A stretch of DNA of 64,000 nucleotides from Pseudomonas furukawaii (GTDB lineage Bacteria > Pseudomonadota > Gammaproteobacteria > Pseudomonadales > Pseudomonadaceae). Positions within the stretch are counted from its first letter, which is position 1; each line of letters opens with the position of its first letter. The translations under genes were made by a program, and so were the position numbers. Positions 1 through 64,000 of the stretch are shown here, in pieces. The DNA lies in assembly GCF_002355475.1 (NCBI RefSeq), contig NZ_AP014862.1, forward strand, positions 1,116,001-1,180,000, given 5' to 3'. A model generated the notes under the pieces. It worked only from the letters and a program-made list of their open reading frames with translations, did no database searches and was not told the DNA's origin.

Positions 1-833
1 TCCGGCGGGATCTCCGGGGACAGGCCGTAGTCCTTGTTGCGGATGTGCTCGTAGAAGGCGCGGGGACGGTCCTCGTCGATCAGCCCCGACAGTTCGTCCA
101 GGGTGATGGGCTCGCCCAGCTTGGCCTGGGTGCTGGCGTAGTCCACCAGGGTCTTGGTCTTCTCCCGAGCCTGGTCTTCGGCCAGGTCCTCGGCTTCCAC
201 GAAGTCGCTGAAGGCCTTGAGCAGGGTACGGGTTTCGCTGGGGGGGTCGACGCCTTCCTGGCAGCCGATGAAGTCACGGAAGTAATCCGAGACCTTCTTG
301 CCGTTCTTGCCCTTGATGAAGGAGATGTACTGCTTCGACTGCTGGTTGTTCTTCCATTCCGACAGGTTGATCCGTGCCGCCAGGTGCAACTGGCCCAGGT
401 CCAGGTGCTTGGCCGGCGCCACCTCCAGGCTGTCGGTCACGGCGACACCCTCGCTGTGGTGCAGCAGGGCGATCGCCAGGTAGTCGGTCATGCCCTGCTG
501 GTAGTGGGCGAAGAGCACGTGGCCGCCGGTGGAGAGGTTGGACTCCTCCATCAGCTTCTGCAGGTGCTCCACCGCCTGGCGACTGAAAGCGGTGAAGTCG
601 CGGGCACCGTCCTGGTACTCCTTCAGCCAGCCGCTGAAGGGGTAGGCGCCGGACTCCTCGTGGAAGAAGCCCCAGGCCTTGCCCTGCTTGGCGTTGTAGC
701 TCTCGTTGAGGTCGGCCAGGAGGTTCTCCATGGCCTGGGATTCGCCCAGTTCGCTGTCCCGGGCGTGGAGCACGGCGGCGCTGCCGTCGGGCTTCTTGTC
801 GATGAAGTGAACGATGCAGTGGCGGATGGGCAT
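1..833 (-). CDS. yejK: Nucleoid-associated protein YejK/NdpA (3' end cut by the window edge)
   Basis: The first 277 residues of a 37-kDa-type nucleoid-associated protein, starting at the ATG at 833 with [12 protein letters not shown] and running off the left edge. Family members are about 335 aa, so roughly 60 C-terminal residues are missing. The recognisable family pattern includes an early '[19 protein letters not shown]' stretch, '[11 protein letters not shown]', 'GGHVLFAHY' and 'LSEWKNN...[17 protein letters not shown]', which lines up with E. coli YejK block by block. The family binds the nucleoid; its exact role is not settled. It lies 61 bp downstream of, and in the same direction as, the TAXI gene, with a GC-rich hairpin between them. 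Confidence 0.9.
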
Positions 834-856
834 GGCTCTTGGCTCTCCGGGGACCT

Positions 857-876
857 CCGGCGCGCTGGCGCGCCGG
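857..876. other. GC-rich inverted repeat between the TAXI gene and yejK
   Basis: A perfect 8-bp inverted repeat (CCGGCGCG / CGCGCCGG) with a 4-nt loop lies in the 61-bp gap. No T-run follows on the minus strand, so it is a weak candidate terminator or mRNA-end stabiliser rather than a convincing intrinsic terminator. Confidence 0.35.
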
Positions 877-894
877 CATCAAAAGTCCGCCAGT

Positions 895-2229
895 TTACCC
901 GAGCCGCTCGCCGGCTGCCTGCCGCCGCTGCAACGCCTGCAAGCGCTCGATCACGTAGCGAAGGTGCACGTGCAGGTCGTAGAGCTCGTTGGAGTAGGAG
1001 AGTGGCACCTCGACCCGGACGAGGCGTTGTTCCAGTTGTTCGAGGTTGTCGATCTCGGCCGCCAGCTGGTCCGGCGGCGTGTCGCCGTCCAGCTTGCGCT
1101 CGATCTCCCGCAGGTGCTTGTACCAGCGGTAGATGCGCGCGCGGATGCGCCAGCGGTAGATGGGGCCGACGGCCTTGGAGAGGGGGATCATGATCACGAT
1201 CAGCGGGATCAGCAGGATGATGTAGCGGTCCGCCAGGGAGGCGATGCGGAAGGGCACATAGCGTTGCAGGATGGGCAGTCCCTTCTCGTAGTAGTACTCC
1301 GCCTCCCTGAGCGGGGCGAGGGTCTGGGGCTTGGCCGCCGGGTAGGTGCCCGGCGGGTCCAGCAGGGTGCCGCCCTTCATCACCTCGCGGGCGGCCTCGA
1401 GGATCAGTGGGGTGAGCGAGGGGTGGAACTCGTCATTGGCCACCAGGGTAGCCACCGGGGCCAGGGTGAGGATGTCCTGTGCCGGGCTGTTGCTGGCGAG
1501 GTTGAGCACGCCCTCGCCGACCGCCAGCTTGGTCAGGTAGGGCAGGCGAGCGCGGTAGGCGGCGCTGCGCCGGAGGCTGACCAGGTCCAGCTCCGGGCTG
1601 GCCGCCAGGCGTTGCACCACGGCGCTCTCGGCCGGGCCGAGGAAGAAGCCGGCGTCCAGCTCGCCCGCCAGCAGGGCGCTGGCCGCGGGGCTGGCGCTGA
1701 TGGGTTGCCACTGCCCGGGGTAGCGTTCGGGGCTGATCTGGTTGGCGGCCAGCAGGGCTTCGCTCACCGAGCGGGTGCCGCTGTCGGGGGCGCCGATGGC
1801 GACCCTCAGGGGCAGCAGGTCGGCCATGCTGTCGATGACGATCCCCTTGCGCTTGAACAGCCAGAGGGGCTCCTGGTACATCACCCCGAGGCCATGCAGC
1901 GCGTCCCGCTTGTGCGCCTCCAGGGTGAGCTCCTGGCCGCTCTGCACCAGGGCGATCTCCACGTCACCCCGTTCCAGCTTGGCCAGGTTGTCCAGGGAGC
2001 CCTTGCTTCGCACCAGTTCGAGCTCGAAACCCTGCCTGGCCAGTTCCTCCTTCAGCTTCAGGCCGAAGGCGTGGTAGCCGCCAGTGGGGCCGCCGGTGGC
2101 CAGGCGCGCGTGCATGGGCGGCGGCGGCGCCACGAAGTAGAACAGGGCGCCCACCAGGACCGCCAGCACCGGAATCAGCCAGAGGTTGGCCAGTAGCATG
2201 ATCTTGAAGTCGCGAAGGAGGCGTTGCAT
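895..2229 (-). CDS. Membrane-tethered TAXI-family (TRAP-type) solute-binding protein
   Basis: A 444-aa protein starting at the ATG at 2229 (MQRLLRDFKIMLL). The reading frame stays open far upstream, but that part is antisense to sbcD and is not coding. An N-terminal membrane segment (about residues 13-34) is followed by a TAXI periplasmic-binding domain: 'RLATGGPTGGYHAFG' near 43-57, 'VRSKGSLDNLAKLERGDVEIALVQSG' and 'VAIGAPDSGTRSVSEALL'. A second membrane segment (about 333-355) and a charged, coiled-coil-like cytoplasmic tail follow. TAXI proteins normally deliver ligand to a TRAP permease. None is encoded nearby, and tethering at both ends is unlike a free binding protein, so a sensory or scaffold role is possible. 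It diverges from sbcD across 108 bp. Confidence 0.85.
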   Translation of the reverse strand: MQRLLRDFKIMLLANLWLIPVLAVLVGALFYFVAPPPPMHARLATGGPTGGYHAFGLKLKEELARQGFELELVRSKGSLDNLAKLERGDVEIALVQSGQELTLEAHKRDALHGLGVMYQEPLWLFKRKGIVIDSMADLLPLRVAIGAPDSGTRSVSEALLAANQISPERYPGQWQPISASPAASALLAGELDAGFFLGPAESAVVQRLAASPELDLVSLRRSAAYRARLPYLTKLAVGEGVLNLASNSPAQDILTLAPVATLVANDEFHPSLTPLILEAAREVMKGGTLLDPPGTYPAAKPQTLAPLREAEYYYEKGLPILQRYVPFRIASLADRYIILLIPLIVIMIPLSKAVGPIYRWRIRARIYRWYKHLREIERKLDGDTPPDQLAAEIDNLEQLEQRLVRVEVPLSYSNELYDLHVHLRYVIERLQALQRRQAAGERLG

Positions 2230-2337
2230 GTCGGTCCCTGTCTGCAGCGGATGAACACAGGATAGCGGCTCGACGGTTGCCAGGCCGCGAAGGAAATGAC
2301 AGGGTTGCGCGCATTTCCGTTCCCCAGGGTGATCCCG

Positions 2338-3558
2338 ATGCGCATCCTTCACACCTCCGACTGGCACCTGGGCCAGCACTTCATGGGCAAGACCCGGCAA
2401 GCCGAGCACCAGGCGTTCTGCCACTGGCTGATCGAGCAGGTGGAGGCGCGCCAGGTGGATGCGGTGCTCATCGCGGGGGACATCTTCGACACCGGGGCGC
2501 CACCCAGCTACGCCCGGGAACAGTACAACCAGTTCATCGTGGATCTGCGCGCCACTGGCGCCGAGCTGGTGGTGCTGGGGGGCAATCACGATTCCGTGGC
2601 CATGCTGGGGGAAAGCCGCAGCCTGCTGGCGCAGCTGCAGACCCGGGTGGTCCCGGCCGTGGGCCTGGACCCGGCGGAGCAGGTGCTGGTGCTCCGGCAC
2701 CGCTCCGGGGTGCCCGGGGCGATACTCTGCGCCATTCCCTTCATCCGCCCGCGCGATGTGCTGCAGAGCCAGGCCGGGCAGAGCGCCGCCGACAAGCAGC
2801 TGTCGCTGCAGCAGGCCATCCAGGCGCACTACCAGCACCTGTTCGACCTCGCCCGTGAGCGGCGGAGCGAACTGGGCGGTGGCCTGCCCATCGTCGCCAC
2901 CGGCCACCTCACCACCGTGGGCGCCAGCGCCAGCGAATCCGTGCGCGAGATCTACGTCGGCGCCCTGGAGGCCTTCCCCACCAACGCTTTCCCGGCGGCC
3001 GACTACATCGCCCTGGGACATATCCACAGGCCGCAGAAGGTCGGCGGACTGGAGCACGTCCGTTACAGCGGTTCGCCGATTCCTCTGGCGTTCGACGAGG
3101 CATCCCAGCAGAAGGAAGTCCTGCTGGTGGAGCTGGACAGCATCGGCCTGCACAAGGTCGAGGCATTGCCGGTGCCGCGTTTCCAGCCCCTGCACTCGCT
3201 GCGCGGCAGCCTCGCCGAGTTGCCTGCATTGCTGGCCGCAGTCGCGTCCGAGGGGACGCCGGAGCGACCGGTCTGGGTCGAGGTACAGGTCAGTACCGAT
3301 GATTACCTCAATGACCTCCAGGCGCGCCTGGCCGCGCTCTGCGAGGGACTGCCGGTGGAGGTGCTGCGCATTCGCCGCGAACGGGGCAATGTCCTGCCCG
3401 GCCTGCAACGCGAGGCGCGCGAAACCCTCGATGAGCTGAACCCGGAGGAGGTGTTCGACAAACGTCTGGAGAGCGAGGAACTGGATGCCGCCTTGCGTGG
3501 CGAGCTGCAGGGACTGCACCGCCGGGTGCTGGCCGACCTGCGGGAGGGTGACGCATGA
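2338..3558 (+). CDS. sbcD: Exonuclease SbcCD subunit D (nuclease)
   Basis: 406 aa. The start is the ATG at 2338, giving the canonical [13 protein letters not shown]-terminus. This is the Mre11-type metallophosphoesterase subunit of SbcCD, which cuts hairpins and processes DNA ends in the cytoplasm. Metal-ligand motifs are all present: D8-x-H10, G47-D48, G82-N83-H84-D85, G189-H190 and G227-H228-I-H230. The C-terminal third is the capping/SbcC-interaction region (SbcD_C type). Length fits the family. Its stop overlaps the start of sbcC by 4 bp (ATGA), so the two are almost certainly translationally coupled. Confidence 0.97.
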
Positions 3559-6500
3559 AGATCCTCAGCCTGCGCCTGAAGAACCTCAACTCCCTGAAGG
3601 GTGAATGGAAGATCGACTTCACCGGCGAGCCCTTCGCGGGCAATGGCCTGTTCGCCATCACCGGCCCCACCGGCGCCGGCAAGACCACCCTGCTGGACGC
3701 CATCTGCCTGGCCCTGTATCACCGTACGCCGCGCATGGGCACGGTCTCTGCCAGCCTCAACGAGCTGATGACGCGCCATACGGCCGACTGCCTGGCGGAG
3801 GTGGAGTTCGAGGTGAAGGGCGTGGGCTATCGCGCCTTCTGGAGCCAGCGTCGCGCCCGTGACCGGGTGGATGGGGGCCTGCAGGCTCCCAGGGTGGAGC
3901 TGGCGCGCATCGCCGACGGGGAAATCCTCAGCGACAAGGTGGCGGACAAGCTCCGGCTCACCGAACGCCTGACCGGGCTCGATTTCGACCGTTTCACCAA
4001 GTCCATGCTGTTGGCCCAGGGCGGGTTCGCCGCGTTCCTGGAGGCCAATGCCAACCAGCGTGCGGAGCTGCTGGAAGAACTCACCGGCACCGACATCTAC
4101 GGACTGATCTCCCAACGCGTCTTCGAGCGCACCCGGGAGGTGAAGGCCGGCCTCGACCAGCTTCGCGCCCGCGCCGAAGGGGTGGAGCTGCTGGGCGATG
4201 ACGCGCGCCTCGCCCTGGAGGCGGAGGCGGAGGGGCTGGCTTCGGACGAGCGACAGTTGCAGGCGCTCCAGGCCGATCTGCAACGACAGCGCCAGTGGCG
4301 CGATGAACTGGACAAGGCGCTTGCCCGCCAACAGTCCGCCGAACGACAGGCCCTGGCGGCTCGCGAAGCCTTGCAGCAGGCCCAGCCCCAACTGGCACGT
4401 CTGGCGGCCAGTGAGCCCGCCAGCCGCCTGCAGCCCCTGCACCGCGACTGGCAGCGCAGTGTGCTGCAACTGGAGCAGGGCGAGGGCGAGCTGCGGGTCA
4501 CCCGGCAGGAGCTTAAAGACCTGGCCGAGCGCATCCTCGGCCAGCTGTGGCGGGGCGCCCAACTGAGCGAGCAATGGGTCGCTGTCCGGCAGCGCGCCGT
4601 GGAAAGCCTCCTGAATGAGCGTGAGGGCCTTGAGCGGCGCCTGGCCGAGCATCCGCAGCGGGCCCGGCTGGGCGAGCATCTGGGGGGCTGGCGGGCGGAG
4701 CTCGGCGCCCTGGCTCGGCGCCAGGCGGAGATCGGCGAACTGCAGCGCGAGCAGGCTGCGCTCAGCGGGCAAGCGACGGCGCTGGAGCAGCGGTTGTCGT
4801 CCGCTCGAAGCGCCGTCGAGTCCGCCCATGCCGAGCAGGTGCAGGCGCAGCTGGGCGAGCGGGAGGCACAGGTCCGGCTGGACGAGTTGCTGGCCGGCCA
4901 GGATGACGTCGCCCTGCGGGAGCAGTGGCAGCGGCTTCTGGAGCGCGGCGCTCAGCTCGAGCGGCTGGAACAGTTGTCCCAGCAGCGCCGGCAACTGGCC
5001 GAGCGCCAGGATCGGACCCGGGCCCAGTTGCTGCCCCTGGAGGAGGAGCGCCGTGGTCTGGGGGAGCAACGGGATGCCCTGCGGCGCCGTTTCAGCGAGC
5101 TGAAGCAGCAGATCGCCGACAAGGAGAAGCTGCTCGAGCAGGAGCGTCGCATCCAGCAACTGGAGGCCTATCGTGCCGCCCTCCAGCCTGGCGATGCCTG
5201 CCCGCTGTGCGGTTCCCACGAGCATCCGGCGATCGCCGAATACCAAGCGCTCGACCTGTCCGACACCCAGCGGGCCCTGGAGGCCTCCAAGCAGGCCCAG
5301 GACGAGGTGCGCCAGCAGGGGGAAATCCTCAGCAACCGGCTTTCCGCCCTGGAGGCCCAGGCCCAGCAGCTGGGCGAGGCGTTGCAGGGCTTCGAGACGG
5401 AGCAGCGTGAAGTCGTCGAGCACTGGCGCCAACTGTGCCAGGCGCTGGCGCTGCAGCTTCCCGACCTGGCCGCCTTGCATGCCGAGCGCGAGGCGCACGC
5501 TGCGCGGGTCCAGGCCTTGCAGGAGCGCCTCGGGCACCTGGACCGGATGAAGGCCGAACTGGCGTCTGTCCGCGAGGGGCGGCAACGGGCCGAGCAACAC
5601 CGGCAGGCCTGCGACAGCGCATTCGCGCTGCTGGAGAAGGAGCTGGCCGGACTGCACCAGCGCGAGCAGGCGACTGTCCAGCGACTGGAGCAGTCGCATG
5701 GCGCGCAGAGCGAGGCACGTGCGAGTCTCATTGCGGGGCTGGCATCGCTGGGCTACGAACTTCCCGAGTCCGGGGAGGCCTGGCTCGCCGAGCGCGAGGC
5801 GGAATGGCGGCAATGGCAGCAGGACCAGGCCAGCCGCCAGGAGCTGGAGGAACGACTACGGGACCAGCAGCTTGCCCTGGCCCGCGCCCGGGAACAGGCG
5901 AGCGTCTGGCTTGGGCGCTGGCAGGCCTCCGGCGAGCCCGACCGGGCGCCTCTGGCGCCGGCACCGGACCCCGAGGCCGCATTGGCGACCGAGCAGGCGG
6001 AGCTGGACCTGGCGCAGCAGCGTCTCAATCACTTGAAGGGGAGCGAGCACAGCCAGGATCAACGGCTGCAGGCGCTCCGCCTCCAGCAATTGCAGCACCT
6101 CGACGCCTGGCGACAGGCCCTCGCGGCCAGTCCGTTCAACGACGAGCCGGCCTTTCTCGCCGCGTTGCTCGACGAGGTCGAGCGCGCGGGCCTGCAGGAC
6201 CTGCAACAGCGGCTGGAACGGGAGCGGGGGGATGCCGAGGCCCTGCTGGCGGACGCCCGGGCGCACGCCGGACGCTTGCAGGCCGAGCCGGCCAGTGCGC
6301 TGGCTCCCGAGCAGCTGGACGCCGAGTGGCAGGCCCTCGGCGAGCGCCTGCGGGGGCTCAGCCAGCGCCAGGGCGAGATTCGCGCCCAGCTGTCGGGTGA
6401 TGCCCTGCGACGGCAGAACCTTCAGGCCCTGTTCGCCGAGATCGGTCGCCAGGAAGCCGACTACGACCTCTGGCAGCGCCTGAACAGCCTGGTGGGCTCC

Positions 6501-6986
6501 GCCGATGGGGCCAAGTACCGCAAGTTCGCCCAGGGCCTGACGCTGGATCACCTGGTGCACCTGGCCAATCGTCAGTTGCAGCGGCTGCACGGTCGCTATC
6601 AGCTGGCGCGGCGCCAGGGGGGCGAGCTGGAGCTCGAAGTGGTGGATACCTGGCAGGCGGACACGGCCCGGGACTGCAAGACCCTGTCGGGTGGGGAGAG
6701 TTTCCTCGTCAGCCTGGCGCTGGCGCTGGCCCTGTCGGACCTGGTGAGTCACAAGACCAGCATCGATTCGCTGTTCCTCGATGAGGGCTTCGGTACCCTG
6801 GACGGCGAAACCCTGGAGGTCGCCCTGGATGCCCTGGACGCGCTCAACGCCAGCGGCAAGATGATCGGGGTGATCAGCCACGTCGAAGCGCTCAAGGAGC
6901 GTATTCCGGTGCAGCTCAGGGTGCACAAGGGCGTGGGCATGGGCTACAGCCGGCTGGACCCGCGCTTCAGTGTCACCGCTCCCTGA
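3555..6986 (+). CDS. sbcC: Exonuclease SbcCD subunit C (SMC-like ATPase)
   Basis: 1143 aa, the Rad50-like ATPase partner of SbcD. The Walker A motif GPTGAGKT is at residues 37-44. A very long Q/E/R/A/L-rich antiparallel coiled coil follows, split by the zinc-hook CPLC at 549-552. The C-terminal half-ATPase has the LSGGES signature at 1044-1049 and Walker B '[12 protein letters not shown]' with D1076-E1077. ATP-driven head closure opens DNA to the SbcD nuclease. The start ATG at 3555 overlaps the sbcD stop. The gene ends convergently 14 bp from rlmF. The coiled-coil codon bias produces several long but meaningless reading frames on the opposite strand. Confidence 0.97.
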
Positions 6987-6993
6987 GGGAGCG
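6977..6993. terminator. Short hairpin between convergent sbcC and rlmF
   Basis: CGCTCCC-TGA-GGGAGCG forms a 7-bp stem whose loop is the sbcC stop codon. It sits between two convergent genes only 14 bp apart. There is no T-run on either side, so a terminator role is plausible only by position. Confidence 0.35.
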
Positions 6994-7000
6994 GGCGACC

Positions 7001-7996
7001 TCAGGCCTGCCAGCGCGCCCGCCGCCATGCCTCGCGCTGGTCGGCATCGAGGAAGGTCCAGGCGACGAAGCGGCTCTGCTTCTGGCCCTGGGCCATTTCC
7101 ACCGTGCGTATCTCGACGGCATCGCTGCGCCGCAGTCGTGCCTCCATGCCCGGCACATTGCCGCCTTTCGATACCAGGCTGCTGAACCAGAGCACCTGGT
7201 CCCGGAACTGGCGGCTCTCGTCCACCATTCGCTGGAGGAAGGCGGATTCGCCACCCTCGCACCAGAGCTCCGCGCCCTGGCCACCGAAGTTGAGCACCGG
7301 CAGCTTGCGTTCAGGGGCCTGCTTGCCGAGGTTCTTCCACTTGCGCCGGCTGCCGCGCGTGGCTTCGTCCAGGGAGCTGTGGAAGGGCGGATTGCAGAGG
7401 GTGAGGTCGAAGCGCTCGCCCGGCGCGATGAGCCCCTTGAAGATCTGCTTGGGGGCCGCCTGCCGGCGCAGGTCGATGGCGCTTGTCAGCTGGTTGGACC
7501 CTACGATGGCGAGGGCCGAATCCAGGGCGGTCGGGTCGATGTCCGCGCCGGTGAAGTGCCAGCCGTACTCCTGGTGGCCGATGAGGGGATAGATGCAGTT
7601 GGCGCCCACGCCGATGTCCAGGGCCTGGAGGCCCTTGCCCCGGGGAATGACGCCGCCGTTGTCCGCCGCCAGCAGGTCCGCCAGGCCGTGAAGGTAGTCG
7701 GCCCGCCCGGGAATCGGCGGGCACAGGTAACCCGGCGGGATGTCCCAGTGGCGAATGCCGTAGAACTGTCGCAGCAGCGCACGGTTGAACACCTTCACCG
7801 CTTCGGGGTCGGCGAAGTCGATGCTTTCCTTGCCGTAGGGGTTGGTGATGACGAAGCGCGCCAGTTCCGGGCTGCCCTGGATCAGTTGGGGGAAGTCGTA
7901 GCGTCCCTGGTGGCGGTTGCGCGGGTGCAGTTGCCCCTTGGTGGGGGCGGCGGGTTTCGCGGGGGCGGGGCGTGAACGCTTGGGCGGTTGCGGCAT
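7001..7996 (-). CDS. rlmF: 23S rRNA (adenine(1618)-N(6))-methyltransferase
   Basis: 331 aa, ATG at 7996. RlmF uses S-adenosylmethionine to methylate N6 of A1618 of 23S rRNA. The basic, proline-rich N-terminus (residues 1-30) precedes the family pattern '[17 protein letters not shown]'. The SAM-binding motif DIGVGAN is at 127-133, the acidic '[10 protein letters not shown]' follows at 150-159, and the amino-methyltransferase motif N202-P-P-F205 is at the active site. It is a single gene, convergent with sbcC and codirectional with the SLC13 gene upstream, 67 bp apart. Confidence 0.95.
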
Positions 7997-8063
7997 GGCG
8001 GCGATGTCGAGGGGAAACGCGGCATTTTCCCACAGCGGGGGTGCCCGTGGGGACCCGCGTCCA

Positions 8064-9893
8064 TCAGAGCGGGAATACCAGGGGCACCATGAAGACGCTG
8101 ACGATCATCACCAGCACCGTGAAGGGCACGCCGACCCTCACGAAGTCGCCGAAGCGGTACTGCCCCGGTCCCACCACCAGGGTGTTCACCGGGGAGGAAA
8201 TGGGCGTCATGAAGGCCGCCGAGGCCGCCAGTGCGACGATCATGGCGAAGGGGTAGGGCGACAGGCCCAGTTGCTGGGCGGTGCCTATGGCCACCGGCGC
8301 CATCAGCACGGCGGTGGCGGTGTTGGAGATGAACAGGCCGATCAGGGAGGTCGCGGCGAAGAGGCAGGCCAGCATGGCGTAAGGGCCGGCGTTGCCCAGC
8401 AGGGCCACCAGTCCCTTCACCGCCAGGTCGATTCCGCCGGTCTGCTGCAGCGCCTGGGCGAAGGGCAGCATGCCGACGATCAGCACCAGCGTGGGCCAGT
8501 GGATGGCGCGATAGGCGCTGTCCAGGTCGATGCAGCGGAAGGCGCCCATCAGCAGGCAGCCGATCAGTGCCGCCATCACGTTGGGCACCAGCCCGCTGAC
8601 CATCAGGACGATCATCACCGCCAGGCTGAGCAGCGCGTAGGGCGCCTTGCGGGCGGTGGGCGCCACTTCGTCCACCTCGGCGGGCAGGCTCAGGACCAGG
8701 AAGTCCCGGCTCTTGCCCTGGAGCTGGTGGATCGCCCGCCAGTCACCCGCCACCAGCAGGGTGTCCGAGGTCTTGAGCTTCTCGTCCACCAGCAGTCCGT
8801 CCAGCGCGCGGCCCTGGCGGCGCAGGCCGACCACGTTGAGCTTGTGCCGGGTGCGGAAGCCCAACGCCTGGATGGTCTTGCCGGGGAGGCTGGATTCGGG
8901 CGGGAAGGCGACTTCGGCCAGACCCAGCTGATGGGCATGCAGGCTGTAGTAGGAGGCCGTCAACGGCAGGGGTTCCAGGCCCAGCTCCTGGTAGGCGCCG
9001 AGCAGGCCGATGGCGGGGCTGGCCAGGTCCACCAGGAGGACGTCGCCGGGCTCCAGCAGGGTGTTGCCGGTGGCCATCAGCAGCAGGGTACGGAAGCGCT
9101 GCTGGCGCTCCACGGCGATGACGTTGATGCCGTACTGCTTGCGCAGCTCCAGTTCGTTCAGCGCCTGGCGTGCCAGGGGCGAGTCGGGGCGGACCCGCAG
9201 CCGGCGCTCGCGTTGGTTCAGGTCGTAGGCGGTGGCGAGGTCCGTCAGGGTCAGGCGCGGCGCCGCATCGGCCTGGTCTCGGCCCCTCGGGGTGAGCCAG
9301 CGGCGGGTCGCCAGCATGTACAGCACGCCCAGTGCCAGCACCGCCAGCCCTACCGGCGTCAGGCTGAAGAAGCCAAAGCCGTCGAGACCGGCGCGGCGCA
9401 GTTCGCTGTGGACCACCAGGTTGGGGGCGGTGGCCACCAGGGTGAGCATGCCGCTGATGAGGCCGGCGAAGGCCAGCGGCATCATCAGGCGCGCCGGGGG
9501 AATCTTGAGTCGCGCGGCGACGCCCAGGGCCACCGGGATGAAGATGGCCACCACGCCGGTGGAGCTCATCACCGAGCCCAGCCCGGCGGCGGCCAGCATC
9601 AGCAGCACCAGCAGGCGGGTCTCGCTGCTGCCGGCCCTGGCCACCAGCCAGTCCCCCAGGCGATAGGCGATGCCGGTCCGGACCAGGCCGTCGCCGATGA
9701 CGAAGAGCGCGGCGATCAACACCACGCTGGGGTCGCTGAAGCCGGCCAGGGTGTGCTGGATGTCCAGCACGCCGGTCAGCGGCAGGGCGACCATCACCAG
9801 CAGGGCGACCACGTCCATGCGCGGCCTGTTGAGGATGAAGAGGGTGACGGCAACCGCCAGCAGGCCGAGGACCATCAGCAGATCGAGGTTCAA
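8064..9893 (-). CDS. SLC13/DASS-family transporter with two TrkA_C (RCK-C) domains, YfbS-like
   Basis: 609 aa with block-by-block similarity to E. coli YfbS ('[21 protein letters not shown]', '[17 protein letters not shown]', '[17 protein letters not shown]', '[19 protein letters not shown]'). Two clusters of hydrophobic segments (about 1-190 and 395-609) flank two cytoplasmic RCK-C domains (about 215-380). This is the usual fold of DASS-type anion/carboxylate or sulfate carriers; the substrate cannot be read from sequence. The start is taken as TTG at 9893 because GGGAG sits 7 nt upstream and homologues begin MN(L/G)xL. The first ATG would be at 9875. Confidence 0.88.
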
Positions 9894-9928
9894 ACGCAGC
9901 TCCCGGAGTGGACTGGCGGGGCAGGGTC

Positions 9929-10225
9929 TCAGGGATAGCCGAGGACCGCCTTGATCTGATGCAGGTTAGTGGCGATCCAGCGCTTGTCGATGGCGCCCCA
10001 GTCGCGGATTTCGTAGTGGCCGGCGTTGTTGCGTTCGCCCTCGGCCTGGGCGAAGTGGCATTCGATATCCAGTTCGCCCAGGGCGGAGAGGGTGTCCTGG
10101 GCGGTGCGCCGGGGCATGCCGGTGGCGTCCATGATCGCCGGGACGCTGGTGGCGGCGCCGCTGTCGATCAGCCAGGCGACGTAGAGGCGGCGATAGAAGC
10201 TGGTCTTGGTCTTGCTGGTTTCCAT
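9929..10225 (-). CDS. Small winged helix-turn-helix protein
   Basis: 98 aa from the ATG at 10225 (METSKTKTSFYRRLYVAWLID). An AGGGA ribosome-binding site lies 5 nt upstream, better than an upstream in-frame start. Residues 15-60 look like a winged HTH: 'RRLYVAWLIDSG', 'TSVPAIMDATGMPRRTAQDTLSALGELDI', then a beta-hairpin wing. No ligand-binding domain is present. It sits 64 bp downstream of valS and 35 bp upstream of the SLC13 gene, both codirectional, so it may be co-transcribed with either. The target is unknown. The protein type is common in Pseudomonas but functionally uncharacterised as far as I know. Confidence 0.75.
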   Translation of the reverse strand: METSKTKTSFYRRLYVAWLIDSGAATSVPAIMDATGMPRRTAQDTLSALGELDIECHFAQAEGERNNAGHYEIRDWGAIDKRWIATNLHQIKAVLGYP

Positions 10226-10289
10226 GGGCGTTCCCTGCGTTGTGCCAGGCGTGAAGTTCGAGGCCCGCATCAGCGGGCCTCGTCAGGGT

Positions 10290-13139
10290 TTACAGGTTGG
10301 CGATCTTCTCGCGCTGCTCGGCCAGCCTGGCCAGTGCCTGTTCGGCTTCGGCCAGCTTGGCGCGCTCCTTGTCGAGCACCTCGGCCGGGGCCTTGGCGAC
10401 GAAGCCTTCGTTGGCGAGCTTGCCGCCGACGCGCTTGACCTCGCCGTCCAGGCGCTGAATCTCCTTGTCCAGGCGCGCCAGTTCGGCGTCCTTGTCGATC
10501 AGGCCGGCCATGGGCACCAGCACCTGCATGTCGCCCACCAGGGCGGTGGCGGACATGGGGGCTTCCTCGCCGCTGGCCAGGACGCGGACGGATTCGAACT
10601 TGGCCAGCTTGTTCAGCAGCGGTCCGTTCTCATTCAGGCGGCGCAGGTCTTCGTCACTGGCGTTGGCCAGGACCACGTCGATGCGCTTGGCCATGGAGAT
10701 CTTCATCTCGCCACGGATCTGGCGCACGCCGAGCATCAGCGTCTTGACCCATTCGATGTCGCCTTCGGCGGCAGCGTCGATGCGGCTTTCGTTGGCCACC
10801 GGCCAGGGTTGCAGCATCAGGGTGTCGCCGCTGACGCCGGCCTGGGCCTTGATGCGCTGCCAGATCTCTTCGGTGATGAAGGGCATGAAGGGGTGGGCCA
10901 GGCGCAGGATGACCTCCAGCACGCGTACCAGGGTGCGGCGGGTGCCGCGCTGGCGCTCGATGGGAGCGTTCTCGTCCCAGAGCACCGGCTTGACCAGTTC
11001 GAGGTACCAGGAGCAGTACTCGTCCCAGACGAACTCGTAGAGGGCCTGGGTGGCCAGGTCGAAGCGGAAGGCGTCGAGCTGGCGGGTGACTTCGGCTTCG
11101 GTGCGCTGCAGCTGGCTGATGATCCAGCGGTCGACCGAGGAGAGGTCCACGGCTTCGCCGTTGACGCCGGTGTCCTGGCCGTCGGTGTTCTCGATGACGA
11201 AGTTGGCGGCGTTCCACAGCTTGTTGCAGAAGTTGCGGTAGCCCTCGACCCGGCCCATGTCGAACTTGATGTCGCGGCCGGTGGAGGCCAGGGAGCAGAA
11301 GGTGAAGCGCAGGGCGTCGGTGCCGTAGCTGTTGATGCCATCGGGGAATTCGGCGCGGGTCTGCTTGGCGATCTTCTCGGCCAGCTTGGGCTGCATCATG
11401 CCGCTGGTGCGTTTCTCCAGCAGGGTGTCGAGATCGATGCCGTCGACGATGTCCAGCGGGTCCAGCACGTTGCCCTTGGACTTGGACATCTTGTGGCCCT
11501 GGGAGTCGCGTACCAGGCCGTGGACGTAGACGGTCTTGAACGGAACCTGCGGGGTGCCATCCTCGTTCTTCACCAGGTGCAGGGTCAGCATGATCATGCG
11601 GGCGACCCAGAAGAAGATGATGTCGAAGCCGGTGACCAGGACGTCGGTGGGGTGGAAGGTCTTGAGGTACTCGGTCTGTTCCGGCCAGCCGAGGGTGGAG
11701 AAGGTCCACAGGCCGGAGCTGAACCAGGTGTCCAGCACGTCCTCGTCCTGGCGCAGCGGCTGGTCGCCCAGGTTGTGCTTGGCGCGGACTTCGGCCTCGT
11801 CGCGGCCGACGTAGACGTTGCCGGCCTCGTCGTACCAGGCGGGGATGCGGTGGCCCCACCAGAGCTGCCGGCTGATGCACCAGTCCTGGATGTCACGCAT
11901 CCAGGAGAAGTACATGTTCTCGTACTGCTTGGGCACGAACTGGATACGGCCGTCTTCCACGGCGGCGATGGCGGGCTCGGCCAGGGGCTTGGTGGAAACG
12001 TACCACTGGTCGGTGAGCCAGGGCTCGATGACGGTGCCGGAGCGGTCGCCCTTGGGCACTTTCAGCGCGTGGTCTTCGATCTTTTCCAGCAGGCCGAGCT
12101 GTTCGAAGGCGGCGACGATCCGCTTGCGGGCTTCGAAGCGGTCGAGGCCGGCGAACTCGGCCGGGAGGCTGGCGTCGAGGTCGTGGTTGACGCTGCCGTC
12201 GAGGTTGAACACCTGGGCGGTGGCGAGCACGGCGGCGTTCTTGTCGAAGATGTTGATCAGCGGCAGGTTGTGGCGCTTGCCGACTTCGTAGTCGTTGAAG
12301 TCGTGGGCCGGGGTGATCTTCACGCAGCCGGTGCCGAACTCGGGGTCGCAGTAGTCGTCGGCGACGATGGGGATGCGACGACCCACCAGGGGCAGTTCGA
12401 CGAAGGTGCCGATCAGGGCCTTGTAGCGCTCGTCCTCCGGATGCACGGCGACGGCGCTGTCACCCAGCATGGTTTCCGGGCGGGTGGTGGCGACGATCAG
12501 GTAGTCCTTGCCGTCAGCGGTCTTGTGGCCGTCGGCCAGGGGGTAGCGCAGGTTCCACAGGTGGCCTTTCTCGTCATGGTTTTCCACTTCGAGGTCGGAG
12601 ATGGCGGTGTGGAACTTGGTGTCCCAGTTGACCAGGCGCTTGCCACGGTAGATCAGGCCATCGTCGAACAGGCGGACGAAGGCTTCCTTGACCGCTTCGG
12701 AGAGACCGTCGTCCATGGTGAAGCGCTCGCGGGACCAGTCGACGGAGGAGCCGAGGCGACGGATCTGCCGGGTGATGGTGCCGCCGGACTCTTCCTTCCA
12801 CTCCCAGACCTTGTCGAGGAACTTCTCGCGGCCTAGGTCATGGCGGCTCACGCCCTGGGCGGCCAGCTGGCGCTCCACCACCATCTGGGTGGCGATGCCG
12901 GCATGGTCGGTGCCCGGCTGCCAGAGGGTGTTGCGACCCTGCATGCGGCGGAAGCGGATCAGGGCGTCCATGATCGCGTTGTTGAAGCCGTGTCCCATGT
13001 GCAGGCTGCCGGTGACGTTCGGCGGCGGGATCATGATGGTGTAGGGCTCGCCGGAACCTTGCGGGGCGAAGTAGTTGTTCTTCTCCCAAGTCTGGTACCA
13101 GGAAGTTTCGATGGCGTGGGGCTGGTAGGTCTTGTCCAT
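10290..13139 (-). CDS. valS: Valine--tRNA ligase
   Basis: 949 aa, ATG at 13139. Class I aminoacyl-tRNA synthetase that charges tRNA-Val. The HIGH-type motif H47-M-G-H50 follows 'PPPNVTGSL', and the KMSKS loop is intact at 550-554. The editing (CP1) domain occupies roughly 190-390. The anticodon-binding domain is C-terminal. The last ~65 residues form the valine-enzyme coiled coil ('[20 protein letters not shown]'). Full length for the family. Upstream on the same strand are a small unknown gene, holC and pepA, in the usual Pseudomonas order. Confidence 0.98.
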
Positions 13140-13253
13140 GGTTCGGCGGGGACCCTAGAGGGAACTGAATGGGAAAACCGGGGATTATAGCGGCAAAGGC
13201 GCAGCGCCATAAGCGGCACGCACCGGGCGATGCGTGCCGCCGAGGCGGATGGC

Positions 13254-13673
13254 CTATTGGCGTTTGGGCGGTAGCAGGCGGTTCAGCCGGGCGCCGAGGC
13301 GACGTTTGAGTTCGGCCTCGATCTGCGGCACGAAGTCGTCGATCACATCCTGCAGGATCAACTGCGCGGCGGCCCGCAGCTCGCTGTCCAGGCGCGCCAG
13401 TTCGGGGTTGCCGGTGGGCGTCATGCGTTGGCGGATCGCTTCGGCGATGGGTTGCGTGGCGCTGCCGGTCGCCGGTTGCGGGGCGTCGACGGGCGGCGCC
13501 TGGAGGGCGGGCTCGACGATCTCGGACAGCACCGGGATGCCATCGGCGGCGTCCAGGGCATCGGTCAGCAAGGGGGGCTCGGCGACACCGGGTTCGTCCC
13601 CGAGAAGGGCGCGAATGGATTCGAGGTCGTCCAGCAGGTGGGCCGGCTTGGGAGGAGGTTTGGGGGTATCCAT
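13254..13673 (-). CDS. Conserved hypothetical protein between holC and valS
   Basis: 139 aa, ATG at 13673. I do not recognise a domain with a known function. The first ~85 residues are acidic and proline-rich, probably disordered. Residues 85-139 are predicted helical and amphipathic ('NPELARLDSELRAAAQLILQDVIDDFVPQIEAELKRRL'), ending in a basic tail RLNRLLPPKRQ. The same small gene sits between holC and valS in P. aeruginosa. It starts 11 bp after the holC stop, so it is surely in the same transcript. Any link to the polymerase chi subunit is inferred only from position. Confidence 0.75.
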   Translation of the reverse strand: MDTPKPPPKPAHLLDDLESIRALLGDEPGVAEPPLLTDALDAADGIPVLSEIVEPALQAPPVDAPQPATGSATQPIAEAIRQRMTPTGNPELARLDSELRAAAQLILQDVIDDFVPQIEAELKRRLGARLNRLLPPKRQ

Positions 13674-13684
13674 GATGGTTACAG

Positions 13685-15651
<1,967 letters not shown>

Positions 15652-15728
15652 TCAGTTCGGCGGGCTGGCCATAAAGCGGCTAGTTTGAGCGCAGCCGCCT
15701 GAGCCTGACAACCCTGGAGCCCCTGGTT

Positions 15729-16850
15729 TTGATTGTCTTCCGTTATCTCTCCCGCGAGGTCCTGGTTACCTTGAGTGCGGTCAGTGCCGTGCTGCTGGTA
15801 ATCATCATGAGCGGCCGTTTCATCAAGTACCTGGCCCAGGCCGCGCAGGGTGTCCTGGACCCGGGCGTGCTGTTCATGATCATGGGATTCCGGATTCCAG
15901 GCTTCCTGCAGTTGATCCTGCCGCTCGGCTTGTTCCTCGGCTTCCTGCTGGCCTACGGCCGGCTCTACCTGGAAAGCGAGATGACGGTTCTCAGCGCCAC
16001 CGGCATGAGCCAGCAGCGCCTCATGGTCTACAGCCTGGCGCCTGCCACCCTGGTCGCTCTGCTGGTGGCCTGGCTGAGCCTGGGGCTGGCGCCCCAGGGT
16101 GTGGCCCAGGTGGCGCGCATCCTCAACGAGCAGGACGCCCTCACCGAGTTCGATACCCTGGTTCCCGGCCGCTTCCAGGCCATGAAGGGGGGGGGTCGCG
16201 TCACCTACACCGAGTCGCTTTCCGCTGACCGCAGCGCGCTGGGAGGTGTCTTCATTTCCGAGAAGCGCGTGTCACGCCAGGATGGCACCGATCGCGGCAT
16301 CGGAGTGCTGGTCGCGGAGAAGGGGCATCAGCAGATCCAGCCAGACGGCAGCCGTTACCTGATCCTCAAGAATGGCTACCGCTACGACGGCAACCCCGGT
16401 AAGGCGGACTACCGCATCATCCAATACGAGACCTATGGCGTGCTGTTGCCCAAGCCCGAGATCAGCGCCGAGATCGGCGAGCGCGAAGCCGTGCCGACAT
16501 CCGAGTTGATCGGCAGTGCCGACCCGCGCTACCAGGCCGAGTTGCAGTGGCGCTTGTCCATACCGCTGCTGGTGTTCGTGGTCGCCTTGCTGGCGGTGCC
16601 GTTGTCCAGGGTCAACCCGCGCCAGGGGCGCTTCCTCAAGCTGCTGCCTGCGATCCTGCTCTACATGGCCTACCTGGCCCTGCTGATCGCGGCGCGCGGG
16701 CAGTTGGACAAGGGGCGCATTCCCATGGCCCTGGGGCTGTGGTGGGTGCATGGGCTGTTCCTGATCATCGGCCTGCTGTTGTTGTACTGGGAGCCGCTAC
16801 GACTGAAGTGGGCGGCTCGTCGTGATGCACGTGAGGTGGCCCATGGTTAG
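15729..16850 (+). CDS. lptF: LPS export ABC transporter permease LptF
   Basis: 373 aa. LptF with LptG forms the inner-membrane part of the LptB2FG extractor that moves lipopolysaccharide onto the LptC-A-D bridge. The start is TTG at 15729 (MIVFRYLSREVL), with GGAG about 9 nt upstream; no nearby ATG fits. Three N-terminal membrane segments (within 1-125), a periplasmic beta-jellyroll (about 130-260, with 'GVFISEKRVSRQDG' and 'LILKNGYRYDG'), and three C-terminal segments match YjgP/YjgQ proteins. It overlaps lptG by 8 bp. Confidence 0.95.
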   Translation: MIVFRYLSREVLVTLSAVSAVLLVIIMSGRFIKYLAQAAQGVLDPGVLFMIMGFRIPGFLQLILPLGLFLGFLLAYGRLYLESEMTVLSATGMSQQRLMVYSLAPATLVALLVAWLSLGLAPQGVAQVARILNEQDALTEFDTLVPGRFQAMKGGGRVTYTESLSADRSALGGVFISEKRVSRQDGTDRGIGVLVAEKGHQQIQPDGSRYLILKNGYRYDGNPGKADYRIIQYETYGVLLPKPEISAEIGEREAVPTSELIGSADPRYQAELQWRLSIPLLVFVVALLAVPLSRVNPRQGRFLKLLPAILLYMAYLALLIAARGQLDKGRIPMALGLWWVHGLFLIIGLLLLYWEPLRLKWAARRDAREVAHG

Positions 16851-17904
16851 GTTGGATCGTTACATCGGCACCAGCGTGTTCTTTGGCATCCTCGCGGTGC
16901 TGGGCGTCATCGTCAGCCTGGCGGCGCTGTTCGCTTTCATCGATGAGCTGGGCGATGTCGAAGGTAGCTACGACGTGTTCGCCGCGGCCTGGTATGTCTT
17001 CCTGACCCTGCCGCGCCGGCTCTACGACATGCTGCCGATGGCGGCGCTGATCGGCAGCCTGATTGGTCTGGGCACACTGGCCAGCAGCAGCGAACTCACT
17101 GTGATGCGAGCTGCGGGCGTGTCCATTGGGCGCATCGTCTGGGCCGTGATGAAGCCCATGCTGGTGCTGATGGTCGTCGGCGTGCTGATCGGCGAGTACC
17201 TGGCGCCCTGGAGCGAGAACCTGGCCCAGGCCAATCGCTCCATGGCCCAGGGCGGTGGTGACGCCCAGAGCTCGAAGCGCGGCCTCTGGCACCGCCAGGG
17301 TGAGGAGTTCGTGCACATCAACGCCGTCCAGCCCAATGGCGTGCTCTATGGCGTGACCCGTTATCGTTTCGATGGTGAGCGCCGCATGCAGTCTGCGAGC
17401 TTCGCCCGGCGTGCCTTGTTCCAGGGCGATCACTGGCAATTGGAGAATGTGGCCACCACCCACTTTCGTGGCGATCACACCGAAGTGGTGAACAGTCCCA
17501 GTGAGCGCTGGGACGTGGAGTTGAATCCGCAACTGCTGGGCACCGTGGTGATGGAGCCCGAGGCCCTGTCCATCACCGGTTTGTGGCGCTACATCCACTA
17601 CCTGGCCGATCAAGGCCTGAACAACGGGCGCTACTGGCTGGCGTTCTGGACCAAGGTCCTGCAGCCGCTGGTCACTGCAGCCCTGGTGCTGATGGCGATT
17701 TCCTTCATTTTCGGCCCCTTGCGCTCGGTCACCCTGGGGCAGCGTGTGTTCACCGGTGTGGTGATCGGCTTCGTGGTGCGTATCAGTCAGGATCTGCTCG
17801 GTCCATCGAGCCTGGTGTTCGGCTTCTCGCCGCTGTTCGCGGTGCTGGTGCCGGCGGGCATCTGCGCCTTGGCGGGGCTCTGGTTGCTCCGTCGGGCGGG
17901 GTGA
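16843..17904 (+). CDS. lptG: LPS export ABC transporter permease LptG
   Basis: 353 aa from the ATG at 16843 (MVRLDRYIGTSVF), which has a GAGG ribosome-binding site and overlaps the end of lptF. Topology mirrors LptF: three N-terminal membrane helices, a periplasmic jellyroll (about 135-255, 'LWHRQGEEFVHINAV'), then three C-terminal helices. It is the partner permease of LptF and is essential for LPS transport in most Gram-negatives. The transcript ends at the hairpin at 17923-17947. Confidence 0.95.
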   Translation: MVRLDRYIGTSVFFGILAVLGVIVSLAALFAFIDELGDVEGSYDVFAAAWYVFLTLPRRLYDMLPMAALIGSLIGLGTLASSSELTVMRAAGVSIGRIVWAVMKPMLVLMVVGVLIGEYLAPWSENLAQANRSMAQGGGDAQSSKRGLWHRQGEEFVHINAVQPNGVLYGVTRYRFDGERRMQSASFARRALFQGDHWQLENVATTHFRGDHTEVVNSPSERWDVELNPQLLGTVVMEPEALSITGLWRYIHYLADQGLNNGRYWLAFWTKVLQPLVTAALVLMAISFIFGPLRSVTLGQRVFTGVVIGFVVRISQDLLGPSSLVFGFSPLFAVLVPAGICALAGLWLLRRAG

Positions 17905-17922
17905 CCGTTTCACGAGGCAGGA

Positions 17923-17947
17923 AAAAGCCGGCGTCAAGCCGGCTTTT
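17923..17947. terminator. Bidirectional intrinsic terminator between lptG and the RDD gene
   Basis: AAAAGCCGGC - GTCAA - GCCGGCTTTT: a 6-bp GC stem extended by A/T pairs, with T-run on the plus strand and A-run giving T-run on the minus strand. It lies between two convergent genes and can serve both. Confidence 0.85.
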
Positions 17948-17961
17948 CTCGTTCTGGGGGA

Positions 17962-18462
17962 TTACTTCTTCTTGTGCGCTTCCTTTGGCAGGCGCACGAC
18001 CCGGGATTCCGAGTAGATGTCATGCCAGGTCCGCTTTTCCTTGTCCCAGAGGCTCCACAAGAAGCCAAGGCCCAGTGCCAGCCAGGACGCGATGGCGATG
18101 ACGAAGCGCAGAAGGGCCTGCCAGAGGGTGATTGCGGAGCCGTCCTGGTTCTGCACACGGATGCCCCAGACTTGCATGCCGAGGGTCTGGCCATTGTGGG
18201 TCCAGAACTTCGCGAAGAAACCGAACAGGGCGAACACCAGGAGTGTGGAGAGGACCGGGTCGTGGGCCAGCAGGCCCTGATCGGCCAGCTGGCGCAGGCG
18301 TTCGCCACCGTAGATCAGGCGGAGAACCACCTGTTGGTAGATCAGGGTGACCACCATGAGCAGTGCGACGCAGAGGAGGAAGTCGTAGAAGATCGCGGCG
18401 AGGCGGCGAACCAGCCCGACGGCGGGGAAGTCGCCCTGGGGGCGCAACTGATGTTTCGGCAT
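17962..18462 (-). CDS. RDD-family membrane protein
   Basis: 166 aa, ATG at 18462. It is named for the family's Arg-Asp-Asp in the first helix; here the first segment reads 'RRLAAIFYDFLLCVALLMVVTLI', keeping the R and the D. Three to four hydrophobic segments (about 20-45, 75-95, 112-135). The 'THNGQTLGMQVWGIRVQNQDG' block is the RDD hallmark that follows helix two. Function is unknown for this group; some relatives have been linked to ion transport. It has its own promoter region and ends at the shared terminator with lptG. Confidence 0.85.
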   Translation of the reverse strand: MPKHQLRPQGDFPAVGLVRRLAAIFYDFLLCVALLMVVTLIYQQVVLRLIYGGERLRQLADQGLLAHDPVLSTLLVFALFGFFAKFWTHNGQTLGMQVWGIRVQNQDGSAITLWQALLRFVIAIASWLALGLGFLWSLWDKEKRTWHDIYSESRVVRLPKEAHKKK

Positions 18463-18516
18463 TGCGGGCTCTTGGCGAGGGAAGGGCGCGCCATTCTAGC
18501 AGCCGATCAGCGGGCA

Positions 18517-18548
18517 CAAAAAAGCCCCTGACGTCTCCGTCAGGGGCT
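18517..18548 (-). terminator. Intrinsic terminator of the cold-shock gene
   Basis: An 11-bp perfect stem (AGCCCCTGACG / CGTCAGGGGCT) with a TCTC loop at 18523-18548 is followed on the minus strand by six or more Ts. It sits 18 bp after the cold-shock stop codon. Confidence 0.92.
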
Positions 18549-18565
18549 CTCGGCGAAGCTCAGGA

Positions 18566-18778
18566 TCAGTTGATGACCTGAACCTTGTCAGCCTGCATGC
18601 CTTTCTGGCCTTGAACGGCTTCGAAGGAAACCTTCTGGCCTTCTTTCAGGCTGCGGAAGCCGGAGCCTTCGATGGCGCGGAAGTGAACGAACAGATCCGG
18701 GCCGCTTTCCGGAGTGATGAAACCAAAACCTTTCTCGTCGTTGAACCACTTGACGGTGCCGGTTTGACGATTCGACAT
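18566..18778 (-). CDS. Cold-shock domain protein (CspA family)
   Basis: 70 aa, a single five-stranded cold-shock domain. RNP1 (K16-GFGFI-21) and RNP2 (L29-FVHF-33) are intact, with the aromatic residues that stack on single-stranded nucleic acid. Such proteins are RNA chaperones that melt mRNA structure. Which paralogue it is cannot be told from sequence; the protein ends in '[11 protein letters not shown]'. It is monocistronic, with a strong terminator and a long upstream leader region. Confidence 0.95.
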
Positions 18779-19077
18779 ATCTTTTTCCTTGAAACTGAAG
18801 TTGATGACAGCCTGCTGTCCGCGCGCGCGTCAGTAGGGCTGGAAACTGGTTGCAAAGAGGTAAGAGAAGTCGAGCGGGATGTAGCGGATCTGGTGATCTA
18901 CCGCATCAGGTCACGATTCAACAGCGACCCATGCAAACACAGTTGACCAACTCTACGCTAACTTTTGCGCAAAAGCCAAGCCCTGAAAGGCTAATCTTTG
19001 ACGGGGGGAGAAGGGTCCTGGTCGGAGGGGCTGCCAGGCACAAAGATGCCCCCGTTGCAGGGGTTGGGGGGATATCG
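18779..19077. other. Intergenic region between the cold-shock gene and tRNA-Leu
   Basis: 299 bp with no credible gene. The half next to 18779 probably holds the promoter and 5' untranslated leader of the cold-shock gene (minus strand); a strong single promoter is not obvious. Near the tRNA 3' end a weak CCCC/GGGG hairpin lies at about 19047-19065, with no clean T-run. Confidence 0.4.
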
Positions 19078-19163
19078 TGGTGCCCCGGGAGAGACTCGAA
19101 CTCTCACTCTGTCGCCAGAAACGGATTTTGAATCCGCCGCGTCTACCATTCCGCCACCGAGGC
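19078..19163 (-). tRNA. tRNA-Leu (anticodon CAA)
   Basis: 86 nt on the minus strand with an encoded CCA end. The acceptor stem GCCTCGG pairs with CCGGGGC (one G-U). The D-arm begins GCGGAATGGTAGACGC. The anticodon loop TTCAAAA has CAA at 34-36, reading UUG. A long class II variable arm (around TGGCGACAG) and the T-loop GTTCGAGTC follow. The long variable arm and G-A/A73 discriminator fit leucine. It lies antisense just upstream of queA. Confidence 0.96.
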
Positions 19164-19176
19164 ACGATGGCGGCGC

Positions 19177-19205
19177 AGTATAGGGAGGTGCCCCGGGCCG
19201 GTCAA
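19177..19205 (-). promoter_or_regulatory. Sigma70-type promoter of tRNA-Leu
   Basis: On the minus strand TTGACC (-35) is followed by a 17-bp spacer and TATACT (-10), then a GC-rich discriminator (GCGCCGCC). The tRNA 5' end lies 13 nt beyond the -10. The GC-rich discriminator is typical of stringently controlled stable-RNA promoters. Confidence 0.85.
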
Positions 19206-19272
19206 TCCATCTCCGTGGTCAGGATCGGGTGTTTCCTGTACTATTTGCGCCCCTGCGATACGACCCCCCACC

Positions 19273-21452
<2,180 letters not shown>

Positions 21453-21508
21453 TAAGCCGCATTTTTCCCGTTCGAATATTCTCCAAACTTCCGCAACAGG
21501 AGTGCTAA

Positions 21509-21847
21509 ATGAGCTTTCTGATTCCCGCCGCCTACGCCGATGCCGCCGCACCGGCCGCTGCCGGTCCCGCTGGTACCGGTTTCGAGTGGGTTTTCCTGAT
21601 CGGTTTCCTGGTCATCTTCTACCTGATGATCTGGCGTCCCCAGGCCAAGCGTGCCAAGGAGCACAAGAACCTCCTCTCCGGCCTGCAGAAGGGCGACGAG
21701 GTGGTCACCTCCGGCGGTATCGCCGGCAAGGTCACCAAGGTTGCCGATGACTTCGTGGTCATCGAAGTGTCCGATAACGTCGAGCTGAAGTTCCAGAAAG
21801 GCGCGATCGCGGCGACCCTGCCAAAGGGCACCCTCAAAGCCATCTAA
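21509..21847 (+). CDS. yajC: Preprotein translocase subunit YajC
   Basis: 112 aa. An alanine-rich N-terminus precedes one membrane helix at about 25-44 ('EWVFLIGFLVIFYLMIW'). The characteristic cytoplasmic 'RPQAKRAKEHKNLLSGLQKGDEVVTSGGIAGKV' follows. YajC associates with SecDF in the inner membrane. Ribosome-binding site AGGAG ('acaggagtgctaa') is 7 nt from the ATG. It is separated from secD by a strong hairpin lacking a T-run. Confidence 0.96.
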   Translation: MSFLIPAAYADAAAPAAAGPAGTGFEWVFLIGFLVIFYLMIWRPQAKRAKEHKNLLSGLQKGDEVVTSGGIAGKVTKVADDFVVIEVSDNVELKFQKGAIAATLPKGTLKAI

Positions 21848-21869
21848 CGATCCATGGATCAACACCGAC

Positions 21870-21889
21870 GGGGCGCCAACAGGCGCCCC
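21870..21889 (+). other. Hairpin in the yajC-secD gap
   Basis: GGGGCGCC - AACA - GGCGCCCC forms an 8-bp all-GC stem between yajC and secD. No T-run follows, so read-through into secD is expected. It may adjust the yajC:secDF ratio or protect the yajC mRNA end. Confidence 0.5.
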
Positions 21890-21909
21890 GCGTCATAACG
21901 GGCGGAGTC

Positions 21910-23772
21910 ATGCTCAACAAGTACCCTCTGTGGAAATATCTGCTGATCCTGGCGGTGCTGGCGATCGGCCTGGTCTATTCCGCACCCAATCTCTATCCGG
22001 ACGATCCGGCCATCCAGATCACCGGCACCAGCACCGCGCTGAAGATCCAGCAGGCTGACCTGGACAAGGCGGGCGACGCGCTGAAGCAGGCCGGTATCGA
22101 ACTCAAGGCCGCCAGCCTCTCCGAGACCGGGGGGCTGCTGCGCCTGAACAAGCTGGCCGATCAGTTGCCCGCGAAGGACGCCATCCGCAAGGCCCTCGGC
22201 GACGATTACGTGGTGGCCCTGAACCTGGCGCCCACGACGCCCGACTGGCTGCGCAACCTTGGCGCCGCCCCCATGAAGCTGGGTCTCGATCTTTCTGGCG
22301 GTGTGCACTTCCTGCTGGAAGTGGACATGGACAAGGCGATCGATGCGCGCCTGAAGATCTACGAGGGTGAGGTGCGTACCCTGCTGCGCAAGGAGCGCAT
22401 CCGCTACCGCAGCCTGCCGGCCCAAACGAACGGCTTCCAGCTGGGCTTCACCGATCAGGACTCCCTGGACAAGGCCCAGTCGCTGATCCGCAAGTCCTTC
22501 AACGATTTCGACCTGGTCGCCAATACCCGTGGTGAGATGCAGGTCCTGCAACTCACCCTGACCCAGGCCAAGCTCGCCGAGATTCGCGAGTACTCCGTCA
22601 AGCAGAACCTCACTACCGTTCGTAACCGCGTGAACGAACTGGGCGTGGCCGAGCCCCTGGTTCAGCGCCAGGGCGCCAACCGCATTGTGGTTGAGCTGCC
22701 GGGCGTGCAGGATACCGCCGAGGCCAAGCGTATCCTCGGCAAGACCGCCAACCTGGAATTCCGCCTGGCGGCGGAGCCGACCGCCACCAAGGCGTCCACC
22801 GAGTCCTTCGAGTTCCGTGAACCGGGTCGTCCGCCGGTGCCGTTGGAGCGAAGCCTGATCATCACGGGTGACCAGGTGACCGACGCCCAGGCCAGTTATG
22901 ACGAGAACGGTCGTCCGCAGGTGAACATCCGTCTTGATGGCCACGGCGGCGACCTGATGAACCGCGCTACCCGCAACAATGTGGGGCGCAGCATGGCGGT
23001 GATCTTCATCGAGCAGCGCCCGGTCACTCGCTACGTGACGCAGGACGTCAATGGCGTTCCGCAGGAAGTGGCGATTCAGGGCTTCAAGGAAGAGAAGAAG
23101 ATCATCAGCCTGGCGACCATCCAGTCGCCGCTGGGCAGTCAGTTCCGTATCACCGGCCTGGACGGCCAGGGCGAGTCCTCCGAGCTGGCCCTGCTGCTGC
23201 GTGCCGGCGGCCTGGCCGCTCCGATGTACTTCGCTGAAGAGCGGACCATCGGTCCGAGCCTGGGGGCCGAGAACATCGTCAAGGGCATCGAGTCCACCGA
23301 GTGGGCGATGATCTTCGTGTCGCTGTTCATCATCGCGATCTACCGTTTCTTCGGCTTCCTGGCCACCATCGCCCTGGCGTTCAACCTGGTACTGCTGGTG
23401 GGGTTGATGTCGGTGATCGGCGCTACCCTGACCTTGCCGGGTATCGCCGGTATCGTGCTGACCCTGGGCATGGCGGTGGATGCCAACGTGCTGATCTACT
23501 CGCGTATCCGTGAGGAGCTGGCCAATGGCCTGTCGGTCCAGCGCGCCATCCATGAGGGCTTCGACCGTGCCTACACTGCCATCGTCGACTCCAACCTCAC
23601 CACCCTGCTGGTGGGCGGCATCCTGTTCGCCCTCGGCACCGGTCCGATCAAGGGCTTCGCCGTGACCATGTCCCTCGGGATCATCACTTCGATGTTTACC
23701 GCCATCATGTTCACCCGCGGCCTGGTCAACCTGATCTTCGGTGGCCGCAACTTCAAGAAACTGTGGATTTGA
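21910..23772 (+). CDS. secD: Protein translocase subunit SecD
   Basis: 620 aa RND-superfamily protein that, with SecF, uses the proton gradient to pull secreted polypeptides through SecYEG. One N-terminal membrane helix (about 8-24) is followed by the large periplasmic P1 region ('MKLGLDLSGGVHFLLEVDM'). The C-terminal five-helix bundle (about 465-610) includes 'TLGMAVDANVLIYSRIREEL', with the conserved Asp needed for proton coupling. Full length. The ATG at 21910 follows GGCGGAG. secF starts 8 bp downstream. Confidence 0.97.
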   Translation: MLNKYPLWKYLLILAVLAIGLVYSAPNLYPDDPAIQITGTSTALKIQQADLDKAGDALKQAGIELKAASLSETGGLLRLNKLADQLPAKDAIRKALGDDYVVALNLAPTTPDWLRNLGAAPMKLGLDLSGGVHFLLEVDMDKAIDARLKIYEGEVRTLLRKERIRYRSLPAQTNGFQLGFTDQDSLDKAQSLIRKSFNDFDLVANTRGEMQVLQLTLTQAKLAEIREYSVKQNLTTVRNRVNELGVAEPLVQRQGANRIVVELPGVQDTAEAKRILGKTANLEFRLAAEPTATKASTESFEFREPGRPPVPLERSLIITGDQVTDAQASYDENGRPQVNIRLDGHGGDLMNRATRNNVGRSMAVIFIEQRPVTRYVTQDVNGVPQEVAIQGFKEEKKIISLATIQSPLGSQFRITGLDGQGESSELALLLRAGGLAAPMYFAEERTIGPSLGAENIVKGIESTEWAMIFVSLFIIAIYRFFGFLATIALAFNLVLLVGLMSVIGATLTLPGIAGIVLTLGMAVDANVLIYSRIREELANGLSVQRAIHEGFDRAYTAIVDSNLTTLLVGGILFALGTGPIKGFAVTMSLGIITSMFTAIMFTRGLVNLIFGGRNFKKLWI

Positions 23773-23780
23773 GGCCTGTC

Positions 23781-24695
23781 ATGATCAAGTCAACCATTCG
23801 TTTCATGGCGATACGCAATGTTGCGTTCGCCATTACCGTGGTCATCAGCCTTATCGGTATCGGCGCGCTGTTCGCCAAGGGCCTGAACTTCGGCCTGGAC
23901 TTCACCGGCGGTACCCTGATCGAGCTGTCCTACGAAAAGCCCGCCGATCTGGAAATGATCAAGAAAGAGCTGGGTCAGGCGGGTTACCCGGATGCCGTGG
24001 TTCAGAGCTTTGGCGCCTCCACCGATGTGCTCGTGCGCATGGCGGGCGATGATCCCCAGTTGGGCAACAAGGTGGCCGACGCCCTGCGCAGCGTCGATGC
24101 GGAGAGCAAGTTCGAACTCAAGCGAGTCGAGTTCGTCGGTCCGCAGGTCGGCGAGGAGCTGCGTGACCAGGGTGGTCTGGCCATGCTCCTGGCGCTGGGC
24201 GGCATCCTGCTGTACCTGGCGTTCCGCTTCCAGTGGAAGTTCGGCGTGGGTGCCATCGCTTCCCTGATTCACGACGTCGTGGTCACCCTGGGCATCCTGG
24301 CCTTCTTCCAGGTTCCCTTCGACCTCACCGTCCTGGCGGCTGTTCTGGCGATGATCGGTTACTCGCTGAACGACACCATCATCATCTTCGACCGTATCCG
24401 CGAGAACTTCCGCGTGCTGCGCAAGGCGGACCTGATCGAGAACATCGACGTGTCCTGCACCCAGACCCTCCTGCGGACCATTGCGACTTCGATGTCCACC
24501 GCGCTGGCCCTGATCGCCCTGCTGGTCTTTGGGGGTGACAGCCTGCACGGTTTCGCGCTGTCCCTGCTGGTGGGTGTGGTGGTAGGTACCTACTCTTCCA
24601 TCTATATCAGCGCGCCCGTGCTGATCTGGCTGAAACTGACCTCCGAGGACCTGATTCCGCCGGCGAATGCCGCCGAGGTGGATGAGCGTCCCTGA
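23781..24695 (+). CDS. secF: Protein translocase subunit SecF
   Basis: 304 aa from the ATG at 23781 (MIKSTIRFMAIRN). A first membrane helix (about 12-35), 'LNFGLDFTGGTLIEL', a small periplasmic domain and five C-terminal helices follow. 'MIGYSLNDTIIIFDRIREN' is the SecF signature with the proton-pathway Asp. It is the obligate partner of SecD. A downstream hairpin at 24714-24748 probably ends the yajC-secDF transcript. Confidence 0.97.
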   Translation: MIKSTIRFMAIRNVAFAITVVISLIGIGALFAKGLNFGLDFTGGTLIELSYEKPADLEMIKKELGQAGYPDAVVQSFGASTDVLVRMAGDDPQLGNKVADALRSVDAESKFELKRVEFVGPQVGEELRDQGGLAMLLALGGILLYLAFRFQWKFGVGAIASLIHDVVVTLGILAFFQVPFDLTVLAAVLAMIGYSLNDTIIIFDRIRENFRVLRKADLIENIDVSCTQTLLRTIATSMSTALALIALLVFGGDSLHGFALSLLVGVVVGTYSSIYISAPVLIWLKLTSEDLIPPANAAEVDERP

Positions 24696-24713
24696 GGCGA
24701 TTCCTGTTGTGAG

Positions 24714-24748
24714 CAAGGCCCGGCATTCGTCGGGCCTTGTCGCTTTCG
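24714..24748 (+). terminator. Intrinsic-type terminator after secF
   Basis: CAAGGCCCG and CGGGCCTTG form a 9-bp stem with an 8-nt loop at 24714-24739, 18 bp past the secF stop, followed by an imperfect T-rich tail (TCGCTTTC). Confidence 0.65.
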
Positions 24749-24872
24749 GAGTGTGAGACATTCGTCCCATTTGTCGGAATCTTCCGTAGGATTCGGGAAC
24801 TCGGTAATGGCTCTTTCATCCAAGGCAGGGAGAAGGGCATGCATGCCCGCATGGAAGAGTCAGGAGGTTCCA

Positions 24873-25460
24873 GTGAACAAGTCGATGCTCGTAGGTGCTG
24901 TGCTGGGCGCGGTGGGTGTGACCGCCGGCGGCGCCGTTGCCACTTACAACCTGGTCAGCAACAGCGGGCCGGAGTATGCCGAGGTGCTGGCGGTGCAGCC
25001 GATCAACGAAACCATCAAGACTCCCCGTGAGGTCTGCAACGAGGTAGCGGTGACCCGCCAGCGCCCGGTGAAGGATCAGCACCAGATCGCCGGTACCGTG
25101 ATCGGCGCGGTGGCGGGCGGCCTGCTGGGCAACCAGGTCGGCGGTGGTACCGGCAAGAAGATCGCCACCGTCGCCGGTGCCGTCGGCGGCGGCTACGCCG
25201 GTAACAAGGTGCAGGAGCACATGCAGGAGAGTGACACCTATACCACCACTGAAACCCGCTGCAAGACCGTCACCGACACTAGCGAGAAGCTGGTGGGCTA
25301 TGACGTGAAGTATCAGGTGGATGGCAAGGTGGGTCAGGTGCGCATGGATCACGATCCGGGCAGCAGGATCCCGCTCGGCGAGGATGGCCAGTTGATCCTG
25401 GGGCGGATGGACGGTGGCGCCGAGCAGTCCAAGGGCGGTGTTGCCGGCGTCCAGCAGTAA
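24873..25460 (+). CDS. Glycine-zipper 2TM-domain outer-membrane-type protein
   Basis: 195 aa from a GTG at 24873 (VNKSMLVGAVLGAVGV). An excellent AGGAGG lies 6 nt upstream, so the longer upstream frame is rejected. The N-terminal hydrophobic stretch (about 4-24) is a signal or anchor without a lipobox. Residues 70-110 hold the glycine-zipper motif ('IAGTVIGAVAGGLLGNQVGGGTGKK...GGGYAGNKVQ'), as in Rickettsia 17-kDa antigen/YcfJ-like proteins. The C-terminal part is a beta-rich domain with two Cys ('VCNEV', 'TRCKTV') that could form a disulfide. Role unknown; family members sit in the envelope. Confidence 0.85.
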   Translation: MNKSMLVGAVLGAVGVTAGGAVATYNLVSNSGPEYAEVLAVQPINETIKTPREVCNEVAVTRQRPVKDQHQIAGTVIGAVAGGLLGNQVGGGTGKKIATVAGAVGGGYAGNKVQEHMQESDTYTTTETRCKTVTDTSEKLVGYDVKYQVDGKVGQVRMDHDPGSRIPLGEDGQLILGRMDGGAEQSKGGVAGVQQ

Positions 25461-25479
25461 CCGGTATCTCCAGGCAAAG

Positions 25480-25505
25480 AAAAACCCGGCCGCGGCCGGG
25501 TTTTT
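25480..25505. terminator. Bidirectional terminator between the glycine-zipper gene and suhB
   Basis: A 12-bp inverted repeat AAAAACCCGGCC / GGCCGGGTTTTT around a GC centre lies between two convergent genes, with T-runs on both strands. Confidence 0.9.
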
Positions 25506-25524
25506 CATGTCCGGATGAAGTGGA

Positions 25525-26340
25525 TCAGCGCTTCATCGACGGCGGGAGGTGCGGCTGGATGGCGGTCAGGACCGCTTTGAAGCACTTGGTGTTGCCAGCC
25601 ACGATGTGGCCTTTCTCAAGGAAGTCGTGACCGCCAGTGAAGTCGCTCACCAGGCCGCCGGCTTCCTGCACCAGCAGGGCGCCTGCTGCCATGTCCCACT
25701 CGGACAGGCCGAATTCCCAGAAGGCGTCGAAACGACCGGCGGCCACGTAGGCCAGGTCCAGGCTCGCGGTGCCGGCGCGGCGCAGGCCTGCGGTCTGGCC
25801 CACGAGGGAGCGGAACATGCCCAGGTAGTTGTCCAGGTTGTCCAGCTGGCTGTCGCGGAAGGGGAAGCCGGTACCCAGCAGGGCGCCTTCCAGGCTCTTG
25901 CGCGGGCTGACGCGCAGGCGGCGTCCATTGAGGGCTGCGCCCCGGCCACGGCTGGCGGTGAACTCCTCCTGGCGCACCGGGTCGAGCACCACGGCGTGCT
26001 CCAGGCGACCCTTGTACTTGCAGGCGATGCTCACGGCGAAATGGGGGACGCCGCGGATGAAGTTGGTGGTGCCGTCCAGGGGGTCGATGATCCACAGGTA
26101 ATCGGCGCCTTCTCCCTTGCCTTCCAGCAGTCCGCCCTCTTCACCGAGGATGCCGTGGGTCGGGTAGGCCTTGCGCAGGGCCTGGACGATGGACAGTTCA
26201 GCGGCCCGGTCGACCTCGGTGACGTAATCCTTGGCGTCCTTCTCGTTGATGGAGATAACGTCCAGGCGTTCGATCGAGCGGAAGATCAGTTCACCGGCGC
26301 TGCGAGCGGCGCGCAGGGCGATATTCAGCATAGGCTGCAT
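25525..26340 (-). CDS. suhB: Inositol-1-monophosphatase family protein SuhB
   Basis: 271 aa from the ATG at 26340 (MQPMLNIALRAARSAGE). Metal-binding motifs of the IMPase fold are intact: G66-E67-E68 and D86-PLDGTTNF, plus the C-terminal 'EFGLSEWDMAAGALL'. It hydrolyses inositol monophosphate in vitro. In E. coli SuhB also works in the rRNA antitermination complex with NusA/NusG, and in Pseudomonas aeruginosa it affects virulence gene control (established for the family, not visible here). It diverges from trmJ across 151 bp. Confidence 0.96.
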   Translation of the reverse strand: MQPMLNIALRAARSAGELIFRSIERLDVISINEKDAKDYVTEVDRAAELSIVQALRKAYPTHGILGEEGGLLEGKGEGADYLWIIDPLDGTTNFIRGVPHFAVSIACKYKGRLEHAVVLDPVRQEEFTASRGRGAALNGRRLRVSPRKSLEGALLGTGFPFRDSQLDNLDNYLGMFRSLVGQTAGLRRAGTASLDLAYVAAGRFDAFWEFGLSEWDMAAGALLVQEAGGLVSDFTGGHDFLEKGHIVAGNTKCFKAVLTAIQPHLPPSMKR

Positions 26341-26491
26341 GGGAGAGTCACCTGGGTCGTTAAAGAAGAAAGCCGCGCATGGTATCAGAAAATGGAATGG
26401 GTCGGCAGGGGCGGGCGCGTGATTCGTGGCGTCGGAACCCTCCCTCCGGTAATATCCCGCTCCCTTGAGGTTCCGCTGAGAGACTAGAGCG

Positions 26492-27265
26492 TTGCTGCAG
26501 AACATTCGCGTGGTACTGGTCAATACCAGCCATCCCGGCAATATCGGTGGTGCGGCTCGCGCCATGAAGAACATGGGGCTGTCCAGGCTCATCCTGGTGG
26601 ATCCTGAGGACTTTCCCAGTCCTGAGGCCAGCGCCCGTGCATCAGGTGCCGATGACATCCTGCAGTCGGCCGACGTGGTCGCTACGCTGGAGGAAGCCCT
26701 GGTTGGCTGCAGTCTTGTGGTGGGCACCAGCGCCCGCGACCGGCGCATCCCCTGGCCCTTGCTGGATCCGAGGGAGTGCGGCAAGGCGTCGGTCGATCAG
26801 GTCCAGGTCGGCGGCGAAGTGGCACTGGTGTTCGGTCGCGAGTATGCCGGCCTCACCAATGAAGAGCTGCAGCGCTGTCAGTACCACGTGCACATTCCAT
26901 CCAATCCGGAGTTCTCCTCCCTGAACCTCGCGGCGGCTGTCCAGGTGCTGGTCTACGAGGTGCGCATGGCATGGCTCGCCCAGGAAGGGTTGCCGAGCAA
27001 GGTGGAGAAGATCGAGACCACGGCGATGCTCAACGCGCAGCCGGTCACAGCCGATGAGCTCGAGCGGTTCTACGGTCACCTGGAAAGCACGTTGGTGGAT
27101 ATCGGCTTTCTCGACCCCGAGAAGCCTCGGCATCTCATGTCGCGCCTGCGCAGGCTCTACGGCCGCAGCGGTATCAGCAAGCTGGAAATGAATATCCTGC
27201 GCGGCATTCTGACGGAAACCCAGAAGGCGGCGCGGGGCGAAACCCAAAAGCGGAGTGACACCTGA
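26492..27265 (+). CDS. trmJ: tRNA (cytidine/uridine-2'-O-)-methyltransferase TrmJ
   Basis: 257 aa SPOUT-class enzyme that 2'-O-methylates position 32 of several tRNAs. The start is TTG at 26492 ([19 protein letters not shown]), preceded by a modest GAG-containing site. No ATG fits this conserved N-terminus. Knot motifs: '[19 protein letters not shown]', '[16 protein letters not shown]' and '[14 protein letters not shown]'. A C-terminal helical extension (about 170-257) is typical of TrmJ. Its TGA overlaps the cysE ATG by one base, so cysE is coupled to it. Confidence 0.95.
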
Positions 27266-28041
27266 TGTTCGAGCGCATTCGAGAAGACATTCAAAGCGTA
27301 TTTCACCGCGATCCGGCGGCACGCAATGCCTTCGAGGTGCTCACCTGTTACCCCGGTCTCCATGCCATCTGGTTGCATCGTGTCGGCCATGCGCTCTGGG
27401 TCTCGGGCTGGAAGTGGCTGGCGCGACTGGTCTCCAATTTCGGTCGCTGGATGACTGGTATCGAGATTCATCCGGGGGCCAAGATCGGTCGCCGTTTCTT
27501 CATCGATCACGGCATGGGGATCGTGATCGGTGAAACCGCCGAGATCGGCGATGACGTGACCCTCTATCAGGGCGTGACGCTCGGTGGCACCAGCTGGAAC
27601 AAGGGCAAGCGCCATCCGACGCTCGAGAATGGCGTCGTCGTCGGTGCGGGCGCCAAGGTGCTGGGGCCCTTTACTGTGGGAGCTGGAGCCAAGATCGGCT
27701 CCAATGCGGTGGTGACCAAGGCGGTGCCAGCGGGTGCGACGGCTGTCGGTATTCCCGGACGCATCATCGTCAAGGCCGATCCCGAGCAGGAGGCCAAGCG
27801 CCAGGCGATCGCCGAGCGTTTCGGCTTCGATGCCTACGGCGTGGGGCAGGACATGCCTGACCCGGTCGCGCGGGCTATCGGTCAGCTGCTGGATCATGTT
27901 CAGGCGGTCGACGAGCGTCTTGAGGGCATGTGCAAGGCCTTGACCGCCCTGGGTAGCGACTACTGTGCCAAGGCCCTGCCCGAGCTTCGTGACGAGGACT
28001 TTGCAGGCGTCAAGGATGAGGAACGCAAACCGGTGGCCTGA
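27265..28041 (+). CDS. cysE: Serine O-acetyltransferase
   Basis: 258 aa. CysE makes O-acetylserine from serine and acetyl-CoA, the first step of cysteine synthesis. The N-terminal helical part ('[24 protein letters not shown]') is followed by hexapeptide-repeat left-handed beta-helix ('[44 protein letters not shown]'). The tail ends in KPVA rather than the Ile found in some cysteine-synthase-binding CysE proteins. It lies directly upstream of isc, which needs cysteine as sulfur donor; a 186-bp gap holds the isc promoter. Confidence 0.95.
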
Positions 28042-28151
28042 GGCCTGGAGTCCGTCCCGGAGCTCTGCCTTTATGGGGCGGACTATTAGGGTGCTAACGG
28101 GCTGTGGTTCTGATATCATTCGGGCCCCTGCAAGTTGTAAACCCGACTATT

Positions 28152-28179
28152 TTGATAGGTCTTATAGTTGACTTAAATA
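28152..28179 (+). promoter_or_regulatory. Probable isc operon promoter
   Basis: TTGATA (28152-28157) followed, 16 bp on, by TAAATA (28174-28179) is a reasonable sigma70 pair. The IscR box at 28164-28188 covers its spacer and -10, the arrangement expected for repression. Exact hexamers are tentative. Confidence 0.6.
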
Positions 28180-28188
28180 GTCGGGAAT
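28164..28188 (+). promoter_or_regulatory. IscR type 1 binding site
   Basis: A 25-bp site matching the enterobacterial IscR type 1 consensus at all but about two positions. It begins ATAGTTGACT, has an A/T-rich centre, and ends TAGTCGGGAAT. The inverted GACT/AGTC half-sites are perfect. It lies about 40 bp upstream of the iscR start, so [2Fe-2S]-IscR should repress its own operon. Confidence 0.88.
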
Positions 28189-28227
28189 CGCATACTCGCT
28201 GCATTCCAGCGACCCGTGGTACTCACC

Positions 28228-28725
28228 ATGCGACTGACCACCAAAGGCCGATACGCCGTCACCGCCATGCTCGACCTGGCGCTGCATGCGCAGCAGGGGC
28301 CGGTGTCTCTGGCAGATATTTCCGAACGTCAGGGAATCTCCCTGTCTTACCTTGAACAACTTTTCGCCAAGCTCCGCCGCGGCAATCTCGTTAGCAGCGT
28401 CCGCGGTCCCGGTGGTGGCTACCAGCTTTCCCGAGACATGCACGGCATCCATGTGGCTCAGGTGATCGATGCGGTCAATGAGTCGGTGGATGCCACCCGT
28501 TGTCAGGGGCTTGGCGACTGCCATTCCGGCGATACCTGCCTGACCCATCACCTGTGGTGCGACCTCAGTCTGCAAATCCATGAATTCCTGAGTGGCATCA
28601 GCCTGGCTGACCTGGTCAACCGCCGCGAGGTGCAGGAAGTCGCTCAGCGGCAGGATCAACGCCGCTGTGGAAGCAATGGCAGGACGCCGCACCTCGATAA
28701 GATTGAAGCGTCCGCCATCGATTGA
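28228..28725 (+). CDS. iscR: Fe-S cluster-sensing transcription regulator IscR
   Basis: 165 aa Rrf2-family regulator from the ATG at 28228 ([19 protein letters not shown]). The winged HTH (about 1-70) precedes the [2Fe-2S] ligands C92, C98, C104 and H107 ('RCQGLGDC...DTCLTHH'). Holo-IscR represses type 1 sites such as the one just upstream; apo-IscR acts at type 2 sites. It is the first gene of the complete isc operon, 49 bp before iscS. Confidence 0.97.
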
Positions 28726-28774
28726 GCAGGGCGCCGGCCCGTGATTGGCCCCGATACCTGATAGGAGAGCCCCG

Positions 28775-29989
28775 ATGAAATTGCCGATCTACCTCGACTA
28801 CTCCGCCACTACGCCGGTGGACCCGCGCGTCGCCCAGAAGATGAGCGAATGCCTGCTGGCGGACGGCAACTTCGGCAACCCGGCCTCGCGCTCTCACGTG
28901 TTCGGCTGGAAGGCCGAGGAAGCGGTGGAGAATGCTCGTCGTCAGGTGGCTGAGCTGGTCAATGCCGACCCTCGTGAAATCGTCTGGACTTCCGGTGCCA
29001 CCGAATCCGACAACCTTGCCATCAAGGGCGTGGCCCACTTCTACAGTGGCAAGGGCAAGCACATCGTTACCTCGAAGATCGAGCACAAGGCGGTACTGGA
29101 TACCACCCGCCAACTGGAGCGCGAAGGGTTCGAGGTCACCTACCTGGAGCCGGGTGAAGACGGCCTGATCACTCCGGCGCTGGTGGAGTCCGCCCTGCGC
29201 GACGACACCATCCTGGTTTCGGTCATGCATGTGAACAACGAGATCGGCACCATCAACGACATCGCCGCCATCGGCGAGCTGACCCGGTCCCGCGGCATCC
29301 TCTTTCATGTCGACGCCGCCCAGTCCACTGGCAAGGTGGAAATCGACCTGGAGAAGCTGAAGGTCGACCTGATGTCCTTCTCCGCCCACAAGACCTACGG
29401 CCCCAAGGGTATCGGCGCCCTTTACGTGCGTCGCAAGCCGCGCGTGCGCCTGGAAGCCCAGACCCACGGCGGTGGCCATGAGCGTGGCATGCGCTCCGGC
29501 ACCCTGGCGACCCATCAGATCGTCGGCATGGGCGAAGCCTTCCGCATCGCCAAGGAAGAGATGGCCAGCGAAAACCAGCGTATCAAGGCCCTGGCCGATC
29601 GCTTCTGGTCCCGGATCGAGGACATGGAAGAGCTCTATCTGAATGGCAGTGCCACCGCTCGCGTGCCTCACAACCTGAACGTCAGCTTCAACTACGTCGA
29701 GGGCGAGTCGCTGATCATGGCGCTCAAGGACCTCGCGGTCTCCTCCGGCTCCGCCTGCACCTCGGCCTCCCTGGAGCCGTCCTATGTGCTGCGTGCCCTG
29801 GGCCGCAACGACGAGCTGGCGCACAGCTCCATCCGCTTCACCTTTGGTCGGTTCACCACCGAGGAACAGGTGGACTACGCCGCTGCCAAGGTGCGTGAAG
29901 CGGTCGACAAGCTCCGTGAACTGTCCCCGTTGTGGGATATGTATAAAGAGGGCGTCGACCTGTCCCAGGTCGAATGGCAGGCGCACTGA
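28775..29989 (+). CDS. iscS: Cysteine desulfurase IscS
   Basis: 404 aa from the ATG at 28775 ([16 protein letters not shown]), with GGAG 10 nt upstream. The PLP lysine is K206 in '[10 protein letters not shown]' and the persulfide Cys is C328 in '[10 protein letters not shown]'. It takes sulfur from cysteine and passes it to IscU and to tRNA-thiolation relays. Length and motifs match group I desulfurases exactly. iscU follows after 30 bp. Confidence 0.98.
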
Positions 29990-30019
29990 CGCCACCCTGA
30001 TGAGTGAGGAATAGTTACC

Positions 30020-30406
30020 ATGGCATACAGCGACAAGGTCATCGACCACTACGAAAACCCGCGCAACGTCGGCAAGCTCGACGCCGCTGATCCCAATGTC
30101 GGTACCGGCATGGTCGGTGCGCCGGCCTGCGGCGACGTGATGCGCCTGCAGATCAAGGTCAACGAACAGGGCGTGATCGAAGACGCCAAGTTCAAGACCT
30201 ATGGTTGCGGCTCCGCCATCGCCTCCAGCTCCCTCGCCACCGAGTGGATGAAGGGCAAGACCCTGGATGAAGCCGCTTCCATCAAGAACACCACCATCGC
30301 CGAAGAGCTGGCCCTGCCGCCGGTGAAGATCCATTGCTCGGTGCTCGCTGAGGACGCCATCAAGGCCGCCGTCAACGACTACAAGCAGAAGAAGGGTCTG
30401 CTCTAA
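30020..30406 (+). CDS. iscU: Fe-S cluster assembly scaffold IscU
   Basis: 128 aa. The three cluster cysteines C37, C63 and C106, plus D39 and H105, are all present. The LPPVK motif at 99-103 is the HscA recognition site. It receives sulfur from IscS and builds a [2Fe-2S] cluster released by HscBA. Confidence 0.98.
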   Translation: MAYSDKVIDHYENPRNVGKLDAADPNVGTGMVGAPACGDVMRLQIKVNEQGVIEDAKFKTYGCGSAIASSSLATEWMKGKTLDEAASIKNTTIAEELALPPVKIHCSVLAEDAIKAAVNDYKQKKGLL

Positions 30407-30431
30407 GCGCTCGCACGAGTAAGGAGTTGCA

Positions 30432-30755
30432 ATGGCCATCAGCATGACCGAATCCGCCGCCCGTCACGTGCAGCGCTCCCTCGAGGGGCGTGGCAAGGGT
30501 GAGGGTATCCGTCTGGGGGTGCGTACGACTGGCTGCTCCGGTCTCGCCTACGTGCTGGAGTTCGTCGACGAGCTGACTTCGGAAGACCTGGTATTCGAGA
30601 GTCATGGCGTCAAGGTGATCATCGATCCCAAGAGCCTGACCTACCTCGATGGCACCGAGCTGGACTTCGTCCGCGAAGGGCTCAATGAGGGCTTCAAGTT
30701 CAACAATCCGAACGTGCGCGGCGAATGCGGCTGCGGCGAGAGCTTCAACGTCTGA
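30432..30755 (+). CDS. iscA: Iron-sulfur cluster assembly protein IscA
   Basis: 107 aa A-type carrier with the invariant C35 and C-terminal C99-G-C101 ('[11 protein letters not shown]'). It carries or delivers clusters, mainly [4Fe-4S], to apo-enzymes. Ribosome-binding site AAGGAG is 7 nt from the ATG. hscB starts 7 bp after its stop. Confidence 0.97.
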
Positions 30756-30762
30756 GGCCTTT

Positions 30763-31284
30763 GTGGGAACTCCCTGTCATTTTGCGCTGTTCGACTTGAA
30801 GCCGGATTATCGGCTGGACCTCGATCAACTGGCGGCTCGCTACCGAGACCTGGCTCGCACTGTCCACCCCGATCGCTTCGCCGACGCGTCCGATCGGGAG
30901 CAGCGCCTGGCGCTGGAGCGCGCCGCGCAGCTCAACGATGCCTACCAGACGCTGAAGAGCGCGCCGCGCCGGGCGCTCTACCTGCTCGCCCTGAAGGGGC
31001 GCGAGCTGCCCCTTGAGGCGACGGTCCAGGATCCTCAGTTCCTGCTTCAGCAGATGCAGTGGCGAGAGGAGTTGGAAGACCTGCACGACAGCGCCGATCT
31101 GGATGGCGTGGGTGCGTTCAAGCGTCGACTGAAGGCCGCCCAGTCCGAACTGGATGCGGACTTTGCCGACTGTTGGGATGACGCCTCGCGCCGCGAGGAA
31201 GCCGAACGGCTGGTGCGTCGCATGCAGTTCCTCGACAAGCTGACCCATGAAGTGCGCCAACTGGAAGAGCGCCTCGACGATTAA
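30763..31284 (+). CDS. hscB: Fe-S protein assembly co-chaperone HscB
   Basis: 173 aa from a GTG at 30763 ([16 protein letters not shown]), matching the family N-terminus; no ATG is available. The J-domain carries the HPD motif at 35-37. The C-terminal three-helix domain (about 85-173) binds IscU. HscB stimulates the HscA ATPase. It is placed as usual between iscA and hscA. Confidence 0.95.
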
Positions 31285-31332
31285 CCCCGCGATGCCGTCC
31301 TGGTTGCCGGTACGCCTGATAAATAGACAAGC

Positions 31333-33192
31333 ATGGCCCTACTGCAGATCGCCGAACCCGGGCAGAGCCCTCAGCCTCACCAGCGCCGCCTGGCGGTGGG
31401 CATCGACCTGGGTACCACCAATTCGCTGGTCGCTGCGGTCCGCAGCGGCGTTGCCGAGCCCCTGCCAGACGCCGACGGGCAGGTCATCCTGCCATCCGCC
31501 GTGCGCTATCACGCCGAGCGTGTCGAGGTGGGGGGCAGCGCCAAGCAGGCCGCTTCCGCCGATCCTCTGAACACCATCATCTCCGTGAAGCGCTTCATGG
31601 GGCGTGGGCTGGAAGACGTCAAGCTGCTGGGCGAGCAACTGCCCTACCGCTTTATCGGTGGCGAATCCCACATGCCCTTCATCGAGACCATTCAGGGTGC
31701 CAAGAGCCCGGTGGAGGTCTCTGCCGACATCCTGAAGGCCCTTCGCCAGCGTGCCGAGCAGACCCTTGGTGGGGAGCTGGTGGGTGCCGTGATCACCGTT
31801 CCCGCCTACTTCGACGAGGCCCAGCGCCAGGCGACCAAGGACGCCGCGCGGCTGGCCGGCCTCAATGTCCTGCGCCTGCTCAACGAGCCGACGGCCGCGG
31901 CTGTCGCCTACGGCCTGGACAAGCAGGCCGAAGGGATCGTCGCGATCTATGACCTGGGTGGCGGAACCTTCGATATTTCGATCCTGCGCCTGACGCGTGG
32001 TGTGTTCGAGGTGCTGGCGACCGGGGGCGACAGTGCCCTGGGTGGTGATGACTTCGATCATGCCGTCGCCGGTTGGGTGCTGGAACAGGCCGGATTGTCC
32101 GCCGATCTGGATCCGGGCGCCCAGCGCAGCCTGCTTCGCGCTGCCTGTGACGCCAAGGAAGCCCTGACCAGCGCCGACCGTGTGGAGGTCGCCTATGGCG
32201 ATTGGCGCGGCGAACTCACCCGGGCCGGGTTCGATGCCCTGATCGAGCCCATGGTGGCTCGCAGCCTCAAGGCCTGTCGTCGTGCAGTGCGTGATGCCGG
32301 CATCGAAGTGGACGAGGTCGAGGCCGTGGTCATGGTGGGGGGCTCGACCCGTGTGCCGCGCGTTCGCGAGGCTGTCGCCGAAATGTTCGGGCGCCAGCCC
32401 CTGACCGATATCGATCCCGACCAGGTGGTGGCCATCGGTGCCGCCGTTCAGGCCGATATCCTTGCCGGCAACAAGCGCGGCGAAGAGCTGCTGTTGCTGG
32501 ACGTGATCCCCCTGTCGCTGGGCCTGGAAACCATGGGGGGGCTGATGGAGAAGGTGATTCCGCGCAACACCACCATTCCAGTGGCTCGTGCCCAGGACTT
32601 CACCACCTACAAGGATGGCCAGACGGCCATGATGATCCATGTGCTCCAGGGTGAGCGCGAACTGATCAAGGACTGCCGTTCCCTGGCCCGCTTCGAGCTC
32701 CGCGGGATTCCGCCCATGGTGGCGGGTGCCGCGAAGATCCGCGTGACCTTCCAGGTCGACGCCGATGGCCTGCTGGGCGTGACTGCCCGCGAACTGGCCT
32801 CGGGCGTGGAGGCCAGCATCCAGGTCAAGCCGTCCTACGGCCTGACCGATGGCGAAATCTCCCGCATGTTGCAGGACTCCTTCCAGTATGCGGGCGAAGA
32901 CAAGAACGCCCGCGCCCTGCGCGAACAGCAGGTGGAGGCCGAGCGCCTGCTGGAAGCTGTCCAGGCCGCCCTCGAAGCCGATGGCGAGCGCCTGCTGGAC
33001 GAGGTCGAGCGGGACGCCATCCTGGATACCATGCAAACCCTGCGCGAGGTCGCACTTGGCACTGATGTCGCGGCCATCGAGGCCCAGGTCAAGCGCCTCT
33101 CCCAGGTAACCGACGCCTTTGCCGCGCGTCGGATGGACGCGGCCGTCAAGGCAGCGCTCTCCGGTCGCCGACTCAACGAAATCGAGGATTGA
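31333..33192 (+). CDS. hscA: Fe-S protein assembly chaperone HscA
   Basis: 619 aa specialised Hsp70. The ATPase domain opens with '[17 protein letters not shown]' and has '[16 protein letters not shown]' and '[17 protein letters not shown]'. The substrate-binding domain starts after about residue 385 ('[14 protein letters not shown]'). It recognises the LPPVK loop of IscU and drives cluster release. Length is typical (E. coli 616 aa). Confidence 0.97.
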
Positions 33193-33199
33193 TCCACAC

Positions 33200-33538
33200 A
33201 TGCCCCAGATCATTTTCCTGCCCCACGCCGAGCATTGCCCCGAGGGTGCCGTGATCGAGGCTCAGCCTGGCGAAAGCATCCTGGACGCTGCCCTGCGCGC
33301 TGGTATCGAGATCGAGCATGCCTGCGAGAAGTCGTGCGCCTGCACCACCTGCCACGTCGTGGTGCGCGAGGGCTTCGGGTCCCTAGAGGCGTCCGATGAA
33401 CTCGAGGACGACATGCTCGACAAGGCCTGGGGGCTCGAACCTCATTCGCGGCTGTCCTGCCAGGCGCTCGTGGACGAAGAGGACCTCGTGGTGGAAATTC
33501 CCAAGTACACCATCAACCAGGTGTCCGAAGGCCACTGA
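33200..33538 (+). CDS. fdx: ISC-system [2Fe-2S] ferredoxin
   Basis: 112 aa adrenodoxin-type ferredoxin from the ATG at 33200, 7 bp after hscA. Cluster ligands are C42, C48, C51 and C87 ('HACEKSCACTTCHVVV...RLSCQAL'); C46 is the extra conserved Cys. It supplies electrons for cluster assembly on IscU. Confidence 0.97.
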   Translation: MPQIIFLPHAEHCPEGAVIEAQPGESILDAALRAGIEIEHACEKSCACTTCHVVVREGFGSLEASDELEDDMLDKAWGLEPHSRLSCQALVDEEDLVVEIPKYTINQVSEGH

Positions 33539-33664
33539 TCCCCCCGGGGACGTCCAGCCGACTCCGTGGAATGACGGGCTCGGCCGCACACTGTAAACTC
33601 TTCGCCCTCGCTGGACACCCTGGTGCCGGCGGGCAGGTTTCGGAATCGCTTTCGGAGCAGATGC

Positions 33665-33865
33665 ATGAGCCTCAAATGGACCGATGTGCTGGAGATCGCC
33701 ATCCAGCTGGCTGAAACAAAGCCGGATGTGGATCCGCGCTACGTGAACTTCGTCGATCTGCACAACTGGATCGTCGCCCTGCCGGACTTCTCCGACGACC
33801 CCAATCGGGGCGGCGAGAAGGTTCTGGAGGCCGTCCAGGCCGCCTGGATCGAAGAAGCCGACTGA
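33665..33865 (+). CDS. iscX: Fe-S cluster assembly protein IscX
   Basis: 66 aa acidic protein from the ATG at 33665 (MSLKWTDVLEIAIQLAE). The conserved 'DPRYVNFVDLHNWIVALPDF' block identifies IscX/YfhJ. It binds IscS and modulates its activity, possibly with iron. It is the last isc gene, but 126 bp separate it from fdx, more than elsewhere in the operon. Confidence 0.95.
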   Translation: MSLKWTDVLEIAIQLAETKPDVDPRYVNFVDLHNWIVALPDFSDDPNRGGEKVLEAVQAAWIEEAD

Positions 33866-33907
33866 GCGCCTGCACCGCTGGGCTCCGGCCCTACGCATTT
33901 CCCCCTG

Positions 33908-33928
33908 ACCCGCGTATAATTCGCGGGT
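33908..33928 (+). promoter_or_regulatory. ndk promoter -10 inside a perfect inverted repeat
   Basis: TATAAT at 33915-33920 is a perfect -10 about 50 bp upstream of the ndk start. The -35 (TACGCA, 17 bp upstream) is poor. The -10 is the loop of a perfect 7-bp inverted repeat ACCCGCG ... CGCGGGT, which could be an operator. Confidence 0.65.
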
Positions 33929-33968
33929 TTAATTTTTCGCTTTAATCCATAGTTTCTGGAGTTATTCC

Positions 33969-34400
33969 ATGGCTGTTGAACGTACCCTCTCCATCATCAA
34001 GCCGGACGCCGTTGCCAAGAACGTCATCGGCGAAGTCCTGACCCGTTTCGAGAAAGCCGGCCTGCGCGTCGTCGCTTCCAAGATGGTTCAGCTTTCCGAG
34101 CGCGAAGCCGGTGGTTTCTACGCCGAGCACAAAGAGCGCCCCTTCTTCAAGGACCTGGTTTCCTTCATGACCTCCGGTCCGGTCGTCGTTCAGGTCCTGG
34201 AAGGTGAGAACGCCATCGCCAAGAACCGCGAGCTGATGGGCGCCACCGATCCGAAGAAAGCCGATGCCGGTACCATCCGCGCCGATTTCGCCGTTTCCAT
34301 CGACGAGAACGCCGTACACGGTTCCGACTCCGAGGCTTCCGCCGCCCGTGAGATCGCCTACTTCTTCGCCGCCACCGAGGTGTGCGCTCGCATTCGCTGA
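33969..34400 (+). CDS. ndk: Nucleoside diphosphate kinase
   Basis: 143 aa. It moves the gamma-phosphate between nucleoside triphosphates and diphosphates through phospho-H117 ('NAVHGSDS'). The N-terminal '[12 protein letters not shown]' and '[19 protein letters not shown]' are canonical. GGAG is the ribosome-binding site. It has its own promoter after the isc operon and precedes rlmN by 24 bp. Confidence 0.98.
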
Positions 34401-34424
34401 TCGCGGATGAGAGAGGGTGAAGCC

Positions 34425-35573
34425 ATGACTGAATCGACCGGTAAAGTGAACCTGCTGGGCCTGACCCAGCCGCAACTGGAAAGCTTCTTCGAATCCATCG
34501 GGGAGAAGCGCTTCCGCGCCGGCCAGGTGATGAAATGGATTCACCACTTTGGCGTCGATGATTTCGATGCCATGAGCAATATCGGCAAGGCCTTGCGCGA
34601 CAAGCTCAAGGCCTCTGCCGAGATTCGTGGCCCGGAAGTGGTCAGCCAGGACATCTCCAGCGATGGCACCCGCAAATGGGTGGTCCGCGTGGCCTCCGGC
34701 AGCTGCGTCGAAACCGTGTACATCCCCCAGGGTGGTCGTGGAACGCTCTGCGTCTCCTCCCAGGCTGGGTGCGCCCTGGATTGCAGTTTCTGCTCCACCG
34801 GCAAGCAGGGTTTCAACAGCGACCTCACCGCGGCCGAAGTCATCGGTCAGGTCTGGATCGCCAACAAGTCCTTCGGGACCATTCCCGCGAAGATCGACCG
34901 TGCCATCACCAACGTGGTGATGATGGGCATGGGCGAGCCGCTGCTGAATTTCGACAACGTCGTCGCCGCCATGAACATCATGATGGACGACCTCGGTTAC
35001 GGCATTTCCAAGCGCAAGGTGACCCTGTCCACCTCGGGCGTGGCGCCGATGATCGACAAGCTGGGCGAGGTGATCGACGTCTCCCTGGCGCTGTCGCTGC
35101 ACGCGCCCAATGACCCGCTGCGCAACCAGTTGGTGCCGATCAACAAGAAGTACCCCCTGTCGGTGGTGCTGGACGCCTGCCGCCGCTACATCTCGCGTCT
35201 TGGCGAGAAGCGTGTGCTCACCGTCGAATACACCCTGCTCAAGGATGTGAACGACCAGCCCGAGCACGCCGCGCAGATGATCGAGCTGCTGAAGGAATTT
35301 CCCTGCAAGATCAACCTGATCCCGTTCAACCCCTTCCCGCATTCGGGCTACGAGCGGCCGAGCAACAACGCCATCCGCCGCTTCCAGGACCTGTTGCACA
35401 AGGCCGGCCACAATGTCACCGTGCGCACCACCCGTGGTGATGACATCGACGCCGCCTGCGGCCAGTTGGTGGGCCAGGTCATGGACCGCACCCGCCGCAG
35501 CGAGCGCTACATTGCCGTGCGCCAGTTGAACGCCGAGTCGGAGGCGCCCGGCAGCGCCGCGAACCGGACCTGA
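34425..35573 (+). CDS. rlmN: Dual-specificity 23S rRNA/tRNA (adenine-C2)-methyltransferase RlmN
   Basis: 382 aa from the ATG at 34425 ([13 protein letters not shown]), chosen over an in-frame ATG at 34407 by homology. This radical-SAM enzyme methylates C2 of A2503 in 23S rRNA and A37 in some tRNAs. The cluster motif C116-x3-C120-x2-C123 is intact. The two catalytic cysteines C109 and C345 are at the expected places. It lies between ndk and pilF as in other pseudomonads. Confidence 0.97.
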
Positions 35574-35586
35574 AGAAGGACACCCC

Positions 35587-36342
35587 ATGACCCTGCGCTC
35601 CGCGCTGCTCATCCTTTCCACCGCATTGCTCGCAGCCTGTGTGTCGACCGGTCAGGTCGACCCCATGAAGACCGATCAAGGCCGTGACGCAGCGCGTGAC
35701 GCTTATATCGAGCTCGGAATCGGCTACCTCAAGCAGGGGGCGACCGAGCGGGCCAAGGTGCCTTTGAAGAAAGCCCTGGAACTGGACTCCTCCAACGCGG
35801 ACGCCAACGCGGCGCTCGCCCTGGTGTTCCAGACCGAAATGGAACCCGAGCTGGCGGATGAGCACTATCGCAAGGCGCTGTCGGCGCGCAGCGATGCCCG
35901 CATCCTCAACAACTACGGCAGCTTCCTGTTCGAGCAAGGGCGCTACAAGGAAGCCTACGAGCGCTTCCAGCAGGCCGCCGACGACAATCTCTACCCGGAA
36001 CGCTCCCGGGTCTTCGAGAACCTCGGCCTTACCGCCCTGAAGCTGAACGATCGTGAGCTCGCCAAGCAGCATCTCGACAAGGCCTTGCGCCTGAACCGCC
36101 AGCAGCCGCTGGCGTTGTTGGAGATGGCCCAGCTGTCCTACGAGGACAAGCAGTACGTGCCCGCCCGCGATTTCTACGAGCGTTTCACCCGTATCGCGCC
36201 GCAGAATGCACGCAGCCTGTTGCTCGGCGCGCGTCTGGCGACCCTGTTCGAAGATCGCAACCAGGCCGCGAGCCTGGGACTGCAACTCAAGCGTCTTTAT
36301 CCCGGTACGCCGGAATATCAGCAATACCTGTCGGAGCAATGA
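35587..36342 (+). CDS. pilF: Type IV pilus pilotin/stability lipoprotein (PilF; PilW family)
   Basis: 251 aa lipoprotein. The signal peptide ends in the lipobox LLAAC with C18 as the lipidated residue. Six TPR-like repeats span about 40-245 ('AYIELGIGYLKQGATERAKVPLKKALEL', 'ARILNNYGSFLFEQGRYKEAYERFQQA'). In P. aeruginosa PilF is the outer-membrane pilotin needed for PilQ secretin assembly. The family database name is PilW, which is confusing because pseudomonads use PilW for a minor pilin. It overlaps rodZ by 4 bp (ATGA). Confidence 0.93.
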   Translation: MTLRSALLILSTALLAACVSTGQVDPMKTDQGRDAARDAYIELGIGYLKQGATERAKVPLKKALELDSSNADANAALALVFQTEMEPELADEHYRKALSARSDARILNNYGSFLFEQGRYKEAYERFQQAADDNLYPERSRVFENLGLTALKLNDRELAKQHLDKALRLNRQQPLALLEMAQLSYEDKQYVPARDFYERFTRIAPQNARSLLLGARLATLFEDRNQAASLGLQLKRLYPGTPEYQQYLSEQ

Positions 36343-37424
36343 TGAAAGCGTCGCATCCCGAAGCTGTAGCGGCGACCCGCGCCAACCCAGGTGAAACCCT
36401 GCGTCTGGCCCGCGAGAGCGAGGACTTGAGCCTGGGCGAAGTCGCCCGCCTCCTCAACCTGACCGAGCACGCCCTGCGCCAGCTCGAGGCCGGCGCCTTC
36501 GACCAGTTGCCCGGTCACACCTTCGCCCGGGGCTATGTCCGCGCCTACGCCAAGCTGCTGGGCATGGACCAGGCCGACCTGGTTGCGCAGTTCGACCAGT
36601 ACACCGGTACCGACGCCCAGGGCAGCAGCGTCCACAGCCTGGGTCGCATCGAGGAACCGGTGCGCCTTTCCCAGAGCCTGTTGCGCATCGTCAGCTTCGT
36701 CATTCTCGTCGCCCTCGGCGCCGTGGGATTCTTCTGGTGGCAGGAGCATTCCAATCGTGCGAGCGAGGAAGCTGCCGGCGTGAATATCGAGCACGTGGAA
36801 GTGGAGAGTGCCGACGGCACCACCCAGATTCACCCCCTCGACGAGCCGGAGGATCAGGCTGTGGCCGAGGCCCAGCAGGACGGGCAGGCGCCCGCTCCGG
36901 TGAGCCCGGAGGCCGCCGGCCAGCCCGGGCAACAGGCGGCTGAAGGCGTCGCTACCGCTCCGGCCATCGACGCCACCGCCAGCGTACCTGCAACGCCGGT
37001 GACGCCTGCACCGGGCTCGGCCGAATCCCTTTCCCAACCCGCCGTACCGGCCGGTGCCGAGCCGAGCCAGCCTGCAGTCGTGGCCTCCGCGCAGCCGGCT
37101 ACAGTTCCTGCTCCTGCTCCTGCTCCTGCTCCTGCACCGGCCGCTGCCGCCGAAGTGCCGGCTCCGGTCGTGGCCCAGGCGGGCCAGGGCCTGGTGCGTG
37201 TCCAGTTCGTCGCCGACTGCTGGACCCAGGTCACCGATGCCGACGGCAAGGTCCTGGTCAGCGGGCTGAAGCGCAAGGGCGACAGCCTCGAACTGGCAGG
37301 CAAGGCCCCGCTGGAAGTTCGCCTGGGCTTCGCCCGGGGCGCGCAGCTCAGCTACAACGGCCAGGCAGTCGACGTCTCCCCCTATGTCCGTGGCGAAACC
37401 GCTCGCCTGAAGCTGGGGCAATAA
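36339..37424 (+). CDS. rodZ: RodZ-like cytoskeletal/HTH membrane protein
   Basis: 361 aa. The N-terminal Cro/C1-type HTH (about 15-85, 'GETLRLARESEDLSLGEVARLLNL...LPGHTFARGYVRAYAKLLG') binds MreB in characterised RodZ. One membrane helix follows (about 113-132). A low-complexity A/P/Q/E periplasmic linker (about 145-280) contains a PA repeat. The C-terminal domain (about 285-361, 'VRVQFVADCWTQVTDADGKVL') is the RodZ DUF4115 beta domain. It sits directly before ispG as in most gamma-proteobacteria. Confidence 0.92.
   Translation: MMKASHPEAVAATRANPGETLRLARESEDLSLGEVARLLNLTEHALRQLEAGAFDQLPGHTFARGYVRAYAKLLGMDQADLVAQFDQYTGTDAQGSSVHSLGRIEEPVRLSQSLLRIVSFVILVALGAVGFFWWQEHSNRASEEAAGVNIEHVEVESADGTTQIHPLDEPEDQAVAEAQQDGQAPAPVSPEAAGQPGQQAAEGVATAPAIDATASVPATPVTPAPGSAESLSQPAVPAGAEPSQPAVVASAQPATVPAPAPAPAPAPAAAAEVPAPVVAQAGQGLVRVQFVADCWTQVTDADGKVLVSGLKRKGDSLELAGKAPLEVRLGFARGAQLSYNGQAVDVSPYVRGETARLKLGQ
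37107..37136 (+). repeat. Tandem hexanucleotide repeat inside rodZ
   Basis: Four perfect copies of CCTGCT plus one CCTGCA, encoding a run of Pro-Ala in the periplasmic linker of RodZ. Unit changes would keep the frame and alter linker length. Confidence 0.9.
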
Positions 37425-37427
37425 GCG

Positions 37428-38540
37428 ATGCATTGCGAATCCCCGATCAAACGCCGCGTTTCGCGGAAAATCTGGGTTGGCTCCGTGCCGGTGGGTGGCG
37501 ATGCGCCCATCGCCGTGCAGAGCATGACCAACACCGACACCTGTGACGTCGCCGCCACCGTTGGCCAGATCCAGCGACTGGTGGATGCCGGCGTCGATAT
37601 CGTCCGTGTCTCGGTACCTGACATGGACGCCGCCGAGGCCTTTGGCCGCATCAAGCAGCTGGTCCAGGTCCCCTTGGTGGCGGACATCCACTTCGACTAC
37701 AAGATCGCCCTGCGCGTCGCCGAGCTGGGCGTCGATTGCCTGCGCATCAACCCGGGCAACATCGGTCGCGAAGACCGGGTCAGGGCCGTGGTGGACGCGG
37801 CCCGCGACAAGGGCATCCCGATCCGCATCGGCGTCAACGCCGGTTCCCTGGAAAAGGACCTGCAGAAGAAGTACGGCGAGCCGACGCCCGAGGCGCTCGT
37901 GGAATCCGCCCTGCGCCATGTCGAGCACCTGGACAAGCTGGACTTCCAGGACTTCAAGGTCAGCGTGAAGGCGTCCGACGTCTTCATGGCCGTCGAGGCC
38001 TATCGCCTGCTGGCCAAGCAGATCATCCAGCCGCTGCACCTGGGCATCACCGAAGCCGGTGGCCTGCGCTCCGGTACCGTCAAGTCCGCGGTGGGCCTGG
38101 GCATGCTGCTGGCCGAAGGCATCGGCGACACCATCCGGATCTCCCTGGCGGCGGACCCGGTGGAGGAGGTCAAGGTCGGCTTCGACATCCTCAAATCCCT
38201 GCACCTGCGTTCCCGTGGCATCAACTTCATCGCCTGCCCGAGCTGCTCGCGGCAGAACTTCGATGTGGTCAAGACCATGAATGAGCTGGAAGGCCGTCTT
38301 GAGGACCTGCTGGTACCCATGGACGTCGCCGTGATCGGCTGCGTGGTGAACGGCCCCGGGGAAGCCAAGGAAGCCCATATCGGACTGACCGGCGGCACCC
38401 CCAACAACCTGGTCTACATCGACGGCAAGCCGGCGCAGAAGCTGACCAACGACAACCTGGTGGACGAGCTGGAGCGGCTCATCCGCGAAAAGGCGGCCGC
38501 CAAGGCCGAAGCTGACGCGGCCCTCATCGCCCGTAGCTGA
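37428..38540 (+). CDS. ispG: 4-hydroxy-3-methylbut-2-enyl diphosphate synthase (flavodoxin)
   Basis: 370 aa, the penultimate step of the MEP isoprenoid pathway. The [4Fe-4S] ligands C270, C273 and C305 ('[10 protein letters not shown]', 'GCVVNGPGE') and E312 are present. The TIM-barrel half begins '[22 protein letters not shown]'. It starts 3 bp after rodZ and is 14 bp from hisS, within a tight housekeeping operon. Confidence 0.97.
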
Positions 38541-38554
38541 GACAAGGAATCCAC

Positions 38555-39844
38555 GTGAGCAAGACCCTGCAAGCCATTCGTGGCATGAACGACATCCTGC
38601 CGGACCAGACGCCGTCCTGGCGTTATCTGGAAGGCACCTTCGCCGGCCTGCTGGAAGGCTACGGCTACAAGGAAATCCGCCTCCCCATCCTGGAGTTCAC
38701 CGAACTCTTCGCCCGGGGTATCGGCGAGGGCACCGACGTGGTCGACAAGGAGATGTACACCTTCCTCGACCGCAACGAGGAATCCCTGACCATGCGCCCC
38801 GAAGGCACCGCCGGCTGCGTCCGTGCCGTGCTCGAGCATGGCCTCACGGGAGGCGGCCAGGTTCAGAAGCTCTGGTACACCGGCCCGATGTTCCGCTACG
38901 AGAAGCCGCAGAAGGGACGCTACCGCCAGTTCCACCAGATCGGCGTGGAAGTCTTCAACCTGCCGGGGCCGGACATCGACGCCGAGCTCATCGTGCTCAC
39001 CTGGCGCCTGTGGAAACAGCTCGGCATGGCCGACGCCGTGACCCTGCAGCTTAACAGCCTGGGCTCCAGCGAGGCCCGCGCGCGTTATCGTGACGCCCTG
39101 GTGGCCTACCTGAAGGAGCGTTTCGACCGCCTGGACGAGGACAGCCAGCGCCGGCTGACCACCAACCCGCTGCGCATCCTCGACAGCAAGAACCCGGAAA
39201 CCCAGGCCCTGCTGGTGGATGCGCCGACCCTGCACGACTACCTCGACGAGGAGTCCGTGGCCCACTTCGAGGGCCTCAAGGCTCGCCTGGACGCCGTGGG
39301 TATCCGCTACGAGATCAACCAGAAGCTGGTGCGTGGCCTGGACTACTACAGCCGCACCGTCTTCGAGTGGGTGACCGACAAGCTCGGTTCCCAGGGCACC
39401 GTCTGCGCCGGTGGCCGTTACGACGGCCTGGTCACCCAGTTCGGTGGCAAGCCCACCCCGGGCGTCGGCTTCGCCATGGGCGTCGAGCGCCTGGTGTTGC
39501 TGCTGGAAACCCTGGGCCTGGTGCCGGACGAGCTGAACAACCCCGCCGATGCCTACCTCTGCGCCTTCGGCGAGCCCGCCGAGCTGGCCGCCCTGGGCCT
39601 GGCCGAGCAACTGCGCGACGCCTTGCCGGGGATTCGCCTTCTGGTCAATGCCGGAGCCGGCAGCTTCAAGAGCCAGTTCAAGAAGGCCGACAAGAGTGGC
39701 GCCCGCTACGCACTGATCCTGGGGGACGACGAACTGGCCAAGCGCGTGGTAGGTTTCAAGCCGCTTCGCGACGACAGCGAACAACAAAGCATTGCCTGGG
39801 ATGCTCTCGCCGAGCACCTCAAAGCCCGCCTGCAGCAGGCGTGA
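38555..39844 (+). CDS. hisS: Histidine--tRNA ligase
   Basis: 429 aa class II synthetase. The start is a GTG at 38555 ([16 protein letters not shown]) with AAGGA 9 nt upstream. Motif 2 is '[27 protein letters not shown]'. Histidine-binding loops include '[13 protein letters not shown]' and '[10 protein letters not shown]'. The C-terminal anticodon-binding domain follows residue ~330. yfgM starts 31 bp later. Confidence 0.98.
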
Positions 39845-39875
39845 GCATTCAAAGATCAGGAGTACGGGGACAAGC

Positions 39876-40514
39876 ATGCAGACCGAAGAAGAACAGATTG
39901 CGCAACTGAAGGACTGGTGGCAGCGCAACGGCAAGCCCTTGCTCACTGGCGGCGCCCTCGCGCTGGCGGTGGTCTTCGGTTGGCAGGCCTGGCAGAAGTA
40001 CCAGTCCAACCAGTCCCAGGGCGCCTCCATCGTCTACCAGCAATTGCTGGAAACCGCCCTCGAACCCAGCGGCACCCCCGACGCCGCCAAGGTGGCGGAA
40101 CTGGCCGGCAAGCTGAAGAGCGACTTCGGTGGCACCCATTACGCGCAGTACGGCAGCCTGTTCGTGGCCAAGGTGGCTGTGGAATCCGGCAAGCTGGACG
40201 ACGCCGCGACCGAACTCAAGGCCGTGCTGGACAAGCCGGCCGATGCCACCCTGGGTGAGCTGGCTCGCCAGCGCCTGGCGCGTGTCCTGGCTGCCCAGGG
40301 CAAGGCCGACGAAGCGCTGAAGCTGCTGGAGGGCGATGCCGACAAGGCCTTCCTCGCCAGCCGCGAAGAACTCAAGGGCGACCTGCTGGTGCAGCTGGAT
40401 CGTACCGACGACGCGCATGCCGCCTACCTGAAAGCCAAGGCCGCACTGCCCGAAGACGCCGCCGTGGGTGGCCTGCAGATGAAGCTCGACGACCTGGCAA
40501 AAGGGGATGCGTGA
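39876..40514 (+). CDS. yfgM: YfgM-like ancillary SecYEG translocon protein (TPR)
   Basis: 212 aa from the ATG at 39876 (MQTEEEQIAQLKDWW). A short cytoplasmic N-terminus and one membrane helix (about 28-45) precede a periplasmic helical TPR domain. In E. coli YfgM binds the SecYEG-PpiD complex and helps hand over secreted proteins. Position between hisS and bamB is conserved and agrees with an envelope role. Its stop lies 4 bp before the bamB start. Confidence 0.93.
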   Translation: MQTEEEQIAQLKDWWQRNGKPLLTGGALALAVVFGWQAWQKYQSNQSQGASIVYQQLLETALEPSGTPDAAKVAELAGKLKSDFGGTHYAQYGSLFVAKVAVESGKLDDAATELKAVLDKPADATLGELARQRLARVLAAQGKADEALKLLEGDADKAFLASREELKGDLLVQLDRTDDAHAAYLKAKAALPEDAAVGGLQMKLDDLAKGDA

Positions 40515-40518
40515 CGTG

Positions 40519-41658
40519 ATGCGCTGGAAGAATGCCGCAGTGCTGGCCCTGGCCATTCTGGCCGTGGGCTGCAGCAGCAACAGCAAGAAGGAACTGCCGC
40601 CGGCGGAACTGCCCGATATCACCGAGGAAGTGACGCTTCAGAAGAACTGGAGCCGCTCAGTCGGCGATGGCCAGGGCGAAACCTACAACCTGCTGGTTCC
40701 CGCAGTCGACGGCGACGTGATCTACGCCGGCGACGTGAACGGCCGCGTGATGGCCATCGACCGCTTCAGCGGCGACGTCAAGTGGAAACAGGACCTGGAG
40801 CTGCCGGTATCCGGCGCCGTGGGCGTGGGTTACGGTCTCGTGATGGTCGGCACCCTCAAGGGTGAAGTGGTGGCCCTGGATGCCTCCAGCGGTGAAGAAC
40901 GCTGGCGCGCCCGGGTCAACGGCGAGGTCCTGGCCCCGCCTGCCAACAACGGTGACGTGGTGGTGGTTCAAACCCAGAACGACACCCTGTTCGGCTTCGA
41001 CGCCGCCACCGGCAGCCAGCGCTGGATCTACGAGAACACCCCGGCGGTGCTGACCCTTCGGGGTACCGGTTCCCCCGTCGTCACCAACAACCTGGTGGTG
41101 GCCGGCCTTTCCACCGGCAAGGTGCTGGCCCTCGACATCCAGCGTGGCATCCCGGTCTGGGAGCAACGTGTCGCCGTGCCCCAGGGGCGTTCCGAACTGG
41201 ATCGCGTCGTGGATATCGACGGTGGCCTGCTGCTGTCCGGTGGCAACCTCTACGTCGTCACCTACCAGGGCCGGGTCGCCGCCCTGGACCTGGAAAGCGG
41301 CCGTGTGCTCTGGCAGCGCGAGGCCTCCAGCTACGCCGGCGTCGCCCAGGGGTTCGGCAACGTCTACGTCAGCCTGGCCAACGGTACCGTGGAAGGCGTG
41401 GACGAGCGCTCCGCCTCCGCCCTCTGGAGCAATGACGCGCTGGCCCGTCGCCAACTGTCCGCGCCCGAGGTCTTTTCCAGCTACGTCGCCGTGGGTGACT
41501 TCGAAGGCTACCTGCACCTGCTCAGCCAGGTGGATGGTCACTTCGTCGGCCGCGTGAAGATCGACGGCGACGGCCTGCGTGCCCGTCCGCTGGTGATCGG
41601 CGACTGGCTCTATGCATTCGGCAACGGTGGAGAGCTGGTCGGCCTGACCATCCGCTAA
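40519..41658 (+). CDS. bamB: Outer membrane assembly lipoprotein BamB
   Basis: 379 aa lipoprotein. The ATG at 40519 (MRWKNAAVLALAIL) is preferred over in-frame starts at 40507 and 40516 because it leaves a normal signal peptide with lipobox LAVGC, C18 lipidated. The rest is an eight-bladed beta-propeller of PQQ-like repeats ('GRVMAIDRFSGDVKWKQ', 'GEVVALDASSGEERWRARV'). BamB is part of the BAM complex that inserts beta-barrel proteins. A strong terminator follows. Confidence 0.96.
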   Translation: MRWKNAAVLALAILAVGCSSNSKKELPPAELPDITEEVTLQKNWSRSVGDGQGETYNLLVPAVDGDVIYAGDVNGRVMAIDRFSGDVKWKQDLELPVSGAVGVGYGLVMVGTLKGEVVALDASSGEERWRARVNGEVLAPPANNGDVVVVQTQNDTLFGFDAATGSQRWIYENTPAVLTLRGTGSPVVTNNLVVAGLSTGKVLALDIQRGIPVWEQRVAVPQGRSELDRVVDIDGGLLLSGGNLYVVTYQGRVAALDLESGRVLWQREASSYAGVAQGFGNVYVSLANGTVEGVDERSASALWSNDALARRQLSAPEVFSSYVAVGDFEGYLHLLSQVDGHFVGRVKIDGDGLRARPLVIGDWLYAFGNGGELVGLTIR

Positions 41659-41675
41659 GCTGGAATGCGATGTGC

Positions 41676-41712
41676 GGCCGCTGCCGGAATACGGCAGCGG
41701 CCTTTGTGTTTT
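41676..41712 (+). terminator. Intrinsic terminator after bamB
   Basis: An 11-bp GC-rich stem (GGCCGCTGCCG / CGGCAGCGGCC) with a GAATA loop is followed by TTTGTGTTTT. It lies between bamB and der, so der probably relies partly on read-through or its own promoter. Confidence 0.88.
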
Positions 41713-41736
41713 CTGAAATAACCAGTGGAGAGCCTC

Positions 41737-43215
41737 ATGGTTCCCGTAATCGCCCTGGTGGGTCGGCCCAACGTCGGCAAGTCCACCCTGTTCAACCGCC
41801 TGACCAAGACCCGAAACGCCATCGTCGCGGAGTACGCCGGTCTGACCCGTGACCGCCAGTACGGCGAGGCGAAATGGCAGGGTCGCACCTACATCGTCAT
41901 CGACACCGGCGGTATCTCCGGAGATGAGGAAGGTATCGACGCGAAGATGGCCGAGCAGTCCCTGCAGGCTATCGAAGAGGCCGATGCGGTGCTCTTCATG
42001 GTCGATTCCCGCGCCGGCATGACCGCCGCCGACCAGATGATCGCCGAGCACCTGCGCAAGCGGAACAAGCGCAGCTTCCTCGTGGCCAACAAGGTGGACA
42101 CCGTCGACCCGGACATCGCCCGCGCCGAGTTCAGCCCGCTGGGCCTCGGAGACGCCCTGCCCATCGCCGCGGCCCATGGCCGGGGCATCGGCCAGATGCT
42201 GCAGGCCGCCCTGGGCGAGTTCGCCCGCGACGAGGGGGCTGACGAGGAGGAGGCCGCCGAAGCCGAAGTGGTCGCCGAAGGCGAGGAAGCCAAGCGCATT
42301 CCCGGCCCGAGCGAGAAGGACGGCATCAAGATCGCCATCATCGGCCGCCCCAATGTCGGCAAGTCGACCCTGGTGAACCGCATGCTCGGCGAGGAGCGGG
42401 TGATCGTCTACGATCAGGCCGGCACCACCCGCGACAGCATCTACATCCCTTTCGAACGCAACGACGAGAAGTACACCCTCATCGACACCGCCGGCGTGCG
42501 CCGTCGCGGCAAAATCTTCGAGGCGGTGGAAAAATTCTCCGTGGTCAAGACCCTGCAGGCGATCCAGGACGCCAACGTGGTGATCTTCGTCATGGACGCC
42601 CGGGAAGGCGTGGTGGAGCACGACCTCAACCTGCTGGGCTTCGTGCTGGAAACCGGCCGTGCGCTGGTGATTGCCCTGAACAAGTGGGACGGCATGGATT
42701 CCGGCGAGCGCGACTACGTCAAGACCGAGCTGGAGCGCCGGCTGTTCTTCGTCGACTTCGCGGATATCCACTTCATCTCCGCGCTGCATGGCACCGGCGT
42801 CGGCCACCTGTACAAGTCGGTGCAGGAGTCCTTCCGCTCCGCCATCACCCGCTGGCCCACCAGCCGCCTGACCCAGATCCTCGAGGACGCGGTGCAGGAG
42901 CACCAGCCGCCTTTGGTCAACGGCCGTCGCATCAAGCTGCGCTACGCCCACCTGGGTGGCGCGAACCCGCCGCTGATCGTGATCCACGGCAACCAGGTGG
43001 AGTCGGTGCCCAAGTCCTACTCCCGTTACCTGGAGAACACCTATCGCCGCGTGCTGAAGCTGGTGGGCACGCCGATCCGCATCGAGTACAAGGGCGGCGA
43101 TAACCCCTACGAGGGCAAGACCAACAAGCTCACCGAGCGTCAGGTGAACAAGAAGCGTCGCCTCATGTCGCACCACAAGAAGGCCGAGAAGAAGCGCCGC
43201 GACAAGAAGCGCTGA
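41737..43215 (+). CDS. der: Ribosome biogenesis GTPase Der
   Basis: 492 aa from the ATG at 41737 ([16 protein letters not shown]). It has two tandem Era-like G domains, G1 motifs at 9-16 and 203-210 (GRPNVGKS in both), then a C-terminal KH-like domain. An acidic linker at about 165-192 ('[17 protein letters not shown]') joins the G domains. The basic tail '[21 protein letters not shown]' is typical in Pseudomonas. It is needed for 50S subunit maturation. Confidence 0.97.
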
Positions 43216-43233
43216 TTCCGGACGAACGAGGAG

Positions 43234-43255
43234 GGCGCCTGCGGGCGCCTTTTTC
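43234..43255 (+). terminator. Intrinsic terminator after der
   Basis: GGCGCC - TGCG - GGCGCC forms a 6-bp GC stem followed directly by TTTTTC, 19 bp past the der stop. Confidence 0.82.
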
Positions 43256-43289
43256 GTTTCCGCCCTCGGGGCGTGCGGTCCCGGTAGAC

Positions 43290-43336
43290 GCGAGCGCGCT
43301 CGCGAACGGCACCGCGAGCGGTGCTCGCTCCTACAG
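43290..43336. repeat. REP-like element (twin hairpins)
   Basis: A 14-bp perfect palindrome (GCGAGCG|CGCTCGC, 43290-43303) and a GCGAGC-GGT-GCTCGC hairpin (43314-43328) are followed by the CTCCTACAG end typical of Pseudomonas REPs (GTAGGAGC on the other strand). It lies in the 178-bp gap between der and the aminotransferase. Only one clear copy is in the window. Confidence 0.8.
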
Positions 43337-43393
43337 AGTCGTTTCCCGCGTTAAGCTATGGCGCATCTCCCAATCGCCAACAGCCGGATTGCA

Positions 43394-44542
43394 ATGATCA
43401 CCAGCAAGCTGCCCAACGTCGGCACCACCATCTTCACCCAGATGTCCCAACTGGCCGCCGAAGTCGGCGCCATCAACCTGTCCCAGGGCTTTCCCGACTT
43501 TCCCGCGCCGGTGGCGCTGTGCGAGGCCGTGGGCAAGCACATCGCCCTGGGCCACAACCAGTACGCCCCGATGACCGGCCTGCCGGCCCTGCGTGAGCAG
43601 GTGGCGAGCAAGGTCGCCAGCTTCTATGGGCGTTCGGTCAGCGCCGACAGCGAGGTGACCATCACCCCGGGCGCTACCGAAGCCATCTTCTGCGCCCTCC
43701 AGGCGGTGGTGCGCGCCGGTGACGAGGTCATCGTCCTCGACCCCTGCTACGACAGTTACGAGCCCTCGGTGGAGCTCGCTGGCGGCCGCTGCGTTCACGT
43801 GCCGTTGGCATTGCCGGGGTTCTCCATCGACTGGCAGCGGATGACGGACGCCCTGAGCCCCCGCACCCGCATGATCATCCTGAACAGCCCCCACAATCCC
43901 AGCGGTGCGCTGATTTCCCGCGCCGAGCTGGACTGGTTGGCGGCGCTGATCCGTGACCGCGACATCTACCTGGTTTCCGACGAGGTCTACGAACACCTGG
44001 TGTTCGACGGCGTGGGTCACGTCAGCGTACTGGCTCACGACGAACTCTATGCCCGCGCCTTCGTGGTCAGCTCCTTCGGCAAGACCTACCACGTCACCGG
44101 CTGGAAGACCGGCTATGTGGTGGCGCCGCCAGCGCTGTCGGCGGAGCTGCGCAAGGTCCACCAGTACGTCAACTTCTGCGGCGTCACGCCGCTGCAGTGG
44201 GCGCTGGCCGACTTCATGGCCGCCCACCCGGAGCACCTGGCCGAGTTGCCGGGCTTCTACCAGGCCAAGCGCGACCTCTTCTGCGACTTGCTGGCGGACT
44301 CCCGTTTCCGTTTCACCCGTGCCGCCGGGACCTACTTCCAACTGGTGGACTACAGCGCCATCCGCCCCGACCTGGACGATGTGGCCATGTCCGAATGGCT
44401 CACCCGCGAGCACGGCGTGGCCGCCATTCCGGTATCGGTCTTCTACCGAGAGGCCCCCAGGGACCTGCGGCTGGTGCGCTTCTGCTTCGCCAAACGTGAG
44501 GAGACGCTGCGTCAGGCAGCGGAGAAACTATGCGCGATCTGA
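43394..44542 (+). CDS. ybdL: PLP-dependent aminotransferase, YbdL-like (methionine/glutamine transaminase group)
   Basis: 382 aa from the ATG at 43394 (MITSKLPNVGTTIFTQMSQLA); an in-frame ATG at 43358 would add 12 residues. Fold-type I. 'INLSQGFPDFPAP', 'NSPHNPSGALIS' and the PLP lysine K230 in 'SSFGKTYHVTGWKTGYV' match E. coli YbdL, which prefers methionine, histidine and phenylalanine as amino donors. It overlaps the omega-amidase gene by 13 bp. The pair suggests transamination with glutamine followed by clearance of the 2-oxo acid amide, or KMTB recycling in methionine salvage. Confidence 0.9.
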   Translation: MITSKLPNVGTTIFTQMSQLAAEVGAINLSQGFPDFPAPVALCEAVGKHIALGHNQYAPMTGLPALREQVASKVASFYGRSVSADSEVTITPGATEAIFCALQAVVRAGDEVIVLDPCYDSYEPSVELAGGRCVHVPLALPGFSIDWQRMTDALSPRTRMIILNSPHNPSGALISRAELDWLAALIRDRDIYLVSDEVYEHLVFDGVGHVSVLAHDELYARAFVVSSFGKTYHVTGWKTGYVVAPPALSAELRKVHQYVNFCGVTPLQWALADFMAAHPEHLAELPGFYQAKRDLFCDLLADSRFRFTRAAGTYFQLVDYSAIRPDLDDVAMSEWLTREHGVAAIPVSVFYREAPRDLRLVRFCFAKREETLRQAAEKLCAI

Positions 44543-45324
44543 GCTCCCTGCCCGACCTGAAGCTGGCCCTGGTACAGACCACCCTGGCCTGGCACGACCG
44601 TGAGGCCAACCTGGCCCGTTTCGAGGCGTTGCTGGACCAGGCCCGAGGCGCCGACCTGGTGATCCTGCCGGAGATGTTCACCACCGGCTTCTCCATGGAC
44701 TCCGAAAATCTGGCCGAGCCCGAACAGGGACCGACCCACGCCTGGCTGCGTCAACAGGCCAAGCGGATCGATGCGGTGATCACCGGCAGCCTGATCATCC
44801 GCGTCGCGGATGGTACGCACCGCAACCGCCTGCTCTGGGCGCGCCCGGATGGCGAGGTGCTGCATTACGACAAGCGCCACCTGTTCCGCATGGCCGGCGA
44901 GCACAAGCACTACAGCCCGGGCGAGGTGCAGGCGCTGTTCGAACTCAAGGGCTGGCGGGTGCGGCCCTTGATCTGCTACGACCTGCGCTTCCCGGTCTGG
45001 AGCCGTGACTCCCAGGACACCGACCTGCTGCTCTACACCGCCAACTGGCCGGCCGCGCGCCGTCACCACTGGAATCGCCTGATTCCCGCGCGGGCCATCG
45101 AGAACCTCTGTTATGTGGCGGCGGTGAACCGCGTAGGCACCGACGGCAAGGGCCACCCCTACAGCGGCGACAGCCAGGTGCTGGACTTCCAGGGCGAGTC
45201 CCTGCTGGACGCCGGCGACGGCGACGGCGTGTTTCACGCGAGCCTCTCCGCCGCGCAACTGGCGGCCTACCGAGAGCGCTTCCCCGCCTACCTGGATGCG
45301 GATGATTTCACCCTGGCGAGATGA
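44530..45324 (+). CDS. yafV: Omega-amidase YafV (nitrilase superfamily)
   Basis: 264 aa. The nitrilase triad E48 ('LPEMFTTGF'), K115 ('HYDKRHLF') and C149 ('PLICYDLRFPVW') is intact. YafV/Nit2 enzymes hydrolyse 2-oxoglutaramate and 2-oxosuccinamate. Start ATG at 44530 lies inside the aminotransferase gene, so the two are translationally coupled, and the chemistry is consecutive: a glutamine transaminase makes the omega-amide substrate. A 10-bp hairpin lies 14 bp after the stop. Confidence 0.93.
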   Translation: MRDLSSLPDLKLALVQTTLAWHDREANLARFEALLDQARGADLVILPEMFTTGFSMDSENLAEPEQGPTHAWLRQQAKRIDAVITGSLIIRVADGTHRNRLLWARPDGEVLHYDKRHLFRMAGEHKHYSPGEVQALFELKGWRVRPLICYDLRFPVWSRDSQDTDLLLYTANWPAARRHHWNRLIPARAIENLCYVAAVNRVGTDGKGHPYSGDSQVLDFQGESLLDAGDGDGVFHASLSAAQLAAYRERFPAYLDADDFTLAR

Positions 45325-45338
45325 TCCAGCCGCCATCG

Positions 45339-45365
45339 CCTGGTGGGCGCTCAGGGCCCGCCAGG
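45339..45365 (+). terminator. Possible terminator after yafV
   Basis: CCTGGTGGGC and GCCCGCCAGG form a 10-bp stem (one G-T pair) with a 7-nt loop just after the yafV stop. The following bases (TCGCTTCCG) are only weakly T-rich. Confidence 0.5.
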
Positions 45366-45537
45366 TCGCTTCCGTCTAGTACCCGTCCGAAATGACCCGC
45401 CTTTGTTTTACAGGAACCCGGGCCCCCGCCTAGGATCCACCCCGCCGGCAATAACCCCCTTCCTTCCATTTCCCAGCGCGGATCGCTTGCCTGTGCCGCT
45501 GTGCCAGGTGTCGCGCTGGAAACCTTCAGGACTGGTC

Positions 45538-48468
45538 ATGCCGAGCCCTAGACTGACTGCGTTATCCCGTTCCACCCGCCACTGGGTGGCCTCCCTTGGC
45601 ACCGCCGCGCTGCTGCCCCTGGTCGCGCCGGCACAGGCCGATACGATCCGGGCCCCGGGTCCGACCGACCATGAAGTGACCACGCTCAAGGGACACTTCA
45701 TCGATACCCGGGCCTTCAAGCCGACCCTGCTGCGCAACCAGGTCCCCGTGGGCAGCGAGCGCCTGAGGGAAGAAACCGGCCTGGATATCCGCCGCCTGGA
45801 AGCCGACGGCCACGACCGCTTCCCCGGGCTGCAGGTACTGATCGGACGTGCCGAGAACCGCCAGCGCAACGCCATGGGTGCCAGCGAGATCTACATCGCC
45901 ACCCGCGACGATGGTCGCTTCGTGGCGCTGCTGCCGGATGCCGGGACCATCATCCGTGGCGATGCGGACGGCGAGCAGACCCTGATCCGCTTCGACGCGC
46001 TCCACGCTCACGCGCCCCATGTGGTCGACTCCCTGGAGCCACTGCGACAGGAGTTGCCCGGAACGATGGAAAGCCGTAGCGGCCAGCGCAGCCTGGCCCT
46101 GAACCGCAACGCTGCGGGCGAACTGGTCATCGACTTGCTGGCGGGATTCTCGGCCAGATCGGCGACCTACATCGGCGACCACGAGGCCTATGCGCTGGCC
46201 CAGGTGGCGTCGGTCAACCGCGCCCTCGAGCAATCCCGGGTACCGGGCGTGCGCCTGCGCCTGGTGGGAACCCAGGTTTTGCCGGATGACCTCCCCGTCA
46301 CCACGGCCAGCCTGAGTCGGCTCGGCAGTCTCTTCGCCGACGGCATGGGCCGCTACAGCCCGGACCTGGTGGCCGCCTTCGTGGTGGGGGAGCCTAAGCA
46401 GGACACCGCCGTGGGCTGGGCCTATGTCAATGGTCGCTACAGCATTAACTACATCAACTCGGCGGCGGTGTTCCGTCATGAGGTGGCGCATAACGCCGGC
46501 GGCAGCCACTGCTCCGACGGCAGCAGCCACAAGTTCGGCTACAACAACGGACGGGTGGGCACCATCCTCTGCGGCAACCAGGTGCCGTTCTTCTCCAACC
46601 CCGAACTGAAAGACCGCCTCGGCCTGCCTCTGGGAGACGCGAGAACCGCCAATATGGCCCGGGTCTGGCGGGAAAACGCGGCGAAGATGTCGGCCTACAG
46701 CCCTTCGGTCGTCGCGCTGGAGGAAGAGCGGCAAGACCGCCTGCTGGAAGAGCGTGTGAGCCTGGGCCGCGACCAGTGGCACTACATCCCGCTGGACGTG
46801 CCGGAAGGCACCCGGCGCCTGGTAATCCTGGGCAGCCTGGGGGACGGCTCCGACCGAGGCAACGACCGGGCTGCCCTGTTGCTCAAGCGAGGTGCGAAGC
46901 CCACCGCCGACGATCATGACCTGGCCTCCCGGGACAGCATCTCGCCCTTCCTGGCCCTGGATGAACCGGCCCCGGGACGCTGGTACCTGGCGGTTCGCCC
47001 CGAGAAGGGCAGGGCGCTGGAGGATATGCACCTTCAGAGCTTCGCCTATGCCGTCGAGAAGGATCACGCCAAGGCGCGCTACCTGCGCCTGGTGGCCACG
47101 TCTTCCATCGATGGCAAGGCGCTGGCCAGCGCCGCCGAGTTGAACCTGGCCGATGCCAGGGGGCGACTGCTGTCCCGGGAGGGCTGGCGAGTTCACTCGG
47201 TGAGCAGCGCGAACGCGGCATCCGAGGGAGGCAGCCATGCCATCGATGGCCGTGCCAACTCTTACTGGACCACGGTGCCGGGCGCCGCCTACCCCCATGA
47301 GATGGTCATCGACCTGGGAGCGGAGCAGCGCTTCTCCCAGCTCCACTACCTGCCCCAGCAGGTGCGCGGCCTGGAGGGAAACATCAAGGGCTACCGCATC
47401 TATGGCAGCGATTCCCCGACGGGCGACTGGTCGCTGCTGGGCGAGGGCGAGTTCGCCGCCACCAACGATGTCCAGGTAGCCGGCCTGAAAGCCCGCGAGG
47501 CGGCCCAGCCGCCCCTGGTGGCGATCGCCGGGGTGACCGAAGCCGAGGCCGGCGCAGCCGTCACCCTGGACGCCTCCGCATCCAGCGATCCCCAGGGCGG
47601 CGCCCTGAGTTACGCCTGGTCGGTAACGCCGCGCCTGGATTACGAGTTCGATGGCCCAAGGCTGGCGTTCAAGGCCCCGGAACTGGACCGGGACACGCGT
47701 TACGTCTTCACCCTGACCCTGGACAATGGCCGCAAGAGCGCCAGCAGCCAGCACCCGGTGCTGGTCAAGGCCCATCGCAGCCTTGGCTGTCAGCCGGACT
47801 GGAGTGCCCAGACCATCTACTGGCAGGGGGACAAGGTACAGCTCGGCGGAAGGCTGTTCGAGGCCCGCTGGTGGAGCCGTGGCCAGCGGCCCGGGGATCC
47901 CGCGTTCACCGGTGGCGAAGGCAGCGGCAAGGTCTGGAGTGACCTCGGCGCCTGCCAGGGAGACGCCAAACCCGAAACCCCGCCGGCCGAGCCGCCCGCG
48001 ATTCTGCCACCCCAGGCCAGCATCGATGGGCTGTCCGAGGCCCGTGCCGGTGACAGCGTCAGGCTCAGCGCCGCTGGGTCCAGCGATCCCAATGGCCTGC
48101 CGTTGACTTACCGCTGGAGCGTGACGCCGTCCCTGGACTTCCAGGCCAAGGGCGCCGACCTGAGCTTTGTCGCGCCGAAACTGGACAAGGACCAGACCTA
48201 CAGCTTCAGCCTGGTGCTCGGCAACGGTCACCACCAGGTGACCCGCAACCACCAGGTACGGGTACAGGGCGAGCCGACCCAGCACCCCGGGGCCTGCGCC
48301 CAACCCTGGTCCGCTGGCGCCGTCTACCGGGAACAGGACCAGGTCACCCATGGCGGGCGCCTCTACCAGGCCCGTTGGTGGACCCGGGGCAGCGAACCCG
48401 GCAATCCGGCCTTCACCGGCGCCGATGGCAGCGGCAAGGTCTGGCGCGACCAGGGAACCTGCCGCTGA
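45538..48468 (+). CDS. Secreted multidomain metzincin-type zinc protease with discoidin-like, PKD-like and two chitin-binding domains
   Basis: 976 aa from the ATG at 45538 (AGGA 10 nt upstream). A Sec signal peptide (about 1-34, ending APAQA) precedes the protease. The zinc motif H314-E-V-A-H318-N-A-G321-G-S-H324 is the HExxHxxGxxH of metzincins, followed by 'FFSNPELKDRLGLPLGD'. A beta-domain (about 400-510), a discoidin/F5-8C-like domain (about 511-655), PKD-like 1 (about 658-745), CBM5/12 1 (about 752-807, 'EARWWSRGQRPGDPAFTG'), PKD-like 2 (about 822-908) and CBM5/12 2 (about 918-976) follow. It probably exits through type II secretion and works on chitin- or glycan-associated protein. An upstream in-frame extension has no signal peptide and is rejected. 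Confidence 0.88.
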   Translation: MPSPRLTALSRSTRHWVASLGTAALLPLVAPAQADTIRAPGPTDHEVTTLKGHFIDTRAFKPTLLRNQVPVGSERLREETGLDIRRLEADGHDRFPGLQVLIGRAENRQRNAMGASEIYIATRDDGRFVALLPDAGTIIRGDADGEQTLIRFDALHAHAPHVVDSLEPLRQELPGTMESRSGQRSLALNRNAAGELVIDLLAGFSARSATYIGDHEAYALAQVASVNRALEQSRVPGVRLRLVGTQVLPDDLPVTTASLSRLGSLFADGMGRYSPDLVAAFVVGEPKQDTAVGWAYVNGRYSINYINSAAVFRHEVAHNAGGSHCSDGSSHKFGYNNGRVGTILCGNQVPFFSNPELKDRLGLPLGDARTANMARVWRENAAKMSAYSPSVVALEEERQDRLLEERVSLGRDQWHYIPLDVPEGTRRLVILGSLGDGSDRGNDRAALLLKRGAKPTADDHDLASRDSISPFLALDEPAPGRWYLAVRPEKGRALEDMHLQSFAYAVEKDHAKARYLRLVATSSIDGKALASAAELNLADARGRLLSREGWRVHSVSSANAASEGGSHAIDGRANSYWTTVPGAAYPHEMVIDLGAEQRFSQLHYLPQQVRGLEGNIKGYRIYGSDSPTGDWSLLGEGEFAATNDVQVAGLKAREAAQPPLVAIAGVTEAEAGAAVTLDASASSDPQGGALSYAWSVTPRLDYEFDGPRLAFKAPELDRDTRYVFTLTLDNGRKSASSQHPVLVKAHRSLGCQPDWSAQTIYWQGDKVQLGGRLFEARWWSRGQRPGDPAFTGGEGSGKVWSDLGACQGDAKPETPPAEPPAILPPQASIDGLSEARAGDSVRLSAAGSSDPNGLPLTYRWSVTPSLDFQAKGADLSFVAPKLDKDQTYSFSLVLGNGHHQVTRNHQVRVQGEPTQHPGACAQPWSAGAVYREQDQVTHGGRLYQARWWTRGSEPGNPAFTGADGSGKVWRDQGTCR

Positions 48469-48552
48469 GGCCCGGCGACCGGCCTGCCACTGGCGGGCCG
48501 GTCGCCAACTCCTTAGCATTCCTCCATTGCGCAACGCGGCGGGAATGCACCC

Positions 48553-48918
48553 ATGAGTGAACATCATGCCCTGCCAGCCTCGGGTTCGAGGCTGGCATTG
48601 GGGGACAAGGTCTACAACACGCCGGTGGAGGTCACCCTGGCCGTGATCGGCGGCAAGTGGAAGGCCCTGCTGCTCTACCACCTGATTCCGGGCACCCGGC
48701 GATTCTCCGAGCTGCGCCGTCTGGTGCCGGACATCACCGAGAAGGTGCTGGCCCAGCAACTGCGGGAGCTGGAGCGGGACGGGGTGGTGGTCCGCGCCGT
48801 CTACGCCGAAATGCCGCCCCGGGTGGAGTACAGCCTGACGGAGCACGGCCTGAGCCTGCGTCCGGTGCTGGATGCCATGTGCGCCTGGGGCAAGTGCCAC
48901 TGGCAGCAGCAGGGCTAG
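48553..48918 (+). CDS. HxlR-family transcriptional regulator
   Basis: 121 aa winged-HTH regulator: '[60 protein letters not shown]' is the HxlR signature, followed by the wing 'VEYSLTEHG'. Two Cys near the C-terminus ('[10 protein letters not shown]') could be redox- or aldehyde-sensing but this is untested. It follows the protease gene by 84 bp; its usual divergent target gene is not obvious here, as leuA is convergent. Confidence 0.92.
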
Positions 48919-48945
48919 TCCCGGCGTTCTCCCGCCCCCGAAACG

Positions 48946-48975
48946 AAGAACCCCGCCGACCGGCGGGGTTCTTTT
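48946..48975. terminator. Bidirectional terminator between the HxlR gene and leuA
   Basis: AAGAACCCCGCCG and CGGCGGGGTTCTT form a long stem, then TTT on the plus strand; the A-rich 5' side (GAAACGAAGAA) serves the minus strand. It separates two convergent genes. Confidence 0.88.
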
Positions 48976-48990
48976 TCAGCGTCGTACCAC

Positions 48991-50661
48991 TCAGGCCGCT
49001 TCAGCCTCGGCCTGGCTCAGGGCGCGGTTCAGCGCGCTGAACAGGGCACGGAAGCTGGCGGTGGTGAGGTTCTCGTCGATGCCGATGCCGTGCAGTGCAC
49101 GACCGCCATTGACCCGCAGCTCGATGTACGCGGCGGCCTTGGCGTTTGTGCCGGCGCCGATGGCATGCTCGGAGTAGTCCATCACCTCCACCTTCACCGG
49201 CAGGCTGGCCACCAGGGCCTCCAGCGGGCCCTTGCCCATGCCGCGCAGGTGCTGGGTGTCGCCCTTGACCTGGACTTCGATATCCACCGCGCTGGTGCCG
49301 TTCTCCTCCTGCAGGCGATGGCCTTTCAGGGTGTAGGGCGTGGTCGCCTGCAGGTACTCGCTGTCCAGCAGGGCGTAGATCTGCTCGGCGGTCATCTCCA
49401 GGCCGAGACGGTCGGTCTCCTTCTGCACCACCTGGCTGAACTCGATCTGCATGCGGCGGGGCAGGCTGATGCCGTACTCCTGCTCCAGCAGGAAGGTGAT
49501 GCCGCCCTTGCCGGACTGGCTGTTGACGCGGATGACCGCCTCGTAGCTGCGGCCGATGTCGGCCGGGTCGATCGGCAGGTAGGGCACTTCCCAGAGGGCG
49601 TCGTCCTGCTGCTGGGCGAAGCCCTTGCGGATGGCGTCCTGGTGGGAGCCGGAGAAGGCGGTGTGCACCAGGTCGCCCACATAGGGATGACGCGGGTGGA
49701 CCGGCAGCTGGTTGCACTCCTCCACCACCTTGCGCACGGCGTCGATGTCGGAGAAGTCCAGCTGCGGGTGCAGGCCCTGGGTGTACATGTTCAGCGCCAG
49801 GGTCACCAGGTCGACGTTGCCGGTACGCTCGCCGTTGCCGAACAGGCAGCCTTCCACGCGGTCGGCACCGGCCATCAGGCCCAGCTCGGTGGCGGCCACG
49901 CCGGTACCCCGGTCATTGTGGGTGTGCAGGCTGATGATCACCGAGTCGCGGCGGCTGATGCGGCGGCCGAACCACTCGATCTGGTCGGCGTACACGTTCG
50001 GGGTGGCGCATTCCACGGTGGCCGGCAGGTTGAGGATGATCTTCTTCTCGGGAGTGGGCTGCCAGACGCCGATCACGGCGTCGCAGACCTCGACGGCGAA
50101 GTCCAGCTCGGTGGAGCTGAAGATCTCCGGCGAGTACTGGAAGGTCCAGTCGGTTTCCGGCTGCTTGGCGGCCAGTTCGCGGATCAGGGTGGCGGCCTTC
50201 ACGGCGATGTCGACCACGCCGGCCTTGTCCTGGTTGAAGACGATGCGGCGGAAGGACGGCGCGGTGGCGTTGTAGACGTGGACGATGGCTTTCTTCGCGC
50301 CCTTCAGGGACTCGAAGGTGCGGGTGATCAGGTCCTCGCGGGCCTGGGTCAGCACCTGGATGGTCACGTCATCGGGAATGTGGCCGCCCTCGATCAGTTC
50401 GCGGACGAAGTTGAAGTCGGTATCGGAGGCGGAGGGGAAGGCCACCTCGATCTCCTTCAGGCCCACCTGCACCAGGGTCTTGAAGAACCGCATCTTCTTC
50501 TGCGCGTCCATCGGCTCGATCAGCGACTGGTTGCCGTCGCGCAGGTCGGAGCTGCACCAGATCGGCACTTCGGTGATGGTCTTCGACGGCCAGGTACGGT
50601 CCGGCAGGTCGATGGCGGGGAAGGCGCGGTACTTCTTGGACGGATCTTTCAGCATGGTCAT
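48991..50661 (-). CDS. leuA: 2-isopropylmalate synthase
   Basis: 556 aa, the long (type 2) alpha-IPMS: acetyl-CoA plus 2-oxoisovalerate gives 2-isopropylmalate, the first leucine-specific step. R41-D42-G43-N44-Q45 and metal ligands H246-T-H248-N are present. The C-terminal LeuA dimer/allosteric domain (about 430-556, '[22 protein letters not shown]') binds leucine for feedback control. Start ATG at 50661 ([15 protein letters not shown]). A 72-bp gap with overlapping hairpins and an upstream 25-codon leucine-rich open frame suggest attenuation. Confidence 0.97.
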
Positions 50662-50677
50662 GGGACGAATCCTTGTT

Positions 50678-50700
50678 CTGCGGGCCGCAGGCGGGCGGCC
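50678..50700 (-). promoter_or_regulatory. Mutually exclusive hairpins upstream of the leuA start
   Basis: On the minus strand GGCCGC-CCGCCT-GCGGCC (50700 to 50683) and CTGCG-GCC-CGCAG (50690 to 50678) share bases and cannot both form. The second ends 3-4 nt before the leuA ribosome-binding site (AAGGA). There is no T-run, so control of translation rather than termination would be the likelier outcome. Confidence 0.55.
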
Positions 50701-50733
50701 TGATTGCGAGTGGGGTGTGCGCGGCGGGGGGAT

Positions 50734-50811
50734 TCAGCTACGCAGTCGCGGGCTGACCAGTCGCAGGCAGGCGTGTTGACGCAGGAGGATGAGGGTATGT
50801 GCGGTTTTCAT
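50734..50811 (-). CDS. Candidate leuA leader peptide (25 aa)
   Basis: A 26-codon open frame from ATG at 50811, ending 72 bp before leuA. It reads MKTAHTLILLRQHACLRLVS and then PRLRS. Six of 25 residues are leucine and four arginine, with the Leu cluster LILL early. It lies in an otherwise gene-free 349-bp gap and precedes alternative hairpins, the layout of an amino-acid attenuator. The ribosome-binding site is weak. The call rests on position and composition; homology was not checked. Confidence 0.6.
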   Translation of the reverse strand: MKTAHTLILLRQHACLRLVSPRLRS

Positions 50812-51010
50812 AGGGGCTAACCCTATTCATCGTGAGTGAATATGGCAAGCATCCCAGAAAAAATGGTGAAAAAGAGCGCAAGAATCTGCAAGTGAGTTAT
50901 TTATTGCGGAAGCTTTGCGTATTTCTTGATTGAGTTGCGCTTGGTGTTGGGGCGCGCGGAAGTCCCCCCACGAATCACCCTGGATCAGGCAATTCGTGGG
51001 CAGGCAGGAC
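50812..51010. other. leuA upstream region and mscS-type gene 3' region
   Basis: 199 bp with no gene. An AT-rich stretch at about 50833-50935 probably carries the leuA promoter; I could not fix clear -35/-10 hexamers (a weak TTGCCA-17-TAGGGT is possible). A 9-bp inverted repeat (CCCACGAAT / ATTCGTGGG, 50967-51000, 16-nt loop) sits 11 bp past the channel gene stop and may be its terminator, though without T-run. Confidence 0.4.
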
Positions 51011-52234
51011 TCAATCAGCGGCGGGCAGGCGCAGGGCGCGCATGTCGGCGCCGCTCGGGTGCTGGAATACCCGCAGGCCGAACTCCGGCAGGATTGCCAG
51101 CAGGTGGTCGAAGATGTCCGACTGGATGGCCTCGTAGCGGGCCCAGGCGGTGGTGTTGGTGAAGCAGTAGAGCTCCAGGGGCAGGCCGTCGGCGGTGGGC
51201 GCCATCTGCCGCACCAGCAGGGTCATGTCCTTGCGGATATCCGGGGTTTCCCGCAGGTAATGCTCGACGTAGGCGCGGAAGGTGCCGAGGTTGGTCAGCT
51301 GGCGGCTGTTGATCGGCAGGCGATGGGGCTCGGCCAGTTGGCTGTTCCAGGACAGCAGCTCGCTTTCCTTGGCCTTGAGGTAGCCGTCCAGCAATCGAAC
51401 GCCGTGCAGCCGCGCGATCTCGTCCCGGTCCAGGAAGCGCACGCTGTTCTGGTCCAGATAGAGGGAGCGCTTGATTCGGCGCCCGCCGGACTCCTGCATG
51501 CCGCGCCAGTTCTTGAACGAGTCGGTGATGAAGCGCTTGGTGGGAATGGTGGTGATGGTCTTGTCCCAGTTCTGCACCTTCACCGTGTGCAGGGCGATGT
51601 CGATCACATCGCCGTCGGCATTCAGCTGGGGCATCTCCACCCAGTCGCCAACGCGGATGATGTCGTTGGAGGTGATCTGCACGCTGGCCACCAGGGACAG
51701 CAGCGTGTCCTGGAAGATCAGCAGCAGCACCGCGGCCATGGCGCCCAGGCCGGACAGCAGGATCAGCGGCGAGCGGTCGATCAGGCTGGCGATCATCAGG
51801 ATGGTGGCGATGGCGAAGATGGCGATCTTCAGCACCTGGATGTAGCCCTTGATGGGGCGCAGGTGGGCGTCCTTGCGGCGCTGGTAGAGGCTGTTGACGA
51901 TATTCAGCGCGGCGCTGAGCGCCAGGGCGATGGTGAGGATGATGAAGGCGGTGCAGACATTGGTGATCACCTCCACCAGGGCGCCGGGAAGGTTCGGCAC
52001 CACCTTGACGCCGAAGGCCAGCACCAGGGCCGGCACCACATTGGCCAGGCGCTTGATCAGCCCGTGGTCCTGGATCTGCGCGCCGGTGAGGCGGAACAGG
52101 CCGCGCAGGAGGATGCGCCGCACGATCCAGTTGGACAGCCACGCCAGGAAGAGGAGTACGGAGGTGCTGACGATGGTGTGCAGTTCCTGATGCTGCCGCA
52201 GCCAGTCCAGCCAGTGGGTGATTTCGCCTTGCAT
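51011..52234 (-). CDS. Mechanosensitive ion channel family protein (YbdG-like)
   Basis: 407 aa, ATG at 52234. Five hydrophobic segments (about 17-35, 62-80, 87-110, 132-150, 157-180) lead into an MscS pore-lining helix and beta-domain ('GLGAMAAVLLLIFQDTLLSLVASVQITSNDIIRVGDWVEMPQLNADGDVIDIALHTVKVQNWD'). The 'ITTIPTKRFITDSFKNWRGMQESGGRRIKRSL' insert is characteristic of the YbdG/MscM subgroup, which gives small-conductance responses to osmotic downshock. The gene stands alone between leuA and the M23 gene. Confidence 0.92.
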   Translation of the reverse strand: MQGEITHWLDWLRQHQELHTIVSTSVLLFLAWLSNWIVRRILLRGLFRLTGAQIQDHGLIKRLANVVPALVLAFGVKVVPNLPGALVEVITNVCTAFIILTIALALSAALNIVNSLYQRRKDAHLRPIKGYIQVLKIAIFAIATILMIASLIDRSPLILLSGLGAMAAVLLLIFQDTLLSLVASVQITSNDIIRVGDWVEMPQLNADGDVIDIALHTVKVQNWDKTITTIPTKRFITDSFKNWRGMQESGGRRIKRSLYLDQNSVRFLDRDEIARLHGVRLLDGYLKAKESELLSWNSQLAEPHRLPINSRQLTNLGTFRAYVEHYLRETPDIRKDMTLLVRQMAPTADGLPLELYCFTNTTAWARYEAIQSDIFDHLLAILPEFGLRVFQHPSGADMRALRLPAAD

Positions 52235-52372
52235 GGGCTGTTCCCTTCAATGATCCGATTGGGTGGGCGCGTGCCCGGGAACCGCGGGACCTTAGCAAAT
52301 CATTCTTTCGGTCCAAACCTCGGGATGTAAGCGCGGGTGTCGGCGCGGTTCCCGTCTGCGGTGGCGCGTGGC

Positions 52373-53197
52373 TCAGGGTTTATAGGCGCCGATGAAAATG
52401 GCCGGGTCCACCCGCACGTCATTTAGGCTGACGTTCCAGTGCATGTGCGGCCCGGTGGCGCGGCCGGTGGCGCCGACCCGCCCGAGCACGCCGCCACGGG
52501 GCAATGCTTGGCCGAGCTTCACGTCGACCTTCGACAGGTGGCAGAACATGCTGATCAGCCCCTGGCCGTGGTCGACGAACACGGTCTTGCCATTGAAGAA
52601 GTAGTCGCCGATGAGGATCACCTTGCCGGCAGCCGGCGCCTTGATGGGGGTTCCCGCGCCGACGGCGAAATCCAGGCCGGAGTGCGGGTTGCGCTCCTCG
52701 CCATTGAAGAAGCGACGCAGGCCGAACGGGCTGGAGAGGGGGCCGTTCACCGGTTTGTCGAACAGCAGGTTGCTCGGGGTGCCGGCGCTGAAGCTGCGGT
52801 AGGCGCGGGTCTGCTCGGCCAGCTCGCGATCGATGCGCTTGAGGTCTTCCGGTAGCGGGTTCACCTGTCGGGTATTGGCCAGTTTGATGTGCTGCTCGCG
52901 GTAGCTGCGCGAGCCGACCTCGAAGGACAGCGTGCGGCCGTCGCCGACCTCGATCCGCTGCTGCCCGGCCCCTGTGCCCAGGGGAATTCCGACGATGGCG
53001 ATCCAGTCGCGGTTCTCCTCCTTGATCACCAGCACCGGCTTGCCCTGGAAGCGCGCCGTGGGGGCCTCGCCGCCGCTGCCGAGCCGAACCACGGCGACGC
53101 CGCCGGGCACCGGTTTGTTCAGCAGGCGAGTGATGAAACCTTCCGCCTGGGCGGGGAGGGCGAGGCAGGCGGCGAGCAGGAAGGCGATCAGGCGCAT
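52373..53197 (-). CDS. LytM-type M23 peptidase-family protein, periplasmic
   Basis: 274 aa from the ATG at 53197 (MRLIAFLLAACLALPAQA), with a cleavable signal peptide (about 1-18). A N-terminal beta region (about 20-100) precedes the M23 domain (about 150-270): H172-x3-D176 ('NPHSGLDFAVG') and H251-M-H253 ('TGPHMHW') are the zinc ligands. All are present, so it may be an active peptidoglycan endopeptidase. The start lies 2 bp after the xseA stop, so it is probably co-transcribed with xseA. Confidence 0.92.
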   Translation of the reverse strand: MRLIAFLLAACLALPAQAEGFITRLLNKPVPGGVAVVRLGSGGEAPTARFQGKPVLVIKEENRDWIAIVGIPLGTGAGQQRIEVGDGRTLSFEVGSRSYREQHIKLANTRQVNPLPEDLKRIDRELAEQTRAYRSFSAGTPSNLLFDKPVNGPLSSPFGLRRFFNGEERNPHSGLDFAVGAGTPIKAPAAGKVILIGDYFFNGKTVFVDHGQGLISMFCHLSKVDVKLGQALPRGGVLGRVGATGRATGPHMHWNVSLNDVRVDPAIFIGAYKP

Positions 53198-53199
53198 GG

Positions 53200-54579
53200 T
53201 CAATCCAGCAGGGACAGGTTCACGGGAGTCAGGTGGTTGTCCTCGACGCGCACCTCCAGCTCGCCCTCCGCCAGGCGCGCCGTGAGGCGCTGGCCGGTGC
53301 GGGTCTGCTCGGCACTGCGAATGGCGTTGCCGCGCTCGTCGAGGAGGATGCTGTAGCCGCGGCCGAGGGTGGCCAGCGGGCTTACCACGTTCAGGGTCTG
53401 GGCCAGGGTTTCCAAGCGTTGGCGGTGATCCTTGAGGACCTCGCGGGTCGCGCGGGGCAGGCGATCGGCCAGGCTGTCCAGCTTCTGCCGCAGCAGCGCC
53501 AGGGTGCGTCCCGGATGTTGCGCGGCGAGTCGGGTATCCAGTCGCGCCAGCCGCTCCTGGCGAATCTGCCGCTGGCGCTCGAAGGCGCGGCGCAGGCGCA
53601 TGTCCAGGTCATCCAGGCGCTGGGCTTGCTGGCGCAGGCGTTCACCGGGATGGCGCAGGCGTCGGGCCATGCCGTCCAGGCGCAGGCGTTCGCGGGACAG
53701 CTGCTCCCGCATGCGCAGCACCAGGCGCCGCTGCAGGCTGTCGAGGCGGCGTTGCAGGTCGCCGGCGTCCGGTGCCAGCAGTTCCGCCGCGGCGGAGGGC
53801 GTGGGTGCCCGGACATCGGCGACGAAGTCGGCGATGGACACGTCGGTCTCATGGCCCACGGCGCTGACGATGGGCGTTCGGCAGGCGGCCACGGCGCGTG
53901 CCACGGCCTCTTCGTTGAAGCACCAGAGGTCTTCGAGCGAGCCGCCGCCCCGGGCGAGGATCAGGGCATCGAAGCCCCGGGCATCGGCCGTGGCCAGGGC
54001 GCGGACGATCTGCGCGGTGGCTTCGCGGCCCTGTACGGCGGTGGGGATCAAGGTCAGGCGGATCTGCGGTGCGCGGCGGCGGAAGACGCTGATGATGTCG
54101 CGGATCACCGCCCCGGTGGGTGAGCTGACGATGCCGATGTGCCGGGGATGCGCCGGCAGCGGGCGTTTGCGCTCGGCGGCGAAGAGTCCCTCCGCCGCCA
54201 GCTTCTCCTTCAGGGCCTCGAAGGCCAGGCGCAGGGCGCCGTCACCGGCCGGTTCGACCGCATCGGCGATCAACTGGTAGTCGCCGCGTCCCTCGAACAG
54301 CGAGACCTTGCCGCGTACCCGCACGGCGAGGCCGTCCCGCAGGGCCTGTCGGACCTTCAGGGCGTTCTGCCGGAACAGGGCGCAACGTACCTGGGCCTGG
54401 CTGTCCTTGAGGGTGAAATAGAGGTGGCCGGACGCCGGGCGGGCGAGGTTGGAGATTTCGCCCTCCACCCAGACCTGGGGGAACACGTCCTCCAGCAGGT
54501 GGCGCGCACGCTGGTTCAGTTGGCTGACGGTCAGCACCTCGCGGTCGAGGCCGAGCCGTTGAAAAGGGTCTTTGAGCAT
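53200..54579 (-). CDS. xseA: Exodeoxyribonuclease VII large subunit
   Basis: 459 aa from the ATG at 54579 (MLKDPFQRLGL). An N-terminal OB fold ('LLEDVFPQVWVEGEISNLARPASGHLYFTLKD') is followed by the catalytic region ('IGIVSSPTGAVIRDI', 'ILARGGGSLEDLWCFN', 'VSAVGHETDVSIADFVADVRAPTPSAAAE') and a long arginine-rich coiled coil (about 280-390). It degrades single-stranded DNA with XseB. The small subunit is not nearby, as usual. Confidence 0.97.
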   Translation of the reverse strand: MLKDPFQRLGLDREVLTVSQLNQRARHLLEDVFPQVWVEGEISNLARPASGHLYFTLKDSQAQVRCALFRQNALKVRQALRDGLAVRVRGKVSLFEGRGDYQLIADAVEPAGDGALRLAFEALKEKLAAEGLFAAERKRPLPAHPRHIGIVSSPTGAVIRDIISVFRRRAPQIRLTLIPTAVQGREATAQIVRALATADARGFDALILARGGGSLEDLWCFNEEAVARAVAACRTPIVSAVGHETDVSIADFVADVRAPTPSAAAELLAPDAGDLQRRLDSLQRRLVLRMREQLSRERLRLDGMARRLRHPGERLRQQAQRLDDLDMRLRRAFERQRQIRQERLARLDTRLAAQHPGRTLALLRQKLDSLADRLPRATREVLKDHRQRLETLAQTLNVVSPLATLGRGYSILLDERGNAIRSAEQTRTGQRLTARLAEGELEVRVEDNHLTPVNLSLLD

Positions 54580-54679
54580 GGGGCGGAATGATAATGGCTT
54601 TGTCGCCATGCACCATAGTTGACGTGCAAGGCGTGGCGATTAAGCTGCGCCCCCTTTGCACGTCGGGCGGAGGAAACGG

Positions 54680-55249
54680 ATGGAATACAGTCAACTGATC
54701 TTGGTGCCCCAGCTGTCCAGCGTGCCCGGGCACCAGGCCCTGGCAGGACGCATGCTGCGCTGGCTGGCTCAGCGGCAGGTGGTCGAGGCGCTGCCCAGTA
54801 CCTGTGGCCTGCGTGGCAACCGCATGGCCTATGTCATCGGTCCCGGTGCGCGGCAGGTGGTGGAACACCCCGACCGGCTGCCGTTCGGCCAGCCGGTGAG
54901 CGGCCTGGAGCTGGTGGACAAACGCTGCATCTATACCCCCACGCGGAATTTCCTCCATGAAGCGGGTTGCCCCGAATGCCGGCAGGAAATCGGCGAACCG
55001 CTGTTCGAGAGCCTGGAGGAGTGGTGGCCGGGGACCACCGACAACTTCACCTGCCCGGAGTGCGGCTTCGAGGACGACATCAACGGCTTCCTCTTCCTGC
55101 AGCCCTGCGGCTTTTCCAACCTGGGCTTCATCTTCAACGGCTGGGGCGATACCCGCTTCACCGAGGGCTTCCTCGACGCCTTCGGCGAACGCCTCGGGTT
55201 CGCGGTCCGCCAGGTGTGGACCCACGCCGAAGGCCCCGCGCCCCGTTAG
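54680..55249 (+). CDS. Conserved protein of unknown function with two CPxC zinc knuckles
   Basis: 189 aa from the ATG at 54680 (GGAGG 8 nt upstream). I do not know its function. C97-P-E-C100 and C125-P-E-C128-G-F form a probable zinc ribbon. The surrounding acidic/aromatic sequence ('EPLFESLEEWWPGTTDNF', 'QPCGFSNLGFIFNGWGDTRFTEGF') is strongly patterned and looks like a compact folded domain. Pseudomonas homologues are sometimes labelled 'sugar ABC transporter ATPase', but there is no Walker motif. It diverges from xseA; its TAG stop overlaps the TAA stop of the convergent porin gene. Confidence 0.82.
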   Translation: MEYSQLILVPQLSSVPGHQALAGRMLRWLAQRQVVEALPSTCGLRGNRMAYVIGPGARQVVEHPDRLPFGQPVSGLELVDKRCIYTPTRNFLHEAGCPECRQEIGEPLFESLEEWWPGTTDNFTCPECGFEDDINGFLFLQPCGFSNLGFIFNGWGDTRFTEGFLDAFGERLGFAVRQVWTHAEGPAPR

Positions 55250-56601
55250 AGGATGTCCAGCGGATAGATCAGACGCAGCCGCACCTGGTCGATGGAACCG
55301 TCGGCCTGGGCGCGGTTGCCCCGGTGCCAGATCTGCGTCGCCCGCAGTTGCAGGTTCTTCAGTGGCCCGGCGGGCAGGGTGTAGCGCAGGTCCAGGTCCC
55401 ACTCATGGTGTCGGCCGTCGCGGCCGTAGAGTCCGTGATAGAGACCGTCCGTCGGCGCCCGGCTGCCGTCCACGCCCCAGCCCCGCTGGTGGCGGATCGA
55501 CGCGTTCAGCTCTGGCAGCCCGAGCCAGGCCAGCTTCTGGTCATAGCGCAGCTGCCAGGAACGTTCGTGGGGGCCGTTGAAGTCCGAATAGGCGGCGGCG
55601 TTGGCGAGGAAGATGGACTGGCCTGTCTGGCCGTCGCCGAAGCCGATGTAGTCGAAGGGAGTGTCGGCGTGGGAGCGCTGGAAGGCCAGGGTCAGTCGAT
55701 GCACGCCATGGCGGTAGCTGAGGGCGTGGGACCAGATGCGGTTGTCGAGGGGGCCCAGGCGCGCGGCGCCCGTGTCGCGGGTGAGGTAGAGGCTGAACTC
55801 GTTGCCCAGGGCGCGCCCGGGGCCCAGCTCCAGTTCATGGCCCAGGCGCAGGTAGTGCTGGGTCCAGGCATCCTCCAGGCGGCCCAGGTAGTAGCTGAGG
55901 TTCCAGGGCATATCGGTGCGGGTGTCGAAGCCCAGGTAGCTGGCGCTGCCGATGTCGATGCCGTGGCGGTGAGGCTTGGCGTAGACGGTGGATATCCGGC
56001 CCCGGCGCTTGCTCTCGGTCGGCCCGGACAGGGCGGTGAGATGGGCGGCTTCCAGGTCCAGGGCGGACCACTGGGCGGTGAACTGCAGGCCGTGGGCCAC
56101 GCCGGGGAGGATCCGGCTGTTGTCGGCGGCCAGCACTGGGGCCCGGGTGCTGAAGTCGCCATAGCGCAGCCGGGTGTTGGCGGCCCGCAGTTTCAGCGAG
56201 CCGCCGGCCTTGCCGTGCCGGTCGCGGGGATGCCCCTGGCCGTCGATCGCGAGGGTGCCGGTTCCGGTGCGTCCGCCTCCGCTGTCCAGCTTGAAGGCCT
56301 GCATGGCGAAGGCGTCCACGCCCAGGCCGAGGGTTCCCGGCGTGAAGCCGCTTTGGTAGTGCAATTGCAAGGCCTGGCCCCACTCCTGGCGGTAGCCGTT
56401 GCGCTCGGTCTTGGGCTTGAAACGGTTGCGACCGGCGTTGTTCGGGCCGTCGCGGTAGTCACGCTGGAAGAACTGGTTGTTGAAGAGCAGCTGCAGGTGG
56501 CTGTCGGTGATGAACTCGGTCCAGTCCTCGGCGCGGGCGTGTCCGCAGGCGAGCAGCGCGGGCAGACAGGCGGCCAGGACCGTCCTGGTGACGATGGGCA
56601 T
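55246..56601 (-). CDS. OprD-family outer membrane porin
   Basis: 451 aa. A signal peptide (about 1-24, ACGHARA) is followed by 'LQLLFNNQFFQRDYRDG', the typical OprD N-terminal barrel strand, and further paired strands ('QEWGQALQLHYQSGFTPGTLGLGVDAFAM', 'SYYLGRLEDAWTQHYLRLGHEL', 'WDLDLRYTLPAGPLKNLQLRATQIWHRG'). OprD members are 18-strand substrate-specific channels for basic amino acids, aromatic acids or peptides. The substrate cannot be assigned. The ATG at 56601 has GGAG 9 nt upstream. Confidence 0.92.
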   Translation of the reverse strand: MPIVTRTVLAACLPALLACGHARAEDWTEFITDSHLQLLFNNQFFQRDYRDGPNNAGRNRFKPKTERNGYRQEWGQALQLHYQSGFTPGTLGLGVDAFAMQAFKLDSGGGRTGTGTLAIDGQGHPRDRHGKAGGSLKLRAANTRLRYGDFSTRAPVLAADNSRILPGVAHGLQFTAQWSALDLEAAHLTALSGPTESKRRGRISTVYAKPHRHGIDIGSASYLGFDTRTDMPWNLSYYLGRLEDAWTQHYLRLGHELELGPGRALGNEFSLYLTRDTGAARLGPLDNRIWSHALSYRHGVHRLTLAFQRSHADTPFDYIGFGDGQTGQSIFLANAAAYSDFNGPHERSWQLRYDQKLAWLGLPELNASIRHQRGWGVDGSRAPTDGLYHGLYGRDGRHHEWDLDLRYTLPAGPLKNLQLRATQIWHRGNRAQADGSIDQVRLRLIYPLDIL

Positions 56602-56653
56602 GGCGGTTCTCCGGGGGGAGCGGCCAGGGCGTCGCTGTCCTGGCCGCGAGGGC

Positions 56654-57367
56654 TCAGGGCAGTTGCAGGGTGCGACGGACTTCCTGGCGGGCCAGTTCGA
56701 AGTCCTCGCGGATTTCCGCGCGGGTCAGCAGCACGCCGGCCAGCACCGCTGCGGCGACGCGCCCGCCGTCCAGGTCGCTCGGGTAGTGGACGCCGGCGAT
56801 GACCCGGCTGTGGGCCGCCGCGTCGGCCCGCTCGAACAACGCCTGGCGCCGTTCCGGAACCATGTGCGCCAGGAGCGTGGCGGTGAGGTAGGCGTCCATG
56901 GTGTGGCCGCTGGGGTAGGACTCGCCCTGGGGTGGCGGCAGTATCGGCTGCACCCGGTCGTCGCGCTCGTAGGGGCGCGGTCGGGCGTAGTAGTGCTTGG
57001 CCGGCATCAGGGTCTGTACCAGGTCCTTGAGTACCCGACGGAACATCCGGGCGGTGTGGGGATGCTTCTCCACCGTGAAGTCCGGGCCGAAGATGCCCCG
57101 GGCGAAGGGAAAGGCGGCGTCGGTCAGGTGATCGTCCCGCTTCGCCTGCTCCACCTGCTCCGGGGTCCGGTTCGCCTGGGCGTCGAGCACCCTTTGCAGG
57201 TCCTGCACGTCACCCGGGCTGCCCTGGGCGGGTGGCGGCGGCAGGAATTCCGCCAGGGGCAGGGCGTCTTCGGGGAGGTAGGGGCGTGGCGTGGCGGGTT
57301 CGGCCTGCAGGCCGACGCTCAGGGCCAGCAGGCTGGCGGCGATCAGGAAGCGGGATTTCGCAAGCAT
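56654..57367 (-). CDS. Class A acid phosphatase (PAP2 superfamily, PhoN-like)
   Basis: 237 aa from the ATG at 57367 (MLAKSRFLIAASLLAL), AGGAA 9 nt upstream, signal peptide about 1-22. The three PAP2 motifs are complete: K124-x6-R131-P132, P152-SGH-T ('SYPSGHTMDAYL') and S187-R-x5-H194-x3-D198 ('SRVIAGVHYPSD'). Such periplasmic enzymes hydrolyse many phosphomonoesters. It is 52 bp upstream of the porin on the same strand, so the two might jointly scavenge phosphate or phosphorylated compounds (inference). Confidence 0.94.
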   Translation of the reverse strand: MLAKSRFLIAASLLALSVGLQAEPATPRPYLPEDALPLAEFLPPPPAQGSPGDVQDLQRVLDAQANRTPEQVEQAKRDDHLTDAAFPFARGIFGPDFTVEKHPHTARMFRRVLKDLVQTLMPAKHYYARPRPYERDDRVQPILPPPQGESYPSGHTMDAYLTATLLAHMVPERRQALFERADAAAHSRVIAGVHYPSDLDGGRVAAAVLAGVLLTRAEIREDFELARQEVRRTLQLP

Positions 57368-57584
57368 GGCGCTGTTCCTCGTCGGGGTCCCATCGCCGGA
57401 CGAAAGACCATTCCCGGGCATGTGGGTGTTCGTCCATGGGAGGTGCCCCTGGTTGGCGTTGTTGTCAGGGCATCGCGGAGGTGCGGGGGCAGTATCGGAG
57501 GGCGCTCGGGCAGGAACTATCCCGCAGATGCAGGATGGCCCCATGCTGGTTTGTCGGAGAGTGGGAGGATGCCGCTCAGCCGCG

Positions 57585-57612
57585 TTGAGCGGAGGCCTTG
57601 GCCTCGTTATAA
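57585..57612 (+). promoter_or_regulatory. guaB promoter
   Basis: TTGAGC (57585-57590), 16-bp spacer, perfect TATAAT (57607-57612), then a GC-rich discriminator GGCGCGC. The start codon is 40 bp downstream. The GC-rich discriminator is the kind found at promoters repressed by ppGpp, which fits GTP synthesis. Confidence 0.85.
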
Positions 57613-59121
<1,509 letters not shown>

Positions 59122-59130
59122 CTGATTCTT

Positions 59131-59192
59131 CGCTGGAGGCTGGAGGCTGGGGGCTGGACGAGCGCTATTCGTCCAGTCTTCAGCCTTCAGCG
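59131..59192 (+). repeat. Repeat-rich imperfect hairpin between guaB and guaA
   Basis: Three tandem GGCTGGAG-like units (59134-59157) lead into a perfect 8-bp stem (CTGGACGA / TCGTCCAG, 7-nt loop, 59154-59176). Outer arms (CGCTGGAGGCTG / CAGCCTTCAGCG) pair imperfectly to extend it across 62 bp. No T-run follows. It may stabilise the guaB message or attenuate read-through into guaA. Confidence 0.6.
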
Positions 59193-59219
59193 TTTCAGCC
59201 ACTTTCCCAGGGGAAGAAA

Positions 59220-60800
59220 ATGGCCCATCACGATATCCACGCCCACCGAATCCTGATCCTCGACTTCGGCTCCCAGTACACCCAGCTGATCGCCCGCCGC
59301 GTTCGCGAGATCGGTGTGTACTGCGAAATCCATCCCTTCGACATGAGCAACGAGGCGATCCGCGCCTTCGCCCCCCGTGGCGTGATCCTCGCCGGTGGCC
59401 CGGAGTCAGTGCACGAAGCCGACAGCCCGCGCGCTCCCCATGCGGTGTTCGACCTGAACGTCCCGCTGCTGGGCATCTGCTACGGCATGCAGACCATGGC
59501 CGAGCAGCTGGGTGGCAAGGTGCAGGGTTCGGACCTGCGCGAGTTCGGCTACGCCCGCGTCGACGTGGTGGGCAAGTCGCGCCTGCTGGACGGCATCGAA
59601 GACCACGTGGATGACGACGGCGTGCTGGGCCTGGACGTGTGGATGAGCCACGGCGACAAGGTCACCACCCTGCCCGCAGGCTTCCACATCCTGGCCAGCA
59701 CCCCGAGCTGCCCTATCGCCGCCATGGCCGATGACAGCCGCGCGTACTACGGCGTGCAGTTCCACCCGGAAGTGACCCACACCAAGCAGGGCGGTCGCAT
59801 CCTTTCCCGCTTCGTGCTGGACATCTGCGGCTGCGCCGCCCTGTGGACCCCGTCCAACATCGTCGAAGACGCCATCGCCACCGTGCGCGCCCAGGTGGGT
59901 TCGTCCAAGGTGCTGCTGGGCCTGTCCGGCGGCGTCGACTCCTCCGTGGTGGCGGCCCTGTTGCACAAGGCCATCGGCGACCAGCTGACCTGCGTCTTCG
60001 TCGACAACGGCCTGCTGCGCCTGCACGAGGGTGACCAGGTGATGGCCATGTTCGCCGAGAACATGGGCGTGAAGGTGATTCGCGCCAACGCCGAGGACAA
60101 GTTCCTGGGCCGCCTGGCCGGCGTCGCCGACCCGGAAGAGAAGCGCAAGATCATCGGCCGCACCTTCATCGAGGTCTTCGATGAGGAGGCCACCAAGCTC
60201 CAGGACGTGAAGTTCCTCGCCCAGGGCACCATCTACCCCGACGTGATCGAGTCGGCCGGCGCCAAGACCGGCAAGGCCCACGTGATCAAGTCCCACCACA
60301 ACGTCGGCGGTCTGCCGGAAGACATGCAGTTCGAGCTGGTTGAACCCCTGCGCGAACTGTTCAAGGACGAAGTGCGCAAGATCGGCCTCGAGCTGGGCCT
60401 GCCCTACGACATGGTCTACCGCCACCCCTTCCCGGGCCCGGGCCTCGGCGTGCGCATCCTCGGCGAAGTGAAGAAGGAGTACGCCGACCTGCTGCGTCGC
60501 GCCGACCACATCTTCATCGAGGAGCTGCGCAACTTCGACTGGTACCACAAGACCAGCCAGGCCTTCGTGGTGTTCCAGCCGGTGAAATCCGTGGGCGTGG
60601 TCGGCGACGGCCGTCGCTACGCCTGGGTCGTCGCCCTGCGCGCCGTGGAAACCATCGACTTCATGACCGCGCGCTGGGCGCACCTGCCCTACGAGCTGCT
60701 GGAGAAGGTCTCCAACCGCATCATCAACGAGATCGAAGGCATCTCCCGCGTCACCTACGACGTATCGAGCAAGCCGCCGGCGACCATCGAGTGGGAGTGA
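59220..60800 (+). CDS. guaA: GMP synthase (glutamine-hydrolysing)
   Basis: 526 aa, converting XMP to GMP. The class I glutamine amidotransferase (about 1-205) has the nucleophile Cys in '[17 protein letters not shown]' and the His/Glu in '[10 protein letters not shown]'. The ATP-pyrophosphatase domain has the P-loop '[16 protein letters not shown]'. The C-terminal dimer domain ends 'KPPATIEWE', as in other GuaA proteins. The 3' end of guaA is a known integration site for genomic islands, and foreign-looking DNA begins soon after it here. Confidence 0.98.
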
Positions 60801-60830
60801 TGGGCGCGCCTTCGGGTGAGCGTTGAAGGA

Positions 60831-60865
60831 ACCGGCCAGGCCCACAAAGCCTGGCCGGTTTCGTT
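60831..60865 (+). terminator. Intrinsic terminator after guaA
   Basis: ACCGGCCAGG and CCTGGCCGGT form a 10-bp stem (extendable by C-G) around a 9-nt loop, followed by TTCGTTTT, 30 bp past the guaA stop. Confidence 0.88.
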
Positions 60866-60866
60866 T

Positions 60867-61379
60867 TGGGCAAATAAAACTGCATCACGATGCTTCCGTC
60901 GGAACTCGGTGGTCAGCTCAGTCGCTGATGAGCTGGCTGGACCCGAAGCCGGCGAACGCCTTTACGTGGAGTCGTTTTGGATTTTCCTGCTTCGTGTGAA
61001 GAGTTTTCGTTTCGCTCCTACGTTCACGGAGCGGTATTGGAGGCGCCGGCGGTGAATTTTCATGACGCTAGATCACAAGTACAGACGGATATTCTTTTCT
61101 GTCGTGAATTCGTCCTTGCTCAGCACTGTTTTCGTTAATCGGAGTGACTGAATCCGAGTGAGTTGGGGGGCGCCATTCGGTCAGTGGATTGCTTAAAAAT
61201 AAATCTAGACCTCCATTTATTTTGAGTGTGTGAATTTTTTATTTGTCTGTGATGGAGGTTTGCTGATTCCTAAACGGTATTGCTTAAAAAGCAATTATCT
61301 TGAGTGTCTGTTGGTATTATTCTTTGGGCTCTCGCAGTTAATTTGTTTTTAGCGTCATGTACCGTTCAGGGAGTTAATC
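60867..61379. other. Gene-free boundary region between guaA and the AT-rich operon
   Basis: 513 bp with no convincing gene; a 79-codon plus-strand frame at 60816-61055 overlaps the terminator and has no family pattern. GC content falls across about 60,960-61,200: sampled 60-base lines go from 40 G/C (60901) to 25-33 (60961-61140) to 19 (61201). It probably contains the promoter of the downstream operon and a duplicated motif (61188-61310). A CGCTCCTACG string at 61014-61023 resembles a REP end but has no hairpins. Confidence 0.55.
61188..61310 (+). repeat. Duplicated motif upstream of the AfsA-containing operon
   Basis: ATTGCTTAAAAA occurs at 61188-61199 and 61279-61290. TTGAGTGTSTG follows each copy (61222-61232 and 61300-61310). 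In the second copy the motif is part of a perfect 7-bp inverted repeat ATTGCTT-AAA-AAGCAAT (61279-61295), about 85 bp before the first gene. A regulator-binding site is likely but unproven. Confidence 0.6.
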
Positions 61380-61982
61380 ATGCCTTCCAAGGTTGTCCTC
61401 ATCTCGCGTTTTAAATTTTCACCTCGGTTTAAGGGTGAGATTTTTGCTGATCTAATTTCGTCTGATCGCGTTCGTTATTATTTGGATTATGACGAAATGG
61501 AGCTTCTACAGCTCCGTGCCTACGATGATCTTGCCGATTTTTCTGGGGATGAATATGAGTTGGAAGCTGATGTTGAGCGCTTCAGGGAGTATATGTCGGC
61601 GGACGTGGTGAGGGAGTTACTCATGCATGTTGAGTCGCCCAAGCCATGCGACTCTAAATTGCCTGATACAGACTATATCCAGCTTCGTCATGTTGAGGTT
61701 TTACCTGAAAAGTATTCAGAATATCGACAGTGGCGTGCTGGTACGATTTTTCAGGTGGTGAAGGAAAGTGTGGCTGTTGAGGTTTTTTTAGCCTACCACT
61801 CAATGGTCAGTGGTCAGCCTGGTGTAATGTTTATCGCTGGATTCTCAGGAGACCCTGCTGAGTATCAAGAAGTTTTCGAAACTGATCGGTATCGTGAAAT
61901 CGTTCGGCAGGCAGGTAGTAATTATATAACCGGCGGCATGGATGGCTTGTATACGCGAAATTATTCTCGTTTGACATTCTAG
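61380..61982 (+). CDS. Hypothetical protein, probable dimeric alpha/beta-barrel (NIPSNAP/ABM/EthD-like) fold
   Basis: 200 aa, AGGGAG 7 nt before the ATG. I do not recognise a named family. Residues ~100-195 ('YIQLRHVEVLPEKYSEYRQWRAGTIF...YHSMVSGQPGVMFIAGFSGDPAEYQEVF') follow the beta-alpha-beta-beta pattern of NIPSNAP/antibiotic-monooxygenase-type ferredoxin-like domains. A weaker copy may lie at 1-90. These folds include cofactor-free oxygenases and cyclases in secondary metabolism. Low GC (about 45% in a sampled line) and TTT/ATT-rich codons differ sharply from guaA. It is the first gene of the foreign-looking operon, 76 bp before the afsA-like gene. Confidence 0.72.
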   Translation: MPSKVVLISRFKFSPRFKGEIFADLISSDRVRYYLDYDEMELLQLRAYDDLADFSGDEYELEADVERFREYMSADVVRELLMHVESPKPCDSKLPDTDYIQLRHVEVLPEKYSEYRQWRAGTIFQVVKESVAVEVFLAYHSMVSGQPGVMFIAGFSGDPAEYQEVFETDRYREIVRQAGSNYITGGMDGLYTRNYSRLTF

Positions 61983-62058
61983 GGCTTTTAGCTTGAGTTG
62001 GTTTGGTTTTCATATTTTCTATTAGGATGATTGGTTATTTTGCCTTGGTGGGGTTGAT

Positions 62059-62865
62059 ATGGAGCGTCGATGCTATTTCGTGGTGGGCGATAAGTTCAAG
62101 GCTTTCGCTGAGGGAAAGAATGTTCTCACCCTAAGTCAATTAAGGTCGCTGACTGATCTTCCGGATGGATTTATGGATGTCCGCGCCGTACTAAAGTTGG
62201 GGCAAGGTGTGCAAGAAGAGGAAGTGCGCGAAATCCTGAATAGGCACGAGAGCAGAGGAGGAGTCAAAGCACTGTTGGAATTATCGGATTTACATCGTGT
62301 AAAAGATCGTGCGGATAGTGTTATTAGTCATAAACGTTTTCCATACAACACCCTTATTGGCTCTCCGCAAAAAATCGTCGAGGATGAATTTCTGATTCCG
62401 TTGAATATTGATGAGCGTTGCGAGTTGATGGGGGATCACCAGACCGGGCAGCATGTGCAAGGAATGATAGTGATCGAAGCTTTCAGACAGTCCTTCTTGG
62501 CTGTTACGGAGGCTTTCTTTCCGCTTGAGAGCAAGAGTAGCTATTTTGTAATCAATATGATGAATGTGAGTTTCACGAGTTTCTTGTTTCCGCTGCCAGC
62601 GCATGTGAGTTATCGAGTTCTGGAGGCGAACAGAAGCAGGAAACGTGCACGTTATAAAGTGATCATGTCTGCAGTCCAAAATGAAGTTGCTTGTGCCACT
62701 GCTGAGGTGTCTTTTACCGTATATCCTGCCAGCAGTATTGCGCCAAAAGAGGCTGAGCTCGCCTACCAAGTCACTGAGGCTCTGCTTGGGCTCATGCCTC
62801 ACACGGTCAACCGTTCCATCCAGCCTGCAGGCGGAAAGACTCTGGCGTTGGAGATTGAGCGATGA
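62059..62865 (+). CDS. AfsA-related (A-factor biosynthesis) hotdog-domain protein
   Basis: 268 aa. Residues 88-155 match the AfsA hotdog pattern: H91-K92 followed by 'YNTLIGSPQKIVEDEFLIPLN', then D126-H-Q-T-G-Q-H-V-Q-G-M136 and E140-A-F-R143-Q144, the conserved 'DH..GM.xxEAxRQ' block. A second beta-rich half (about 160-225) follows. AfsA/ScbA enzymes condense a beta-ketoacyl-ACP with a C3 unit (dihydroxyacetone phosphate) to start gamma-butyrolactone signals in Streptomyces; relatives act in other small-molecule pathways. The first 85 residues are not part of the core and are unassigned. It overlaps the next gene by 4 bp (ATGA). Low GC. Family assignment is fairly firm; the reaction here is inferred. 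Confidence 0.8.
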   Translation: MERRCYFVVGDKFKAFAEGKNVLTLSQLRSLTDLPDGFMDVRAVLKLGQGVQEEEVREILNRHESRGGVKALLELSDLHRVKDRADSVISHKRFPYNTLIGSPQKIVEDEFLIPLNIDERCELMGDHQTGQHVQGMIVIEAFRQSFLAVTEAFFPLESKSSYFVINMMNVSFTSFLFPLPAHVSYRVLEANRSRKRARYKVIMSAVQNEVACATAEVSFTVYPASSIAPKEAELAYQVTEALLGLMPHTVNRSIQPAGGKTLALEIER

Positions 62866-63689
62866 CCAAGGTCTATTCCCTCAGCGTTACCACCCAGGGA
62901 CCGCTTTACCCGCCAAGCGAAATCATGAATGAAGCGGGGGACTTCATCGTGATCGGGCGCATTCCACAAGCGGATGGCACGCTTCCCTGGGGAGGAGCGA
63001 TCGTGTCTTCCGCAACCCAAGCCCCTACATTCAATGAATTAGGTGTGTATGACGTATTGAAGTGGATCGACTTGACGAACTTGGGAAAGTTGGCCGACCA
63101 AGTACTACACACGCTGCCTCTGCCATTGCCGGTCAATAATTACCCAATTTTGTTCGCACCCGAGCAACGGCCTCAGGCGCATAGTGAATTCCGCTCTAGT
63201 TTTCCCCTCCACGAGGCGCCGGTTCCTGACCTTCGTGCCGAGGATGGTCGCAGGCGAAAGTCTCCGATAACTCTGAGGCAGTGGTTGCGAGCAAGCGGGG
63301 AACTAAAGGTCAGTGTGGATAATGGTGGTCGCACTGCCTTGTTTGAACTTGAGTGCAAAAATCTACTGCCAGACAGCCTCTATACCGTCATGAGTTTGCG
63401 CCAAAACGATCTTCGCCCCGAGAACCCCAGCCGGCCAGGACCGCTAGGCATACCCAACGCGTTCATAACAGATGCTGAGGGCAATGGTTACTACTGGGCT
63501 CGCCTGCCCAATCCATTTCCCGATGCAAGCCTTCCCAGTGCAAACCGTATTATCAATGTGGTCGTATTGTACATGAGTTCTCAGATGACTCATGGCGGGG
63601 CTGTCGGTTGGTACGGATTGGGCGCAGATATACATGCCCAGTTGAAGCTAAAGGCCGATAGTTTCTCCAGCCTACTCACATGTGGCTAA
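62862..63689 (+). CDS. Hypothetical protein of the AfsA-type cluster
   Basis: 275 aa, ATG coupled to the afsA-like stop. I do not recognise it. There is no signal peptide or membrane segment. The middle (about 85-135) is Pro/Arg-rich and may be a linker. The C-terminal half ('KVSVDNGGRTALFELECKNLLPDSLYTVMSLRQND...GNGYYWARLP...IINVVVLYMSS...GGAVGWYGLGADIHAQLKL') looks like a beta-sandwich; the closing 'VVVLYMSSQMTHGG...GADIHAQLKL' has a His-containing turn that could bind metal. Tight coupling to the AfsA-type protein suggests a role in the same pathway. Confidence 0.75.
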   Translation: MTKVYSLSVTTQGPLYPPSEIMNEAGDFIVIGRIPQADGTLPWGGAIVSSATQAPTFNELGVYDVLKWIDLTNLGKLADQVLHTLPLPLPVNNYPILFAPEQRPQAHSEFRSSFPLHEAPVPDLRAEDGRRRKSPITLRQWLRASGELKVSVDNGGRTALFELECKNLLPDSLYTVMSLRQNDLRPENPSRPGPLGIPNAFITDAEGNGYYWARLPNPFPDASLPSANRIINVVVLYMSSQMTHGGAVGWYGLGADIHAQLKLKADSFSSLLTCG

Positions 63690-63741
63690 ATAAAATTCAA
63701 TTCATTAAAAATAAATTGCATGAGCCTATCGAGGATATTCC

Positions 63742-63972
63742 ATGCCTGTAATACATATCGCTACATGGCCGATTGAGGATGAACGAGTCGCACGAGCCAT
63801 AATCGAGGGAGTGACACGGGTCGTTCATGAATTGAGCGGCGTTCCGCTCGACAAAATATCAGTTTACATATCGGAGATCATGCCCTCCAGATGGGGGGAT
63901 GCCGGAGTACTTGGCACCGATCCAGAGTTCAAAAAGCAGAGTCGGCGTCTGAGTTATGAGGATAGCCAGTGA
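63742..63972 (+). CDS. 4-oxalocrotonate tautomerase-family protein
   Basis: 76 aa. After Met removal Pro-1 (MPVIHIATWP) would be the catalytic base of the tautomerase superfamily. 'GVTRVVHELSGVPLDKISVYISEIMPSRWGDAGVLGTDPEF' matches the small tautomerase pattern. GAGG is 7 nt upstream. Such enzymes isomerise enol/keto acids or add water, a plausible tailoring step for a butyrolactone- or polyketide-like product. It follows the 275-aa gene by 52 bp in the same direction. Confidence 0.85.
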   Translation: MPVIHIATWPIEDERVARAIIEGVTRVVHELSGVPLDKISVYISEIMPSRWGDAGVLGTDPEFKKQSRRLSYEDSQ

Positions 63973-64000
63973 ATGGATTGACCGGTTTGGTTTCGGAGCC
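63969..64000 (+). CDS. Possible next gene of the cluster, cut by the window edge
   Basis: A GTG at 63969 overlaps the tautomerase stop (GTGA) and opens a frame reading VNGLTGLVSE to the edge. Coupled overlaps are used within this operon, so a real gene is plausible, but ten codons cannot identify it. The nearby ATG at 63973 hits a stop after two codons. Confidence 0.3.
   Translation, partial: MNGLTGLVSE

Follow-up and report, generated by a model that had tools for sequence, protein, structure and literature searches.

The right end of the window, the whole 64-kb stretch of DNA analysed here, falls within a low-GC island, which GC content and empty-site comparison delimit in the window to positions 60870..64000 (no strand assigned). 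The whole island spans ~7.8 kb (contig ~1176870-1184693, or L002 ~4870-12693) and is bordered by guaA (59220-60800) on one side and an intradiol-dioxygenase-like gene on the other. Its GC content is 42-59% compared to about 62-73% in the flanks, and of 17 congeneric genomes compared, ten have the right flank of the island directly next to guaA, which supports the horizontal acquisition proposed in the original prediction. All four open reading frames described there are present on the + strand: p200 (200 aa, 61380..61982), an AfsA-family protein (268 aa, 62059..62865), p275 (275 aa, 62862..63689), and a tautomerase (76 aa, 63742..63972). The probable fifth gene at the window edge is real; it starts at 63969 on the same strand (63969..64000 in the window; full length L002:7969-8670), encodes a 233-aa HAD-IB phosphatase and ends 670 bases beyond the window. 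Past 64,000, the operon continues with an MFS exporter, a CMD-like protein and an aldo/keto reductase (AKR), followed by a LysR gene. Coupling of these genes is partial: AfsA and p275 (ATGA), tautomerase and HAD (GTGA) and, beyond the window, MFS and CMD (ATGA) overlap, whereas p200 and AfsA lie 76 bases apart and p275 and the tautomerase 52 bases apart. The genes evolve under purifying selection, with dN/dS of 0.02-0.30 across four pairs of relatives.

The 268-aa protein resembles phosphorylated-butenolide synthases. A profile search matches its single PF03756 domain at 44.3 bits (E 2.2e-11; curated cut-off 24), which confirms membership of the AfsA hotdog family, and residues D126, H127, E140, R143, and Q144 of the predicted AfsA block are invariant in 37/37 aligned sequences (alignment A6: the window protein and 36 of 56 AfsA-bearing loci). 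AfsA/ScbA/BarX synthases share this domain with its E140/R143/Q144 block, but on sequence criteria the cassette protein is not of ScbA type. It scores 24.1 bits against the ScbA/BarX equivalog NF041195, below the 200-bit cut-off, and branches apart from ten ScbA-type proteins in a tree. One PF03756 stretch occurs in 6/6 cassette-type or related proteins compared to two in 2/2 readable ScbA controls, and none of 32 genome matches to ArpA/ScbR-type TetR receptors reaches the 150-bit cut-off (best 80.3). A classical A-factor system was rejected on these results; the small-molecule pathway originally proposed stands, with an A-factor-type hormone less well supported. In five of six Streptomyces genomes tested, the distance between the cassette AfsA and a ScbA-type protein is 6.7-9.9 kb, which makes the cassette protein a second enzyme there; the sixth genome (G901) gave no verdict, its cassette AfsA being absent from the table used.

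Assignments of the neighbouring proteins vary in strength. The HAD-IB protein matches PF12710 (E 5.1e-30) and TIGR01490 (131.4 bits, cut-off 98.3), and the predicted tautomerase falls just above the cut-off of PF01361 (23.3 vs 22 bits), the 4-oxalocrotonate-tautomerase family. An apparent tautomerase-CMD fusion in Glycomyces, suggested by overlapping ORF calls, was rejected; L019 has an in-frame stop between the two, and the frame likewise stops after the tautomerase in L036 and L040. p275 and p200 match Pfam and PDB-sequence families at chance level only. The alpha/beta-barrel-like label first given to the 200-aa protein is not established, with 2 of 47 members touching the ABM family (best E 0.072; alignment A5, 47 rows, omitting L023, L029, L031, L064 (partial), L005, and L006). 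p275 belongs to a widespread protein family without a Pfam match that has 52 invariant columns in 57 sequences, with H117, D123, R180, D256, and H258 among the invariant residues (alignment A4, 57 rows; L049 (over-long frame), L064 (partial), L005, and L006 were left out of alignment and tree). The collection was scanned for p275 with two exact peptide motifs, which misses members; three more surfaced in the AKR-neighbourhood survey. Phage records contain no p275 match and the genes past 64,000 encode enzymes, an exporter and a regulator, so a phage or toxin module was discarded.

The original prediction could match this gene combination to no described pathway. That gap is now closed in part: eight of the nine cassette genes have homologues in the ‘GBL’ killing cluster of the marine bacterium Ruegeria pomeroyi DSS-3 (SPOA0339 upwards), on which diffusible killing and immunity depend (Sharpe et al. 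2020, PMC7426152). p200, AfsA, p275, tautomerase, and HAD occur in the same order in both, with p200 homologous to SPOA0343 (49%), AfsA to SPOA0342 (46%, tblastn), and p275 to SPOA0341; AfsA is flanked by the SPOA0341 and SPOA0343 homologues, and MFS, CMD, and AKR are also present. In R. pomeroyi, MFS-CMD-AKR forms a divergent block and the cluster lies on a megaplasmid, whereas the eight Pseudomonas genes are codirectional on a large contig with the LysR gene convergent as the ninth. This LysR protein aligns with the R. pomeroyi regulator in the HTH region alone (40.8 bits), so the two are not orthologous. Transposon insertions in SPOA0341 (p275), SPOA0342 (AfsA), and SPOA0344 (predicted regulator) abolish killing; immunity is lost as well in the mutants of SPOA0341 and SPOA0344, and the afsA mutant stays immune (PMC7426152). 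By gene order, SPOA0344 is the LysR gene. In the afsA mutant, 21 genes change expression, with ten cluster genes down 4- to 60-fold (PMC7426152), and five cluster proteins make up 1 to 6% of the R. pomeroyi proteome (as cited in PMC7426152). The literature located identifies no product and pins down no immunity gene for the R. pomeroyi cluster, and reports no product from any cassette member.

Related loci have a constant core and variable accessories. Of 58 loci from named genomes, 55 combine AfsA, HAD, and p275, and p200 lies within the examined flanks of 50/58. The tautomerase is present in 38/58, CMD in 29/58, AKR in only 27/58 (AKR and LysR figures are minima, as diverged copies may be missed), and an MFS protein of cassette type in 22/58. 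A FabH-like KASIII occurs in 22/58 loci and a thiolase in 4/58 and in 3/9 further loci (family assignment tested on three KASIII and two thiolases); an ACP is also present in relatives' loci. A search past 64,000 for a reductase, ketosynthase and receptor had been suggested: the AKR is a reductase, no KASIII or thiolase lies near the window locus or the R. pomeroyi locus, and no ScbR-type receptor above cut-off is encoded in the genome. The acyl donor is consequently carried over from relatives, in which KASIII or thiolase make a short 3-ketoacyl thioester, perhaps acetoacetyl, and DHAP a likely start. FabH-type enzymes may also take branched starters, which would allow a longer acyl chain.

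Butenolide chemistry offers a framework for this gene set. In the available parts of the sources, an AfsA homologue, a phosphatase and a ketoreductase constitute the SabA/SabP/SabD butenolide set of Streptomyces ansochromogenes (PMC7756379, PMC6930871), and the AfsA-type domain of another family member joins DHAP and 3-ketothioesters in vitro (PMC7756379). The cassette likewise combines an AfsA homologue, a phosphatase and a reductase (a comparison of gene sets), whereas the available text on the Sab pathway makes no mention of p275, p200, tautomerase, or CMD. In the proposed pathway, the AfsA-like protein would join DHAP to a short 3-ketoacyl thioester (most likely acetoacetyl-CoA supplied by central metabolism) and so form a phosphorylated 2-acylbutenolide, from which the HAD-IB protein would remove the phosphate. 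p275 and p200 would then convert the butenolide to the active compound and the MFS protein would export it. AKR, with the tautomerase and CMD-like protein, could reduce or isomerise compound that re-enters the cell and thereby confer immunity, and the LysR protein would switch the operon. Acaterin, protoanemonin, and tetrenolin were considered as products; a literature search on acaterin and tetrenolin gave no tie to such genes.

The best reading is that the cassette belongs to an already known but chemically unsolved kind of antibacterial cluster. Its sequences suggest, with a probability of roughly 60%, a self-contained unit for making, exporting and resisting a diffusible butenolide-type antibacterial. 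What is established is the gene content, the domains, the homology to a cluster of published killing and immunity, and the class reaction of AfsA in another member; what we infer is every step in the present organism, which acyl donor is used, what p275 and p200 do, and that the product kills. Several observations count against this reading: a signal would also explain the loss of transcription in the R. pomeroyi afsA mutant, that mutant is immune although its immunity genes should be down, the LysR proteins are not orthologous, and AKR and MFS occur in a minority of loci. Both a weapon and a signal were kept possible for the R. pomeroyi molecule (PMC7426152), and the present data likewise allow both. 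A wider proposal is tentative and somewhat doubtful: that very small antibacterial butenolides, built from an acetoacetyl thioester and DHAP, come from a cassette found in both Proteobacteria and Actinomycetes, that its AfsA branch serves a weapon rather than a hormone, that p275, a new enzyme family, is central to it, and that strains with only reductase and exporter, whether or not p275 is also present, are naturally immune non-producers.

The end product may not be a butenolide if p275, p200, the tautomerase and the CMD-like protein rearrange the AfsA product to a furan or other ring, as in methylenomycin furans. The operon holds four proteins without an assigned reaction, AfsA-type intermediates lead to several product classes (available text of PMC7756379), and AvrD-like MmyD carries out a comparable condensation on the way to methylenomycin antibiotics (available text of PMC12593393); the incomplete distribution of tautomerase and CMD among loci counts against such a rearrangement, which is rather unlikely. 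Less probable again is a signalling cassette, whose A-factor-like or AHFCA/AHMB-like product is sensed by LysR or another regulator and turns on other genes, including those for an antibiotic made elsewhere. Hormone synthesis is the best-known role of AfsA homologues, the Sab enzymes make hormones (PMC7756379, PMC6930871, in part), and the R. pomeroyi afsA response is compatible with autoinduction, but few genes outside the cluster respond, the proteome share is a large outlay, and the lack of a receptor above cut-off, the low ScbA/BarX equivalog score, the separate AfsA branch and the nearby ScbA-type protein in Streptomyces also argue otherwise. A catabolic operon, in which CMD, tautomerase, AKR, and LysR would serve to break down an aromatic or lactone compound and the AfsA-like protein would have been recruited as a hydrolase or dehydratase, is very improbable: CMD, tautomerase, and LysR weakly match catabolic protein models of beta-ketoadipate and related type, and the AfsA profile reaches E 0.00082 against a PDB acyl-ACP dehydratase, but CMD and tautomerase score far under the catabolic equivalog cut-offs, KASIII and ACP in relatives indicate synthesis, and the homologous R. 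pomeroyi cluster kills.

For the antibacterial reading, a second R. pomeroyi-type cassette in a Pseudomonas-like host provides a handle on the identity of the molecule, on weapon versus signal, and on the protective genes. The predicted substrate pair and the relatives in which reductase and exporter persist without AfsA make these questions testable, and an ‘A-factor-like cluster’ annotation in a Gram-negative genome does not necessarily denote a hormone. Shewanella SR44-3 keeps AKR, MFS, and p275 with no AfsA match in a genome-wide search, so a purely biosynthetic role of p275 is not certain. An Enterobacter hormaechei remnant keeps AKR and MFS, with AfsA and p275 absent from that one record at the cut-offs used. 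In the order of Erwinia persicina, six of ten genomes with a cassette-type AKR have no core gene within about 9 kb (absence was judged in this neighbourhood), and MFS adjoins AKR in three of the six. AKR or exporter loci without AfsA nearby suggest self-protection; stand-alone AKR-LysR units may instead be older, unrelated units rather than remnants. A second AfsA-HAD pair occurs in congener G008 (L009/L103), where an AfsA protein (38%) is followed by a HAD-IB-like protein with MFS upstream. It differs from the cassette in that the G008 genome has no p275 and no p200 lies within the 3.7 kb covered by L009, and its neighbours, named by eye, are a MarR-like gene on the upstream side and RND-type genes on the downstream side.

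Sequence comparison indicates that the operon beginning at 61380 belongs to a real, horizontally acquired island of the killing-cluster type found in Ruegeria pomeroyi, and that its cassette probably makes, exports and protects against a diffusible antibacterial butenolide-type compound in P. furukawaii. We place the probability of the latter reading at roughly 0.6, a figure that allows for the typing of only some KASIII and thiolase members and for the mapping of SPOA numbers by gene order. Clusters of this kind have been known since 2020 and are chemically unsolved. New here are a chromosomal member with an empty site, a near-constant AfsA-HAD-p275 core, a single-domain AfsA branch, an acyl-donor prediction and candidate immunity genes.

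ORF calling recovered all four genes of the original prediction in place: p200 (200 aa, 61380–61982), the 268-aa AfsA protein (62059–62865), p275 (275 aa, 62862–63689) and a tautomerase (63742–63972). The segment 62059–62865 matches PF03756 (AfsA) at E 2.2e-11 (44.3 bits, cut-off 24), and its product is the sole PF03756 match in the genome (6.24 Mb, two contigs). The suspected fifth gene at the edge is a HAD-IB phosphatase, so the window ends within the operon. In the extended locus L002 (window position = L002 position + 56000), this phosphatase lies at 7969–8670, codirectional with the operon, and is followed by an MFS transporter (8709–9926), a protein of the carboxymuconolactone decarboxylase (CMD) family (ATG 9923, stop 10333), an aldo/keto reductase (AKR, 10341–11369) and a convergent LysR gene (12402–11389). 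Stop/start overlaps join the AfsA/p275, tautomerase/HAD and MFS/CMD pairs. The rest of a pathway had been expected past 64,000; these five genes were found there, but no KASIII or thiolase gene is nearby and no ScbR-type receptor exceeds the cut-off in the genome.

Horizontal acquisition, as originally proposed, is borne out by low GC content and a variable site. From guaA to an intradiol-dioxygenase-like gene, GC drops to 42–59% for approximately 7.8 kb, versus about 62–73% outside. The site (window 60800–60870 and beyond; congener loci L076–L092) is variable because the guaA flank differs among 17 other genomes of the genus: it is empty in 10, where no more than a short spacer parts guaA from the right flank, and holds other sequence in 6 (1.5 kb after guaA covered), while the contig ends early in 1. 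Only the window's own genome has p275 among 398 genomes sampled from the family, and p200 among 369 from the class. The only tRNA gene in the window is a tRNA-Leu (19078–19163).

Motif-based scanning with a p275 alignment, applied to 84,980 named species genomes, retrieved 58 loci, of which 34 are in Actinomycetota and 24 in Pseudomonadota. Within the flanks covered, AfsA occurs in 56, HAD in 55, p200 in 50, the tautomerase in 38, CMD in 29, AKR in 27, and MFS and LysR genes of the window's type in 22 and 13, respectively; AfsA, HAD and p275 occur together in 55/58. The order p200-AfsA-p275-tautomerase-HAD on one strand is kept in 18/58 loci, 17 in proteobacterial classes and 1 in a proteobacterial bin without a class. 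The closest p275 (67%) is from a Lake Pavin MAG that has the full set of nine genes, arranged alike. In the p275 tree, one branch parts actinobacterial from proteobacterial members (support 76/85), and alpha- and gammaproteobacteria are intermixed. None of 57 p275 members significantly matches Pfam (a single chance match, E 0.083), and a sequence search of the PDB returned no relative (best E 0.75). For the genes counted in four pairs of relatives, dN/dS is 0.02–0.30. By eye, the CMD protein after the tautomerase in Glycomyces (L019, 13900–14700) seems to hold two CMD-like repeats.

The same five-gene order occurs on the R. pomeroyi DSS-3 megaplasmid with MFS, CMD and AKR genes, although its LysR is not an orthologue of the window's. 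Mutants with a transposon in SPOA0341, SPOA0342 (AfsA) or the predicted regulator SPOA0344 no longer show diffusible killing of their competitors; SPOA0341 and SPOA0344 mutants also turn sensitive, whereas afsA mutants keep immunity (Sharpe et al. 2020, PMC7426152). We assigned SPOA0341 to p275, SPOA0343 to p200 and SPOA0344 to the LysR gene from the order of genes on the record. A proteome study cited in that paper puts five cluster proteins at 1–6% of the proteome, and homologues in Gammaproteobacteria and Actinobacteria were already noted (PMC7426152). The original remark that the gene combination fitted no described pathway is answered in part: homologues of eight of its nine genes lie in this R. 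pomeroyi cluster. No later identification of the product was found in the literature searched, outside which lie preprints and most subscription journals.

A signal is a less likely product of the cassette than a weapon. The reduced expression of ten cluster genes (4- to 60-fold) in the afsA mutant also fits a signal, and the authors left weapon or signal undecided (PMC7426152). An A-factor-type system had been suggested, of which the AfsA-family membership stands, but the window protein scores 24.1 bits against a cut-off of 200 for the ScbA/BarX equivalog, has one AfsA domain versus two in both readable ScbA controls (n = 2), and has no partner receptor of ScbR type over cut-off in the genome. 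Furthermore, 38 cassette AfsA proteins separate from 10 ScbA-type proteins (SH-aLRT 100), in a quick tree with long branches on both sides whose support may be overstated. In 5/6 Streptomyces genomes tested (these five are close relatives and count as one lineage), the contig with the cassette AfsA also encodes a protein that exceeds the ScbA cut-off, 6.7–9.9 kb away; the cassette AfsA is there a second enzyme beside a presumed hormone synthase. The TetR protein next to the cassette in that lineage is below the ScbR cut-off (46.5 versus 150). The pairing of cassette AfsA and presumed hormone synthase resembles mmyD beside mmfL in the methylenomycin cluster, although the portion of that source used here likens MmyD to AvrD, not AfsA (PMC12593393). 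A congener locus (L103; G008:C1:3165000–3184000) has a different AfsA-HAD pair at 8095–9715 without p275, with genes named by eye as MFS and MarR-like upstream and RND-type downstream.

AfsA-type enzymes condense DHAP with a 3-ketothioester, giving a phosphorylated 2-acylbutenolide, after which a phosphatase and a reductase act in the SAB pathway (PMC7756379, PMC6930871). In the cassettes, AfsA is accompanied by a HAD-IB phosphatase in 55/58 loci. Two distinct kinds of 3-ketoacyl thioester supplier recur near cassettes. KASIII occurs in 22/58 loci, all actinobacterial, and also, together with an ACP, on a Streptomyces YIM 121038 plasmid; thiolase occurs in 4/58 (Vibrio, Erwinia) plus 3/9 further loci. 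A fifth thiolase match (L030; 8.8 kb away, 41%) was taken as unrelated. Three typed KASIII proteins belong to the FabH subfamily (over cut-off for NF006829 in 3/3, TIGR00747 in 2/3); two typed thiolases have acetyl-CoA C-acetyltransferase as best model, below its cut-off, and exceed that of the broad thiolase subfamily. These recurring suppliers point to a short acyl donor (e.g., acetoacetyl-CoA/ACP) and a putative C7 acetylbutenolide scaffold. Branched starters may also serve FabH enzymes. Neither supplier was found near the window or R. pomeroyi loci, and both pathways would draw the donor from central metabolism. Variant cassettes in Amycolatopsis (L060, L062) each have two KASIII-like genes, with a cytochrome P450 identified in L060.

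AKR and MFS repeatedly stand without AfsA. In Shewanella sp. SR44-3, AKR, MFS, CMD, p275 and tautomerase genes adjoin, and AfsA has no match anywhere in the genome sequence searched; its p275 keeps 52/52 otherwise invariant positions and is absent from 128 other genomes of the genus (0/128). Enterobacter hormaechei FDAARGOS 1433 (L073, 6893–11578) has LysR, tautomerase, MFS and AKR genes with shortened p200 and HAD, and no AfsA, p275 or CMD in that stretch; the copy looks decayed and lies not far from uhpT. Cassette-type AKR (E up to 1e-110) occurs in 10/394 genomes sampled from the order of Erwinia persicina: in 4 the core genes are present, and the remaining 6 lack them to a distance of about 9 kb but keep AKR together with a LysR-type and/or MFS gene (MFS in 3/6). 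This pattern fits AKR and MFS as candidate immunity by reduction and export of an electrophile; alternatively, the cassette may have recruited an AKR-LysR or AKR-MFS unit that predates it. The evidence on p275 cuts both ways: its near-constant company of AfsA and HAD suggests a core role in synthesis, but a purely biosynthetic one is made less certain by its retention in Shewanella without synthesis and by immunity in R. pomeroyi, which needs p275 unless the insertions are polar. Another candidate for protection is an NHL-repeat protein, present near 4/58 cassettes and at 4 further loci; the one case tested exceeds the NHL and SMP-30/gluconolactonase cut-offs and is below that of virginiamycin B lyase. 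Three loci from the E. persicina order (L116, L117, L119) combine core genes, a thiolase and an NHL-repeat protein in genomes of 2.7–2.9 Mb, whose small size may reflect host-associated bacteria; the only SDR gene identified among the three is in L119.
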